A DNA stretch of 49,925 nucleotides from an uncultured Pelagibacteraceae bacterium. GTDB lineage: Bacteria; Pseudomonadota; Alphaproteobacteria; Pelagibacterales; Pelagibacteraceae. Under the pieces are notes generated by a model, which did not search any database, was not told the DNA's origin, and worked only from the letters and a program-made list of their open reading frames with translations. The position numbers were made by a program, and so were the translations under genes. The stretch covers positions 1-49,925 of the forward strand of contig CACHWJ010000006.1 in NCBI GenBank assembly GCA_902583635.1. The letters are read 5' to 3'. Shown one piece after another: positions 1-49,925 of this stretch (the stretch's first letter is position 1; every line of letters begins with the position of its first letter).

Positions 1-1
1 A

Positions 2-721
2 ATTGACATTGTTAACTGGTCGGAGGATCCAGCTATTTTGGTATCAAACGCCTTATCTCCAGCTGAAGTTCAAAGAGTAAATGTTGATGCAGAAAGAAAA
101 AAACTTGATGTAATACTTACAGAAGAAAATTTAAGTAAAGCAATTGGTAGAAGAGGACAAAATGTAAGACTTGCAACGAAGTTATTAAATTATGAAATTA
201 ATATAATGACAGATGCTGAGGACTCTGAGAGAAGACAGTTGGAATTTAAAGAAAAAACGGAAAACTTTGTGAAGAACTTAGAATTAGACGAGACCCTCGG
301 TCAGTTATTGGTGGCAGAAGGCTTTTCAACAATTGATGATATCAAAGATAGTTCAGCAGAAAATTTAATGAAGATAGAAGGTATCGAAGAGGATACTGCA
401 AAAGCACTTATAGAAAGAGCTCAAGAATTTCATCAAAAGGATCAAGAAGACATATCGACAAGAATTAAAGAATTAGGTCTTGAGGATACTTTAATTAATT
501 TAAAAGGACTTACACCAGGAATGTTGGTTACTTTAGGAGAACAAAAAATTTTAACCTTAGAGGATTTCGCAGATCTAGCATCTGACGAATTAACTGGTGG
601 TTTTGATGTAGTAAAAGGTGAAAGAGTAAAAATTCAGGGATACCTTGAAGATTTTGCCTTATCAAAAGAAGAGGCAGATGAACTAATAATGTCTGCTAGA
701 AACATTGTTTACAAAGATTGA
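2..721 (+). CDS. nusA: Transcription termination/antitermination factor NusA (C-terminal part)
   Basis: The frame is open from base 2, so this is the last 239 residues of a protein that begins upstream of the window; the first visible ATG is not the start. NusA binds RNA polymerase and nascent RNA and tunes pausing, termination and antitermination. The visible part opens in the KH region, with the GRRGQN RNA-binding loop about 50 residues in. Two helix-hairpin-helix-like acidic repeats follow, each beginning with an LxDTL/LDETL-type motif, as in proteobacterial NusA with C-terminal AR domains. It is first in the run nusA-infB-rbfA-rpsO-pnp. The TGA stop is 10 nt before infB, leaving no room for the small ylxR gene often found here. 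Confidence 0.95.
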   Translation: MDIVNWSEDPAILVSNALSPAEVQRVNVDAERKKLDVILTEENLSKAIGRRGQNVRLATKLLNYEINIMTDAEDSERRQLEFKEKTENFVKNLELDETLGQLLVAEGFSTIDDIKDSSAENLMKIEGIEEDTAKALIERAQEFHQKDQEDISTRIKELGLEDTLINLKGLTPGMLVTLGEQKILTLEDFADLASDELTGGFDVVKGERVKIQGYLEDFALSKEEADELIMSARNIVYKD

Positions 722-731
722 GTGATGAGCT

Positions 732-2951
732 ATGGAAAAAAAAACAAAATTAACAATATCTGGCTCAGCCAAAAAATCCATTAAGAATATCGAGATTGCT
801 AAAACCCAAAGCAAAAACGCAGTTGTCATAGAAAAGCAAACTGGAAAATATACAAATAGAGGAGGATCTTTTAGACCCAACTCAGGTAAACCAAAACCAA
901 TCTCTTCTTTTAGTAGAGCTACTGGAATTAAACCAACTTTTGCACCAAAATCACCCCCAGTAATAAATGATTTTGAAAGACGTAAGCTTGCAGAACAAAG
1001 AGCAACAAAGAGACTTAAAGGTGATGTTGATGGAAAAGATAAAAAATCTTTAAAGTCTGGAACAAAGAAAAGAGAATTAAAATTAACAGTTTCAAGGGCT
1101 CTAAGTGATGAAATAGAAGCAAGGGAAAGAAGTTTAGCTTCAGTTAAAAGAGCAAGACTAAAAGAGAATAAAAATTTATCTAAAGATCAAAATCAAGAAA
1201 GTCTCAAACCGGTTAAAAGAGATATCAATATTCCAGAAGCTATCACTGTTAGAGAGCTAGCTAATAGAATGGCTGAGCAATCTAGCAATGTGATTAAATA
1301 TTTATTTGGTATGGGGGTAACAGTTACAATAAATCAAACTCTTGCAGCAGATACTGCTGAGTTCTTAGTTAAAGAGTTTGGACATAATCCAATTAGAGAA
1401 GAAAAGGCAGAGGAAATAATTCAGAAAATAAAAGCAACAAGGGTAGAAAATTTGAAAAATAGACCACCCATCGTTACAGTGATGGGCCATGTTGATCATG
1501 GTAAAACATCAGTCCTTGATGTTTTAAGAAGTGCAAATGTTGTTTCAGGAGAATTCGGTGGAATAACTCAACACATAGGTGCCTATCAAATAGAAAGCCA
1601 AAAAAATAAACTAACTTTTATTGATACCCCGGGTCACGCAGCTTTTACAGAAATGAGAGCAAGAGGATCAAAATTAACTGATGTAGTTGTATTAGTTGTT
1701 GCTGCAGATGATGGTGTAAAGCCACAAACAATTGAGTCAATTAAACATGCAAAAGCAGCAAATGTTCCAATTGTTGTTGCAATTAATAAATGTGACCTTC
1801 CAGATGCAGATCCACAAAAAATTAAAAATCAATTATTAGAACATGAGCTGGTTGCTGAAGATCTATCAGGTGATACTTTAATGGTAGAGATTTCAGCAAA
1901 GACAAAATTAAATTTAGATAAACTAGTAGAGTCTATAATTCTTCAAGCCGAAATTTTAGATCTGAAAACTGATTATGAGTCTAAAGCCACAGGAATAGTA
2001 TTAGAGTCTAAAATTGATGTAGGTCGAGGACCAGTTGCTACAATTATTGTAACTACAGGAACACTAAAAAAAGGAGATTTTTTTGTCAGCGGATTAAAGT
2101 GGGGGAAAATTAGAGCAATAATAAATGACAAAGGTAAAAATATTGATAAAGCATCACCATCTACTCCAGTTGAAATTTTGGGCATCAATGGTGCAGCAAA
2201 AGCGGGGGATGATTTCATTGTTCTTGAGAGTGAAAAAGAGGCTAAAACATTAAGTGAAAACAGAGCAGAAGAGACAAAAGATGGAAAAAATCCCTTATCA
2301 TTTGCTACACAAGAATCAGCATTTTCAGACAAATCTTCAGAAGAATTAAATTTAATTATTAAATCTGATGTACATGGATCTTCTGAAGCAATTAAAAATG
2401 CGATAAGTCAAATTAAACATGATGAAGTTAAACCTAAAATTATTTTAGCAGATATTGGAATGGTTACAGAAACTGATGTTACTTTAGCAAAAGCGTCGAA
2501 TGCTGTGTTAATCGCCTTTAACGTTAAGCCAAGTAAAGAAGCAAAAAAACTTGCTGAAAATGAAAAAATAAAAATTTCTTCATACAATATTATTTATGAA
2601 GTACTAGATTATATTAAACAAAAAATGTCGGGACTATTAACCCCAGATGTTCAAGAAATTATAACTGGATCAGCGCAAATTTTAGAAATTTTTAAAGTCT
2701 CTGGAGCTGGCAAAGTAGCAGGTTCAAAAATTACGGAAGGAGAAATTACTAGTGCCTCAGATGTCAGAATTATTAGAGATGGAGCTATAATTTATACAGG
2801 AAAAGTTGGAACTATTTTTAGGGAAAAAAACCAGGTAAAACAGGTTAGCGATGGACAAGAATGTGGAATAACAATTAAAGATTATATGGATTTTCAAAAA
2901 AACGACACAATAGAGGCTTTTAGTGTTACATCTACAGAAAGGTCAATTTAA
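732..2951 (+). CDS. infB: Translation initiation factor IF-2
   Basis: GTPase that places initiator fMet-tRNA on the 30S subunit and promotes 70S joining. The N-terminal ~165 residues are basic, lysine/serine-rich and low in complexity. An IF2_N domain follows (about residues 170-220, [20 protein letters not shown]), then the GTPase domain from about residue 245: G1 [10 protein letters not shown]3 DTPGHAAF, G4 NKCD, G5 SAKT. Domains II-IV fill the C-terminus. At 739 aa it is shorter than the 890-aa E. coli alpha form, mainly through a reduced N-terminal region. The stop overlaps the rbfA start as TAATG, implying translational coupling. Confidence 0.97.
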
Positions 2952-3319
2952 TGGCAGATAGAATAGGAAAACCAATTTCACAAAGACAGCTTAGAGTTGG
3001 AGAAATGATCAAACAGTCTTTAAGCATGATTTTTATTAGAAATGAGGCTAAGGTCCCGAATTTAGAAACAAATACAATAACTGTTACTGAGGTTAGAATG
3101 AGTCCTGATTTAAAAATTGCTAAAGCATATGTGCTTCCATTAGGTGGAAAAGATGCTGAGGAGACTATAAATACTCTTAAAGAGTACTCATTTTTAATAA
3201 GAAAAATTTTATCACAGAAAGTGGTCATGAAATTTTTACCAAAATTACTTTTTAGAAAAGATGAGTCTTTTGAGTATGCGGAAAAAATAGAGAACTTAAT
3301 AAAACAAACAAATAAATAA
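2951..3319 (+). CDS. rbfA: Ribosome-binding factor A
   Basis: A 122-aa KH-type factor that binds the 30S subunit during late 16S rRNA maturation and cold adaptation. The N-terminal pattern RIGKPISQRQLRVGEMIKQSL and the central VTVTEVRMSPDLKIAKAYV match the family, as does the length. The ATG overlaps the infB TAA by one base, and rpsO follows after 12 nt. In many proteobacteria truB (tRNA pseudouridine-55 synthase) sits between rbfA and rpsO; it is absent from this slot. Confidence 0.93.
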   Translation: MADRIGKPISQRQLRVGEMIKQSLSMIFIRNEAKVPNLETNTITVTEVRMSPDLKIAKAYVLPLGGKDAEETINTLKEYSFLIRKILSQKVVMKFLPKLLFRKDESFEYAEKIENLIKQTNK

Positions 3320-3331
3320 GGAAAACGAAGC

Positions 3332-3580
3332 ATGAACAAAAAGGCACAAGAATTAGCAATGCATGATAAAGACACTGGGTCCTCTGAGATACAGATTGCT
3401 TTGTTAACTGAGAAAATTGAAACTCTCTCTAAACACATTAAACAATTTAAAAAAGACAAACATTCCTCTGTTGGATTGTTGAGAGCGGTAAATAGACGAA
3501 AGAAATTGTTGGAATACTTAAAGAAAACAAAAATGGATTCTTACAAGAATGTACTGTCGAAATTGAATTTAAGAAAATAG
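3332..3580 (+). CDS. rpsO: 30S ribosomal protein S15
   Basis: Primary-binding 30S protein that contacts 16S rRNA helices 20-22. The sequence shows the S15 core: DTGSSEIQIALLT, then HIKQFKKDKHSSVGLLRAVNRRKKLL and a basic C-terminus ending LNLRK. At 82 aa it is about seven residues shorter than the usual 88-89 aa, the loss being at the N-terminus. It lies between rbfA and pnp, the classical rpsO-pnp arrangement. No terminator or hairpin is evident before pnp, so read-through into pnp is likely. Confidence 0.97.
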   Translation: MNKKAQELAMHDKDTGSSEIQIALLTEKIETLSKHIKQFKKDKHSSVGLLRAVNRRKKLLEYLKKTKMDSYKNVLSKLNLRK

Positions 3581-3637
3581 AAGTCAAGATAGATAGAATG
3601 GAATGGAAAGAAACGAACGAAAAGAAATGGAAATGAA

Positions 3638-5710
3638 ATGTTTAAAGTACACAAGAAAGAAATAGAAGTAGCAGGAAAGAAAATAAGTTTAGAAACAGGT
3701 AAAGTAGCAAGACAAGCAGATGGAGCAATCATAGCAACATGCGGTGAAACAGTAATTCTAGCAACAGTCGTAGGAGCAAAGAAAGTAAATCCAGATATGG
3801 ATTATTTCCCTTTATCAGTTAATTACCAAGAAAAATACTATGCGGGTGGAAAAATCCCTGGTGGATATTTTAAAAGAGAAGCAAGACCAACTGAAAGTGA
3901 AACATTAATTTCAAGATTAATTGACAGACCAATCAGACCTTTGTTTCCTGATGAATTTAAAAATGAAGTACAGTTGTTACCAACAGTAATTTCATATGAC
4001 AAAGAAAACCAACCAGATATTCTAGCAATTACTGCTTCATCAGCAGCATTAGCTATTTCAGGAATGCCATTTATGGGCCCTGTAGGAGCTTCTAGAGTGG
4101 GTTATGTCGATAGCAAGTATATTCTTAACCCATCAAAAGAAGAGTTAGAAAAATCAACTTTGGATTTAGTCGTAGCAGGTACTAAAGATGCAGTGCTTAT
4201 GGTTGAGTCTGAAACATCAGGTTTATCAGAAGAAGTAATGTTAGCAGCGGTAAAATTTGGACACGAAGGATTTGTTCCAGTAATTGAAATGATTGAGGAA
4301 CTTGCTAAAGAGTGTAGAAAACCAGAGTGGATTGTTGAGAAAAAAGATTTATCTGAGGTCAAACAAAAACTTGAAGAAACTTTTACGGAAGATCTTAAAA
4401 AAGCTTTTGCAACAAGGGACAAGCAGGATAGATCAAATCAAATTTCAGAAATAACTGATAAAGCTAAAAAGCTTTTTGAAGAGAATGAAAATTATTCTGA
4501 TCTTGATGTTAATTCTCAGCTTAAAAATCTGGAGAAGAAAATTGTTAGAACTGATATTCTTAAGAATAAAAACAGAATTGATGGAAGAGGATTATCAGAT
4601 GTAAGACCTATAGAATGTGAAGTTGGTGTATTACCAAGAACACATGGTTCTGCTTTGTTTACTAGAGGAGAAACACAAGCAATTGTTGTTACTACTTTAG
4701 GTACATCTGATGATGAACAAAGAATTGAAAGTTTAGATGGTCTTCAAAGAGAGAGATTTATGCTTCATTATAACTTTCCTCCTTTTTCAGTCGGAGAAAC
4801 TGGAAGAATTGGAACTGGTAGACGCGAAATTGGTCATGGTAAACTGGCTTGGAGAGCAATTAACTCTTCATTACCCTCAAAAGAGGAGTTTCCATATACT
4901 TTTAGAATAGTATCAGAGATTACAGAGTCTAACGGTTCTTCCTCTATGGCTACTGTTTGTGGTGCATCTTTAGCATTAATGGATGCTGGTGTTCCAATTA
5001 AAGAACCAGTTGCAGGTATTGCAATGGGATTAATTAAAGAGGGTGATGATTTCAGCGTGCTATCAGATATTTTAGGTGATGAAGATCATTTAGGGGACAT
5101 GGACTTTAAAGTTGCTGGAACTAAAGATGGAATTACTTCACTTCAAATGGATATCAAAATTACTGGTATTACTTTTGAGATCATGGAACAGGCATTAAGC
5201 CAAGCCAAAGATGGCAGAATTCATATCTTAGGTGAAATGAATAAAGCCTTAGGGGAGTCCAGATCTGATGTTGGAAAGCATACTCCTAAGATGGAACAAG
5301 TAACTGTTGATAAAAAAGACATTGCTGCTGTTATTGGAAAAGGTGGAGCAACGATAAGAGAGATAGTTGAAAAATCAGGTGCAAAAGTAGATGTAAATGA
5401 CGAGGGAGTTGTAACAGTTGCAGCTCCAGATGAAGAGTCTAGAAACATTGCTACGCAAATGATTAAAGATATCACTGCAAAAGCTGAAATGAATAAAATT
5501 TATTCTGGTAAAGTAATGAAAATTATGGAATTTGGCGCATTTGTAAATTTTCTAGGAAAACAAGATGGACTTGTTCATATTTCAGAATTAGCAGACAAAA
5601 GAGTTGCTAAAGTTACAGACGTTGTCAAAGAAGGTGACGAAGTTAAAGTTAAAGTGATCGGTTTTGACAGAGGTAAAGTAAAACTTTCTATGAAACAAGC
5701 TGCTGAATAA
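3638..5710 (+). CDS. pnp: Polyribonucleotide nucleotidyltransferase (PNPase)
   Basis: Phosphorolytic 3'-5' exoribonuclease of mRNA decay, usually working with RNase E. At 690 aa it has the standard layout: first RNase PH-like domain (N-terminal ~210 residues), an alpha-helical linker, second RNase PH domain (about 310-530, with [15 protein letters not shown]), a KH domain with the [10 protein letters not shown] loop, and an S1 domain at the C-terminus ([16 protein letters not shown]). It ends the nusA-pnp run. The 57-nt leader and first codons are A/G-rich and poor in T (20 T in 140 nt from 3581), so they have little potential for the RNase III hairpin known upstream of E. coli pnp. Confidence 0.97.
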
Positions 5711-5719
5711 AAGAACTAA

Positions 5720-5737
5720 TTAGATTATTTGATCTAA
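5720..5737 (+). terminator. Weak hairpin after pnp
   Basis: TTAGAT and ATCTAA form a 6-bp stem with a 6-nt loop ten bases after the pnp stop. There is no T-tract directly after it, so it may protect the 3' end or act as a weak terminator rather than a strong intrinsic one. Confidence 0.25.
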
Positions 5738-5782
5738 ATTACTTTAGTCTGTTAGGAAAAGTTTAAAATATTTAATTTTATT

Positions 5783-6559
5783 ATGAGAAAAATAAGTTGG
5801 TATTATAAAAGCTTTTTTTTTAAAATAAAAACTAAAGTTAATTTAGATAAAAAAAATAAAATTTCAAAAAAGTCTTTAAATGAAATTTTTAATTATTATG
5901 GATCTGATAAAGGAACCGATGTAAAAAATCCATATAATAAAAGTTCTCAAAAAATAATAGGGCATGGTTTTGGAGGATTTTATGAAAAATATTTTAACAA
6001 GTTTAAAAATAATAAATTTAACTTTTTAGAAATTGGAACATGGGAAGGTGCATCGTTAGCGTCCTTCCATAATTATTTTAAAAAAGCAAATATTTATGGA
6101 ATAGATAGAAATTTTAAAAATAAATTTTACTCTAAAAGACTAAAATTTATCTATTGCGATACAACTAATTCTTTTGATTTAAAAATTTTAAAAAAAAAGC
6201 TTAAATCTAATAAATTTAAAATTATCATTGATGATGGTTCTCATTTACTAAATGATATTATTCATAATTTAAAATTTTTCTTTAATTTCTTAGAAAATGG
6301 TGGATATTATATTATAGAGGATTATAACCATCCCAAGTATTATCCTTTTTTAAATAATTCAAAAAATAAAGAAATTTTATTTGATAAAATTATTACTAAT
6401 TTAAAAAAAAAAAAAAAATTTAAATCTAAAATTTTAAATAATCATGATCAAGATTTTCTCTTTAACAAAATTCAAAAAATATATGTTCATAAAGGAATAA
6501 TGATTGAACAAAAAAAAAACGTTTCAGACATTGTTGTTATTAAAAAAAATAAATTTTAG
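5783..6559 (+). CDS. Class I SAM-dependent methyltransferase (sugar/cephalosporin-hydroxylase-like group)
   Basis: 258-aa probable S-adenosylmethionine-dependent methyltransferase. A conserved-looking YGSDKG motif lies near residue 40, motif I FLEIGTWEGASLASF at about 80-94, the acidic YGIDR strand end, and IIDDGSHLL at about 146-154. This combination is typical of the family containing macrolide/sugar O-methyltransferases and cephalosporin-hydroxylase-like proteins; the substrate cannot be read from sequence. The protein is extremely rich in Lys, Asn, Phe and Ile, and the gene is more AT-rich than its neighbours, which suggests accessory content between the pnp operon and fabI. A run of 16 adenines (6403-6418) encodes a lysine tract and could cause slippage. 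It converges on fabI with an 18-nt gap. Confidence 0.72.
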   Translation: MRKISWYYKSFFFKIKTKVNLDKKNKISKKSLNEIFNYYGSDKGTDVKNPYNKSSQKIIGHGFGGFYEKYFNKFKNNKFNFLEIGTWEGASLASFHNYFKKANIYGIDRNFKNKFYSKRLKFIYCDTTNSFDLKILKKKLKSNKFKIIIDDGSHLLNDIIHNLKFFFNFLENGGYYIIEDYNHPKYYPFLNNSKNKEILFDKIITNLKKKKKFKSKILNNHDQDFLFNKIQKIYVHKGIMIEQKKNVSDIVVIKKNKF

Positions 6560-6577
6560 AATGAATTTAAATTTATT

Positions 6578-7363
6578 TTAGGTAATATTTTTTGGATCTG
6601 GCATCCCAACCTTGTTATATCCAGCATCTACGTAGTGAATTTCACCAGTAACACCGTTTGCAAGGTCACTTAATAGGTATAATGCTGAATTTCCAACATC
6701 ATGGATGTCAACGTTTCTTTTAAGTAAAGAATGGTCTTCATTCCATTTATAAAGGAATTTTGCATCTCCAATTGCAGACGCTGCCAGCGTTTTAATAGGT
6801 CCAGCACTTATGGCGTTTACCCTCATGCCTTTAGCACCTAAATCTCTTGCTAAATACTTAACACTAGATTCTAGTGCAGCTTTGCAAACACCCATTACAT
6901 TATAATTTGGAATAGCTTTATTTGCTTCATAACTTAATGTGATTAAGCTTCCACCCTCCTTCATTACTTTAGATGCCTCTTTTGCAACTTCCGTAAATGA
7001 AAAACAAGAAATTAACATACTTTTTAAAAAATTTTCTCTAGTTGTATTTAAATATTCTCCTGATAATTCTGACTTATCAGAAAAAGCTATTGCATGAACC
7101 ACAAAATCTATTTCGCCCCATTGTGATTTAACATCTTTAAATAACTTAGTTACATCTTCTTTTTTTTCTACGTCGCAGCTAAATGTAACTTTTGATTTTA
7201 ATTTTTCAGCTAATGGAATAACTCTTTTTTTTAATGCATCCCCTAAATAGGTAAACGCAAGTTCAGCACCAGCTTCAGAAAGTTTTTGTGAAATACCCCA
7301 AGCAATAGATCTTTCATTTGCAACACCCATTACCAATCCTTTTTTACCTTTCATCAAGCTCAT
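6578..7363 (-). CDS. fabI: Enoyl-[acyl-carrier-protein] reductase (NADH)
   Basis: Catalyses the last, NADH-dependent reduction of each fatty acid elongation cycle in the cytoplasm. At 261 aa it is a short-chain dehydrogenase of the FabI branch: N-terminal cofactor motif GVANERSIAWGI, the catalytic Tyr-x6-Lys in YNVMGVCK, and the RVNAISAGPIKTLAA segment near the substrate loop. It is last in fabA-fabB-fabI and begins 2 nt after fabB ends. The same three-gene order divergent from irr is common in Alphaproteobacteria. Confidence 0.95.
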   Translation of the reverse strand: MSLMKGKKGLVMGVANERSIAWGISQKLSEAGAELAFTYLGDALKKRVIPLAEKLKSKVTFSCDVEKKEDVTKLFKDVKSQWGEIDFVVHAIAFSDKSELSGEYLNTTRENFLKSMLISCFSFTEVAKEASKVMKEGGSLITLSYEANKAIPNYNVMGVCKAALESSVKYLARDLGAKGMRVNAISAGPIKTLAASAIGDAKFLYKWNEDHSLLKRNVDIHDVGNSALYLLSDLANGVTGEIHYVDAGYNKVGMPDPKNIT

Positions 7364-7365
7364 AA

Positions 7366-8577
7366 TTATATTTTCTCAAAAATTAAAGTAGCATTGGTTC
7401 CACCAAAACCAAAACTATTAGACATTACTGTATTTAAAATTGCTCCTGTCTCGGTTTTAGAAACTATTGGAAATTTTTTAGCCTCATCATCCATTTCATT
7501 AATATTAGCAGATCCTGCTATAAAATTATTTTTCATCATAATTAAACAATAGATCGCTTCATGAACGGATGCAGCTCCTAAAGGATGACCTGACAAAGAT
7601 TTTGTTGAACTTATTTTTGGTATTTCATTTCCAAAAGCTTCTTTTACTGCATTTAATTCTGTAATGTCTCCAACTGGCGTAGATGTTCCATGAGTATTGA
7701 TATAATCAATTTTATTTTTTGATGTTGCCATAGCCATCTTCATACATCTCACAGCACCTTCTCCCGATGGAGCCACCATATCGTATCCATCTGAAGTTGC
7801 CCCATAACCAGTTAATTCTGCGTATATTTTAGCCCCTCTTGCTTTAGCATGTTCATAGTCTTCTAGCACTAACACTCCACCACCACCAGCAATTACAAAA
7901 CCATCTCTAGTTTTATCATATGCTCTAGATGCCGTCCCTGGTGTATCATTATATTTTGAAGATAAGGCTGTCATTGCATCAAACATTGCAGTCATTGCCC
8001 AGTGTATCTCCTCACTACCACCTGCAAAAACAACATCTTGTTTTCCCATTTGAATTAATTCCATTGAGTTTCCAATACAGTGGCCACTTGTTGCACAAGC
8101 AGAACTCATTGTGTAATTAGTTCCTTTAATTTTAAATGGAACAGCAAGTGTTGCTGAAGCAGTGCTAGCCATAGTTCTTGGAACAATGAATGGTCCCATT
8201 AATTTTGGAGTTTTAGCTCTAGTTTTATCTGCTGCCAAAATGACATTTTCAATTGATGGACCACCCGAACCCATAACTATTCCTGTTTTAAAGTTACTAA
8301 CTTCACTTTCTTCTAATCCAGAATCTTCGATTGCTTCTTTCATTGCTATATAGTTGTAAGCAGAACCTGAACCCATGAATCTTATTGTTTTTCTATCAAT
8401 ATGATCTTCAAGCTTTATATTTGGCTTACCATGAACATGACTTTTTAAATTATGTTCTTTGTATTCTTCACTAAAAGATATTCCTGACTTTGTTCTTAAT
8501 AACGATTGATGTACTTCTTCTTGATTATTACCCAAGCATGAAACAACTCCTAGGCCTGTAATTACTACTCTTCTCAT
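7366..8577 (-). CDS. fabB: Beta-ketoacyl-ACP synthase I
   Basis: Condensing enzyme that elongates cis-3-decenoyl-ACP, committing carbon to unsaturated fatty acids. The 403-aa sequence carries the thiolase-fold catalytic set: the nucleophile Cys in [12 protein letters not shown], a first His in [12 protein letters not shown] and a second in [13 protein letters not shown]. The C-terminal glycine-rich [12 protein letters not shown] closes the fold. FabB rather than FabF is favoured by direct linkage to fabA, with which it overlaps as TAATG, implying translational coupling. Confidence 0.95.
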
Positions 8578-9077
8578 TATTTAAACAATCCCACTTTCAA
8601 ACTATCTGCTGAATATATTTTTTTATTATCTGCAAAAACTACCCCATTAGCAAGACCGACAGTCGTGCCTCCTGGTGACATAATTTTTTTCATATCTATT
8701 TCATACCTTACATTTTTTACACTTTGTAAAACTTCACCAGTAAATTTCACTGTTCCAACACCTAGTGCTCTACCCTTTCCAGGATTTCCCAGCCAACCTA
8801 GGTAAAAACCTACTAGCTGCCACATAGCGTCTAATCCTAAGCAACCAGGCATAACGGGGTCAGATTTAAAATGGCAATCAAAGAACCAAAGATCATCTTT
8901 AATATCCAGCTCAGCCTTTAAAGATCCCTTGTTAAAGGTTCCATTATTGTCATTAATCTCTGTTATTCTATCAAACATTAGCATCGGAGGAAGGGGTAAT
9001 TTAGCATTACCAGCGCCAAAAAGATCACCGTTTCCACAAGTAATTAGGTCATCGTAGCTATAGGAGTTTTTTTTCAT
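8577..9077 (-). CDS. fabA: 3-hydroxydecanoyl-ACP dehydratase/isomerase
   Basis: Dehydrates 3-hydroxydecanoyl-ACP and isomerises trans-2- to cis-3-decenoyl-ACP, the branch point for anaerobic unsaturated fatty acid synthesis. At 166 aa it is a single hot-dog domain of normal FabA length. The active-site His lies in [14 protein letters not shown] and the Asp in [10 protein letters not shown]. An AAGGGAA ribosome-binding site lies just upstream. It heads the fabABI operon and is transcribed divergently from the irr-like gene across a 93-nt spacer that contains the shared operator-like motif. Confidence 0.96.
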
Positions 9078-9148
9078 AAAAATTGAGTTCCCTTATTACT
9101 TGATTTAATGATAATATAATATAATAAAACAATACAATTTATTCTTAG

Positions 9149-9163
9149 TTTAGAATTATTATA
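9149..9163 (+). promoter_or_regulatory. Irr-type operator candidate in the irr/fabA spacer
   Basis: The 15-mer TTTAGAATTATTATA ends 7 nt before the irr-like ATG and overlaps a plausible -10 (TTATAA). The identical 15-mer occurs in the rubrerythrin promoter at 9660-9674. TTTAGAA resembles, from memory, the half-site of the iron-control element bound by Irr. A partial inverted partner (ATTCT at 9141-9145) lies just upstream. Autoregulation, and possibly control of fabA, is an inference. Confidence 0.5.
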
Positions 9164-9170
9164 AAGAAAT

Positions 9171-9599
9171 ATGACAAAAAACTTCAATTTTATTGAAAAA
9201 TTAAGAGAAACTGGGCTCAGACCTACAAAGCAAAGGGTTAAAATTTGTGAGGTTTTGTTCAACAGAGAAAAAACTTTTCATTTCACAATCAACGATCTTG
9301 CTAGAAAGATATCTGATGAGCTAAACGAAAAAATATCTCTCGCAACAGTTTATAATACTGTTCATGCCTTACAAAAAAAGGGATATTTAAAAGAGATATC
9401 AATAAACTCAGACAAAAGCTATTTTGATACTAACACTACTATTCATCACCATTTTTATGATGAAGATACCCATCAATTAATAGACTGTGATGAAAATGAA
9501 ATAGAAAATGTGAATGTTAAAAATAATATCACTGGAAAAAAAATTAACTCAGTAGAAGTTCTGGTTAGAGTTGCGAGTGATAATCAAAATCAAAATTAA
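9171..9599 (+). CDS. irr: Fur-family iron response regulator, Irr type
   Basis: 142-aa member of the Fur superfamily. The winged helix occupies the N-terminal half (GLRPTKQRVKICEVLF, then recognition helix ISLATVYNTVHALQKKGYL at 55-73). A His cluster HHH at residues 92-94 begins the dimerisation domain, matching the heme/metal-sensing region of alphaproteobacterial Irr. The CxxC pairs of classical zinc-containing Fur are absent. Irr represses or activates iron and heme genes according to heme status. Divergent linkage to fabA-fabB-fabI, as in Rhizobiales, supports Irr over Fur or PerR. A peroxide-sensing role is possible given the downstream rubrerythrin. Confidence 0.75.
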   Translation: MTKNFNFIEKLRETGLRPTKQRVKICEVLFNREKTFHFTINDLARKISDELNEKISLATVYNTVHALQKKGYLKEISINSDKSYFDTNTTIHHHFYDEDTHQLIDCDENEIENVNVKNNITGKKINSVEVLVRVASDNQNQN

Positions 9600-9630
9600 T
9601 TTAATAAAATCAATTACTTAAATTATAAAT

Positions 9631-9676
9631 TATAATTATTCTAAACTGTTGACAATCAATTTAGAATTATTATATC
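9631..9676 (+). promoter_or_regulatory. Rubrerythrin promoter with everted operator pair
   Basis: A -35 TTGACA (9649-9654) and a -10-like TATATC (9671-9676) lie 16 nt apart. Flanking the -35 are TATAATTATTCTAAA (9631-9645) and TTTAGAATTATTATA (9660-9674), inverted copies with one mismatch, separated by 14 nt. The right copy overlaps the -10 and is identical to the motif before the irr-like gene. A regulator bound here would probably occlude RNA polymerase. Confidence 0.6.
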
Positions 9677-9707
9677 CTTAAAAAATTATTAAATTAAGGA
9701 GAATAAA

Positions 9708-10124
9708 ATGTCATTAAAAGGAAGTAAAACTGAAGAAAATTTAAAGGAAGCTTTTGCTGGCGAAAGCCAAGCGAATAGAAGATATCTTTACTTCGCACAA
9801 AAAGCTGACATCGAAGGTTATAACGATGTAGCTACAGTTTTTAGATCAACTGCCGAAGGTGAGACAGGTCACGCACATGGTCATCTAGAGTATTTAGAGG
9901 AAGTTGGAGATCCTGGAACTGGTATGCCAATTGGTGAAACTAAAGCAAATTTAGCATCAGCTGTTCAAGGTGAAACACATGAGTACACTGATATGTACCC
10001 AGGTATGGCCAAAACAGCTAGAGAAGAAGGTTTTGAGGAAATTGCTGACTGGTTTGAAACTTTAGCAAAAGCTGAAAAATCTCATGCTGGTAAATTCCAA
10101 AAAACTTTAGAGTCTATTAGCTAA
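9708..10124 (+). CDS. rbr: Rubrerythrin (diiron peroxide reductase, no rubredoxin domain)
   Basis: 138-aa ferritin-like four-helix protein that probably reduces hydrogen peroxide at a non-heme diiron site. The ligand motifs are visible: [10 protein letters not shown] in helix [11 protein letters not shown] in helix B, ETHEY in helix C and [11 protein letters not shown] in helix D. The C-terminal rubredoxin [Fe(SCys)4] domain of classical rubrerythrins is absent, so a separate electron donor is needed. A good AAGGAG site sits 6 nt before the ATG. It is followed by an Fe-S CCG protein and a DUF3501 protein on the same strand, a grouping I recall from other proteobacteria. Confidence 0.92.
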
Positions 10125-10183
10125 TTAATTCGTTTAGTGGACATTAACTTGTCCACTAAAATCCAAATAAAAATTCAAAAATT

Positions 10184-11515
10184 ATGAGCAAAGAAGGTAG
10201 CTTAGATGCACCAACTAGACATCCAATTAATTTTGAGCACCCTGATTTTTTAAATCCTGAAAAATTAGACTCAGAAATGAGAAGAGTATTTGATATCTGT
10301 CATGGTTGTAGAAGATGCTTTAATCTTTGTGACTCTTTTCCAAAGTTATTTGATATGATTGATGAGTCTAAAGATGAAGATGTTGAGAGTTTATCCAGTG
10401 ATCAATTTGCTCCCGTTGTAGATGCATGTACTTTATGTGATATGTGTTTCATGACAAAGTGCCCATATGTCCCTCCTCATGACTTTGATTTAGATTTTCC
10501 TCATTTAATGCTGAGATATAGAACTGCGCAGAAGAGGTTAGGAAAACTACCAAGTGTACCAACTCAATTAGCCAAAATTGATAGAAACGCAAAAATAGGG
10601 GTTATGTTTTCTAAACTCGTAAATTGGGCATCAAATATTAAAAATAAATTTATAAGAAAAATTTTAGAATTCATATCTGGGATAGATAAAAGAGTGCAGT
10701 TACCAAAATATAACTCAGAGACGTTTTCAAATTTTTTTAAAAAGAATAATGATAAAATTACTTATGATGCAATCAACAAAGGTAGAAAAGTAGTAATATA
10801 TTCTACATGTTTTGTAAATTTTAATAAAAAAAATACAGGTGTAGCTGCATTAAAAGTTTTAAAAAAAAATGGAGTAGAGGTTCAAGAAGCTTATCCAGGC
10901 TGTTGTGGAATGCCTTTCTTAGAACAGGCAGATCTTCCAAAAGTAGTTGAACAAGCCAAAAAAGTATCAAAAGATTTAATTGAATGGATTGATAAAGGCT
11001 ACAAAGTAATAACTTTAACGGCAAGCTGTGGCTTAATGTTAAAATTTGAATGGCCCTTGTTATTACCTGAAAGTGAACATGTAAAAAAATTATCTTCAAA
11101 TGTAATGGATATTGACGAGTATGTGGTTGATATTGCTAATAATGAGGGATTGGCTGAAGGATTAGAGGAAATTGACGGTGGTGTTACAGTTCACCATGCG
11201 TGCCATGCAAGAGCTCAGAACATGGGTATCAAGGCTAGAGATATGTTAAAAAATATTCCTAATGTAAAAATTGATGTTGTCGAAAGATGTGCAGGCCATG
11301 GTGGAACCTTTGGGGTAATGAGGGAAACACATGATTTAGCAAATAAAGTTGGAAGACCAACAGCAAGACAAATAAAAAACAAAAATAATAAGTATATGGC
11401 ATCTGATTGTCCTTTAGCTGGAAAGCATTTAAAACAATTAGAAGTTGACACTAACATTGCTAACGATGAGGCACTACATCCTATAGAACTTATGGCAAAA
11501 AGTTATAAGCTATAA
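10184..11515 (+). CDS. CCG-domain (GlpC/HdrD-like) Fe-S oxidoreductase subunit
   Basis: 443-aa protein with two N-terminal 4Fe-4S motifs (CHGCRRCFNLC near residue 39 and CTLCDMCFMTKCP near 87). Two cysteine-rich CCG domains follow, the first with YPGCCGMPF and the second with ERCAGHGGTFG, where the family's CCG is Cys-Ala-Gly. The layout matches GlpC (anaerobic glycerol-3-phosphate dehydrogenase subunit C) and HdrD-like electron carriers. No glpA or glpB partner is present. Placement between rubrerythrin and DUF3501 suggests it feeds electrons to rubrerythrin, which is an inference. DUF3501 starts 2 nt after its stop. Confidence 0.85.
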   Translation: MSKEGSLDAPTRHPINFEHPDFLNPEKLDSEMRRVFDICHGCRRCFNLCDSFPKLFDMIDESKDEDVESLSSDQFAPVVDACTLCDMCFMTKCPYVPPHDFDLDFPHLMLRYRTAQKRLGKLPSVPTQLAKIDRNAKIGVMFSKLVNWASNIKNKFIRKILEFISGIDKRVQLPKYNSETFSNFFKKNNDKITYDAINKGRKVVIYSTCFVNFNKKNTGVAALKVLKKNGVEVQEAYPGCCGMPFLEQADLPKVVEQAKKVSKDLIEWIDKGYKVITLTASCGLMLKFEWPLLLPESEHVKKLSSNVMDIDEYVVDIANNEGLAEGLEEIDGGVTVHHACHARAQNMGIKARDMLKNIPNVKIDVVERCAGHGGTFGVMRETHDLANKVGRPTARQIKNKNNKYMASDCPLAGKHLKQLEVDTNIANDEALHPIELMAKSYKL

Positions 11516-11517
11516 CT

Positions 11518-12111
11518 GTGCCTAAAGAAAAAAAAAAGATAGATAAATCGGATATAATGCCACTTGATGCATATATAAAAGACAGAAAAGAATTAAGAAA
11601 AAAAATTGTAAACTTTAAAAAAAATCGAAGAGTTGCACTGGGACCCTACGCTACATTTTATTTTGAAAGTTATGAAACTATGTTAGCTCAAGTTCAAGAA
11701 ATGCTCTACATCGAAAAAGGTGGAGATGAACAGTTGCATGATGAACTAATTGCATACAATCCATTAATTCCAAATGGGAAAGAGTTAACAGCTACTCTTA
11801 TGTTTGAAATAGATAACCCTATATCAAGAGCGGCTTTTTTAAGTAAGGTTGGTGGAATTGAAGAAATGGTATTTATGAAGATAAATGGTGAGACTGTTAA
11901 AGCTGTTCCTGAAGAGGACGTTGACAGAACTTCTGCCGAGGGTAAGGCTTCTTCAGTTCAATTTATACATTTTAACTTTACAGATGAGCAAATTGAAAAA
12001 TTTAAATCAAATGGCGTTGATATAGAACTTGGAATGGATCACAAAGAATACTCTCACACCACTAAATTAAGCAAAGAAAATATATCCTCTTTGTCTGCAG
12101 ATTTTAGTTAG
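11518..12111 (+). CDS. DUF3501 family protein
   Basis: 197-aa soluble protein of unknown function that matches my recollection of DUF3501, based on the opening DIMPLDAYIKDRKELRKKI, the RVALGPYATFYFESYETM block, and the EMLYIEKGGDEQLHDE stretch. The start is a GTG 2 nt after the upstream Fe-S protein's stop, so the two are probably translationally coupled. No cysteine motif or membrane segment is seen. It is the third gene of a rubrerythrin cluster and could be an assembly or partner factor. Its end overlaps the convergent SH3 gene by 8 nt. Confidence 0.8.
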   Translation: MPKEKKKIDKSDIMPLDAYIKDRKELRKKIVNFKKNRRVALGPYATFYFESYETMLAQVQEMLYIEKGGDEQLHDELIAYNPLIPNGKELTATLMFEIDNPISRAAFLSKVGGIEEMVFMKINGETVKAVPEEDVDRTSAEGKASSVQFIHFNFTDEQIEKFKSNGVDIELGMDHKEYSHTTKLSKENISSLSADFS

Positions 12112-12562
12112 TTAAACCCCAAAGATCATCTGTTTTAATCCATCCGTTAAAATCATCGGTTTTTATTTTACACCAATTTTTTTCACATTTTTGAACAATT
12201 AATAACCTTCCCTTTTTTATTAATGCTATGGGTTTTGCAAATGATGTAGGTTCTTTGAATAAAATTTTATCTTTAGTAGCAATAACTGAATTAATTCTTT
12301 TTAATTGTGAAACGTGTATCCACCCACTATTATTTTTTAAGTCAATTATTCGTCTAAAGTTTTCTTTTTTATCTATTTGTTTTATTGGAAGATTTATTTT
12401 TTTATAAACATACTTGATATCAGAGTCGAAACTTGGACCGTAACGAACATTAACTTTATTTTTTTTCAAAGAGACAAAAATTTCATTTGCAGAACTAATT
12501 GTGCAAAAAAATAATAAATAAAATAATATAGAAATTTCTTTAATTTTTACTTTGAAGACCAC
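12104..12562 (-). CDS. Exported protein with two bacterial SH3 domains
   Basis: 152-aa protein with an N-terminal signal peptide (hydrophobic ILFYLLFFCTISSA, probable cleavage near residue 25). Two bacterial SH3-like repeats follow, the first with VNVRYGPSFDSDI and GWIHVSQL, the second with CEKNWCKIKTDDFNGWIKTDDLWG. Such domains usually bind peptidoglycan or mediate envelope contacts. The chosen start is a GTG at 12562 inside the 3' end of the MoeB-like gene (23-nt overlap); no ATG gives the full signal peptide. Exact function unknown. Confidence 0.8.
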   Translation of the reverse strand: MVFKVKIKEISILFYLLFFCTISSANEIFVSLKKNKVNVRYGPSFDSDIKYVYKKINLPIKQIDKKENFRRIIDLKNNSGWIHVSQLKRINSVIATKDKILFKEPTSFAKPIALIKKGRLLIVQKCEKNWCKIKTDDFNGWIKTDDLWGLTN

Positions 12563-13301
12563 TATTTTTTTTCTTTAATTTTACTTTTCTTATATTTAAA
12601 TTCAATAAATCTAGAATTAAAATAAATCCATGCAAATTTTCACCAATATTAATAATTTTTTTTAAAATTTCGTTTGCTTGTATTGTTCCAACAATTCCTG
12701 CTACCGTTCCTAAAATACCATCATATTCACAATTTAAAATGTCATCAGTAACAACTTCTTCTTGATAAAAATCTCTTAAACTAGGATTATTTTCATTTTT
12801 AAAATCAAAGCTAAAAATGTGACCATCAAACTTACTTATAGCACCAACTACAAGAAATTTTTTATAATTTAAACTTATATCATTTATTAAAAATTTACTT
12901 TCAAAGTTGTCTGTGCCATCAATGATGTAATCATAATTTTTGATAATTTTATTAAATTTGATTTTATTTAATTTATAATTAAAAATATTTATTTTTGTTT
13001 TTGAATTAATCTCATTCAATTTTTTTTTTGCAATTTTAACTTTTAATTTATTAACATCTTTCTCAGTGTATAATGTTTGTCTATGGATATTTGACAAACT
13101 AACCCTATCGTGGTCCACAATACCTAGTGTTCCAATTCCTGAGCGTGTTAAAAATTCAGCAGCAGGGCACCCTAAACCACCCATTCCAATAACTAAAACT
13201 TTTGCATCTTTTATCTTTCTTTGACCTATTGCACCGATATTTTTTAAAATAATTTGACGAGAAAACTTTTCTATTTCTATTTTATTTAATTTTATGCTCA
13301 T
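12540..13301 (-). CDS. moeB: MoeB/ThiF/HesA-family adenylyltransferase lacking the zinc cysteines
   Basis: 253-aa E1-like enzyme expected to adenylate the C-terminus of a ubiquitin-fold sulfur carrier (MoaD or ThiS). Visible motifs: nucleotide-binding GMGGLGCPAAEFL, the acidic VDHDRVSLSNIHRQTLY with the arginine finger, and DGTDNFESKFLIND. The region where MoeB has a CxxC zinc knuckle reads SLRDFYQEE and DILNCEYDG, and the second CxxC near the C-terminus is also missing, so the zinc site appears lost. It overlaps dut by 4 nt and lies in the alphaproteobacterial ubiE-ubiB-coaBC-dut-moeB order. No molybdopterin or thiamine gene is nearby, so the partner is unknown. Confidence 0.82.
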   Translation of the reverse strand: MSIKLNKIEIEKFSRQIILKNIGAIGQRKIKDAKVLVIGMGGLGCPAAEFLTRSGIGTLGIVDHDRVSLSNIHRQTLYTEKDVNKLKVKIAKKKLNEINSKTKINIFNYKLNKIKFNKIIKNYDYIIDGTDNFESKFLINDISLNYKKFLVVGAISKFDGHIFSFDFKNENNPSLRDFYQEEVVTDDILNCEYDGILGTVAGIVGTIQANEILKKIINIGENLHGFILILDLLNLNIRKVKLKKKNSGLQSKN

Positions 13302-13735
13302 TTTCCTGTTGAGCCAAATCCACCCTCTCCTCGAATTGTTTCTGGCAAAGTTTCTGTTTCTTCTAGTTCCATTTTAACAATTGGTGTCAAAATCATTTGT
13401 GCTATTCTATCATTATTATTGATTATAAATCCTTTATTTCCATGGTTAAAGAGAATAACTTTTATTTCACCTCTATAATCGCTATCAATTGTGCCAGGAG
13501 TATTTAATACACTAATATTATTTTTAGCTGCTAAACCAGACCTTGGTCTTATTTGTATTTCGAACTCCTCTGAAAATGCAACAGAAATACCAGTTGGTAC
13601 TAAACAAGAAGATTGTGGTTTAAGAATTATTGGTTCAGAAATAAAAGCCATTAAATCCATTCCTGAAGCTCCACTAGTTTTATAAGTAGGTAATTGAACA
13701 GATGAATATAATTTTTTGATTAGAACTTTTGCCAT
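13298..13735 (-). CDS. dut: dUTP diphosphatase
   Basis: Hydrolyses dUTP to dUMP, keeping uracil out of DNA and supplying thymidylate synthesis. The 145-aa trimeric-type sequence has the five family motifs in order: SGASGMDLMA, the IQIRPRSGLA phosphate loop, VLNTPGTIDSDYRGEI with the catalytic Asp, NDRIAQMIL, and the C-terminal arm RGEGGFGSTGK. It overlaps coaBC by one base and moeB by four, so translation is tightly coupled. Confidence 0.96.
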   Translation of the reverse strand: MAKVLIKKLYSSVQLPTYKTSGASGMDLMAFISEPIILKPQSSCLVPTGISVAFSEEFEIQIRPRSGLAAKNNISVLNTPGTIDSDYRGEIKVILFNHGNKGFIINNNDRIAQMILTPIVKMELEETETLPETIRGEGGFGSTGK

Positions 13736-14940
13736 TAATTTAATAGATCAATAATTCTATCAACTATTTCATCAGATATCTCTGACTTTTTTTTATAAAT
13801 TAGTTTTTCGTTATTTATTTTTTTATTTTTGTAGTGAATAGTTACTTCATTAAAATCAGAATTAAATCCTATATTTTTATTTGCAACATCATTCGAAATT
13901 ATCCAGTCACAATTTTTTTTATTTAACTTTTCTTCAGCATTTTTTTCGTGATTATTAGTTTCAGCTGCAAAACCAATAACAAGACTTGGCCTCATTGAAT
14001 TATGATTAGAAACGTAATTTAAAATATCGACGTTTTTTTCAAGATTTAAATTTAATCTCTCTTGTTTTTTAATTTTATTTGTATATTTTTTTTGTAACTT
14101 AAAATCAGCTACAGCTGCTGCAAAAATTGCTACATCGGTTGGTAAATTTTTTTGAGTTGCAAGAAACATTTCTTCTGCAGTTTCAACCTTAACTAGATTA
14201 ATATCATCATTAATTTCTAAGTTAGTGGGACCAGAAATGAGCGTCGTATCAAAACCTTTTTTAGAGAGAGATTTTGCAATCTCATAACCTTGCTTGCCAC
14301 TAGACTTATTAGTTATAAATCTTACAGGATCAATATATTCATTAGTAGGTCCTGCTGTAACCAAAGCTTTTAAATTTTTATTTCTTTTCTTATTTAAAAA
14401 AAATTGATCAATTTCTTTTGTAATTTTTCTTGGGTCAGACATTTTGCCTTCACCATATTCTCCACAAGCCATATCCCCAATTTCAGGACCAATGAATTTA
14501 TAACCACAATCTTTCAATTTTTTTAAATTTGCTTTAGTAGTTTGATGTTCCCACATCCTCACATTCATTGCTGGAGCTAAATAAATACTTTTATCTGAAG
14601 CGAGAACAACCGTAGATGCTAGATCATCTGTTGTACCCTGAGCAAGCTTTGAAATAGTATTTGCTGTTGCAGGAGCAATAACAACAACATCAGCCCATCT
14701 TGAAAGCGAAATATGGTCCATTTCAGTTTCGTTTTCGACACTGAATAATTCAGTGTAAACTTTACCTTGAGATAGTGCAGTAATTGAAAGAGGTGTCACA
14801 AATTCTTTAGCACTTGCAGTAAGTATAGTTTTAATTTCTGCACCACTTTTTTTGAAAAGCCTAATTGTCTCAAGACTTTTGTAGGCAGAAATTCCACCAC
14901 ATATGATAAATAAAATTTTTTTGTTTAACAGATTTTTCAT
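13735..14940 (-). CDS. coaBC: Bifunctional phosphopantothenoylcysteine decarboxylase/phosphopantothenate-cysteine ligase
   Basis: Carries out two consecutive steps of coenzyme A synthesis. The N-terminal CoaC flavoprotein domain (about 1-190) shows ICGGISAYKSLETIR, the ISLSRWADVVVIAPATANT segment, LAPAMNVRMW and the catalytic Cys in DMACGEYGEGKM. The C-terminal CoaB domain (about 190-401) shows VTAGPTNEYIDPVRFITN and SSGKQGYEIAK. The 401-aa length is normal for the fused enzyme. It sits between ubiB and dut. Confidence 0.95.
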   Translation of the reverse strand: MKNLLNKKILFIICGGISAYKSLETIRLFKKSGAEIKTILTASAKEFVTPLSITALSQGKVYTELFSVENETEMDHISLSRWADVVVIAPATANTISKLAQGTTDDLASTVVLASDKSIYLAPAMNVRMWEHQTTKANLKKLKDCGYKFIGPEIGDMACGEYGEGKMSDPRKITKEIDQFFLNKKRNKNLKALVTAGPTNEYIDPVRFITNKSSGKQGYEIAKSLSKKGFDTTLISGPTNLEINDDINLVKVETAEEMFLATQKNLPTDVAIFAAAVADFKLQKKYTNKIKKQERLNLNLEKNVDILNYVSNHNSMRPSLVIGFAAETNNHEKNAEEKLNKKNCDWIISNDVANKNIGFNSDFNEVTIHYKNKKINNEKLIYKKKSEISDEIVDRIIDLLN

Positions 14941-14948
14941 TTCGAGAA

Positions 14949-16529
14949 TTAGAATACTATAAGTCCAAAAATTACAAGTAGTAATAAACCAATAATAGAC
15001 TGATTTCTAAAAGCATTCATTTCTGCTTTTTTATCATTTAAAGCAGTATAGGAATTTGAATTCTGAGGGATTTGTCCGCTAGCTAAAAACGTTAAAGCTT
15101 GATTAGCTTTATCCATAATCTCAGGAAATTCTGGTAATCGTTTAATTACCTCAGAAGTACTCTTTAATGTCTCATTCAAATTTGTTATTGGATCTTTTGT
15201 TTCTCTCAACCAAGTCTCAAGCACAGGTTTAGATGTCGTCCATATATTTGTACTTGGATTTAATTTTCTTGCAACACCCTCAACTACAACCATTGTTTTT
15301 TGGAGCATTAATAACTGTGGTTGAGTTTGCATGTTAAATTTTTCTGTCACATCAAAGAGTTGTTTCAATAATTTTCCACCGGAGATATCTTTTACCTCTT
15401 GTCCAAAAATGGGCTCTCCTATTGATCTTAAAGCTTGAGCCAAGTCGTCTATTGGAACATCTTTCGGAACTAACCCAGCCATTAAGTGTACTTCAGCAAC
15501 CTTACGGTAATCCCTTTGAATAAAACCAAATAAAATTTCTGCCAGAAATCTCTTACTAACTTTATCTAGCCTGCCCATTATACCAAAATCTATTGGTGCA
15601 ATTTGACCACTATCATCAATAAAAATATTTCCCTGATGCATATCTGCATGAAAAAAGCCATCTCTTACGGCGTGTCTTAGAAAATGTTGAATAATATCTT
15701 CTGCTATTTTACTAGTATCTAAATTCCTTTTTTTCAATTCTTCAGTTTCTCTAATTGAAACTCCATCAATCCAATCCAGAGTCATTACATTTTCACTGGT
15801 AAAATTCCAATAAATCATTGGAACTTTAAATCCAACATCATTCTTTGTATTCTCGGCATATTCGTTAGCAGCTGCAGCTTCAAATCTTAAATCCATTTCA
15901 AGATTTGTTATCTCTTTTAATAAAAAAACAACCTCTATTAGTTTTAATCTTTTTGTTTTTTTTACAAAAGACTCGATTATAAATGCAAACAACATCATTG
16001 CATCAATTTCTTCATTAAATATTTTTTTTATATCTGGTCTTAAAATTTTTATGGCAACATCTTTAATTGTTCCAGTATCATTAATTTTTGCTTTATGTAC
16101 TTGAGCAATTGATGCTGCTGCAATAGGTTCACTTAAATCAATTATAGAATTAAAAGACTCTTCTCCAAGATCATCTCTAATGATTTGTTTTGCTTCACTT
16201 AAAGAAAATGGAGGTAAACGATCTTGAAGATTTTCAAGTTTTTTCGATAATTCTTCCCCAATTATATCAGGTCTGGTAGCTAGAAATTGTCCGAGCTTTA
16301 TAAAAGTAGTGCCCATTGACTCTAGCGATCTAGAAAGTCTTTCTCCTTCGTCTGTATCCAAATAATGCTCTTCTTTTTTTTGAAATGAAAAAGATAATAT
16401 TTTAAATAAAACAATTATAATCAGTGGAGGTTTTTTAAACTTTGATGCAATTGAAAGTATATCTGATTTTGCAATTTTTCTACCTAATTTAAACAAGGTA
16501 ATTAACTTTCTAATCATTAAATTTTCCAC
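14949..16529 (-). CDS. ubiB: UbiB, ABC1/ADCK-family atypical kinase/ATPase for ubiquinone synthesis
   Basis: 526-aa membrane-associated atypical kinase-like protein needed for ubiquinone synthesis. The ABC1 signature IKLGQFLATRPDIIG (KxGQ) is near residue 75. Kinase-like elements are VAIKILRPD for the nucleotide-contacting lysine, FHADMHQGNIFID for the catalytic-loop equivalent and PIDFGIMG for the metal-binding Asp. The C-terminus ends in a hydrophobic helix (IIGLLLLVIFGLIVF), as in UbiB. It overlaps ubiE by 13 nt, consistent with a ubiquinone mini-operon; coq7 lies in the same window. Confidence 0.93.
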   Translation of the reverse strand: MENLMIRKLITLFKLGRKIAKSDILSIASKFKKPPLIIIVLFKILSFSFQKKEEHYLDTDEGERLSRSLESMGTTFIKLGQFLATRPDIIGEELSKKLENLQDRLPPFSLSEAKQIIRDDLGEESFNSIIDLSEPIAAASIAQVHKAKINDTGTIKDVAIKILRPDIKKIFNEEIDAMMLFAFIIESFVKKTKRLKLIEVVFLLKEITNLEMDLRFEAAAANEYAENTKNDVGFKVPMIYWNFTSENVMTLDWIDGVSIRETEELKKRNLDTSKIAEDIIQHFLRHAVRDGFFHADMHQGNIFIDDSGQIAPIDFGIMGRLDKVSKRFLAEILFGFIQRDYRKVAEVHLMAGLVPKDVPIDDLAQALRSIGEPIFGQEVKDISGGKLLKQLFDVTEKFNMQTQPQLLMLQKTMVVVEGVARKLNPSTNIWTTSKPVLETWLRETKDPITNLNETLKSTSEVIKRLPEFPEIMDKANQALTFLASGQIPQNSNSYTALNDKKAEMNAFRNQSIIGLLLLVIFGLIVF

Positions 16530-17221
16530 CCACTATGAATTGAAACAATACCGTTAGAAAAATTCCTATAAGAACATTTTTCAAATTTATGTTTTTGCAT
16601 CAAATCAATTAGCTCTTCTTGATTAATGAACTGCTCAATACTTTTTACTAAATATTCATAGGGTTCTTTTTCCCCCACTACAAATTGACCAATTATAGGG
16701 ATTAACTTTGAGTAATTTTTGTAAATTAAATTTAGATTTGTGTTTTGAATTTTAGAAAATTCTAAGCAAAGATACCGACCACCAGGCTTTAAAACTCGAT
16801 AAGCTTCAGAGAGTGCTCGATCTAGATTTTTTGTATTTCTCAAACCAAAACTGATTGTGTAGTAGTCAAAAGAGTTATCACTTAATGGCAACTTTTCAGC
16901 TGGAGCTGTAATCCACTCAATATTTACATATTTAGATAATTTATTTCTCCCTTGGCTAATCATTTTTTTGTTAGGATCTACAGATGTGACTTTAGATTTT
17001 TTATCAGTTTTGTCTAAAAAAAGTTTACCAATATCGCCAGTGCCACAAGCAACATCCACTAACTTTTTGTTAACAGATGGGCCCATCATGTTAATCAGAC
17101 TTTTTTTCCAAAGCCTATGTATGCCTAATGACATAAAGTCATTCATCAAATCATAACGGTCATAGACTTGATCGAATACACCTTCTACTAGTCCTTTTTT
17201 ATTTTGAAGATATTGTTGCAT
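16517..17221 (-). CDS. ubiE: Ubiquinone/menaquinone biosynthesis C-methyltransferase
   Basis: SAM-dependent C-methyltransferase acting on the quinone ring. The 234-aa sequence has the UbiE opening VFDQVYDRYDLMNDFMSLG, motif I VDVACGTGDIG, and the UbiE signature around YYTISFGLRNTKNLDRAL and RVLKPGGRYLCLEFS. It heads the minus-strand operon ubiE-ubiB-coaBC-dut-moeB and is divergent from mutM across only 29 nt, which must hold both promoters. Confidence 0.95.
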   Translation of the reverse strand: MQQYLQNKKGLVEGVFDQVYDRYDLMNDFMSLGIHRLWKKSLINMMGPSVNKKLVDVACGTGDIGKLFLDKTDKKSKVTSVDPNKKMISQGRNKLSKYVNIEWITAPAEKLPLSDNSFDYYTISFGLRNTKNLDRALSEAYRVLKPGGRYLCLEFSKIQNTNLNLIYKNYSKLIPIIGQFVVGEKEPYEYLVKSIEQFINQEELIDLMQKHKFEKCSYRNFSNGIVSIHSGWKI

Positions 17222-17250
17222 AAAAAATTATATATTGAATATAGTGTGAA

Positions 17251-18114
17251 ATGCCAGAATTACCAGAAGTAGAAATTGTTCGACAATCTTTAAATAAAAA
17301 AATTTATCAAAAAAGGGTAAAAAAAGTAATAATAAGAAATAGAAACTTAAGATTTTTAATACCAAATAATTTTAAAAGTCATATTAAAAATAAAAAAATA
17401 GTTAAAGTAGATCGATTTTCAAAATATTTAATAATACGTTTTTTAGAAGGGGATTATTGTTTAGTTCATCTAGGCATGTCAGGAACAATTCATATTGTTG
17501 ATAGATTTAAAATATCAAAATTTACAAACACTAGTTTTTATCACTCACCAACACTTCCTAAAAAACATAATCATGTTGTATTTGAATTTGACAATTTTAA
17601 AGTAATTTATAATGACCCAAGACGTTTCGGTTTTTTTCAATTAATTGAAAATAAAAATGCTTTAAATGAAAGATTTAAACATTTGGGTCCAGAGCCATTT
17701 GATAAAAAATTTAATTTAAATTATGTGATGAGTTTTTTTAAAGACAAAAATAAAGAAATTAAAAGTTTTTTATTGGATCAAAGATTTGTTTCAGGAATTG
17801 GCAATATATATGCTAGTGAAATATTATTTTTATCCAAAATTGATCCTTTTAAACAGGCAAAATTATTAAATAAAAATGAATGTAAAAAAATTATTTTGAA
17901 TTCTAAAAAAATTTTACATAGAGCAATAATTAAAGGAGGGTCCAGTATTAGAAATTTTCAAGATATATCTGGAACATTGGGAGGTTATCAAAAAGAGTTT
18001 AAGGTTTATCAGCAAGAGGGAAACAGATGCAAAGCAACTGGATGTTTAGATATTATAAAAAAAAAAATTGTATCAAATAGATCAACTTTTTTTTGTGATT
18101 CTTGCCAAAAATAG
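17251..18114 (+). CDS. mutM: Formamidopyrimidine-DNA glycosylase
   Basis: Base-excision repair enzyme removing 8-oxoguanine and formamidopyrimidines, with AP lyase activity. Pro2 and Glu3 (MPELPEVE) form the catalytic N-terminus; the catalytic lysine region VDRFSKYLII and the H2TH region (SGIGNIYASEILFLSKIDP) are clear. The C-terminal zinc finger reads CKATGC and later CDSCQK, so the first cysteine pair is spaced by four residues rather than the usual two. At 287 aa it is slightly longer than E. coli Fpg (269). Confidence 0.94.
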   Translation: MPELPEVEIVRQSLNKKIYQKRVKKVIIRNRNLRFLIPNNFKSHIKNKKIVKVDRFSKYLIIRFLEGDYCLVHLGMSGTIHIVDRFKISKFTNTSFYHSPTLPKKHNHVVFEFDNFKVIYNDPRRFGFFQLIENKNALNERFKHLGPEPFDKKFNLNYVMSFFKDKNKEIKSFLLDQRFVSGIGNIYASEILFLSKIDPFKQAKLLNKNECKKIILNSKKILHRAIIKGGSSIRNFQDISGTLGGYQKEFKVYQQEGNRCKATGCLDIIKKKIVSNRSTFFCDSCQK

Positions 18115-18126
18115 TAAAATATTATG

Positions 18127-18155
18127 TTGACCACTATAAATTCTCAAGTTATACC
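18127..18155 (+). promoter_or_regulatory. Promoter candidate for rpsT
   Basis: TTGACC (18127-18132) and TATACC (18150-18155) are separated by 17 nt. Transcription would begin around 18161-18163, only a few bases before the S20 ATG at 18165. There is no Shine-Dalgarno-like sequence between, so the message may be nearly leaderless. Read-through from mutM is also possible. Confidence 0.45.
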
Positions 18156-18164
18156 CCTGCGCAG

Positions 18165-18425
18165 ATGGCAAACACAAAATCAGCAATTAAGAGAATTAGA
18201 AGAATTTCTAAGCAAACAGTAGTTAATAAGGCTAGAAAAAGTAGATTTCGTAACGCTTTAAAGAAAATGAACCTCCTAATTGAAGAAAAAAAAAAAGACG
18301 AAGCTTTGAAATTTTTACCAAAGCTTAACTCAGAGCTAATGAAAATTGCTAAGACGGGAATTATCAAGAAACAAAACGCCTCTAGAAATGTTTCTAGAAT
18401 TACAAAGAAAATTTCTGCAATCTAA
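18165..18425 (+). CDS. rpsT: 30S ribosomal protein S20
   Basis: 86-aa basic 16S rRNA-binding protein. I start it at the ATG giving MANTKSAIKRIRRI, the conserved S20 N-terminus; an open frame extends 21 codons upstream but that extension has no S20 similarity and overlaps mutM. Conserved features are the SAIKRIRRISKQ helix, SRFRNALKK and the C-terminal ASRNVSRITKK. It lies between mutM and dnaA, a common alphaproteobacterial order. A 6-bp hairpin (CACATT/AATGTG, 18467-18487) follows but is a weak terminator at best. Confidence 0.95.
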   Translation: MANTKSAIKRIRRISKQTVVNKARKSRFRNALKKMNLLIEEKKKDEALKFLPKLNSELMKIAKTGIIKKQNASRNVSRITKKISAI

Positions 18426-18731
18426 GCGTTAAAAATATTTTATTTTTTTTCACAACTTTTAGTAAGCACATTATCTATTTAAATGTGATTTATTTTTACT
18501 ATATTTAGATTTAGTAAATATTTACTTAATATAAATGCAATCTATATTTGATTCAATCATAGTTTGATTCAATTTATAATTTTAATTTCTAAATTCTTTT
18601 AAAATTAAAACTCAACTTTAGCTATGTGACATCTAAATCCACAATCCTAGATTTTATTTTTTTTTTAAATTTTTTATTAACTTGTTGCAAATTATTTTAA
18701 ATCGGTTCTAACTGATCTTCTTCCAAAAGTT
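18426..18731 (+). other. 306-nt AT-rich spacer upstream of dnaA (dnaA control or possible origin region)
   Basis: This is the longest gene-free stretch in the window and I see no reading frame worth calling. It contains a weak hairpin (18467-18487), a DnaA-box-like TTTTTCACA (18446-18454, one mismatch from TTATNCACA), a poorer AAATCCACA (18635-18643, two mismatches), a direct repeat of TTTGATTCAAT at 18547 and 18563, and a nearly pure A/T stretch at 18650-18681 that would unwind easily. These could belong to the dnaA promoter or an origin, but box number and quality are too low to call oriC. Confidence 0.35.
18547..18573 (+). repeat. Two direct copies of TTTGATTCAAT
   Basis: Exact 11-nt copies lie at 18547-18557 and 18563-18573, a 16-nt period, about 160 nt before dnaA. 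Each contains the inverted pair TTGA/TCAA, so each could be one operator. A pair of protein-binding sites for dnaA control is a reasonable reading but unproven. Confidence 0.5.
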
Positions 18732-20150
18732 ATGAACAAACTACCAAACAACCAAAATATAGAGAATTTTAAATCTGAGGGTTTTGACTGGCGATTGGTT
18801 CAAGCTGATATGAGAGATAAATTAGGGTCTGAAGTTTATGAAAGTTGGTTAAAAAAAATTTCATTTATAGAGGAATTTAATAATTATATATTACTGTCTG
18901 TACCAACCAGATTTATTAGAGACTGGATAACATCAAGATATTTAGACCAAATAATAAAAATCATAAAAACTTACAAAAAAGATATTGTAAGAATTGAATT
19001 TAAAATAGTTGAACCAGATAATCCTGCTCAAACCAAAGAGGTTATAAAAGAAGAAAGTAACTTAAAAGAGAATGTTTCGTTTATTAAAGACTCTTATTTA
19101 CAATATAATAGAATTGATCCCAATAAACGATTTGATAACTTTATCACGGGATCAAGTAATAAGCTAGCTTATGAGGCATCACTAAAGGTCTCAGAAAATA
19201 TTTCGCATTACAACCCACTTTATGTTTATGGCGGTGTTGGAATGGGAAAAACACACTTGTTGAATTCCATTGGTTTTGAATTAAAAAAAAATAATAAAGT
19301 TATGTTTATTTCAGCAGAACGCTTTATGTATCAATTTGTAAAATCAATAAAATCGAATGATATGGTAAAGTTCAAAGAATATTTTAGAAACACAGATATT
19401 TTATTAATTGATGATATTCAATTCATAAGTGGTAAAGAGGCCATGCAAGAAGAATTTTTTCATACATTTAATGCTTTATTAGATAAAGGTTCTCAAATAA
19501 TCGTCTCTGCCGATAGACCTCCCAATAAATTAGCAAGAATTCAAGAAAGAATTAAATCTAGATTTTCAGGTGGATTAGTAGTTGATATCCAAAAACCAGA
19601 TCTAGAATTAAGAAAAAAAATTGTTCAAAAAAAAACTGAAGAACTAAATAGTATATATTTAGACCAATTACAGATTTCAAAAGATATTCAAGATTTTATC
19701 AGCACTGAAGTCAAAGGTAGTATAAGAGAGCTAGTTGGAGCAATTAATAGATTGGTTTCTTTCTCAAGAATATATGAAAAAGTCCCAAATTTATCTGAAA
19801 CAAAAGTAGTCCTAAAGGATTTATTAAATATATCTGAAAACAGAGTTACTATTGATTTAATTCAAACAATGGTGTGTAAGTTTTTTAAAATTAGTAAGAA
19901 TGAGATGTTATCTTCGAGAAGATCAAGGTATTTAGTTAGACCTAGACAAACTGCAATATATTTAACCAAAATTCTAACCTCAAAATCATTACCTGAAATT
20001 GGAAGAGAATTTTCAAATAGAGATCATACAACAATAATACATTCAGTTAAAACTATTGAAAAAATTAAAGATAAGGATCCAGAGATGGTTGACAATATTA
20101 ATAAATTAAAAAATCAAATATTATACAATAACAAAGATAATGAAATTTAA
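18732..20150 (+). CDS. dnaA: Chromosomal replication initiator protein DnaA
   Basis: AAA+ ATPase that opens the origin and loads the helicase. 472 aa with domain I (about 1-80, WLKKISFIEEFNNYILLSVPTRFIRDWI), a short linker, the AAA+ domain III with Walker A GGVGMGKTHLL, Walker B LLIDDIQFISGKEAMQEEFF and a sensor II-like region, and domain IV with the box-binding signature EFSNRDHTTIIHSVKTI. It follows a 306-nt spacer and overlaps dnaN by 11 nt, an unusually tight dnaA-dnaN junction. Confidence 0.97.
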   Translation: MNKLPNNQNIENFKSEGFDWRLVQADMRDKLGSEVYESWLKKISFIEEFNNYILLSVPTRFIRDWITSRYLDQIIKIIKTYKKDIVRIEFKIVEPDNPAQTKEVIKEESNLKENVSFIKDSYLQYNRIDPNKRFDNFITGSSNKLAYEASLKVSENISHYNPLYVYGGVGMGKTHLLNSIGFELKKNNKVMFISAERFMYQFVKSIKSNDMVKFKEYFRNTDILLIDDIQFISGKEAMQEEFFHTFNALLDKGSQIIVSADRPPNKLARIQERIKSRFSGGLVVDIQKPDLELRKKIVQKKTEELNSIYLDQLQISKDIQDFISTEVKGSIRELVGAINRLVSFSRIYEKVPNLSETKVVLKDLLNISENRVTIDLIQTMVCKFFKISKNEMLSSRRSRYLVRPRQTAIYLTKILTSKSLPEIGREFSNRDHTTIIHSVKTIEKIKDKDPEMVDNINKLKNQILYNNKDNEI

Positions 20151-21252
20151 CGTTAATCAACAAGACCTCCAGCAGGCACTTAATTATTGTCAGGGAGTTA
20201 TAGAAAAGAGAAGCACTTTGCCAATTTTGTCGAATATTTTAATTGATGCAAATAATTCAAACTTAATAATAACAGCAACAGACTTAGATTTAATTTTTAT
20301 TCATAGAATAAATAATGTGGAAGTATTGGAGGAAGGAAAAACTACAACAGTATCTTCAACTATATATGATATTGTAAGAAAGTTATCATCTGGAAAAAAA
20401 ATTAATTTAACTTTAAATGATTCAAGTAAACTTCATTTAGAGTCAGAAAAATCTATTTTTAATTTAAACTGTCTTAGCCCATCAGAATTTCCACTTACAG
20501 ATGAAAATTTTAACCAAAATGCATTTGTCATAAAATCTAAACAACTTTTGAAACTACTAAACAAATGCAAATTTTCAGTTTCTAGCGATGAAACCAGACA
20601 TTACTTAAGTGGAATTTATTTCCATCAAACAGAGGTAGAAGATAAAAATTATCTTACAGCTGTAGCTACTGATAGTCATCGAATGTCCATTTCTAAAATT
20701 AGATTAGATGAAAAAATTGATTTTGATCCTATTATTTTGCCAAAAAAAACAATATTTCAGCTATGTTCTCTTTTGGATAGCTATGACGGTGATGTAAAAG
20801 TTTCAAATGTTAAATCTAAAATTAAATTTGAATTAAACAATAGCATATTAATATCAAAGCTTATAGATGGTAAATTTCCTAATTATGTTCAGGTAATTCC
20901 TAAAAATAATCAAAAAAAATTAGAGATAGATCTAAAATTATTTCTTAATTCTGTTGATAGAGTAGCATCTGTATCTTTAGATAAAAAAGATGGAGTAAAA
21001 TTTAGTTTATCAAAAGATACTTTAAACTTATCTGTGAACAATGCTAACAGTGGCGATGGTAAGGAAACAATAAGCGCTAAATTTGATGACGATTTAGAAA
21101 TTAGTTTTAACTCTAGATATTTAATAGATGTAGCTTCCCAACTAGATGGGGAAAAAGTTGAAATATTTTTTAACGATACAGGCTCTCCAGCTTTAATAAA
21201 AGATCCAGGTGATTTTGACAGTATATATGTTGTTATGCCCATGAAAGGTTAA
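20140..21252 (+). CDS. dnaN: DNA polymerase III beta sliding clamp
   Basis: Ring-shaped processivity clamp of the replicative polymerase. 370 aa, three repeated clamp domains: ITATDLDLIFIHRI in domain 1, SSDETRHYLSGIYF and AVATDSHRMSISKI in domain 2, and the C-terminal YVVMPMKG that closes domain 3 near the partner-binding pocket. The ATG lies within the last codons of dnaA. Its TAA shares the four bases TTAA with the stop of the convergent plsC. Confidence 0.96.
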   Translation: MKFNVNQQDLQQALNYCQGVIEKRSTLPILSNILIDANNSNLIITATDLDLIFIHRINNVEVLEEGKTTTVSSTIYDIVRKLSSGKKINLTLNDSSKLHLESEKSIFNLNCLSPSEFPLTDENFNQNAFVIKSKQLLKLLNKCKFSVSSDETRHYLSGIYFHQTEVEDKNYLTAVATDSHRMSISKIRLDEKIDFDPIILPKKTIFQLCSLLDSYDGDVKVSNVKSKIKFELNNSILISKLIDGKFPNYVQVIPKNNQKKLEIDLKLFLNSVDRVASVSLDKKDGVKFSLSKDTLNLSVNNANSGDGKETISAKFDDDLEISFNSRYLIDVASQLDGEKVEIFFNDTGSPALIKDPGDFDSIYVVMPMKG

Positions 21253-21959
21253 TTTAATAAGTTTAGCTCTTTATAAATTTTACTCTCTAAATCTTTTAAA
21301 AAATTTTCTTTTCCCATTCCAGCATTTATAGGATTTAAAATTGAAACAGTTATTGTTTTATGACTATTTTTTGGACCTTTTTTAGGCCACACGTAACCAG
21401 AATTAATAGCAACTGGTTGGCAGGCTATATTTAGCTCCTCATAAATTCTTGTAGCACCTTTTTTAAATGGAGTACGTTCACTGGGCATAACTCTAGTTCC
21501 TTGAGGAAAAATTATCAATGGTCTATCACTATTGTTTACTGTTTTTAAAATATCCTCAAAAAATCCTAAATTGTCTTTACTTACTTTGTTTCTATTTATT
21601 GAGATAGATCCAATTTTTTTTAAATACCATCCAAAAACTGGGATTCGAAGTAACTCTTTTTTTAAGATAAATACTGGTGAATTAAAAATGGTTTGTAGAT
21701 AGAATGTTTCAAACATTGACTGGTGGGAGGCAGCAATAAAAAATTTTTGATCAGTTACTATATTTTCCTTACCTTTAATTATAATTTTTACTGATAGAAA
21801 AATTTTTAGGCAAAATTCAGCCCAATAACCCATCAATTTTCCTCCAAGTAAAGTAATTTTTCTTGGCAAAAGTAATGCAGGTAAAAATGTTATTGAAATT
21901 ATAATTATTCCTACAAAAAAAAATATTGAAAATAATAAATTTCTGATCATTTTTATCAA
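21249..21959 (-). CDS. plsC: 1-acyl-sn-glycerol-3-phosphate acyltransferase
   Basis: Inner-membrane enzyme making phosphatidic acid from lysophosphatidate. An N-terminal membrane segment (about residues 7-32) is followed by acyltransferase motif I HQSMFE (His79, acidic Glu84; E in place of D, as I recall from other alphaproteobacterial PlsC), the INRNK region of motif II, and motif III FPQGTR in place of FPEGTR. 236 aa is normal. It lies 3 nt downstream of lysA and converges on dnaN. Confidence 0.88.
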   Translation of the reverse strand: MIKMIRNLLFSIFFFVGIIIISITFLPALLLPRKITLLGGKLMGYWAEFCLKIFLSVKIIIKGKENIVTDQKFFIAASHQSMFETFYLQTIFNSPVFILKKELLRIPVFGWYLKKIGSISINRNKVSKDNLGFFEDILKTVNNSDRPLIIFPQGTRVMPSERTPFKKGATRIYEELNIACQPVAINSGYVWPKKGPKNSHKTITVSILNPINAGMGKENFLKDLESKIYKELNLLN

Positions 21960-21962
21960 AAG

Positions 21963-23177
21963 CTAAATTAAGTCTGTATGCTTTTGTCTATTTTTAATTA
22001 TTTTAATTGTTCTTCCTTTTATAAGCAATTCAACAGGCTTTGGTCTAAGATTATAATTAGAGCTTAGAGACATTCCATATGCACCCACATCACATATAGC
22101 TATAAAATCTTTTTCTTTTAGTTTTTGAAATTTTTTTAAAGTTACAAATTTATCTGTACTTTCACAAATAGGACCTACAAATTCATAAGTATTTTTTGAG
22201 ACATTGTTAGATTTATTTACTGGTAATATTTTATGAACTGCTCCATATAGAGCTGGTCTCATAAGATCATTCATTGCAGCATCTAAAATAATAAATTTTT
22301 TAGCACCACCATCTTTGATATAAATTATTTTAGATATCAAAGTTCCTGTATTACCAATTATCGATCTACCTGGTTCAAAAATAATCTTTGTGTTATGTTT
22401 TTTTAAAAAATTTTTAATTGCTGAATTATATTTTTTATAATTAAGCTTTTTAATTTTATTGTTGTAAGAAATCCCCATGCCCCCGCCTAAATCTACGAAT
22501 TTAAATTTGTGTTTGGTTTTATTTATTATATTACTTACAGCTTTGAGCATTCTTTCATATGGCTTATAGTCTAATATTTGACTACCTATATGAACACTTA
22601 AACATTGTAGGCTGATATTTTTAGAATTTTCACAGTATTTTACGAGTTCACTAAACTTTTTACTATTAACACCAAATTTATTCTCACTTTTACCAGTAGA
22701 AATTTGTTTAAGAGTTTTTGCATCAGTATTTGGGTTTAGTCTTATGCCAATTTGCACTATTTTTTTTTTTCGTTTTGCAATTTTATTAATTTCTTGAATT
22801 TCACTTTTTGACTCAGCATTAATAAGTAGTATTTTTTTTTCGATTGCAAAATTGATTTCTTCATTTGTTTTTCCTACTCCTGAAAATACTATTTTTCTTG
22901 GACTCACTCCTGCTTTTAAAGCTAACATAAGTTCTCCTTTTGAAACAACGTCAGCTCCTAAACCAAATTTTTTAATTTCTCTAATTAAATTTATATTAGT
23001 ATTAGATTTTACTGAAAAGCATATCAATGGAGAAAAGGATTTAAAATTTTCTTTAAAATTATTTATGTTTTCTTTTAACTTTGAGTAAGAATAACAATAA
23101 GCAGGTGTACCAAATTTATGAGCTAAACTTTGAAAATTGATCTTTTCTATTGTTAATTTTTTATTGTTATATCTCAT
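21963..23177 (-). CDS. lysA: Diaminopimelate decarboxylase
   Basis: PLP enzyme that decarboxylates meso-diaminopimelate to lysine. 404 aa, alanine-racemase-like barrel with the PLP lysine in ICFSVKSNTN, then LSVHIGSQI, the glycine-rich phosphate site VDLGGGMGISYN, EPGRSIIGNTG, and the second active-site Cys in GPICESTDKF. It overlaps the LptM-like lipoprotein gene as TAATG. The order argH-lptM-lysA is common in proteobacteria. Confidence 0.95.
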   Translation of the reverse strand: MRYNNKKLTIEKINFQSLAHKFGTPAYCYSYSKLKENINNFKENFKSFSPLICFSVKSNTNINLIREIKKFGLGADVVSKGELMLALKAGVSPRKIVFSGVGKTNEEINFAIEKKILLINAESKSEIQEINKIAKRKKKIVQIGIRLNPNTDAKTLKQISTGKSENKFGVNSKKFSELVKYCENSKNISLQCLSVHIGSQILDYKPYERMLKAVSNIINKTKHKFKFVDLGGGMGISYNNKIKKLNYKKYNSAIKNFLKKHNTKIIFEPGRSIIGNTGTLISKIIYIKDGGAKKFIILDAAMNDLMRPALYGAVHKILPVNKSNNVSKNTYEFVGPICESTDKFVTLKKFQKLKEKDFIAICDVGAYGMSLSSNYNLRPKPVELLIKGRTIKIIKNRQKHTDLI

Positions 23178-23308
23178 TAAGCTTGCTTAATTAAAAGTGA
23201 TTGCATATTTATTTTCATTGTAGTTTCTTTATATTCAGGATCACCTTTTTTCCCACAAGAGATTAAGATGCAACACATTATCAAAGCTAAGGCAAATTTT
23301 CTGATCAT
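23177..23308 (-). CDS. lptM: Small LptM/YifL-like lipoprotein
   Basis: A 43-residue frame too short for most gene callers. It begins MIRKFALALIMCC, has a signal-peptide hydrophobic core and a lipobox LISC (Cys18), followed by GKKGDPEY, which matches the Cys-Gly-x-Lys-Gly pattern of LptM/YifL. In E. coli LptM assists oxidation and maturation of the LPS translocon LptD. The start is 2 nt after the argH stop and the stop overlaps the lysA ATG, so it is a true operon member. The conserved position and lipobox make this convincing despite the size. Confidence 0.85.
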   Translation of the reverse strand: MIRKFALALIMCCILISCGKKGDPEYKETTMKINMQSLLIKQA

Positions 23309-23310
23309 AT

Positions 23311-24696
23311 TTATTTTTTATATTTAATTATCATCTTTTTAATATTATCAAAAGATGTTCCCCCGAATGATTTTTTTGAATCAACAGAATTGTCTAAATC
23401 AAACACTTTTAAAACATCTTCAGTAATTTTAGGCTCAATTTTTCTAAGTTGATCTAAAGATAGTTCGTTTAATTTTTTTTTTCTTTTTTCAGCTAAATTA
23501 ACAATGGCTGAAGTTTTTTGATAAGCTTTTCTAAATGACATTGAATGATTTTTAACAAGATAGTCAGCTAAGTCAGTTGCAGTAATGTATCCACTATTCG
23601 CGAGCTCATACATTTTTTTTTTATTAGGATTGCAATTTTTTAACACTTCATCAAAAATTTTTAGACAATTTATAAGTGTATCGTGTGAATTAAATACTAT
23701 CTCTTTATCATCCTGAAGATCCTTAAAATAAGATAATGGTAATCCTTTTAAAATAGTAAGCATTGAAAAAAGATTTCCATAAGTACTTCCAGATTTACCT
23801 CTTAGATACTCTAAAAGATCAGGATTCTTTTTTTGTGGCATAATCGAAGATCCAGTTACAACTTTGTCAGATAAATTAATTAAATTAAATCCATCTGAGT
23901 TCCAAATAATCAACTCTTCAGCAATTCTTGAAATATGCATAGAGCATACTGATATACTGTAAAGAAAATCAAGAACATAATCTCTATCTGAAACTGTATC
24001 AATAGAATTATTTGTAGGTTTTTTAAAACCAAGTTTTTTGGTTGTATAATTTCTGTCTATATTAAATGACGTGCCAGATAAAGCAGCAACGCCGAGAGGA
24101 TTTTCATCCAAACTGTCTATATTATTAGAAAATCTTTTTTTATCTCTATTAAAAATTTCAACATAAGACATTAGGTAATGTGCGAATGAAATTGCCTGAG
24201 CATTTTTTAAATGAGTAAAACCAGGCATAATAGTCTTAATATTTTTTTCAGCTAATTTTATAGAACTTGTAATGACTTTATCAATATTTTTATTTATTTC
24301 TTTAGTTGCAGTTTTTAACCACATTTTAAAATCAGTGATCACCTGATCATTTCTTGATCTAGCTGTATGGACATACCCAGCCTCTTCACCAATAATTTGA
24401 AAAAGTCTTTTTTCAATATTCATATGAATATCTTCATATTTTTTATTGAACTCAAATTTTTTACTGGAAATCTCTTTTTCTATTTTATTTAGACCATAAA
24501 TAATTTTATTTTTAATTTTAAATGAGATTATTTTTTGCTTAAAAAGCATCTCCACGTGGACAATTGATCCTTTGATATCCTCTTTGTAGAGTCTTTTATC
24601 GAAATCTAAAGAATTACCAACTTTTTGAAACAAGCTTGATGAATTTTTCTTAATACGCGTGTTCCATATTGCCTGGTTGTTTTTATTTTTTGCCAT
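23311..24696 (-). CDS. argH: Argininosuccinate lyase
   Basis: Last enzyme of arginine synthesis, splitting argininosuccinate to arginine and fumarate. The 461-aa sequence has the superfamily motifs: HVEMLFKQKII early, GYVHTARSRNDQV, GFTHLKNAQAISFAHY and the signature GSSIMPQKKNPDLLEYLRG with the catalytic Ser. It leads the argH-lptM-lysA operon and is divergent from the tlpA-like gene with only 24 nt between start codons. Confidence 0.95.
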   Translation of the reverse strand: MAKNKNNQAIWNTRIKKNSSSLFQKVGNSLDFDKRLYKEDIKGSIVHVEMLFKQKIISFKIKNKIIYGLNKIEKEISSKKFEFNKKYEDIHMNIEKRLFQIIGEEAGYVHTARSRNDQVITDFKMWLKTATKEINKNIDKVITSSIKLAEKNIKTIMPGFTHLKNAQAISFAHYLMSYVEIFNRDKKRFSNNIDSLDENPLGVAALSGTSFNIDRNYTTKKLGFKKPTNNSIDTVSDRDYVLDFLYSISVCSMHISRIAEELIIWNSDGFNLINLSDKVVTGSSIMPQKKNPDLLEYLRGKSGSTYGNLFSMLTILKGLPLSYFKDLQDDKEIVFNSHDTLINCLKIFDEVLKNCNPNKKKMYELANSGYITATDLADYLVKNHSMSFRKAYQKTSAIVNLAEKRKKKLNELSLDQLRKIEPKITEDVLKVFDLDNSVDSKKSFGGTSFDNIKKMIIKYKK

Positions 24697-24720
24697 GATA
24701 TTTAATTATACCTATTTAAT

Positions 24721-25230
24721 ATGAGAATTTTAATATTATTTATCTTTTTAATCACAAGTGCTCTTGCAAATGAATTGCCAGATTTAAAAAATCTTGTAGT
24801 CCATAAAATCCCAAAAATATACGATAATGTTATTTTTTTAGATGATGCAGATGAAGAAATTAATATTCAAAATTTAGATAGTAAGCTGATAATATTAAAT
24901 TTTTGGGCAACTTGGTGTGAACCATGTAAAGAGGAAATGCCCTCTTTAAACAGGTTACAAGCAAATCAAAATCTGAAGAACTTAAAAATATATCCAATTA
25001 ATATTGGTAAAGAAAATCTAAAAAAAGTTAAAAGTTTTTTTACTGAATTAGATATAAATAATTTAGAGCCCTATTTTGATAATCCATCAACTCTAGCAAA
25101 AACTTTTTCTTTAAGAGGGCTTCCAACTACCATACTTTTAAATTCTAAAGGAGAAGAATTTGCTAGGATCATTGGTTCAATAAATTTTGATGATGAAAGA
25201 TTTATCAACTGGCTAAAAAATTTAAGTTAA
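24721..25230 (+). CDS. tlpA: TlpA-family thiol-disulfide oxidoreductase
   Basis: 169-aa periplasmic thioredoxin-like protein. A short signal peptide (ILILFIFLITSALA, cleavage near residue 16) precedes a thioredoxin fold with the redox-active Cys66-Glu-Pro-Cys69 in FWATWCEPCKEEMPSL. The cis-proline is in RGLPTTILL. TlpA/ResA-type proteins reduce apocytochrome c or copper-site cysteines of cytochrome oxidase. Divergence from argH is conserved in Alphaproteobacteria. It could instead be a CcmG-type protein. The stop shares TTAA with the convergent HIG1-like gene. Confidence 0.87.
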   Translation: MRILILFIFLITSALANELPDLKNLVVHKIPKIYDNVIFLDDADEEINIQNLDSKLIILNFWATWCEPCKEEMPSLNRLQANQNLKNLKIYPINIGKENLKKVKSFFTELDINNLEPYFDNPSTLAKTFSLRGLPTTILLNSKGEEFARIIGSINFDDERFINWLKNLS

Positions 25231-25430
25231 TCTTTAAAAAAATAAGCAAAAGCGACCAAAGCAATTATAGCAATAAATTGCAAAATGACTCTCATTTGCA
25301 TTAACTTATTTGAATATTTTTTGCTTGTCTCTCCACCTTTGAAAAGAGTTCCTATACCTAATATCAGGACGACACCCACTGCAATTAAAAGAGCAATAGA
25401 TAAAACTTTAACTATAATTCCTGATAACAT
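25227..25430 (-). CDS. HIG1-like twin-transmembrane protein
   Basis: 67-aa membrane protein with two hydrophobic helices (about residues 4-27 and 47-65) separated by a loop reading KGGETSKKYSNKLMQMRV. The loop and spacing resemble bacterial HIG1-domain proteins, which associate with cytochrome oxidase complexes in mitochondria and Alphaproteobacteria. The function here is inferred. It converges on tlpA, a possible cytochrome-oxidase assembly neighbour. Confidence 0.75.
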   Translation of the reverse strand: MLSGIIVKVLSIALLIAVGVVLILGIGTLFKGGETSKKYSNKLMQMRVILQFIAIIALVAFAYFFKD

Positions 25431-25479
25431 TTTTGTATTGTAGATTGTTTTTAAAGATAAAACACTTAATTAATTAACT

Positions 25480-26130
25480 ATGACATTTTGCCTTAACACT
25501 GTGATTATTAGACCTGAAAATGGAATTGAAATAAAAAAAGCAATTATTTTATTACATGGATATGGTGGTGATGGAAAGGATATTAGTATGCTCTCATTAA
25601 ATTGGAAAAGACATATGCCAAATACAGTTTTTATATGTCCAAATGGGCACGAGACATGTGCTATGAACCCTTCAGGATATCAATGGTTTGATCTTAGCAA
25701 AGAAGAACCATCTTATATATTGGAGCAATCAATTAAAGCTGAGAATGTAATTAAAAAATTTATAGAGGAAGTTAAATTAGAATTTGATTTATCAAATAAA
25801 GACATATGTTTATCTGGTTTTAGTCAAGGTTGTATGATGTCTTTAAATGTTGGCTTAACATCAGATGAAAAATTTTCTTGCATAGTTGGTTTTTCTGGAA
25901 AAATTATCGATAAGGATAACTTAAAAAATAGAATCAAAAATAAAACTCAAACTTTGCTTATCCACGGTGATACCGATCAAATTGTCCCATCAATCAACTT
26001 ACTAGAAGCTAAAGACTTTTTAATAAGAAATAATGTCAAAGTTGATACACTTTTAATTAAAAATTGTGATCATCACATTCCTGTACAAGCTTCTAGTACA
26101 GCATTGAATTATATATTAAAGAAACTTTAA
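25480..26130 (+). CDS. Phospholipase/carboxylesterase-type alpha/beta hydrolase
   Basis: 216-aa cytoplasmic esterase of the Abhydrolase_2 family. The oxyanion region is LLHGYGGDGKD, the nucleophile elbow is GFSQG, the acid is Asp in LIHGDTDQIVP and the base is His in NCDHHIPV, so the Ser-Asp-His triad is complete. There is no signal peptide. Relatives hydrolyse short-chain or lysophospholipid esters; the natural substrate is not inferable. It is followed by an HNH protein after a 47-nt gap. Confidence 0.85.
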   Translation: MTFCLNTVIIRPENGIEIKKAIILLHGYGGDGKDISMLSLNWKRHMPNTVFICPNGHETCAMNPSGYQWFDLSKEEPSYILEQSIKAENVIKKFIEEVKLEFDLSNKDICLSGFSQGCMMSLNVGLTSDEKFSCIVGFSGKIIDKDNLKNRIKNKTQTLLIHGDTDQIVPSINLLEAKDFLIRNNVKVDTLLIKNCDHHIPVQASSTALNYILKKL

Positions 26131-26177
26131 TATCTCTTAATATTGATTAAGTAGATCAAGTGAGTTAAAATTAATCT

Positions 26178-26747
26178 ATGAATAACTTTATTGAACAAAA
26201 CGTTTCATTAGAAAAGTGTCCAGCATTAGTCTTAAATGCTGATTACAGACCGTTAAGCTATTATCCTTTATCATTATGGTCGTGGCAAGACACAGTAAAA
26301 TCAGTTTTTTTAGATAGAGTGATCATAGTTAGCAATTATGATAGAGTCATCCGAAGCCCTTCTTTTAATATGCAATTACCAAGCGTTATTGCACTGAAAG
26401 ATTATATTATTCCACAATCAAAACCAAGCTTTACAAGATTTAATGTATTCTTAAGAGATAAATTTTCTTGCCAGTATTGTGGTAGTGACGAGGAACTTAC
26501 TTTTGATCATTTGCTTCCAAGATCAAAAGGTGGTGAGACTAACTGGGATAACGTAGTTACTGCGTGTTCTGCCTGTAATGTAAAAAAAGGTGGAAAATTA
26601 TTAAAAAATTCAGGAATGAAATTACATCAGCACCCATATAGACCTTCAACAGAAGATTTACACAAAAATGGAAAACATTTTCCTCCAAACTTTCTTCATA
26701 AAAGTTGGATGGACTATTTATATTGGGACGTAGAACTAGAAGCTTAA
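26178..26747 (+). CDS. HNH endonuclease domain protein
   Basis: 189-aa protein with a conserved N-terminal segment (CPALVLNADYRPLSYYPLS) and an HNH nuclease domain at about 100-140. Zinc cysteines are CQYC and CSAC; the ββα-metal residues are Asp-His in TFDHLLPRS and Asn in NWDNVV. This stand-alone architecture is widespread in Alphaproteobacteria as a housekeeping-like gene of unknown role, not a mobile intron nuclease. Its stop shares TTAA with the convergent coq7. Confidence 0.87.
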   Translation: MNNFIEQNVSLEKCPALVLNADYRPLSYYPLSLWSWQDTVKSVFLDRVIIVSNYDRVIRSPSFNMQLPSVIALKDYIIPQSKPSFTRFNVFLRDKFSCQYCGSDEELTFDHLLPRSKGGETNWDNVVTACSACNVKKGGKLLKNSGMKLHQHPYRPSTEDLHKNGKHFPPNFLHKSWMDYLYWDVELEA

Positions 26748-27283
26748 ATTTTTTCAGATATATTTATTGCAATTTTAGATCCAGTTTTTATTAATTTATC
26801 TAAAATTAAGTAAGGTCCTTTTTTGGTTGCACCTTTTTCATAAGCTATATCTTTATGATTTAGCTCATCTTCTCTGAATTTGATAATTTTTTTCTTTAAC
26901 GTTTTTTCACTATCGTCAAGTTGGTTAATCTGATTTAAATAATGTTCATCAATAACTTCTTCAACAGAGGCAGTACAAAGCATTGCAGCTTTTTTACCCA
27001 ATAAAGTAGATCCAAAACCTAAACCTACACCTAATAAATCCCAAAGAGGTAAAAATTTTGTAGGAGCTATATTTCTCTTTTTTATTTCCTTTTCAAAAAA
27101 ATCACGATGTTGTTTTTCATGAATTTTCATTTCTTCAATAGTTTCTTTTAATTTATCATTTTTTACAAATGTATTTAAAGCAAGTAATTGACCTTCATAA
27201 ATTTTTACAGCACCTCTTTCACCAGCGTGATCCACTCTTATAAATTCCTCAATTTTTTTTTTATCTGTTCTTTTCATATCCAA
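26744..27283 (-). CDS. coq7: Demethoxyubiquinone hydroxylase, Coq7 family
   Basis: Diiron monooxygenase hydroxylating the ubiquinone ring. The ferritin-like ligands are visible in RVDHAGERGAVKIYEGQ, the ExxH of KIHEKQHRDFF, EEVIDEHY and EDELNHKD. 179 aa is typical of bacterial Coq7. It uses O2 and therefore fits an aerobic respirer; ubiE and ubiB are elsewhere in this window. It overlaps dsbB by 23 nt on the same strand. Confidence 0.93.
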   Translation of the reverse strand: MDMKRTDKKKIEEFIRVDHAGERGAVKIYEGQLLALNTFVKNDKLKETIEEMKIHEKQHRDFFEKEIKKRNIAPTKFLPLWDLLGVGLGFGSTLLGKKAAMLCTASVEEVIDEHYLNQINQLDDSEKTLKKKIIKFREDELNHKDIAYEKGATKKGPYLILDKLIKTGSKIAINISEKI

Positions 27284-27746
27284 AGTAAATTTTTGTTAAG
27301 CCAATAGTTAATAATAAAGATATTAAAATATTGTAGTTTGTAAGGGATAATCCAAAAATTTTGAATGTTACATCTTTGCAACTTATACTTTTTTGTTGTA
27401 ATTGCTTTAATATTTCATCTTTATCAACAATATTTGCTCCCTTTTCAAGATCGCAAAGTAAAGACTCTTTTATAAAACCTTGTTCAATTCCTAAGTGATA
27501 TAAAGACAATATTGTTGCTATTAAAAAAATTATAGCCAATGAGAGAATTAGATACTTTTCTAGTTTATTGTATTTATAATTTATTAATACAATTAACATT
27601 GCTAAAAAATATGGGATCCTTTCATATACACAAAGATTACAAGGTTGGTGACCAAGAATGTATTCTATGAAATATGCAGATACTAATGCAATAAAGCTTA
27701 TTAAAAATATACCTGTAAATAAATTTTTTTTGCTGAGGTTAAACAT
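27261..27746 (-). CDS. dsbB: DsbB-family disulfide bond formation protein
   Basis: 161-aa inner-membrane protein with four hydrophobic helices. The first periplasmic loop carries the redox pair Cys36-Asn-Leu-Cys39 (GHQPCNLCVYERIPY); a second pair is Cys98 and Cys123. DsbB reoxidises DsbA and passes electrons to ubiquinone, which fits its overlap with coq7. No dsbA is present in the window. It overlaps the DedA-family gene by 8 nt. Confidence 0.87.
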   Translation of the reverse strand: MFNLSKKNLFTGIFLISFIALVSAYFIEYILGHQPCNLCVYERIPYFLAMLIVLINYKYNKLEKYLILSLAIIFLIATILSLYHLGIEQGFIKESLLCDLEKGANIVDKDEILKQLQQKSISCKDVTFKIFGLSLTNYNILISLLLTIGLTKIYFGYEKNR

Positions 27747-28344
27747 TAAATTTATAAAATAAAAATATTATTAAAAATATAATAACAAGTAGCATCCCCA
27801 AAATGGTAAACCATTTTGATCCATGTCTGTTCATAAAATCAGTAAATAAATGTCCAAATTTATACGACAAGTAAGAAATAATAAAAAACCTAAGACTTCT
27901 AGAGATAAGACTTACAAGGATAAATATGAGCAGATTGAAACCAATTAATCCACTAGCAATTGTGAAAGCTTTATAAGGCAAAGGAGTAAAACCTGCTAAA
28001 AAAAGTATACTTAGCCATGCTAGAAACCCCTCTCCAATAGATAGACTATATTTTAATTTTTCAACTTTATTTTCATATCCATAAAATTCGATCACACTGA
28101 AAGATAGATCATAAAAAAATGATCCCAGGAAGTATCCAAAAATACCTCCCAAAACTGAAAAAATGGATGCTATCATAAATATTTTTATATAATTTTTTTT
28201 CTTTGCAATGACCATAGGCACAATCATTACGTCTGGTGGTATGGGAAAAAAAGAACTTTCAATAAACGAAACTAAACCCAAATAAAAGTTTGAGCTCTTA
28301 TGTGATGCTAAATCTAAACATTTCCTGTAAAGAGTTTGAAACAT
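27739..28344 (-). CDS. DedA/YqaA-family membrane protein
   Basis: 201-aa integral membrane protein with about five hydrophobic segments. The N-terminal SFIESSFFPIPPDVMIVPMV and the central FLAGFTPLPYKAFTIASG are the glycine/proline-containing re-entrant motifs of the SNARE-associated/DedA (VTT) fold; the size is closest to YqaA. Members are thought to move lipids or maintain membrane potential. It is first in a minus-strand set with dsbB and coq7, with about 60 nt to the divergent tRNA-Leu. Confidence 0.82.
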   Translation of the reverse strand: MFQTLYRKCLDLASHKSSNFYLGLVSFIESSFFPIPPDVMIVPMVIAKKKNYIKIFMIASIFSVLGGIFGYFLGSFFYDLSFSVIEFYGYENKVEKLKYSLSIGEGFLAWLSILFLAGFTPLPYKAFTIASGLIGFNLLIFILVSLISRSLRFFIISYLSYKFGHLFTDFMNRHGSKWFTILGMLLVIIFLIIFLFYKFNV

Positions 28345-28385
28345 TTTTTGGTTTTAATATAATTTTAGTTCTTATACTATTTAAA

Positions 28386-28391
28386 TATAAT
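28386..28391 (+). promoter_or_regulatory. -10 box candidate for tRNA-Leu and acyl-CoA synthetase
   Basis: A perfect TATAAT lies 15 nt before the mature tRNA 5' end, so transcription would start a few bases before the tRNA. The matching -35 position is weak (TTTTAG). This is the only clear promoter for the synthetase gene that follows the tRNA. Confidence 0.45.
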
Positions 28392-28406
28392 TTAATTCAA
28401 ATTAGC

Positions 28407-28491
28407 GGGCGAATGGCGGAACTGGTAGACGCGCACGACTCAAAATCGTGTTTTGTAAGAAGTGAGAGTTCGATTCTCTCTTCGCCCACCA
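28407..28491 (+). tRNA. tRNA-Leu(CAA)
   Basis: An 85-nt class II tRNA with encoded CCA. Acceptor GGGCGAA pairs with TTCGCCC; the D arm contains GGTAGACGC; the anticodon stem CACGA/TCGTG frames loop CTCAAAA, anticodon CAA, reading UUG. A variable arm follows, then the T arm GAGAG-TTCGATT-CTCTC. The acyl-CoA synthetase ATG is only 6 nt after the CCA. Confidence 0.97.
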
Positions 28492-28497
28492 AAAGAT

Positions 28498-30195
28498 ATG
28501 GAAATAAACAAACAAAATAATCTTTTAGAACTTTTTTATCAACAGTACTTAAAAGAAAAGCCTGATCAAATTTTTTTGAAATCATTAAAAAATTTAGAAA
28601 ATAAATTTACATGGAAAGAAACCTATTTAAATATTTTAAAACTATCTGAAGAGTTAAGTTCATTTATAGAGAATAAAGATCGTTGTTTATTAATTTCAGA
28701 AAATAGACCTGAATGGATGATTTCTGATTTAGCAATAATGTTATCAAAAGGTATTACTGTTCCAGCTTATACGACCTATGTAGAAAGAGATTACGAATAT
28801 TTAATTAATGATTGTAATCCATCAGTTGTAATTGTTTCAGACTCTTTACAATATAATAAAATTAAAAATATAGTTAAATCCAAACCTTTCATAAAAAAAA
28901 TATTATCTTTTGAAGAGATTAAAGATGCAAATGAGGTTATTTACGTTAAAAATATTTTTGCGAAAAAAAAATATCATGAAAAAAATTTTCTAAATTTAGA
29001 TATTTCTAGAAAAGATCTTGCCTGTATAATTTACACCTCAGGCACACAAGGAAACCCCAAAGGTGTGATGTTAAGTCATGGAGGAATATTGAGTAATTGT
29101 GAAGGAGCTTTATTTTTACTAAAAGAGTTTATTTCAAAAAAAGCTAGATTTTTAACTTGGTTACCGTTGTCACACTCGTACGAGCATACTGTTCAATTTG
29201 TTCAAATAGCATTGGGCGCCAGAGTGTTTTATGCTGAAAGTATTGACAAGCTAATAAAAAATATGGGCGAATGTAATCCTGATATAATGACCGCTGTCCC
29301 AAGATTTTATCAAAATTTATATCAAAAGATAAATGCATCTTTTAACAAAACAAAAGGCCTTAAAAAATATCTTATCAACAAAATGCTTTCTCTTGGGGAA
29401 AAGGTTTTATTTAAAAATAAATTATCTAAATTAGAAAAAGTACAAAACATTATTTGTGAAAAATTAGTTAGAAAAAAAATAAAAGCACAATTTGGTGGTT
29501 CCCTAAAGTTATTTATTTCTGGAGGTGGTGCTTTAGATAAAGATGTAGGGGTATTTTTAAATGCAATAGGATTACCGACACTACAGGGATACGGTTTAAC
29601 AGAAACCTCTCCAGTGGTTAGTTGTAATCCAAAAGATGATATAAGGATAGATACTGTTGGACCTGCTTTTACTGCAAATGAGGTTAAAATAGCAGATGAT
29701 GGCGAGATCTTGGTTAAGGGTGAAAACGTAATGTTAGGCTATTGGAATAATGAGGAAGAAACCAAAAAAGTTTTAAATGATGGATGGTTATCTACTGGTG
29801 ACATTGGTCATTTTGAAAATAATTACTTAAAAATTACAGATAGAAAAAAAGATATTCTAATTACTCCTGGAGGAGACAATATTTCACCAATAAAAATTGA
29901 AAATGATTTATTAAAAATTGATTTTGTTGAGCAAGCTTTAGTGTATGGAGATAATAAACCTTATTTGGTTGCGCTATTAGTTTTAAATAAAGAAAAGTCG
30001 AACATACTTGATGAGATAATTCTAAAAGAACTGGAAATAGTTAATAAAAACTTATCAAAAATAGAAAAAATAAAAAAATTTATTGTTATTAAAGATCAAT
30101 TTACAATTGAAAATGGACTGATAACACCGACATTAAAATTAAAAAGATATAAAATTATAAAGAAATATAAAAATGAATTAGAAAATCTTTATTAA
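28498..30195 (+). CDS. Long-chain acyl-CoA synthetase (AMP-forming)
   Basis: 565-aa ANL-superfamily ligase activating a carboxylic acid, probably a long-chain fatty acid, with ATP and CoA. The P-loop-like motif is YTSGTQGNPKGVMLSH, the A4/A5 region QGYGLTETSPVVS, the adenylate-binding Asp is in GWLSTGDIGH, and the hinge DRKKDILITPGG precedes the C-terminal domain. I start at the ATG after the tRNA; an upstream ATG in the same frame lies inside the tRNA gene. There is no Shine-Dalgarno in the six-base gap, so translation must use the tRNA-containing precursor or a near-leaderless product. Confidence 0.9.
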   Translation: MEINKQNNLLELFYQQYLKEKPDQIFLKSLKNLENKFTWKETYLNILKLSEELSSFIENKDRCLLISENRPEWMISDLAIMLSKGITVPAYTTYVERDYEYLINDCNPSVVIVSDSLQYNKIKNIVKSKPFIKKILSFEEIKDANEVIYVKNIFAKKKYHEKNFLNLDISRKDLACIIYTSGTQGNPKGVMLSHGGILSNCEGALFLLKEFISKKARFLTWLPLSHSYEHTVQFVQIALGARVFYAESIDKLIKNMGECNPDIMTAVPRFYQNLYQKINASFNKTKGLKKYLINKMLSLGEKVLFKNKLSKLEKVQNIICEKLVRKKIKAQFGGSLKLFISGGGALDKDVGVFLNAIGLPTLQGYGLTETSPVVSCNPKDDIRIDTVGPAFTANEVKIADDGEILVKGENVMLGYWNNEEETKKVLNDGWLSTGDIGHFENNYLKITDRKKDILITPGGDNISPIKIENDLLKIDFVEQALVYGDNKPYLVALLVLNKEKSNILDEIILKELEIVNKNLSKIEKIKKFIVIKDQFTIENGLITPTLKLKRYKIIKKYKNELENLY

Positions 30196-30314
30196 TTTAT
30201 TTTTATAAGATGGTTTATTAACCGCATAAACATTAACTTAATTAATAGATTAAAATTTAAAAAAAAATAAAAAATAAAAAATAATTTTTCAAATTTTAAG
30301 TTTCAATTAAAGGT

Positions 30315-30349
30315 TTGACATAACTTATAGAAAAAAATAAAAATATAGT
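30315..30349 (+). promoter_or_regulatory. Promoter candidate for the polybasic small gene
   Basis: TTGACA at 30315-30320 is followed by TAAAAA at 17-nt spacing (30338-30343) or a better TATAGT at 23 nt (30344-30349). The -35 is perfect and the -10 choice is ambiguous. It lies in a 200-nt spacer after the synthetase and gives the tiny gene its own transcription start. Confidence 0.45.
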
Positions 30350-30354
30350 AACAG

Positions 30355-30371
30355 CGAATCATTTTGATTCG
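30355..30371 (+). promoter_or_regulatory. Leader hairpin before the polybasic small gene
   Basis: CGAATCA and TGATTCG form a perfect 7-bp stem with loop TTT in the 5' leader, ending 25 nt before the ATG. The AAAAGGGAGC ribosome-binding region follows at about 30381-30390. The hairpin may stabilise the mRNA or be a structured regulatory leader; there is no T-tract, so it is not a terminator. Confidence 0.5.
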
Positions 30372-30395
30372 TTTAACTAAAAAAGGGAGCTAAAG

Positions 30396-30488
30396 ATGCC
30401 TAAGAAGAGAAAAAAAGCGGCAAAGAAAACTAAGAAAAAAGCTAAGAAAAAAGCTAAGAAAAAAGCAAAAAAAAGAAGAAGAAAATAG
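30396..30488 (+). CDS. 30-residue polylysine/alanine peptide (histone H1-tail-like)
   Basis: A short frame missed by length-based gene calling. It encodes MPKKRKKAAKKTKKKA followed by more KKKA repeats and RRRK: 18 Lys, 4 Arg and 5 Ala of 30 residues. It is preceded by a promoter, a leader hairpin and a strong GGGAG ribosome-binding site, and followed by an excellent terminator, so it is a complete transcription unit. A tandem 12-nt repeat (GCTAAGAAAAAA type) makes up the core. Composition suggests binding to nucleic acid or another polyanion, like H1 or AlgP tails. No family is recognised. Confidence 0.75.
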   Translation: MPKKRKKAAKKTKKKAKKKAKKKAKKRRRK

Positions 30489-30511
30489 TAACTTAGTATT
30501 CTTTACAAAAA

Positions 30512-30552
30512 ACGCTTCTCATTACAGTTTGTGTGTGAGAGGCGTTTTTTTT
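30512..30552 (+). terminator. Strong bidirectional intrinsic terminator
   Basis: ACGCTTCTCA (30512-30521) pairs with TGAGAGGCGT (30536-30545), a 10-bp stem with one G-T wobble, followed by eight Ts. On the minus strand the preceding A-run supplies a T-tract too, so it serves both the polybasic gene and carD, whose stop begins at 30553. It is the best intrinsic terminator I saw in the window. Confidence 0.88.
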
Positions 30553-31420
30553 ATTCCTCAATAGGTTCGTCTGTATCAGAGATTGGTTCATCTACTGGAA
30601 GCTCAGTAGCAGCTGCTTTAGCAGTTGGTGCAGTCTGTACTTGGGTACCCATGTTTCTCTTTAATGCTTTATCTAATTTTTTTTGAGTATCTTCTAATGA
30701 TAAATTCAAAATAATCTGAAATTCAGATAATATTCTCTCATAAGCTTTTTCAAAGAGCTGTCTTTCACTATAAGATTGATCTACCATTAGATCATCACCT
30801 TTGTTCAAATCTCTAACTACTTCTGCTAATTCATAAATTTTTCCAGATGAAATTTTTGCTTCATATTCTTGTGCACGTCTACTCCACATTGATCTTTTTA
30901 TTTTTGGTTTGCTTTTAAGAATCGAAATACACTTATTAACCTGATTAATAGTTGCCAAGGGTCTCAAATTAGACTGCTTATTCACTGGCACCATTCCATT
31001 TGCTTTATCTTTTTCAAATTTTATAACGTAAGTTTCAACGTCAATTCCACCTATATTTATTTTTTTAAATTCTGTAATTTGTCCAACACCATGTTTGGGA
31101 TAAACAACATAATCTTTAATTTTATATTCTCTTTTTTCAGTTTCTTGTTTCTTAACTTTTTTTATCTCTGGTTTTACTTCGTTAGTTTTAGAGATTCTTA
31201 GACTGTCAACCTTTGGCTCTGTTGGAGTTGAAGCTGTTTTCTTTATTGATTTTTTTCTTATAGATTTTGTGGGAACTTTTTTTATGACTTTTTTTATTTT
31301 TTTTGTTTTTTTAACTTTTACTTTAGCAATTTTTTTTTTAGCAACTTTTTTTTTCACTTTTTTTTCGGTTTTTCTATTAAAGATTTTCTTTAAAATATTT
31401 TTCGTATTTATTTTGCTCAT
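30551..31420 (-). CDS. carD: CarD/CdnL-family RNA polymerase-binding regulator with lysine-rich N-terminal tail
   Basis: CarD-type proteins bind the RNA polymerase beta subunit and stabilise open promoter complexes, often at rRNA promoters. From about residue 98 the sequence shows the RNA-polymerase-interaction domain ([18 protein letters not shown], then [14 protein letters not shown]) and the helical DNA-interacting part ([36 protein letters not shown]). The first ~97 residues are low-complexity and Lys/Val/Ile-rich, an extension usual CarD (~160-190 aa) lacks. I start at the ATG giving MSKINTK (289 aa); ATGs 5 and 14 codons further upstream are possible. The start overlaps fdxA by 44 nt. 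Confidence 0.87.
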
Positions 31421-31703
31421 CTTTAAATTTTTCATGATCCGGTGGAGGATCTTTTTTTTCACTTATATTAGGCCAGATCTCAGAATATTTAGTATTAATC
31501 TCTAACCATTTTTCACTTCCAGGTTCAGTATCAGCTTTAATGGCATCAACGGGACATTCTGGCTCGCAAACGCCACAATCTATACACTCATCCGGTTTAA
31601 TTACAAGCATATTTTTCCCTTCATAAAAGCAATCTACCGGACATACATCAACGCAGTCAGTTAATTTACATTTAATGCAATTGTCGTTAACAAGATATGT
31701 CAT
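31377..31703 (-). CDS. fdxA: 7Fe ferredoxin, FdxA type
   Basis: 108-aa ferredoxin with one 3Fe-4S and one 4Fe-4S cluster: [17 protein letters not shown] near the N-terminus and [15 protein letters not shown] in the second half. The extended C-terminal tail ([16 protein letters not shown]) is that of FdxA in Alphaproteobacteria. It overlaps the TerB-like gene by 4 nt and carD by 44 nt, in the order helicase-terB-fdxA-carD. The usual S4-domain gene of this cluster is absent. Its partner is unknown. Confidence 0.95.
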
Positions 31704-32116
31704 TTCGAACTTTCATTTTTAATTTTGTTTTTAATATCTCCCATAACTTTGCTATCTATATAAAGAAGCCCAGCAAGTCTTCTCATTAAATTAGTTTCGT
31801 ATAAATCAGCATCTTTATTTGAGTATATTATAGCCCAGAGTGCCTTTATTATTTTGATTTTCTCATTCTCAGATAAATTTTTTACTTCTCTTGTAAATTC
31901 AAGTATTTGATTTGAATTTTCTTCAATAATTTTTGCTTCCTTAATTGTGGAAGAAAGATTTTCTTTTTTAACTCCCAATTCTAAAAGCGTTTTTTTAATT
32001 ATTTCTTCTTCATTATCAGTGTAATTTTCATCAATCTTAGCAGTATGGATTAACAAAGCACCAACTTTAATTAGAAAGCTATCTTCAATTTTTTTATCGT
32101 CTTTCTTAAAAAACAT
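31700..32116 (-). CDS. TerB-like (TerB_N/DjlA-type helical) protein
   Basis: 138-aa all-helical acidic cytoplasmic protein. The pattern [28 protein letters not shown], with an acidic loop after a helix, and [30 protein letters not shown] near the C-terminus match the TerB superfamily repeat, which binds metal through acidic residues. Tellurite resistance is not implied. It lies 5 nt after the helicase stop and overlaps fdxA by 4 nt. Confidence 0.8.
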
Positions 32117-32121
32117 AATGA

Positions 32122-34602
32122 CTAGCTTAGGTTTAAATTTTTTAAAACTTCAAATGGATTTTCTTTCGAAACTTTTTTAATTGAAGCTTTTTTGAATTTT
32201 TTAATTGGATTGTATTTAAAATATATTTCTTTTTCTTTTTCAAATACTTTATAATTCATCTTTGTTAAGAGTCTTTTAAAGTTTTCTTTACTGCATCCTA
32301 ATAAATTTAACATTTCAGGAACTACTTTAATGTCACTTTTATCTTTTGAATTCGAATTAATGATTAACATAAATAGTCTTTCTAGAATATCTATCCTAAC
32401 AAAGAATGCGTCAAATTTCTCAAATCCACATAAAAGCATGAAGTTTTGATTTTTTAAGTCTTTATTGTCTACAAAATTAAGACCAAATGTAGGGGGTTTT
32501 AAATTATAATATTTTTGATGAAAATTTTTCCATAATAAAGTCCTTAAAGAAACAGCCTCAGGCTTAATTAATTGATGCAGAAATACGTGATACCGTCCAA
32601 ATTTTACACCTAATTCTCTAAGAATTTTTCTCTCATTTTGACCTAAATTTTTTAAATATTCAGATACCTGATCTCTCTTTAAGACACCATTGTTTTCATA
32701 AAGTTGATAGGCCAAAGCTTTTATAGAAGAGTTATTTTCTTTAATATTTTTTAGGTCAATAAGACTTTTTAATACCTCATTAATTTTTGTTTGAATCCAC
32801 CCGTAAATATATTCATTTAATTTTTGTTTAGGACCTCGGTCAATTATGTCATCTATTAACAAGTTAAAATTAGGATTTAGATAATCGGTACCCGTAGAAA
32901 GTTTTGCAATGGGAAATTTATTCCAATAAATTTTGAAATCTTCATGGAGTTTAATTAAACCTGTATCAATAATTGCCTGAATTCTTCTCTCAAGTTCTGG
33001 GCCAATAGTCTGTCTTGCTGCTTTTTTTAAGGATTTGATATCTGTCTCTAGAGCACCTTTTTTAAGGTCTAATTCTAATTTTAACCCATTAATTTTTCCA
33101 ATAAATTGTTCATCGATCATTACGTCATTGTTTTCCAAGATTTCTGTTTTAAATTCCATCTCTTGTTTTAATCCTCTTGCAAGAACGCTTGCTCTTTTGT
33201 CAATAAAAGTTTTTGTAAGTTCTTCATGAAGTCTATCTGAAAGTCTATCTTCTAAGTGTTTAGTTTTCTCAATCCAATAATCTTGATTTTCTACCCAATT
33301 ATTTTTATTTGAAACATATGACCAAGTCCTCACATTTGCAATTCTATTTGACAAAGAGTCAACATTTCCATCTAATTTGTCAAGTTTCAATAGCTGCAAT
33401 CTCATATAATCATTAGAAATCACTCTTTTATCACTATTTAAAAACTTAAATACACTTCCAATAACCTCATAATGATTGCCATAAGTTTTTTTTACAAAAT
33501 CAGGAATTTGACAGCACTCCCAAAGCAGACTTAAGGTTTTCTCATTAAATTTTAAATTAATAAAATTGGTATCTTTTAAAAAATATTTAAGGGCTTTTTC
33601 ATCTTCACATTCATGTATTTTTCTTAACCATTCCATGTGAGGTTTTTCATCTAAACTTTTAATTAAACTAGAAGAGTTATTAAAATTTAGATCTGTATTC
33701 CTCCAAAATAAAGTTCTTATTTCCTCAAATTTATGATTCTCTAGGAGATCCACATCTTCAGCAGTTATTTCTTTACATTCTCCAGTTATACCAAAACTTC
33801 CATCATTTAAATATCTTCCAGCTCTCCCAGCTATTTGACCTATCTCAGAAAGATTAAGTCTCCTTAATTTTTTTCCATCAAATTTTTTAAGATTGGAAAA
33901 ATAAACATGTTCTAAATCCATATTAATACCCATTCCAATAGCATCAGTCGCTACTAAAAAATCCACATCTCCAGACTGATATAATTCTACTTGAGCATTT
34001 CTTGTTTTAGGACTAAGCGAACCCATCACTATAGCTGCTCCACCCTTTTGTCTTCTTATCAGCTCAGCTATTGCATAAACTTCTTCTGCAGAAAATGCTA
34101 TTATTGCGGTTTTTCTATTTATTCTAGAAATTTTCTTATGACCTGAATATGTAAGTTTTGATAATCTTTCTCTATTTATAAACTCTATATCACCATCTAA
34201 CTTAGTAATAATATTTTTTATAGTATGAGATCCCATTAACATTGTAAGTTTTTCACCTCTCATATTTAAAAGTCTGTCAGTAAAAATATGTCCCCTTTCA
34301 TGATCTGCACACATTTGTATTTCATCTACAGCAACAAATTCTAAGTATTTATCGATTGGCATAGATTCAACAGTGCATAAGAAATATTTTGCATTTGATG
34401 GAATAATTTTTTCTTCACCAGTGATTAGAGCAACTTCATCACTGCTAATCTTTTTTATTACTTTGTCATATACCTCTCTTGCTAATAATCTAAGAGGAAA
34501 ACCAATCATTCCAGTTTCAAACGAGAGCATAGTTTCTATTGCAAGGTGGGTCTTTCCTGTATTTGTAGGTCCAAGAACAGCAGTAATTTTATTTTTTTTC
34601 AT
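32122..34602 (-). CDS. Suv3-like DExH-box RNA helicase
   Basis: 826-aa superfamily 2 helicase related to mitochondrial SUPV3L1/Suv3. Walker A is GPTNTGKTHLA, Walker B is the DEIQ of FVAVDEIQMC, motif III-like GSHTI follows, and motifs V and VI are ATDAIGMGINMD and QIAGRAGRYL. A long helical C-terminal half ends in a basic segment. In mitochondria Suv3 works with PNPase in RNA decay; here pnp is at the other end of the window, so only functional kinship is suggested. It is first in the operon with terB-like, fdxA and carD genes. Confidence 0.92.
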   Translation of the reverse strand: MKKNKITAVLGPTNTGKTHLAIETMLSFETGMIGFPLRLLAREVYDKVIKKISSDEVALITGEEKIIPSNAKYFLCTVESMPIDKYLEFVAVDEIQMCADHERGHIFTDRLLNMRGEKLTMLMGSHTIKNIITKLDGDIEFINRERLSKLTYSGHKKISRINRKTAIIAFSAEEVYAIAELIRRQKGGAAIVMGSLSPKTRNAQVELYQSGDVDFLVATDAIGMGINMDLEHVYFSNLKKFDGKKLRRLNLSEIGQIAGRAGRYLNDGSFGITGECKEITAEDVDLLENHKFEEIRTLFWRNTDLNFNNSSSLIKSLDEKPHMEWLRKIHECEDEKALKYFLKDTNFINLKFNEKTLSLLWECCQIPDFVKKTYGNHYEVIGSVFKFLNSDKRVISNDYMRLQLLKLDKLDGNVDSLSNRIANVRTWSYVSNKNNWVENQDYWIEKTKHLEDRLSDRLHEELTKTFIDKRASVLARGLKQEMEFKTEILENNDVMIDEQFIGKINGLKLELDLKKGALETDIKSLKKAARQTIGPELERRIQAIIDTGLIKLHEDFKIYWNKFPIAKLSTGTDYLNPNFNLLIDDIIDRGPKQKLNEYIYGWIQTKINEVLKSLIDLKNIKENNSSIKALAYQLYENNGVLKRDQVSEYLKNLGQNERKILRELGVKFGRYHVFLHQLIKPEAVSLRTLLWKNFHQKYYNLKPPTFGLNFVDNKDLKNQNFMLLCGFEKFDAFFVRIDILERLFMLIINSNSKDKSDIKVVPEMLNLLGCSKENFKRLLTKMNYKVFEKEKEIYFKYNPIKKFKKASIKKVSKENPFEVLKNLNLS

Positions 34603-34707
34603 TTCTATGTTTGGTATTATTTTTTTTCCCCCTACCAGATATTGTTGTATCTATAGAACAAAAATAGACTAAAACATGACCGAATCGGAGGGTAAAAAGT
34701 TCTCATT

Positions 34708-35106
34708 TTATTTTTTTAAAATTTTCCAAATACCTGAAGCGGAGGTTATAATTTTTTTATCACATCTGAGTTCACAAAACAGAAAAACAAGCGTTTTAGT
34801 TCTTTTTAAAATTCTAGTGTGTCCAACTATTTCGTCCCCTTCTTTTGAAGTACCAATAAATTTTATGTCTAGAGAGATTGTTACACAGGGAACGTTACCA
34901 GCAGCTCGATGAGCAGCAGTTCCAGCACCAGAGTCAATTAGAGCCGACAAATATCCACCGTGAGTTATGCTTATAGCATTTAAGTGATTTTTATTTATTA
35001 CAGATTTAAATTCATATTCTGTTTCAGATATTGTTCTAAACAAAACACCACCGTTATGTTTCATAAACCCAGGTTTGATACTTATTTGTTCAAATTCTTT
35101 AGTCAT
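34708..35106 (-). CDS. PaaI-type hot-dog thioesterase
   Basis: 132-aa acyl-CoA thioesterase of the 4HBT/PaaI family. The core motif is HGGYLSALIDSGAGTAAHRA (catalytic Asp in LIDSG), followed by CVTISLDIKFIGTSKEGDEI and KTLVFLFCEL. The start is the ATG giving MTKEFEQI; an open frame extends 31 codons upstream but that extension is not part of the hot-dog fold. No Shine-Dalgarno is seen, but a small frame ends 2 nt before its ATG, so coupling is possible. Confidence 0.86.
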   Translation of the reverse strand: MTKEFEQISIKPGFMKHNGGVLFRTISETEYEFKSVINKNHLNAISITHGGYLSALIDSGAGTAAHRAAGNVPCVTISLDIKFIGTSKEGDEIVGHTRILKRTKTLVFLFCELRCDKKIITSASGIWKILKK

Positions 35107-35108
35107 TT

Positions 35109-35207
35109 TTATAAAATGTAAGTTAAAATTAATAAAATTATCACAATAATAATAAAAAAATATACAACTGATTTTTGTAAAGAAGCTTTTATAAGCCAAT
35201 CAAACAT
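35109..35207 (-). CDS. Possible 32-aa single-pass membrane peptide
   Basis: A short frame (M-FDWLIKASLQKS, then a hydrophobic Val/Ile/Leu-rich helix ending TYIL) that would form one membrane helix. An AAAGGA ribosome-binding site sits 6 nt before the ATG, directly after the CCA of tRNA-Arg, and its stop is 2 nt before the PaaI thioesterase start. The site and context support it, but at this length chance cannot be excluded and no family is recognised. Confidence 0.5.
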   Translation of the reverse strand: MFDWLIKASLQKSVVYFFIIIVIILLILTYIL

Positions 35208-35219
35208 TTTAATTCCTTT

Positions 35220-35296
35220 TGGTGGACCGCCCAGAACTCGAATCTGGAATCTCCCGGTTCGTAGCCGAGCGCCTTATCCAATTTGGCCAGCGGTCC
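35220..35296 (-). tRNA. tRNA-Arg(ACG)
   Basis: A 77-nt tRNA on the minus strand with encoded CCA. Acceptor GGACCGC pairs with GCGGTCC; anticodon stem CTCGG/CCGGG (one T-G pair) frames loop CTACGAA, anticodon ACG (read ICG after deamination), decoding CGN. The T arm is CCAGA-TTCGAGT-TCTGG. The small membrane-peptide frame starts 12 nt after the CCA. Confidence 0.97.
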
Positions 35297-35369
35297 TTAT
35301 TAGTTATATATTTCATATATCAAAGTTTTTGATGTAATTTAACTTATAAAATAATATGTTGACAATTTA

Positions 35370-36557
35370 ATGAGTAAAATTCCTAAAGACGTTGTTATTA
35401 CCTCTGCATTAAGAACACCAATAGGTAAATACAAAGGATCTCTCAAAAACATCAGTGCAGATAAGCTTGGTGCATTGGTTATTAAAGAGGCAATTTTCAA
35501 ATCAAGCCTTAAAGGAGAAGATGTAGATGAGGTTATTATGGGACATGTTCTCACAGCAGGTCTTGGTCAAAATCCAGCAAGACAAGCTTCAATTCATGCA
35601 GGCGTTCCTGTTTCAAAACCAGCTCATATAGTAAATCAAGTATGTGGTTCTGGTTTAAGATCCGTTGTATCTGCCTATCAATCAATAAAGTTAGAGCAAA
35701 ATGAAATTGTTGTTGCAGGTGGTCAAGAGAGCATGTCTAGAGCAACACATGCGATATTCTTAAAAGATGATAAAAAATTTATTGAAGACAATTTGATAGA
35801 TACCATGATTAAGGACGGACTGACTGACTCTTTTAACGATTATCATATGGGTATTACAGCGGAAAATATTGCAGAAAAATATAATATTTCGCGACATGAG
35901 CAGGATATTTTTTCAATAAGTTCCCAAAAAAAAGCAAAAAAAGCTTATGAGGAAAAAAAGTTTAAGGATGAATTAATAAAGTTACAAATCCAAACTAACA
36001 ATGAAAAATTTATTTTTGAACATGATGAATATTTAAGAAATAACATAAATCTGGATGATTTAGAAAAACTTAAAACAGTATTTAAAGAAAATGGAACTGT
36101 TACACCTGGAAATTCATCTGGATTAAACGATGGTGCAGCTGCTACAGTTTTGATGACTAGAGAAAGAGCCGAGTTAAAATCCTTAGAAATACTTGCAAAC
36201 ATTGTGTCTTGGGCATCATCAGGAGTCGAACCTTCTCTTATGGGACTTGGACCGATACCTTCAATTAAAGAGGCTCTTATTAGAGCTCAGTGGAAAATAG
36301 AGGATGTAGATTTATTTGAAATCAATGAAGCTTTCGCAGCACAATCTATAGCAGTTATAAGAGAACTTAAAATTCCAGAAGAAAAAGTTAACGTAAACGG
36401 TGGAGCAATAGCTTTAGGTCACCCTATAGGTGCCTCAGGAACAAGAATACTTGTCACATTAATTCATGAACTTAAAAGACAAGGAAAAAAGAAAGGATGT
36501 GCGGCACTCTGCATTGGTGGAGGTATGGGTATAGCTATGTGTGTTGAGAGAAATTAA
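35370..36557 (+). CDS. Acetyl-CoA C-acetyltransferase (thiolase)
   Basis: 395-aa type II thiolase that condenses two acetyl-CoA or cleaves acetoacetyl-CoA. The acylated Cys lies in NQVCGSGLRSV (about 90), the catalytic His in NGGAIALGHPIGASGTR, and the second Cys in CAALCIGGGMGIA near the C-terminus. Length and motifs fit PhaA/AtoB-type biosynthetic thiolases. No phaB/phaC or beta-oxidation gene is adjacent. It is divergent from tRNA-Arg. Confidence 0.92.
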   Translation: MSKIPKDVVITSALRTPIGKYKGSLKNISADKLGALVIKEAIFKSSLKGEDVDEVIMGHVLTAGLGQNPARQASIHAGVPVSKPAHIVNQVCGSGLRSVVSAYQSIKLEQNEIVVAGGQESMSRATHAIFLKDDKKFIEDNLIDTMIKDGLTDSFNDYHMGITAENIAEKYNISRHEQDIFSISSQKKAKKAYEEKKFKDELIKLQIQTNNEKFIFEHDEYLRNNINLDDLEKLKTVFKENGTVTPGNSSGLNDGAAATVLMTRERAELKSLEILANIVSWASSGVEPSLMGLGPIPSIKEALIRAQWKIEDVDLFEINEAFAAQSIAVIRELKIPEEKVNVNGGAIALGHPIGASGTRILVTLIHELKRQGKKKGCAALCIGGGMGIAMCVERN

Positions 36558-36685
36558 CAGAGTACATTAAGTTTTTTGCGAATTTTTTTGTACAATACCT
36601 TAACAACATTAACAAAAAACTCATTAATGTGATAAAAATAGAATCTAATAAAGTTTTTTGGAGTATACAAAACAAATAAAAAATA

Positions 36686-39600
36686 ATGAGCGAAAAATTA
36701 GTTGTCCCTGATATTGGTGAATTTGAAAATGTTGAAGTAATTGAAATACTAGTAAAATCAGGAGATCACATAAAAAAAAATGATCCTTTAATAACTATTG
36801 AAAGTGATAAATCTAGCGTTGAAATTCCTTCAACAGTGGATGGAAAAATCGAAAGCATTGGGCTTAAAGTTGGTGATAAAGTCTCAAAAGGGGATTTAAT
36901 TTTAAATTATTTATCTTCAACGATAACTACAAATACTGATACAATTCCAAAGGATACAGAAAATATAATTAAACAAGCAGAAAAAGTTATTGCCGTACAA
37001 AAAAATAAAGAGAAAGAAGAAGAAATAAAAAAAATCATTCCTGAAAAAAAACAATCAATTATTCAAGTCAGCAATGGTTCAGATATAGATCCTCTGGAAA
37101 CAAAAGATTGGTTAGAATCTTTATCAGCTGTAATTTCTAAAGATGGAAATCATAGAGCTCATTTTTTAATTAAAGAATTAATAAATAAAGCTTACCGTGA
37201 AGGTGCAAATATTCCTTATACTCAAAATACACCATACATTAATACAATACCTCCTGAAGCTGAGGTAAAATCAAATGGAGATCAAAATATTGAGAGAAGA
37301 ATAAGATCATTAATCAGATGGAATTCAGCTGCCATGGTAGTTAGGGCCAATAAAAAATTTCCTGAATTAGGCGGACATATAGGTACATTTGCGTCAGCAG
37401 CAACTCTGTATGATGTAGGAATGAACCATTTTTGGAGAGCAAAAAATAATAAATTTGGTGGAGATTTGATTTACTTCCAAGGTCATAGCGCTCCAGGAAT
37501 GTATGCAAGAGCATATTTAGAGGGAAGATTAAATGAAAAACAATTAGATAGTTTTAGACAAGAGGTTAAACCTGGAGGACTATCCTCTTATCCACACCCA
37601 TGGTTGATGCCAAAGTTTTGGCAATTTCCAACAGTCTCTATGGGCCTTGGTCCTATGCTTGCAATTTATCAAGCTAGGTACATGAAATATTTAATCAATA
37701 GAGGATTAATAAAAGATGAAGGAAGGAAAGTATGGGCTTTCTTAGGTGATGGGGAGATGGACGAACCAGAGTCAATGGGAGCAATTGGATTAGCTGCTAG
37801 AGAGAATTTAGATAATTTAATTTTTGTTATTAACTGTAATCTTCAAAGACTGGATGGACCTGTTAGAGGTAATGGAAAAATAATTCAAGAACTTGAGGGG
37901 AGTTTTAGAGGGTCTGGTTGGAACGTAATTAAAGTAATATGGGGTTCCTATTGGGACTCTTTACTGGCTAACGATAAAGAAGGCCATTTAGTAAAGCTTA
38001 TGAATGAGACAGTTGATGGAGAATACCAAGCTGCTAAAGCAAGAGATGGTGCTTATGTAAGAGAAAAATTCTTTGGAAAATATCCTCAAACTTTAGAAAT
38101 GGTTTCAAGTTTATCAGATAAAGATATCTGGAGATTAAACAGAGGCGGCCATGATCCACATAAAGTTTATGCAGCATATGATAAAGCAACCAAACATCAA
38201 GGAAGCCCGACTGTTATTATTGCTAAAACTATTAAAGGATATGGTATGGGAAAATCTGGAGAAAGTGTGAACACAACCCATCAAACAAAAAAATTAGATG
38301 TAGATGATTTAATGTATTACAGAGACCGTTTTGATGTCCCTTTGACAGACGAACAAGTTAGAAATATTGAATATTTTAGACCTGATGAAAAATCTCAAGA
38401 AATTAAATATTTAAAAGATAGAAGAATTAAACTAGGTGGATTTTTACCTGAGAGGTCGACTTTTGCAAAACCTATTAAAGCACCCTCAAAAGATATTTTT
38501 GATTTTATGAAAGTATCAACTGGTGAAAAAGAAATGTCTACAACAATGGCTCTTGTTAGAATGTTAACCAATTTAATGAGAGATAAAAATATTTCTCCGA
38601 GATTAGTTCCTATAATTCCAGATGAAGCAAGAACATTTGGTATGGAAGGATTTTTTCAAAAAATTGGAATTTATGCTCATGAAGGTCAAAAATATGAACC
38701 AGAAGACTCTGCACAATTAAGCTCATATAGAGAAGAAAAAAGTGGACAAGTTCTAGAGGAGGGAATTAATGAAGCAGGTGCTATGTCATCATGGATTGCT
38801 GCAGCAACAGCTTACACAAATCATGATATTGAAATGATTCCAATCTACACTTTTTATTCTATGTTTGGTTTTCAAAGAATTGGAGATCTTGCTTGGGCAG
38901 CTGGAGATAGTCAAGCCAGAGGTTTTTTGATTGGTGCTACTGCAGGAAGGACGACATTGGCTGGGGAAGGTCTACAACACCAGGATGGTCATAGTCATTT
39001 AATTGCTTCTACTATTCCAAATTGTGTAACTTATGATCCAACATTTCATTATGAACTAGCAGTAATTTTTAGAGAAGGTTTGAGAAGAATGCATGAGAAA
39101 AAAGAAAATGTCTTTTATTATATTACGACAATGAATGAAAATTACTCCCATCCAGAGATGCCAAAAGATAAAAATACAGAAGAGGGAATATTAAAAGGGA
39201 TGTACAAAATAAAAGATTTTGACAAACATAAAAAAACTAAAATTCAACTTCTTGGATCAGGTACAATACTACGAGAAATGATTTCGGCAGCTGAAATTTT
39301 GCAAAAAGATTATCAAATTGATAGTGAGATCTGGAGTGTTACTAGTTTTAATGAACTTAGAAAAGATGGAATGGAAGTTGAGAGATATAATTTGTTAAAT
39401 CCAGACAAAGAACCAAAAATATCTTTTGTTGAGCAATGTTTAGGTAAAACAGAGGGTCCAATTATGGCTGCTTCAGATTATATGAGAATGAATTCAGATC
39501 AAATTAGACCTTATACTAATAAAAGTTTCTACTCTCTGGGTGCTGATGGTTTTGGTAGGAGTGATACAAGAAAAAATTTAAGAAAATTCTTTGAAGTGGA

Positions 39601-39730
39601 TAAAGAGCACATAGTTGCATATGGATTAAGTATTTTAGCAAAAGAGCAACTTATAGCCTCAAAACATGCAAAAGAAGCAATGAAAAAATATAACATTGAT
39701 GGCAATAAGCCAATGCCCACTAAATTATAA
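36686..39730 (+). CDS. aceE: Pyruvate dehydrogenase E1 (AceE, homodimeric type) with N-terminal lipoyl domain
   Basis: 1014-aa fusion. Residues 1-~78 are a complete lipoyl domain (VPDIGEFENVEVIEILV, lipoyl-Lys42 in ESDKSSVE, LKVGDKVSKGDLIL). A Lys/Glu-rich linker runs to ~130, and from DIDPLETKDWL (133) the rest is a full-length homodimeric AceE. The thiamine-diphosphate motif is FLGDGEMDEPES with the following NCNLQRLDGP. AceE normally has no lipoyl domain and lipoyl groups belong to E2. The enzyme decarboxylates pyruvate and passes acetyl to lipoyl groups. aceF follows after 1 nt. Confidence 0.94.
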   Translation: MSEKLVVPDIGEFENVEVIEILVKSGDHIKKNDPLITIESDKSSVEIPSTVDGKIESIGLKVGDKVSKGDLILNYLSSTITTNTDTIPKDTENIIKQAEKVIAVQKNKEKEEEIKKIIPEKKQSIIQVSNGSDIDPLETKDWLESLSAVISKDGNHRAHFLIKELINKAYREGANIPYTQNTPYINTIPPEAEVKSNGDQNIERRIRSLIRWNSAAMVVRANKKFPELGGHIGTFASAATLYDVGMNHFWRAKNNKFGGDLIYFQGHSAPGMYARAYLEGRLNEKQLDSFRQEVKPGGLSSYPHPWLMPKFWQFPTVSMGLGPMLAIYQARYMKYLINRGLIKDEGRKVWAFLGDGEMDEPESMGAIGLAARENLDNLIFVINCNLQRLDGPVRGNGKIIQELEGSFRGSGWNVIKVIWGSYWDSLLANDKEGHLVKLMNETVDGEYQAAKARDGAYVREKFFGKYPQTLEMVSSLSDKDIWRLNRGGHDPHKVYAAYDKATKHQGSPTVIIAKTIKGYGMGKSGESVNTTHQTKKLDVDDLMYYRDRFDVPLTDEQVRNIEYFRPDEKSQEIKYLKDRRIKLGGFLPERSTFAKPIKAPSKDIFDFMKVSTGEKEMSTTMALVRMLTNLMRDKNISPRLVPIIPDEARTFGMEGFFQKIGIYAHEGQKYEPEDSAQLSSYREEKSGQVLEEGINEAGAMSSWIAAATAYTNHDIEMIPIYTFYSMFGFQRIGDLAWAAGDSQARGFLIGATAGRTTLAGEGLQHQDGHSHLIASTIPNCVTYDPTFHYELAVIFREGLRRMHEKKENVFYYITTMNENYSHPEMPKDKNTEEGILKGMYKIKDFDKHKKTKIQLLGSGTILREMISAAEILQKDYQIDSEIWSVTSFNELRKDGMEVERYNLLNPDKEPKISFVEQCLGKTEGPIMAASDYMRMNSDQIRPYTNKSFYSLGADGFGRSDTRKNLRKFFEVDKEHIVAYGLSILAKEQLIASKHAKEAMKKYNIDGNKPMPTKL
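36725..36838 (+). repeat. Lipoyl-domain coding repeat, copy 1 (in aceE)
   Basis: This part of the aceE lipoyl domain is closely repeated in aceF (around 39775-39890). A 55-nt core matches at 50 positions and the two domains share about 49 of 70 residues. This suggests duplication from one gene to the other, or conversion between copies, more than independent recruitment. Confidence 0.75.
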
Positions 39731-39731
39731 A

Positions 39732-40988
39732 ATGAAAGAGATTAATATTAAGGTTCCAAATATTGGTGACTTCACAGACGTTGAAGTAATAGAAGTTTTG
39801 GTAAATGAAGGCCAAGATATTTTAAAAAATGATCCATTAATAACAATTGAGAGTGATAAATCCAGCGTTGAAATTCCATCAAACTTTGAAGGAAAAGTTA
39901 AATCTCTTAAATTAAAAGTTGGTGATAAAGTTTCAGAGGGTGATTTAATTTTAATATTAGAAAGTTTGTCAATTGAAGGTAAAATTAAAGAAGAAACAAA
40001 AATTGAAAAACAATCTGAGCCAATTGTAGAAATAAAACAAGCAACAGAACAAATTTCTATATCCGAAAAAAAAATTAAAGATACTCGCTCAGCAAGTCCA
40101 AAAGCTAGAAAATTTGCAAGGGAGTTAGGTGTTAATATCAACCAAGTGGTAGGTAGTGAAAAAGGTGGAAGAGTAATAGAGGATGATATTAAAAAATTTG
40201 TTTCTTCAAAAACAGTAAATAATTATCAAGCAAAAGAAATCAAACCAATTAAAATTAAGAATGAGTATGAACATGCAGATTTTGGAAAAGTTGAGATTAA
40301 AGATATACCAAGAGTAAAGAAATTAGCTTCAACTTATCTTACAAATTCTTGGACAACCATTCCTCATGTAACTAATCATGATGAAGCAGATATAACTGAA
40401 ATGGAAAGTTTTAGAACTTCTTTGAAAGATGTTTATACTGGAGAAAAAATAAAAATTACTCCTTTGGCATTTATTATTAAAGCATTAGTTGCTTCTTTAA
40501 AAAAGTTTCCAAGTTTTAATTCTTCAATAGATGAGATTGAAAGCGGAAAAATGACTTTAAAAAAATACTATCATATTGGAATTGCAGTTGATACTCCAAA
40601 TGGATTGATGGTTCCAAAAATCAGAGATGCAAATAATAAAAAAATTTCATTAATCGGTAAAGAGTTAAAACAAGTCAGCGAACTTTGTAGAAATCTAAAA
40701 ATAGATAAGAAGGAATTATTTGGGGGATCAATGACGATTACAAGTCTAGGAGGAATTGGCGGATCTTTCTTTACACCAATTATAAATTATCCTGAAGTAG
40801 CTATTTTAGGTATTGGAAGGTCAGAAAAAAAACAAGTATTTTTAAATGGAAAGTTTCAAATAAGAACAATGTTACCAATTTCTCTATCTTATGATCACAG
40901 AATTATTGACGGAGCAGAAGCTGCTCGGTTTAACAACGATTTAAAAGAAAATTTAGGAAATAATTTCGCTTATAGGTTAGCCGTATAA
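39732..40988 (+). CDS. aceF: Pyruvate dehydrogenase E2, dihydrolipoyl acetyltransferase
   Basis: 418-aa E2 core. One lipoyl domain (about 3-78, lipoyl-Lys43 in ESDKSSVE), an acidic/basic linker, a peripheral-subunit-binding domain (SASPKARKFARELGVN to GGRVIEDDIKKFV, about 128-168), and the catalytic domain with the active-site His in YDHRIIDGAEAARF (about 389). The start is the ATG 1 nt after the aceE stop; the upstream extension of the frame lies in aceE and is spurious. E. coli AceF has three lipoyl domains, here one. No E3 (lpd) gene follows, so E3 must come from elsewhere. Confidence 0.94.
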   Translation: MKEINIKVPNIGDFTDVEVIEVLVNEGQDILKNDPLITIESDKSSVEIPSNFEGKVKSLKLKVGDKVSEGDLILILESLSIEGKIKEETKIEKQSEPIVEIKQATEQISISEKKIKDTRSASPKARKFARELGVNINQVVGSEKGGRVIEDDIKKFVSSKTVNNYQAKEIKPIKIKNEYEHADFGKVEIKDIPRVKKLASTYLTNSWTTIPHVTNHDEADITEMESFRTSLKDVYTGEKIKITPLAFIIKALVASLKKFPSFNSSIDEIESGKMTLKKYYHIGIAVDTPNGLMVPKIRDANNKKISLIGKELKQVSELCRNLKIDKKELFGGSMTITSLGGIGGSFFTPIINYPEVAILGIGRSEKKQVFLNGKFQIRTMLPISLSYDHRIIDGAEAARFNNDLKENLGNNFAYRLAV

Positions 40989-40994
40989 TTATTT

Positions 40995-41900
40995 ATGACA
41001 AAATCTATATCTTTACTCAGTGCTTTACTGTGTACTTTTATTTGGGGAACAACATTTATAGCTCAAGATACTGGGATGGATAATATAGGACCCTTTACAT
41101 TTAATGCAGCTCGATTTTTCATAGGTTTTTTAGCTATCATACCATTGGTACTCCTATTTGAGGTAAAAAAAATGAAATCGGAGTTTAAGATTGATTTCAA
41201 AACATTTGCAATCTTCTCTTTTTTGATTGGCTCGTCTCTTTTTTTAGGGTCTGGTTTGCAACAAATTGCTTTACTTTATACCGATGTAGCTAATGCAGCT
41301 TTTTTTACAATTTTTTATGTGCCAATGGTGCCGATTATAATTTTTTTGTTTGGAAAAATTTCTATACATTGGAGTATATGGCCGTCTGTAATTTTATGTT
41401 TAATAGGAGGGTATTTACTAACAAATTTTTATGATGCTACAATTAGGCTTGGAGACGGTTTAGTTATTTTAGGGGCACTTTTTTGGAGTACTCATATTAT
41501 TTTCGTTGGAATTATAGTAAAAAAATACAATCTACCACTTACCATAGGTGCTGTACAAACATTAATAGTCTCAATATTTTCATTTGCTATTGGTTTAGTG
41601 TACGAAGAATTTATTTTAGTAAATATATTAAAAGAATTAGACTCAATACTATATGCTGGAATTTTATCTGGAGGATTAGCATTTGTATTACAGATTTATG
41701 CTCAAAAAAACATTTCACCTGCGCCAGCAGCAATTATTTTTTCACTTGAGGGAGTGTTTGCTACAATAGCTGCTTGGTTTCTATTGAGCCAGATTTTAGA
41801 TATTAATAACTTACTTGGCTGTTTTTTCATTTTGTGTGGAGTACTATTATCTCAGTTACTTCCTTTAATGAAAAAAGATATGCTTAATAAATTAAGCTAA
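40995..41900 (+). CDS. EamA/DMT-family transporter
   Basis: 301-aa polytopic protein with about ten transmembrane helices in two EamA repeats. The first contains FIWGTTFIAQDTGMD with the conserved W-G-x-x-F; the second opens with GDGLVILGALFWSTHIIFVG and ends PAPAAIIFSLEGVFATIAAW. DMT exporters/importers handle small metabolites such as amino acids; the substrate is unknown. It lies 6 nt after aceF. The end overlaps uppP by 17 nt convergently. Confidence 0.87.
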   Translation: MTKSISLLSALLCTFIWGTTFIAQDTGMDNIGPFTFNAARFFIGFLAIIPLVLLFEVKKMKSEFKIDFKTFAIFSFLIGSSLFLGSGLQQIALLYTDVANAAFFTIFYVPMVPIIIFLFGKISIHWSIWPSVILCLIGGYLLTNFYDATIRLGDGLVILGALFWSTHIIFVGIIVKKYNLPLTIGAVQTLIVSIFSFAIGLVYEEFILVNILKELDSILYAGILSGGLAFVLQIYAQKNISPAPAAIIFSLEGVFATIAAWFLLSQILDINNLLGCFFILCGVLLSQLLPLMKKDMLNKLS

Positions 41901-42648
41901 ATAAAATCAAAGCTATTATTATTCTATAAATTACAAAAACATTCATAGAAAATTTATTTATATAAATTAAAAAAAATTTGACTGTCATAAAAGATAATAT
42001 AAAAGATGATATTATTGCAACAAACACCAAATAATTTAATTCAACAGGTTGATTTACAATATCCTTTAATCCCAAAAAGCTTGCTCCACAAAGTGCAGGA
42101 ATAGAAAGTAAAAAAGATATTTTACCTGAGTCAACTCTATTAAATTTTAAAATTCTAGCGGCTGTTATGGTAATACCTGCTCTACTTACACCTGGCACAA
42201 GTGATAAAACTTGAAAAAGACCAATGAAAAATATTGTTTGAATATTTAAATTAGTTGAAATTTTTTTATCAAATCTATTTTTATCTGCGATGTATAAAAC
42301 TATTGCAAATACAAGGGTGGTCCATGCAATTACTTTTATATCTCTTAGAGCATAAATAAAATTTGTAGAGTATAAAATATATCCAACTATTATTAATGGA
42401 ATAGAACCAAGAACAATTAAACTTAATAATCTTTTGTTATTTTTAACGTCTAATAATTCTTCTCTAAAAAAATAAATTATTGCTAACAAAGATCCTAAAT
42501 GAAGACTAATATCTATTAACAAAGAATTAGACTTAAACTCATATAAGCTTGAAACCAGAATTAAGTGTGCGGACGAACTTACTGGCAAGAACTCCGACAC
42601 ACCTTGTATTACTGAAAGGATTAATACTTCTATTATATTTTGAAACAT
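41884..42648 (-). CDS. uppP: Undecaprenyl-diphosphate phosphatase
   Basis: 254-aa integral membrane phosphatase that recycles undecaprenyl diphosphate for peptidoglycan and other envelope polymers. Hallmarks are the N-terminal GVSEFLPVSSSAHLIL with the conserved Glu and Ser residues, and PGVSRAGITITAARIL carrying the catalytic Arg/Ser region. About eight helices. It is a single gene with a 184-nt divergent spacer to gltD. Confidence 0.94.
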   Translation of the reverse strand: MFQNIIEVLILSVIQGVSEFLPVSSSAHLILVSSLYEFKSNSLLIDISLHLGSLLAIIYFFREELLDVKNNKRLLSLIVLGSIPLIIVGYILYSTNFIYALRDIKVIAWTTLVFAIVLYIADKNRFDKKISTNLNIQTIFFIGLFQVLSLVPGVSRAGITITAARILKFNRVDSGKISFLLSIPALCGASFLGLKDIVNQPVELNYLVFVAIISSFILSFMTVKFFLIYINKFSMNVFVIYRIIIALILFSLIY

Positions 42649-42755
42649 CGCTTCTTCGTAGCTTATAAAATATGGATTTAAAACAATTCGATTTGATCAT
42701 ATTAGGTATGCATTTATTAGAAAGTTGTTTAAATTCGCGAAGAGTCATCAAATCA

Positions 42756-42774
42756 AGGTCATAATTTATGACCT
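42756..42774 (+). promoter_or_regulatory. Perfect 19-nt palindrome upstream of gltDB
   Basis: AGGTCATAA-T-TTATGACCT is a perfect 9-bp inverted repeat with one central base, 58 nt before the gltD ATG. It lies 4 nt upstream of a TATACT -10 candidate (42779-42784), filling the spacer region of the promoter. A dimeric regulator bound here would affect gltDB transcription; which regulator is unknown. Confidence 0.55.
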
Positions 42775-42832
42775 ATTTTATACTTTATTAAATAAAATCA
42801 AGCTATAACTTGCTAAAAATTAAGAAATTATT

Positions 42833-44272
42833 ATGCCTGATAAAATGTTAAAATTTGTAAAAATAGGTCAACAAACACCACCTAAAAGGGAAGTTGCCTC
42901 TAGAAAACAGGATTTTAAAGAGATTTACGACGAATATATAAATGAAAAAGCTAAAGAGCAGTCTAGTAGATGCTCACAATGTGGAGTTCCTTTTTGTCAA
43001 GTTCATTGCCCTTTAAGTAACAATATACCTGACTGGCTAAAGCTTACTGCTGAAGGAAGACTTAAAGAAGCCTATGAATTATCACAAAGCACAAATAATA
43101 TGCCCGAAGTTTGTGGGAGAATATGTCCTCAAGACAGATTGTGTGAAGGAAATTGTGTAATTGAACAATCTGGTCATGGAACTGTAACGATTGGTTCTGT
43201 AGAAAAATATCTTACTGATAATGCTTGGGAACAAGGCTGGGTGAAACCAATTCAAGTTAACCAAGAAAAAAATCAAAGTGTAGGCATTATTGGAGCAGGT
43301 CCAGCAGGATTAGCAGCTGCAGAGCAATTAAGAAAAATTGGATATAAAATTACTGTTTATGATCGATACGATCGAGCAGGTGGCTTATTAATATATGGAA
43401 TTCCAAATTTTAAATTAGAAAAAGAAATTGTTGAAAGAAGAACGAAACTTCTAAAAGATGGAGGAATAGAGTTTGTTCAAAATTTTGAGGTTGGCAAAGA
43501 TGCAACTTTAGATCAATTACGTAAAAAGCACGATGCTATTTTGATCGCAACTGGAGTTTATAAAGCAAGAGAAGTTGAGTTAAAGGGAAATGATTTGGAT
43601 AATATTTTTCCAGCCATGGATTTTTTAACTGCATCAAATAAAAAAGGTTTAGGAGATGAAGTTGAATTATTTGACAAAGGAATTTTAAACGCCGAAGGTA
43701 AAGACGTTGTTGTAATTGGAGGTGGTGATACTGCTATGGATTGTGTAAGGACATCTATTAGACAAAAAGCAAAATCTGTAAAATGTTTATATAGAAGAGA
43801 TAAAGAAAATATGCCTGGTTCAGCAAGAGAGGTTGCTAATGCTGAGGAAGAAGGAGTGCAATTTGTTTGGCTATCAAGTCCAAAAGAATTTAAAGGTACA
43901 AATAAAATTGAAAAATTAGTTGTAGATCAAATCAAACTTGGTGATCCTGACGAAAGTGGAAGAAGGAAACCACAAGTTCAGGAGGGTTCAAGTTATGAAA
44001 TCAATGCTGATATGGTTATAAAGGCTTTGGGTTTTGACCCTGAAGATTTACCAAAAATGTTTGAAGCAAATGAGTTACAAGTAACAAAATGGGGAACAAT
44101 TAAAGCTGATTTTGATACTATGGAGACCAATATTAAAGGTGTATTTGCTGCTGGTGATATAATTAGAGGCGCTTCTTTAGTGGTTTGGGCGATTAAAGAT
44201 GGAAGAGATGCCGCAAATTCAATTAAAAATTATTTAGAAAATAAGTCTTTAAAAGAGAGAAGAGTAGCTTAG
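42833..44272 (+). CDS. gltD: Glutamate synthase (NADPH) small subunit
   Basis: 479-aa beta subunit that oxidises NADPH and passes electrons through Fe-S and FAD to GltB. N-terminal Fe-S cysteines are CSQCGVPFCQVHCP and CGRICPQDRLCEGNC; the FAD site is GAGPAGLAAAEQL, the NADPH site GGGDTAMDCVRTS, and the C-terminal FAD motif GVFAAGDIIRGASLVVWAI. gltD precedes gltB, the order also found in some other Alphaproteobacteria. The TAG stop overlaps the gltB GTG. Confidence 0.96.
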   Translation: MPDKMLKFVKIGQQTPPKREVASRKQDFKEIYDEYINEKAKEQSSRCSQCGVPFCQVHCPLSNNIPDWLKLTAEGRLKEAYELSQSTNNMPEVCGRICPQDRLCEGNCVIEQSGHGTVTIGSVEKYLTDNAWEQGWVKPIQVNQEKNQSVGIIGAGPAGLAAAEQLRKIGYKITVYDRYDRAGGLLIYGIPNFKLEKEIVERRTKLLKDGGIEFVQNFEVGKDATLDQLRKKHDAILIATGVYKAREVELKGNDLDNIFPAMDFLTASNKKGLGDEVELFDKGILNAEGKDVVVIGGGDTAMDCVRTSIRQKAKSVKCLYRRDKENMPGSAREVANAEEEGVQFVWLSSPKEFKGTNKIEKLVVDQIKLGDPDESGRRKPQVQEGSSYEINADMVIKALGFDPEDLPKMFEANELQVTKWGTIKADFDTMETNIKGVFAAGDIIRGASLVVWAIKDGRDAANSIKNYLENKSLKERRVA

Positions 44273-47200
44273 TGAAAAAATACATTAAGAATAAAGAATT
44301 ATTAAAACAAAATCATGTTTACTCTGACGATATGGAGCATGATGCGTGTGGAGTTGGAATTATTGCATCCACTGAAGGTAAAAAATCTCGTAAAGTTGTT
44401 GATTATGGTATTGAAGCTTTAAAAGCTGTTTGGCACAGAGGTGCAGTAGATGCAGATGGAAAAACAGGAGATGGTGCAGGTATTCATGTTGAAATTCCAA
44501 AAGATTTTTTTGTCGAAAAAATAGAGGTGACTGGTCATACCCATGATAACTCTGAAATAGGCGTTGGTATGATTTTTTTACCTAGAAACGATTATGAAGC
44601 TCAAGAAAGCTGCAAAACAATAGTGGAGAGTGAATTAACAAAAAATGGTTTTAGTATTTATGGTTGGAGACAAGTTCCAATTAATCCAAACGTATTAGGC
44701 GAAAAGGCATTACAGACTATGCCTGAAATCATTCAGGTTTTGTTTAAATCGTATGATCCAGAACTTACAAATAAAGATCTAGAAAGAAAAATATATGAAA
44801 CTAGAAGAAAAATAGAAAATGAGGCATTTAAAAAATCCTTAAATCATTTTTATATTTGTTCATTAAGTTCTAAGTCAATTATTTACAAAGGCATGTTTTT
44901 AGCTGAGGCAATTTCAGATTTTTATTTAGATTTAAAAGATGAAAGATTTATTTCAAGATTTGCAATTTTTCATCAAAGATTTTCTACGAACACGGCTCCA
45001 AGTTGGAATTTAGCCCAACCTTTTAGAGCAATCGCTCATAACGGTGAAATAAATACATTCAGGGGAAATAAAAATTGGATGAAAGTTCATGAACAAGAAA
45101 TGAATAGTAATCTTTTTGAAAACATAGAAAATTTAAAACCAGTAATTCAACAAGGTACTTCCGATTCTGCTGCGCTAGATAACGTGTTTGAATTGCTCAA
45201 TATTTCTGGTCAGCCAGCACCTCTAGCTAAGTTAATGTTGGTTCCAGATGCGTGGTCTAAAAAAAATCAAACTTTACCTAAAGATCATCAACAATTGTTT
45301 AATTTTTTAAACAGTACAATGGAACCATGGGATGGCCCAGCAGCTATTGCAGGAACAGATAACGAATGGGTAATTGCTGCTAATGACAGAAATGGATTAC
45401 GACCATTAAGATATGCAATTACAAAAGATAAATTATTATTTGCAGGATCAGAGACTGGCATGATTGAACTTAATGAAAAAAGAATACTTTCTAAAGGTAG
45501 ATTAGGACCAGGAGAGATTATTGGTGTAAGAATTGAAAAAGGAAAAGTTTTTAAAAATAAGCAAATTAAAGATTATCTAGCAAAAGAGTACAAACATTTT
45601 AATTCTCAAATTATTGACTTAGATGAAAAATTAACGATTTCTGATGAGAAAAATTCTTATTCTGGAGACGAATTAAGAAGAAGACAATATGCATTTGGAA
45701 TTAGTCTAGAAGATTTAGAATTGATATTACATCCGATGGCAGAGGATGCCAAAGAGGCTGTAGGATCGATGGGGGACGATACTCCTTTGGCAGTATTATC
45801 AGACAGATACAGACCCCTATATCATTTTTTTAGACAAAACTTTAGTCAAGTAACAAACCCTCCGATAGACTCTTTAAGAGAAAATAAAGTGATGAGTCTA
45901 AAAACAAGATTTGGAAATCTTGGAAATATCCTTAATTTTGACAATCTAACAAAGCAAAATATTTATGTTTTAAACAGTCCTATTTTATCAAATTCACAAT
46001 TTGAGAAATTCATTAATTTTTTTGGGAAAAATTCTTCTGAAATTGATTGTACTTTCTCAGATAATGAAAATTTGCACGAGTCGATAAAAAGAATTCAAAA
46101 AGATGCAGAAATAGCAGTAAGACAAGGAGTTACACAATTAATTTTAAGTGACAAAGAGCTTTCAAACATGAAGCTTCCAATACCGATGTTACTCGCAGTT
46201 GGTGCAATCAATTCATTTTTAATTGAAAAAAAACTGAGAGGGTATGTTTCAATCAATGTCCAGTCAGGAGAAGCAATGGATACGCACTCTTTTGCAACTT
46301 TAATTGGAGTTGGTGCAACTACAGTAAATCCATATCTAGCTTTTGACAGCTTATATCAAAGGCATGAAAAGAAATTGTTTGGAAAATTTAGTTTTGATGA
46401 ATGTGTAGAAAGATATATCAAGTCGGTAAATGCAGGACTTCTAAAAATAATGTCTAAGATGGGTATTTCTGTTTTAAGTTCTTATAGAGGAGGATGTAAT
46501 TTTGAGACGGTTGGTTTAAGTAGAACAATTGTTGCAGACTATTTTCCTGGCGTAGTATCAAAAATTTCAGGTATAGGACTAACGGGAATTGAAAAAAAAA
46601 TTAGAGAAATACACAAAGAAGCTTTTGAAAGCAGTGATACAATTCTCCCTATAGGTGGAATTTATAGATATAGGAAAAATGGAGAGACACATCAGTATCA
46701 GGGAAAATTAATACATTTACTTCAAAGTGCTGTAGGTTCTAATTCTTATGATGCTTACAAAAGATATGCAGAGGGTATTTATAATCTACCACCAATAAAT
46801 TTAAGAGATTTAATTGATTTTAGAACAAAAAAATTAAAAGGATCAATTGATATTTCGGAAGTGGAGCCTCTAGCAAATATATTAAAAAGATTTGGAAGTG
46901 GAAGCATGTCACATGGTGCCTTGTCAAAAGAAGCTCATGAAACGTTAGCTACTGGAATGAATAGAATTAAAGGTGCCTCTTGCAGTGGAGAAGGAGGAGA
47001 GGATGAAAAAAGATTTAAGGTATTGGAAAATGGAGATAGCGCAAATTCTAGAGTAAAACAAATAGCCTCTGCAAGATTTGGAGTAACAGTTAACTACTTA
47101 AATAATTGTAACGAAATTGAAATTAAAATTGCACAAGGTGCAAAACCAGGAGAAGGCGGTCAGCTTCCAGGATTTAAGATTACGAAGGAAATCGCAAGAC

Positions 47201-48774
47201 TTAGACATTCTACACCAGGAGTAACATTAATCTCTCCTCCACCACATCACGACATTTATTCAATCGAAGATCTTGCGCAATTAATTTATGATTTGAAACA
47301 AATCAATCCTAAAGCAAGAATAGGAGTAAAATTAGTTGCGTCTTCTGGTGTTGGAACAATTGCAGCCGGTGTTGCCAAAGCTAAGGCAGATATAATTTTG
47401 ATATCAGGACATAATGGTGGAACTGGGGCAACACCTCAAACAAGTGTTAAATATGTTGGAATACCATGGGAAATGGGTTTGACTGAAGCCAATCAAGTTT
47501 TAACTTTAAATAACCTTAGACATAAAGTTACTTTGAGAACTGACGGAGGAATTAAAACAGGAAGAGATGTTGTTATTGCAGCCATGATGGGAGCTGAAGA
47601 GTATGGTGTTGCTACTACAGCTTTGGTGGCAATGGGCTGCATTATGGTAAGACAATGTCATTCGAATACCTGTCCAGTAGGTGTTTGCACCCAAGATGAA
47701 AAATTGAGAGAAAAATTTAGTGGTACACCAGAAAAGATAGTCAATCTTTTCACATTCATTGGAACTGAAGTAAGAGAAATATTAGCCAAACTAGGATTTA
47801 AATCTTTAAATGATATAATTGGTAGAACCGATTTATTAAGACAGATTAGTAAAGGATCTTCAAATTTAGATGATTTAGATTTAAATCCACTTTTTGTTCA
47901 AGCTGATACTGGAAATAATAAAAGGTATTGTGATATTCCAGAAATAAATAGTGTGCCAGATACTTTGGATCAAAAGATTTGGCCTGAAATAGAAAAGTCT
48001 TTAGATAGTTCAGAAAAAATTGAAAAGGTTTATCCAATACAAAATACACATAGAGCTGTTGGAACAAGAATCTCTCATCATCTCTACAAAAAATACGGAT
48101 ATGAAAAACTTAATGATGATTTTTTAACTTTAAATTTTAAAGGCTCTGCTGGACAGTCTTTTGGAGCATTTTCTTCCAAAGGGCTAAAAATAGTTCTTAA
48201 AGGAGACGCTAACGATTATGTTGGAAAAGGTTTATCAGGTGCAACAATTGTAATTAAATTGCCAGAGGAAAGTAATTTGGTTTCCAATGAAAATACAATT
48301 TTAGGAAATACAGTTCTTTATGGTGCTACCTCTGGTAAACTTTTTGCAGCAGGTCAAGCAGGAGAAAGATTTGCTGTAAGAAATTCTGGAGCTACAACAG
48401 TAATTGAGGGATGTGACTCAAATGGTTGCGAATATATGACTGGCGGAATGGTAGTAATATTAGGAGAGGTAGGAGATAATTTTGCAGCAGGAATGACAGG
48501 TGGTATGGCGTTTATTTACGATAAATCGCATCAATTTACAAAAAAAGTAAATCCCGAGTCAGTTGTTTGGCAAACTGTAGAAACAGATTATTGGAAAGAA
48601 ATTTTAAAGAATTTAATATCTGAACACTCTAAGGAGACAGGATCTGAATTTTCAAGAAATATAATTAAAAATTATGAAGAGGAGTTAATTAATTTTGTCC
48701 AAGTTTGTCCTAAAGAAATGTTAGACAAACTAGACAAACCAATTACTCTTAAAGGTATTAAAAAAGTTAGTTAA
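44272..48774 (+). CDS. gltB: Glutamate synthase (NADPH) large subunit
   Basis: 1500-aa enzyme transferring the amide of glutamine to 2-oxoglutarate. The N-terminal amidotransferase nucleophile is Cys26 in HDACGVGIIAS after a short propeptide. The central and FMN/synthase domains contain GEGGEDEKRF, KPGEGGQLPG and ISGHNGGTGATP. The 3Fe-4S motif is CIMVRQCHSNTCPVGVC, followed by the glutamate-synthase C-terminal beta-helix repeats (GNTVLYGATSGKLFAAGQAG). The start is GTG, coupled to gltD. With glutamine synthetase elsewhere this forms the main ammonium assimilation route. Its TAA shares TTAA with the convergent hydrolase. Confidence 0.97.
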   Translation: MKKYIKNKELLKQNHVYSDDMEHDACGVGIIASTEGKKSRKVVDYGIEALKAVWHRGAVDADGKTGDGAGIHVEIPKDFFVEKIEVTGHTHDNSEIGVGMIFLPRNDYEAQESCKTIVESELTKNGFSIYGWRQVPINPNVLGEKALQTMPEIIQVLFKSYDPELTNKDLERKIYETRRKIENEAFKKSLNHFYICSLSSKSIIYKGMFLAEAISDFYLDLKDERFISRFAIFHQRFSTNTAPSWNLAQPFRAIAHNGEINTFRGNKNWMKVHEQEMNSNLFENIENLKPVIQQGTSDSAALDNVFELLNISGQPAPLAKLMLVPDAWSKKNQTLPKDHQQLFNFLNSTMEPWDGPAAIAGTDNEWVIAANDRNGLRPLRYAITKDKLLFAGSETGMIELNEKRILSKGRLGPGEIIGVRIEKGKVFKNKQIKDYLAKEYKHFNSQIIDLDEKLTISDEKNSYSGDELRRRQYAFGISLEDLELILHPMAEDAKEAVGSMGDDTPLAVLSDRYRPLYHFFRQNFSQVTNPPIDSLRENKVMSLKTRFGNLGNILNFDNLTKQNIYVLNSPILSNSQFEKFINFFGKNSSEIDCTFSDNENLHESIKRIQKDAEIAVRQGVTQLILSDKELSNMKLPIPMLLAVGAINSFLIEKKLRGYVSINVQSGEAMDTHSFATLIGVGATTVNPYLAFDSLYQRHEKKLFGKFSFDECVERYIKSVNAGLLKIMSKMGISVLSSYRGGCNFETVGLSRTIVADYFPGVVSKISGIGLTGIEKKIREIHKEAFESSDTILPIGGIYRYRKNGETHQYQGKLIHLLQSAVGSNSYDAYKRYAEGIYNLPPINLRDLIDFRTKKLKGSIDISEVEPLANILKRFGSGSMSHGALSKEAHETLATGMNRIKGASCSGEGGEDEKRFKVLENGDSANSRVKQIASARFGVTVNYLNNCNEIEIKIAQGAKPGEGGQLPGFKITKEIARLRHSTPGVTLISPPPHHDIYSIEDLAQLIYDLKQINPKARIGVKLVASSGVGTIAAGVAKAKADIILISGHNGGTGATPQTSVKYVGIPWEMGLTEANQVLTLNNLRHKVTLRTDGGIKTGRDVVIAAMMGAEEYGVATTALVAMGCIMVRQCHSNTCPVGVCTQDEKLREKFSGTPEKIVNLFTFIGTEVREILAKLGFKSLNDIIGRTDLLRQISKGSSNLDDLDLNPLFVQADTGNNKRYCDIPEINSVPDTLDQKIWPEIEKSLDSSEKIEKVYPIQNTHRAVGTRISHHLYKKYGYEKLNDDFLTLNFKGSAGQSFGAFSSKGLKIVLKGDANDYVGKGLSGATIVIKLPEESNLVSNENTILGNTVLYGATSGKLFAAGQAGERFAVRNSGATTVIEGCDSNGCEYMTGGMVVILGEVGDNFAAGMTGGMAFIYDKSHQFTKKVNPESVVWQTVETDYWKEILKNLISEHSKETGSEFSRNIIKNYEEELINFVQVCPKEMLDKLDKPITLKGIKKVS

Positions 48775-49514
48775 ATTAATATTTTCAACTCTTTAAGAAT
48801 TATTTTTAGACCTTTCTTACTAGACAAACTATGATCGCCATTTTTGACTATATTTAACTTTTTCTTTGCATTTGGAAAAAGTTTTAAAACTTTTCTAGAA
48901 TAAGAAACCTTAACAGCCTCATCTTTTTCTCCATGAACCATAGTAACTTTAATTTTTAAATTAATTTTTTTATTTAAAACTTTATTTTTTCTTCCATCTT
49001 TAATTAGTTGATATGTTATAGGATATTCATAATTCCCATGTTTTAAATTATAAATCCCTTTTGTAATTGTTTCTTTTTTCATTTTTTTGGAAAATTTTTT
49101 CCACATAATATTTTCTAAAAATTCAGGAGCCGACCCAATCCCTAAAAAACCTACAATTTGATTTTTAAAAATTTTAAATTGTTTTAAAGCAATCCAAGCA
49201 CCCATACTTGAACCTATAAATATTATTTTGTGGTCTTTTGTATATTTTTTAACTAATTTTGAAGTTTCATCACTCCATTTTGAAATATTACCTTTAGTAA
49301 ATTTTCCTGAAGATTTACCATGCCCAGAATATTCAAGTGCCAAAAAATTAATTTTATTTTTTCTAGCAAAATTTAGTAATGCTTTAGGCTTCTCTCCTTC
49401 AAGATCTGACATAAATCCATGAAGAAAAACTATAGACAAACTATTTTTATAAATTTTAGAAATATATCTAATTTTCTTGGTTTTTGAGATCTTATGATAT
49501 CTGAAATTTGCCAT
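48771..49514 (-). CDS. Alpha/beta hydrolase
   Basis: 247-aa serine hydrolase. The oxyanion strand is SIVFLHGFMSDLEG, the nucleophile elbow GSSMGAW, the acid Asp in VHGEKDEAVKVS and the base His in NGDHSLSS. No signal peptide. It resembles the lipase/esterase or prolyl-oligopeptidase-like group common in Alphaproteobacteria; the substrate is not inferable. The lysine-rich composition is typical of this AT-rich genome. It is divergent from a glycosyltransferase across 41 nt. Confidence 0.85.
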   Translation of the reverse strand: MANFRYHKISKTKKIRYISKIYKNSLSIVFLHGFMSDLEGEKPKALLNFARKNKINFLALEYSGHGKSSGKFTKGNISKWSDETSKLVKKYTKDHKIIFIGSSMGAWIALKQFKIFKNQIVGFLGIGSAPEFLENIMWKKFSKKMKKETITKGIYNLKHGNYEYPITYQLIKDGRKNKVLNKKINLKIKVTMVHGEKDEAVKVSYSRKVLKLFPNAKKKLNIVKNGDHSLSSKKGLKIILKELKILI

Positions 49515-49555
49515 TTCGTTTATATATTTAGTCTAATAATATATAAGTTTATCAG

Positions 49556-49925
49556 ATGGCAACTAATTTAAAAGTTTTACAAGTTATACCCAAATTAGGA
49601 TATGGAGGTGCGGAAACAGGCTGCTTTGATATAGCCCACTATTTGCCTGAAAATAATTGTGAGTCATTTATTGTAACTAGTGGTGGTGAATTACTCAAGT
49701 TTGTTGACAAAAAAAAGGTAAAAATTTTTAAGCTTCCTGTGCATAGCAAAAATCCTTTATTAATTTTTATTAACTCAATTATTTTAATTGGAATTATTTT
49801 ATTAAATAATATTTCGATAGTTCATGCTCGAAGTCGAGCACCTGCATGGTCCTGTTTGATAGCATCAAAAATTACTGGAAGAAAATTTGTGACAACTTTT
49901 CATGGCACTTACAATTTTAAAACTA
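49556..49925 (+). CDS. Glycosyltransferase (GT4-like), 5' part only
   Basis: The frame stays open to the window edge, giving the first 123 residues. It begins MATNLKVLQVIPKLGYGG, followed by AETGCFDIAHYL, the N-terminal Rossmann half of GT-B glycosyltransferases, and includes IVHARSRAPAW and VTTFHGTYNF, typical of family 4. It probably adds a sugar to an envelope glycan or LPS. The acceptor and sugar are unknown because the C-terminal donor domain is missing from this window. Confidence 0.82.
   Translation, partial: MATNLKVLQVIPKLGYGGAETGCFDIAHYLPENNCESFIVTSGGELLKFVDKKKVKIFKLPVHSKNPLLIFINSIILIGIILLNNISIVHARSRAPAWSCLIASKITGRKFVTTFHGTYNFKT

Follow-up and report, generated by a model that had tools for sequence, protein, structure and literature searches.

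In the Pelagibacteraceae the AceE-type E1 of pyruvate dehydrogenase (PDH) very probably bears a working swinging arm, an N-terminal lipoyl domain (LD), which would have made the arm of the adjoining E2 dispensable and allowed its repeated loss. Textbooks explain intermediate channelling in 2-oxoacid dehydrogenase complexes by the lipoyl arm that E2 bears; in several SAR11 lineages this arm of PDH has apparently been relocated from E2 to E1.

Anatomy and spread of the E1 fusion

The window, by which we mean the whole 49,925-nt stretch of DNA analysed, has a host in the Pelagibacteraceae (SAR11). Between positions 36900 and 37110 the frame of the fusion is the sole open frame and runs uninterrupted for 1014 aa; a frameshift or assembly break at 36930-37080, which an earlier note on this DNA had named as the event that would undo the fusion, is absent. 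Pfam places Biotin_lipoyl (PF00364) on residues 4-73 (70.4 bits against a cut-off of 22.1, E 1.1e-19) and PDH_E1_M on residues 613-823, and NCBIfam places the AceE model TIGR00759 on residues 132-1012 (1420.5 bits against a cut-off of 859.9, model positions 4-883 of 885). By phmmer, residues 3-74 align to solved lipoyl domains and residues 132-1011 to E. coli AceE 6-883. Residues 1-70 are modelled by AlphaFold with a pLDDT of 85-92 per block of ten, and the top Foldseek match of the modelled LD is the P64K lipoyl domain (1gjx). The LD hairpin carries ESDKSSVE, as opposed to EAMKTMN in BCCPs, and we take this DK motif to be of the lipoyl and not the biotinyl type. The earlier note was right about the LD coordinates, about Lys42, about the Pelagibacterales as host taxon and about the genuine LD, lipoylation motif intact, that a homodimeric-type AceE carries here; its full-length AceE also stands, with the start moved from residue 133 to residue 132 by TIGR00759.

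Features of the fusion gene and the adjoining E2 gene in the window
Feature	Positions	Strand	Evidence and remarks
LD-linker-AceE fusion, pyruvate dehydrogenase E1, 1014 aa	36686..39730	+	Open frame, Pfam, NCBIfam
N-terminal LD, residues 4-73	36695..36904	+	Pfam PF00364, AlphaFold, Foldseek
Lys42 codon, predicted lipoylation site, ESDKSSVE	36809..36811	+	Sequence; DKSS in distinct E1 LDs
Linker, residues 74-131 (58 aa), Lys/Glu-rich	36905..37078	+	Linker comparison
Conserved linker motif IPKDTENIIKQAE, residues 87-99, predicted helix	36944..36982	+	Alignment, model
Complete AceE (homodimeric-type E1), residues 132-1012	37079..39721	+	TIGR00759, E. coli AceE structures
E1 N-terminal segment	37082..37210	+	Alignment to E. 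coli AceE 6-49 (PDB 9h1n chain C)
AceF-like E2, 418 aa	39732..40988	+	Pfam, NCBIfam; ATG one base past the E1 stop codon
E2 LD, Lys43	39744..39959	+	Pfam; 59% identity to the E1 LD region; missing in 35 related loci
E2 peripheral subunit-binding domain (PSBD; binds E1 or E3)	40092..40190	+	PF02817
E2 catalytic (acetyltransferase) domain	40299..40961	+	PF00198

The linker is charged and 46-72 aa long across the family, and its motif pattern IPKDTENIIKQAE recurs in 117 of the 148 distinct E1s (the comparison used 150 of 155 loci, leaving out those with no LD or with an E1 core shorter than 870 residues). The AlphaFold model has a linker helix at residues 89-112, with pLDDT values of 56, 75 and 56 for blocks 81-90, 91-100 and 101-110. 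The E1 N-terminal segment that follows is kept, aligning to E. coli AceE 6-66 and to 9h1n chain C, and its role is presumably the binding of the PSBD of E2. The model of full-length E1 is poor (mean pLDDT 48) and therefore carries no information on where the LD docks.

Our genome search for the fusion covered the phylum of the window, and our scan of named genomes covered the Pelagibacteraceae. Among 60 Pelagibacteraceae genomes searched, 54 bear AceE and 50 of these have the fusion, the other four being without the N-terminal part; in a second search it was found in 61 of 64 family genomes, and the other three had no AceE match. Genomes without an AceE match (6 of 60 and 3 of 64) include some that are 93-97% complete. 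The fusion recurs in 79 of 80 named loci, the last (L107) being cut by a contig end, which settles the earlier note's concern that no other genome might show it. Every family locus whose E1 reaches the LD region has the LD (153 of 153), with no case of loss among these uncut loci; two further loci are cut, and L107 and L192, at contig ends, were assigned an unknown E1 state. The LD is present in one or two copies. The DKSS lysine motif is found in 126 of 126 distinct E1 LD sequences, and by its substitution pattern the LD is evidently under purifying selection, LD-less-E2 lineages included (pooled dN/dS 0.081 for 43 pairs whose E2 has one LD, and 0.076 for 14 pairs whose E2 has none). A fusion by chance or artefact is ruled out by the open frame, the family-wide conservation and the LD dN/dS of about 0.08.

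Outside the Pelagibacteraceae, none of the 128 AceE matches listed (two candidates scored per genome) aligns to the LD, and an LD profile scan of 29 E1 frames found none with an LD; the earlier note states that homodimeric AceE normally has none. AceE is also as rare in Alphaproteobacteria as that note had implied, occurring, among the matches listed, in 5 of 286 sampled genomes outside the family. The plasmid loci L300-L302 (from 25 listed of 218 records) have AceE followed by a separate LD-bearing gene. When 15 Pelagibacteraceae genomes were searched for PdhA, PF00676 matches above 100 bits were to SucA only, bar one 320-aa ORF (G636).

E2 enzymes without a lipoyl domain and other candidate arms

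AceF-type E2s comprise one to three N-terminal LDs, a PSBD and a catalytic domain (PMC8421416). The window E2 fits this architecture with one LD, and 35 of the 143 distinct family loci with a known E2 state deviate from it in having no LD on E2. The E2s of these 35 loci are 298-312 aa long and start -1 to 6 bases past the E1 stop, right before the PSBD, and in two of them Pfam finds both the PSBD and the catalytic domain. The best NCBIfam model of the window E2 is TIGR01348 (long AceF), at 406 bits and below the cut-off of 552, against which the two LD-less E2s score 329-333 bits. A single LD per E2 is frequent outside the Pelagibacteraceae. The earlier note had suggested that the E1 LD offsets the single LD of E2, which is unsupported because one-LD E2s are common elsewhere and the E2 LD is itself missing here.

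No other candidate arm was found in the genomes searched. In 9 of 11 genomes with an LD-less E2, the biotin/lipoyl (PF00364) matches are limited to E1, SucB and a BCCP-size ORF, the BCCP identity of the last having been checked in two such genomes. E3 is a 466-509-aa ORF in 15 of 15 genomes, six of them with an LD-less E2, and in none does it carry an LD. LipB is present in all 15 and LipA scores above the cut-off in 13, falling below it in G326 (two short frames) and not being found in the 80%-complete G302, an LD-less-E2 genome; the genome of the window has genes for both. With E2 LDs missing, no other dedicated arm in the genomes searched and no loss of the E1 LD seen, the arm on E1 most likely works and is, in LD-less-E2 lineages, the sole dedicated one of PDH. 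The earlier note's added swinging arm on E1 is likewise most likely an acting one.

Three other explanations were weighed. It is hardly conceivable that the LD is really a separate gene, or that the LD-less E2s are mis-assembled: although one E2 that at first appeared LD-less (L093) proved to be a frameshifted E2 with an LD, and was excluded by setting its E2 state to unknown, the frame is open in numerous distinct genomes, which by title come from isolates, single cells and metagenomes, the start codons of 35 LD-less E2s abut the E1 stop, and in the 99%-complete, five-contig genome G337 an LD-less E2 lies mid-contig with the same neighbours as in the window. The E1 LD might instead be an accessory arm or a non-catalytic docking or tethering module, with the E2 LD doing the work where present. 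One LD on each enzyme is found in 97 of 155 loci, as in the isolate HTCC9565 (L099), so that no catalytic role of the E1 LD is required there, and the conserved linker motif could serve as a docking site, but we consider this reading unlikely, as the lipoylation motif is invariant in all distinct E1 LDs, whereas two-LD E2s have lost the lysine of the second LD in 7 of 7 distinct sequences, and the 35 LD-less loci retain no E2 arm to do the work.

An LD generally shows specificity for the E1 of its own complex, which counts against the further and quite improbable reading that the LD of SucB serves both complexes where E2 is LD-less, the E1 LD being incidental. An LD-bearing SucB-size ORF occurs in 9 of 11 LD-less-E2 genomes (none turned up in G293 and G296, both incomplete), and LD sharing has a precedent in actinobacterial OdhA, which uses the LDs of AceF (PMC10415282); against this, the E1 LD is present and apparently under purifying selection in the LD-less-E2 lineages themselves, and the SucB and E1 LD regions are 30% identical. 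We therefore retain an E1 arm that works, with an E2 arm that has been lost, as the preferred reading.

Trees and the proposed order of events

E1 and E2 trees were built from 49 of the 137 loci whose E2 is almost complete, plus three outside rows. Thinning was per LD class at 94.5% identity, which keeps both states and could somewhat inflate the count of changes in E2 LD presence, seven on the E1 tree and seven on the E2 tree. A single clade of LD-less E2s is rejected (p 3e-40). A 180-row tree, in which alone the E2 state of L177 was set to unknown, has seven separate LD-less groups as well, with nine changes for E2 LD number (states 0, 1, 2) and three for E1 LD number.

A first LD tree contained 131 of 244 distinct LDs (those more than 90% identical within a group were removed), and in it a starred branch places the genus-Pelagibacter E1 LDs within the E2 LDs. 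A second was made without 11 long-branch rows: SucB, the seven lysine-less E2 second LDs, and three rows of L204 and L207. Here the family E1 and E2 LDs group together (support 97, starred) and the family E2 LDs form one clade (support 83), and there is therefore no sign that E2 regained an LD from E1. Lipoyl domains may later have passed between E1 and E2, as the E1 LDs are not a single clade in the best LD trees; we do not claim it, because with the long-branch rows removed the departure comes down to two changes, and a single clade of E1 LDs is not rejected (p 0.37). The sister family f214 gave no AceE match in 53 of 53 genomes, and in three genomes that are 98-100% complete neither a PDH E2 nor PdhA was found. 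This agrees with a gain of aceEF by the ancestor of the Pelagibacteraceae, perhaps the horizontal acquisition that the earlier note thought possible.

We infer lipoylation, catalysis, docking and the order of events as follows. Lys42 of E1 would be lipoylated by LipB and LipA, and the LD would be reductively acetylated by the active site of its own or a neighbouring E1, then swing on its charged 46-72-aa linker, first to the catalytic core of E2 and next to E3. E1 would be docked on the E2 PSBD through its conserved N-terminal segment, and the arm would therefore be held in the complex though part of a peripheral enzyme. The most likely origin of the E1 LD is a lipoyl domain duplicated inside the aceEF operon, ahead of the radiation of the family; once E1 had an arm, that of E2 would have been dispensable and lost several times, the end state being complexes with their sole dedicated arm on E1. 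For several SAR11 lineages the likely picture is an E2 core without arms and a sole arm borne by the AceE-type E1, each E1 chain charging, carrying and handing over its acetyl, with the linker helix perhaps a further docking site. SAR11 isolates are culturable, and proteomics could therefore look directly for lipoyl-Lys42 on AceE, the main prediction made here.

Comparison with known systems

The SAR11 enzymes resemble the E. coli type in E1 family, aceE-aceF order, a PSBD on E2 and TIGR01348 as best E2 model, but differ in having an LD (one or two) on E1 and, in some lineages, none on E2; in E. coli PDH the three LDs are all on E2 (PMC8421416). E. coli 7b9k gives three LD matches. Zymomonas mobilis, whose PDH E2 has its own LD, is alike in bearing an LD on an E1 subunit but has the heterotetrameric PdhA/PdhB (alpha2-beta2), another E1 family. 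The subunit concerned is E1-beta, going by a 1999 title cited in PMC7873978.

LD-less E2s are described by PRK11857 (NF008815) and PRK14843 (NF011416), models of 308 and 347 positions that match a PSBD and a catalytic part. We take these models to be linked to mycoplasmas and streptococci; two SAR11 LD-less E2s score far below their cut-offs (180-190 against 378, and 144-147 against 429), and higher with TIGR01348. Neisseria meningitidis, Alcaligenes eutrophus and Mycoplasma hyopneumoniae also place the arm on a peripheral enzyme, but on E3 and not E1, the LD of M. hyopneumoniae PDH being located in PdhD (PMC7873978). Actinobacterial OdhA/AceF is similar in that E2 activity is fed by arms on another polypeptide (PMC10415282), but there a different E2 carries the arm, and OdhA itself fuses E2 and E1 and acts on 2-oxoglutarate. 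In the open-access literature searched, neither an LD on the AceE of SAR11 nor a PDH whose sole arm is on E1 was found described, and the LD precedents found are on E3 or E1-beta, none with the sole arm on a homodimeric E1. If our reading is true, E1 would be the third location of the sole PDH arm, after E2 and E3.

The fused E1 and its distribution

The fused E1 described in the earlier note is real, and its reading frame is intact: it runs for 1014 residues without a stop, and a frameshift check at the junction of the lipoyl domain (LD) and AceE gave a single open frame across 36900–37110. Among the solved lipoyl domains that align to residues 3–74 are the three of E. coli E2 and that of Neisseria P64K (1gjx), which is also the best PDB match to the E1 LD model (Foldseek). 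The alignment to E. coli AceE structures starts at residue 132, and the linker between the two parts is 58 residues long. In an AlphaFold model of residues 1–131 (25 rows), residues 1–70 form a lipoyl fold at high confidence (pLDDT 85–92 per block of ten), and Lys42, the predicted lipoylation site, lies between strands 34–39 and 44–48; the full-length model is poor (mean pLDDT 48), with the first 70 residues at 76–84.

Features of the E1–E2 genes in the window and of loci compared with it
Feature	Location	Strand	Evidence or remark
E1 fusion ORF	36686–39730	+	
N-terminal LD	residues 4–73 of E1	+	Pfam PF00364, E 1.1e-19
Complete AceE	residues 132–1012 of E1	+	TIGR00759, 1420 bits vs cut-off 860
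Linker motif IPKDTExIIKQAE (consensus)	36944–36982		
E2, AceF-like	ATG at 39732, one base past E1 stop	+	one LD, peripheral subunit-binding domain (PSBD), catalytic domain
G337 E1	L284 3721–6801		genome 99% complete, 5 contigs
G337 E2 without LD, 298 aa	L284 6804–7700		Pfam E3_binding 5–40, 2-oxoacid_dh 76–288
G636 ORF, LD joined to PglD/hexapeptide acyltransferase	L283:2722–5694		

The 80 named loci for the fusion protein (the best 80 of at least 579 candidates, biased toward relatives of the window) all have titles from Pelagibacteraceae, Ca. Pelagibacter or Pelagibacterales, and include Ca. Pelagibacter ubique HTCC9565. An AceE-type match was present in 54 of 60 Pelagibacteraceae genomes and absent in the other six; 50 of the alignments start at residue 8 or earlier and thus include the LD, and in the four without the N-terminal part (G297, G300, G307, G314) the open frame starts at the match start. 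An order-wide sample contained the fusion in 61 of 64 Pelagibacteraceae genomes, the other three having no AceE match, and gave no AceE match in 53 genomes of the sister family f214. Among the matches listed, AceE-type proteins occur in 5 of 286 sampled alphaproteobacterial genomes outside Pelagibacteraceae, all matching from residue 128 or later, and 127 of the 128 matches counted by hand outside the family in the phylum sample begin at residue 105 or later; the remaining one begins at 53 through read-through of a stop, and the LD is absent from its E1 frame. An LD profile scan found none in 26 different outside E1 frames of these two samples, unusually long ones included, or in three from plasmid records. 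Within the phylum sample the fusion is thus a trait of Pelagibacteraceae. On this distribution, a horizontal origin of aceEF appears likely.

We also observed a second AceE copy, 49–54% identical, at L215, L216, L217, L218 and L220 and in G325, G649, G653, G659, G674 and G701. The LD is absent in all five second copies fetched, no E2 adjoins the one at L217, and among the matches listed none occurs in genomes with an LD-less E2. Three f214 genomes (G620, G621, G622; 98–100% complete) yielded SucA- and SucB-type genes only, with AceE, PdhA and PDH E2 not found, and from these searches f214 may be without a PDH complex.

Lipoyl domain numbers on E1 and E2

Comparison of E1 and E2 in 155 Pelagibacteraceae loci showed an E1 LD in 153, the other two (L107, L192) being cut within the linker by the end of the contig. 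The two genome sets behind these loci may overlap, and removing identical E1 core DNA (150 to 148) left 148 distinct E1s, for which the LD numbers on E1 and then E2 are one-one in 95, one-none in 35, two-one in 6, one-two in 5 and two-two in 2, with the E2 state unknown in 5. Every one of the 35 one-none loci has its first E2 ATG −1 to 6 bases after the E1 stop, and the PSBD follows within about a dozen residues of the E2 start, so that no space is left for an LD. At one LD-less locus, that of G337, the gene neighbours match those of the window by eye. L093 was rejected as an LD-less case and left uncounted: a frameshift after the PSBD breaks its E2 gene (L093:6036–7296), and the LD is present.

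E2-LD presence changes seven times on a tree of the E1 core without its LD (49 Pelagibacteraceae and three outside rows), at least five of the changes being forced by starred branches, and seven times, at least four forced, on a tree of the PSBD and catalytic parts of E2, these parsimony counts carrying no direction. The E2 tree rejects grouping the LD-less E2s in one clade (p 3e-40), and they fall in seven separate groups on a 180-row E1 tree. In the loci fetched, none of the outside E2s recognised next to an AceE lacks an LD, and the E2 LDs of Pelagibacteraceae group in a single clade (support 83, unstarred) instead of deriving from E1 LDs. Repeated loss of the E2 LD is therefore the likeliest reading; recombination among SAR11 lineages could lower the count of independent losses. 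Pelagibacteraceae E1 and E2 LDs are jointly separated from outside E2 LDs (support 97%), as would fit a putative intra-operon duplication as the source of the E1 LD. For the E1 LD, pooled dN/dS is 0.081 in one-one (43 pairs) and 0.076 in one-none loci (14 pairs), and that of the E1 core 0.034 and 0.053, respectively.

Two-LD E2s (L183, L184, L185, L186, L175, L178, L192) carry the second LD at about residues 106–190, and its lipoylation lysine is gone in 7 of 7 distinct sequences (IEDDENS, IEDEESA and similar vs ESDKSS), so that a lipoyl fold is retained without its arm. Two tandem N-terminal LDs occur on E1 at L175–L182 (G309, G326, G298, G341, G308, G325, G340, G098), in frames of 1111–1136 aa from two genera, with the lysine motif in all distinct LD copies.

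Candidate arms and proposed working

Whole-genome searches of 11 genomes with LD-less E2s found no other PDH arm matching PF00364. Nine (G337, G651, G644, G691, G289, G335, G302, G299, G324) have exactly three matches: the E1 LD, a 436–469 aa ORF and a 119–151 aa ORF. The former is the second PF00198 gene and, wherever SucA and E3 could be placed, its position next to them marks it as SucB. In the two genomes tested, the latter has the biotin carrier BCCP as its best NCBIfam match, at 113 and 107 bits, just under the cut-off of 115. G293 (83% complete) has only the E1 and small-ORF matches, and G296 (91% complete, 8% contaminated) has these and a contig-edge fragment. GcvH belongs to a different Pfam family and a different enzyme. 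No LD match lies inside E3 (466–509 aa ORF) in 15 of 15 genomes, six of them with LD-less E2s. LipB is above cut-off in all 15 and LipA in 13; the two exceptions are G326, where two frames score below the LipA cut-off, and G302, where LipA was not found.

The linker between LD and E1 core is 46–72 residues long, rich in Lys and Glu, and variable except for a motif (see table) present in 117 of 148 distinct E1s and absent from the eight two-LD E1s and 23 others. The motif is a helix of modest confidence in the AlphaFold model, and our guess is that it may be a docking site. E1 keeps an N-terminal segment aligning with E. coli AceE 6–66, and in E. coli this segment binds the PSBD of E2, which suggests that E1, a peripheral enzyme, would hold the arm to the complex. 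The PSBD is described as binding either E1p or E3 (in the part consulted of PMC8421416). Most probably, Lys42 would be lipoylated and the E1 LD acetylated in an E1 active site, with the linker letting it reach E2 and E3.

In G636, the LD–acyltransferase ORF adjoins genes resembling E1-alpha and E1-beta and, on visual inspection, genes of glycan type; its lipoyl arm may supply an acyl group for sugar modification.

Comparison with known systems

Our search of open-access literature found no LD on a homodimeric AceE and no PDH with its sole arm on E1, an architecture that domain databases may well list automatically. The passages seen of a SAR11 IIIa paper mention aceEF and extra aceE copies and do not mention lipoyl domains. 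NCBIfam has models of short E2s (PRK11857 and PRK14843), but the two SAR11 LD-less E2s tested fall under their cut-offs. LDs on other components are described in the sections consulted of PMC7873978: on E3 in Alcaligenes eutrophus, Neisseria meningitidis and Mycoplasma hyopneumoniae, where PdhD is the lipoylated PDH subunit, and in Zymomonas mobilis on E1-beta according to a cited title or PdhA according to the discussion. In actinobacterial OdhA, as described in the part consulted of PMC10415282, the E2 activity is served by the arm of another protein.
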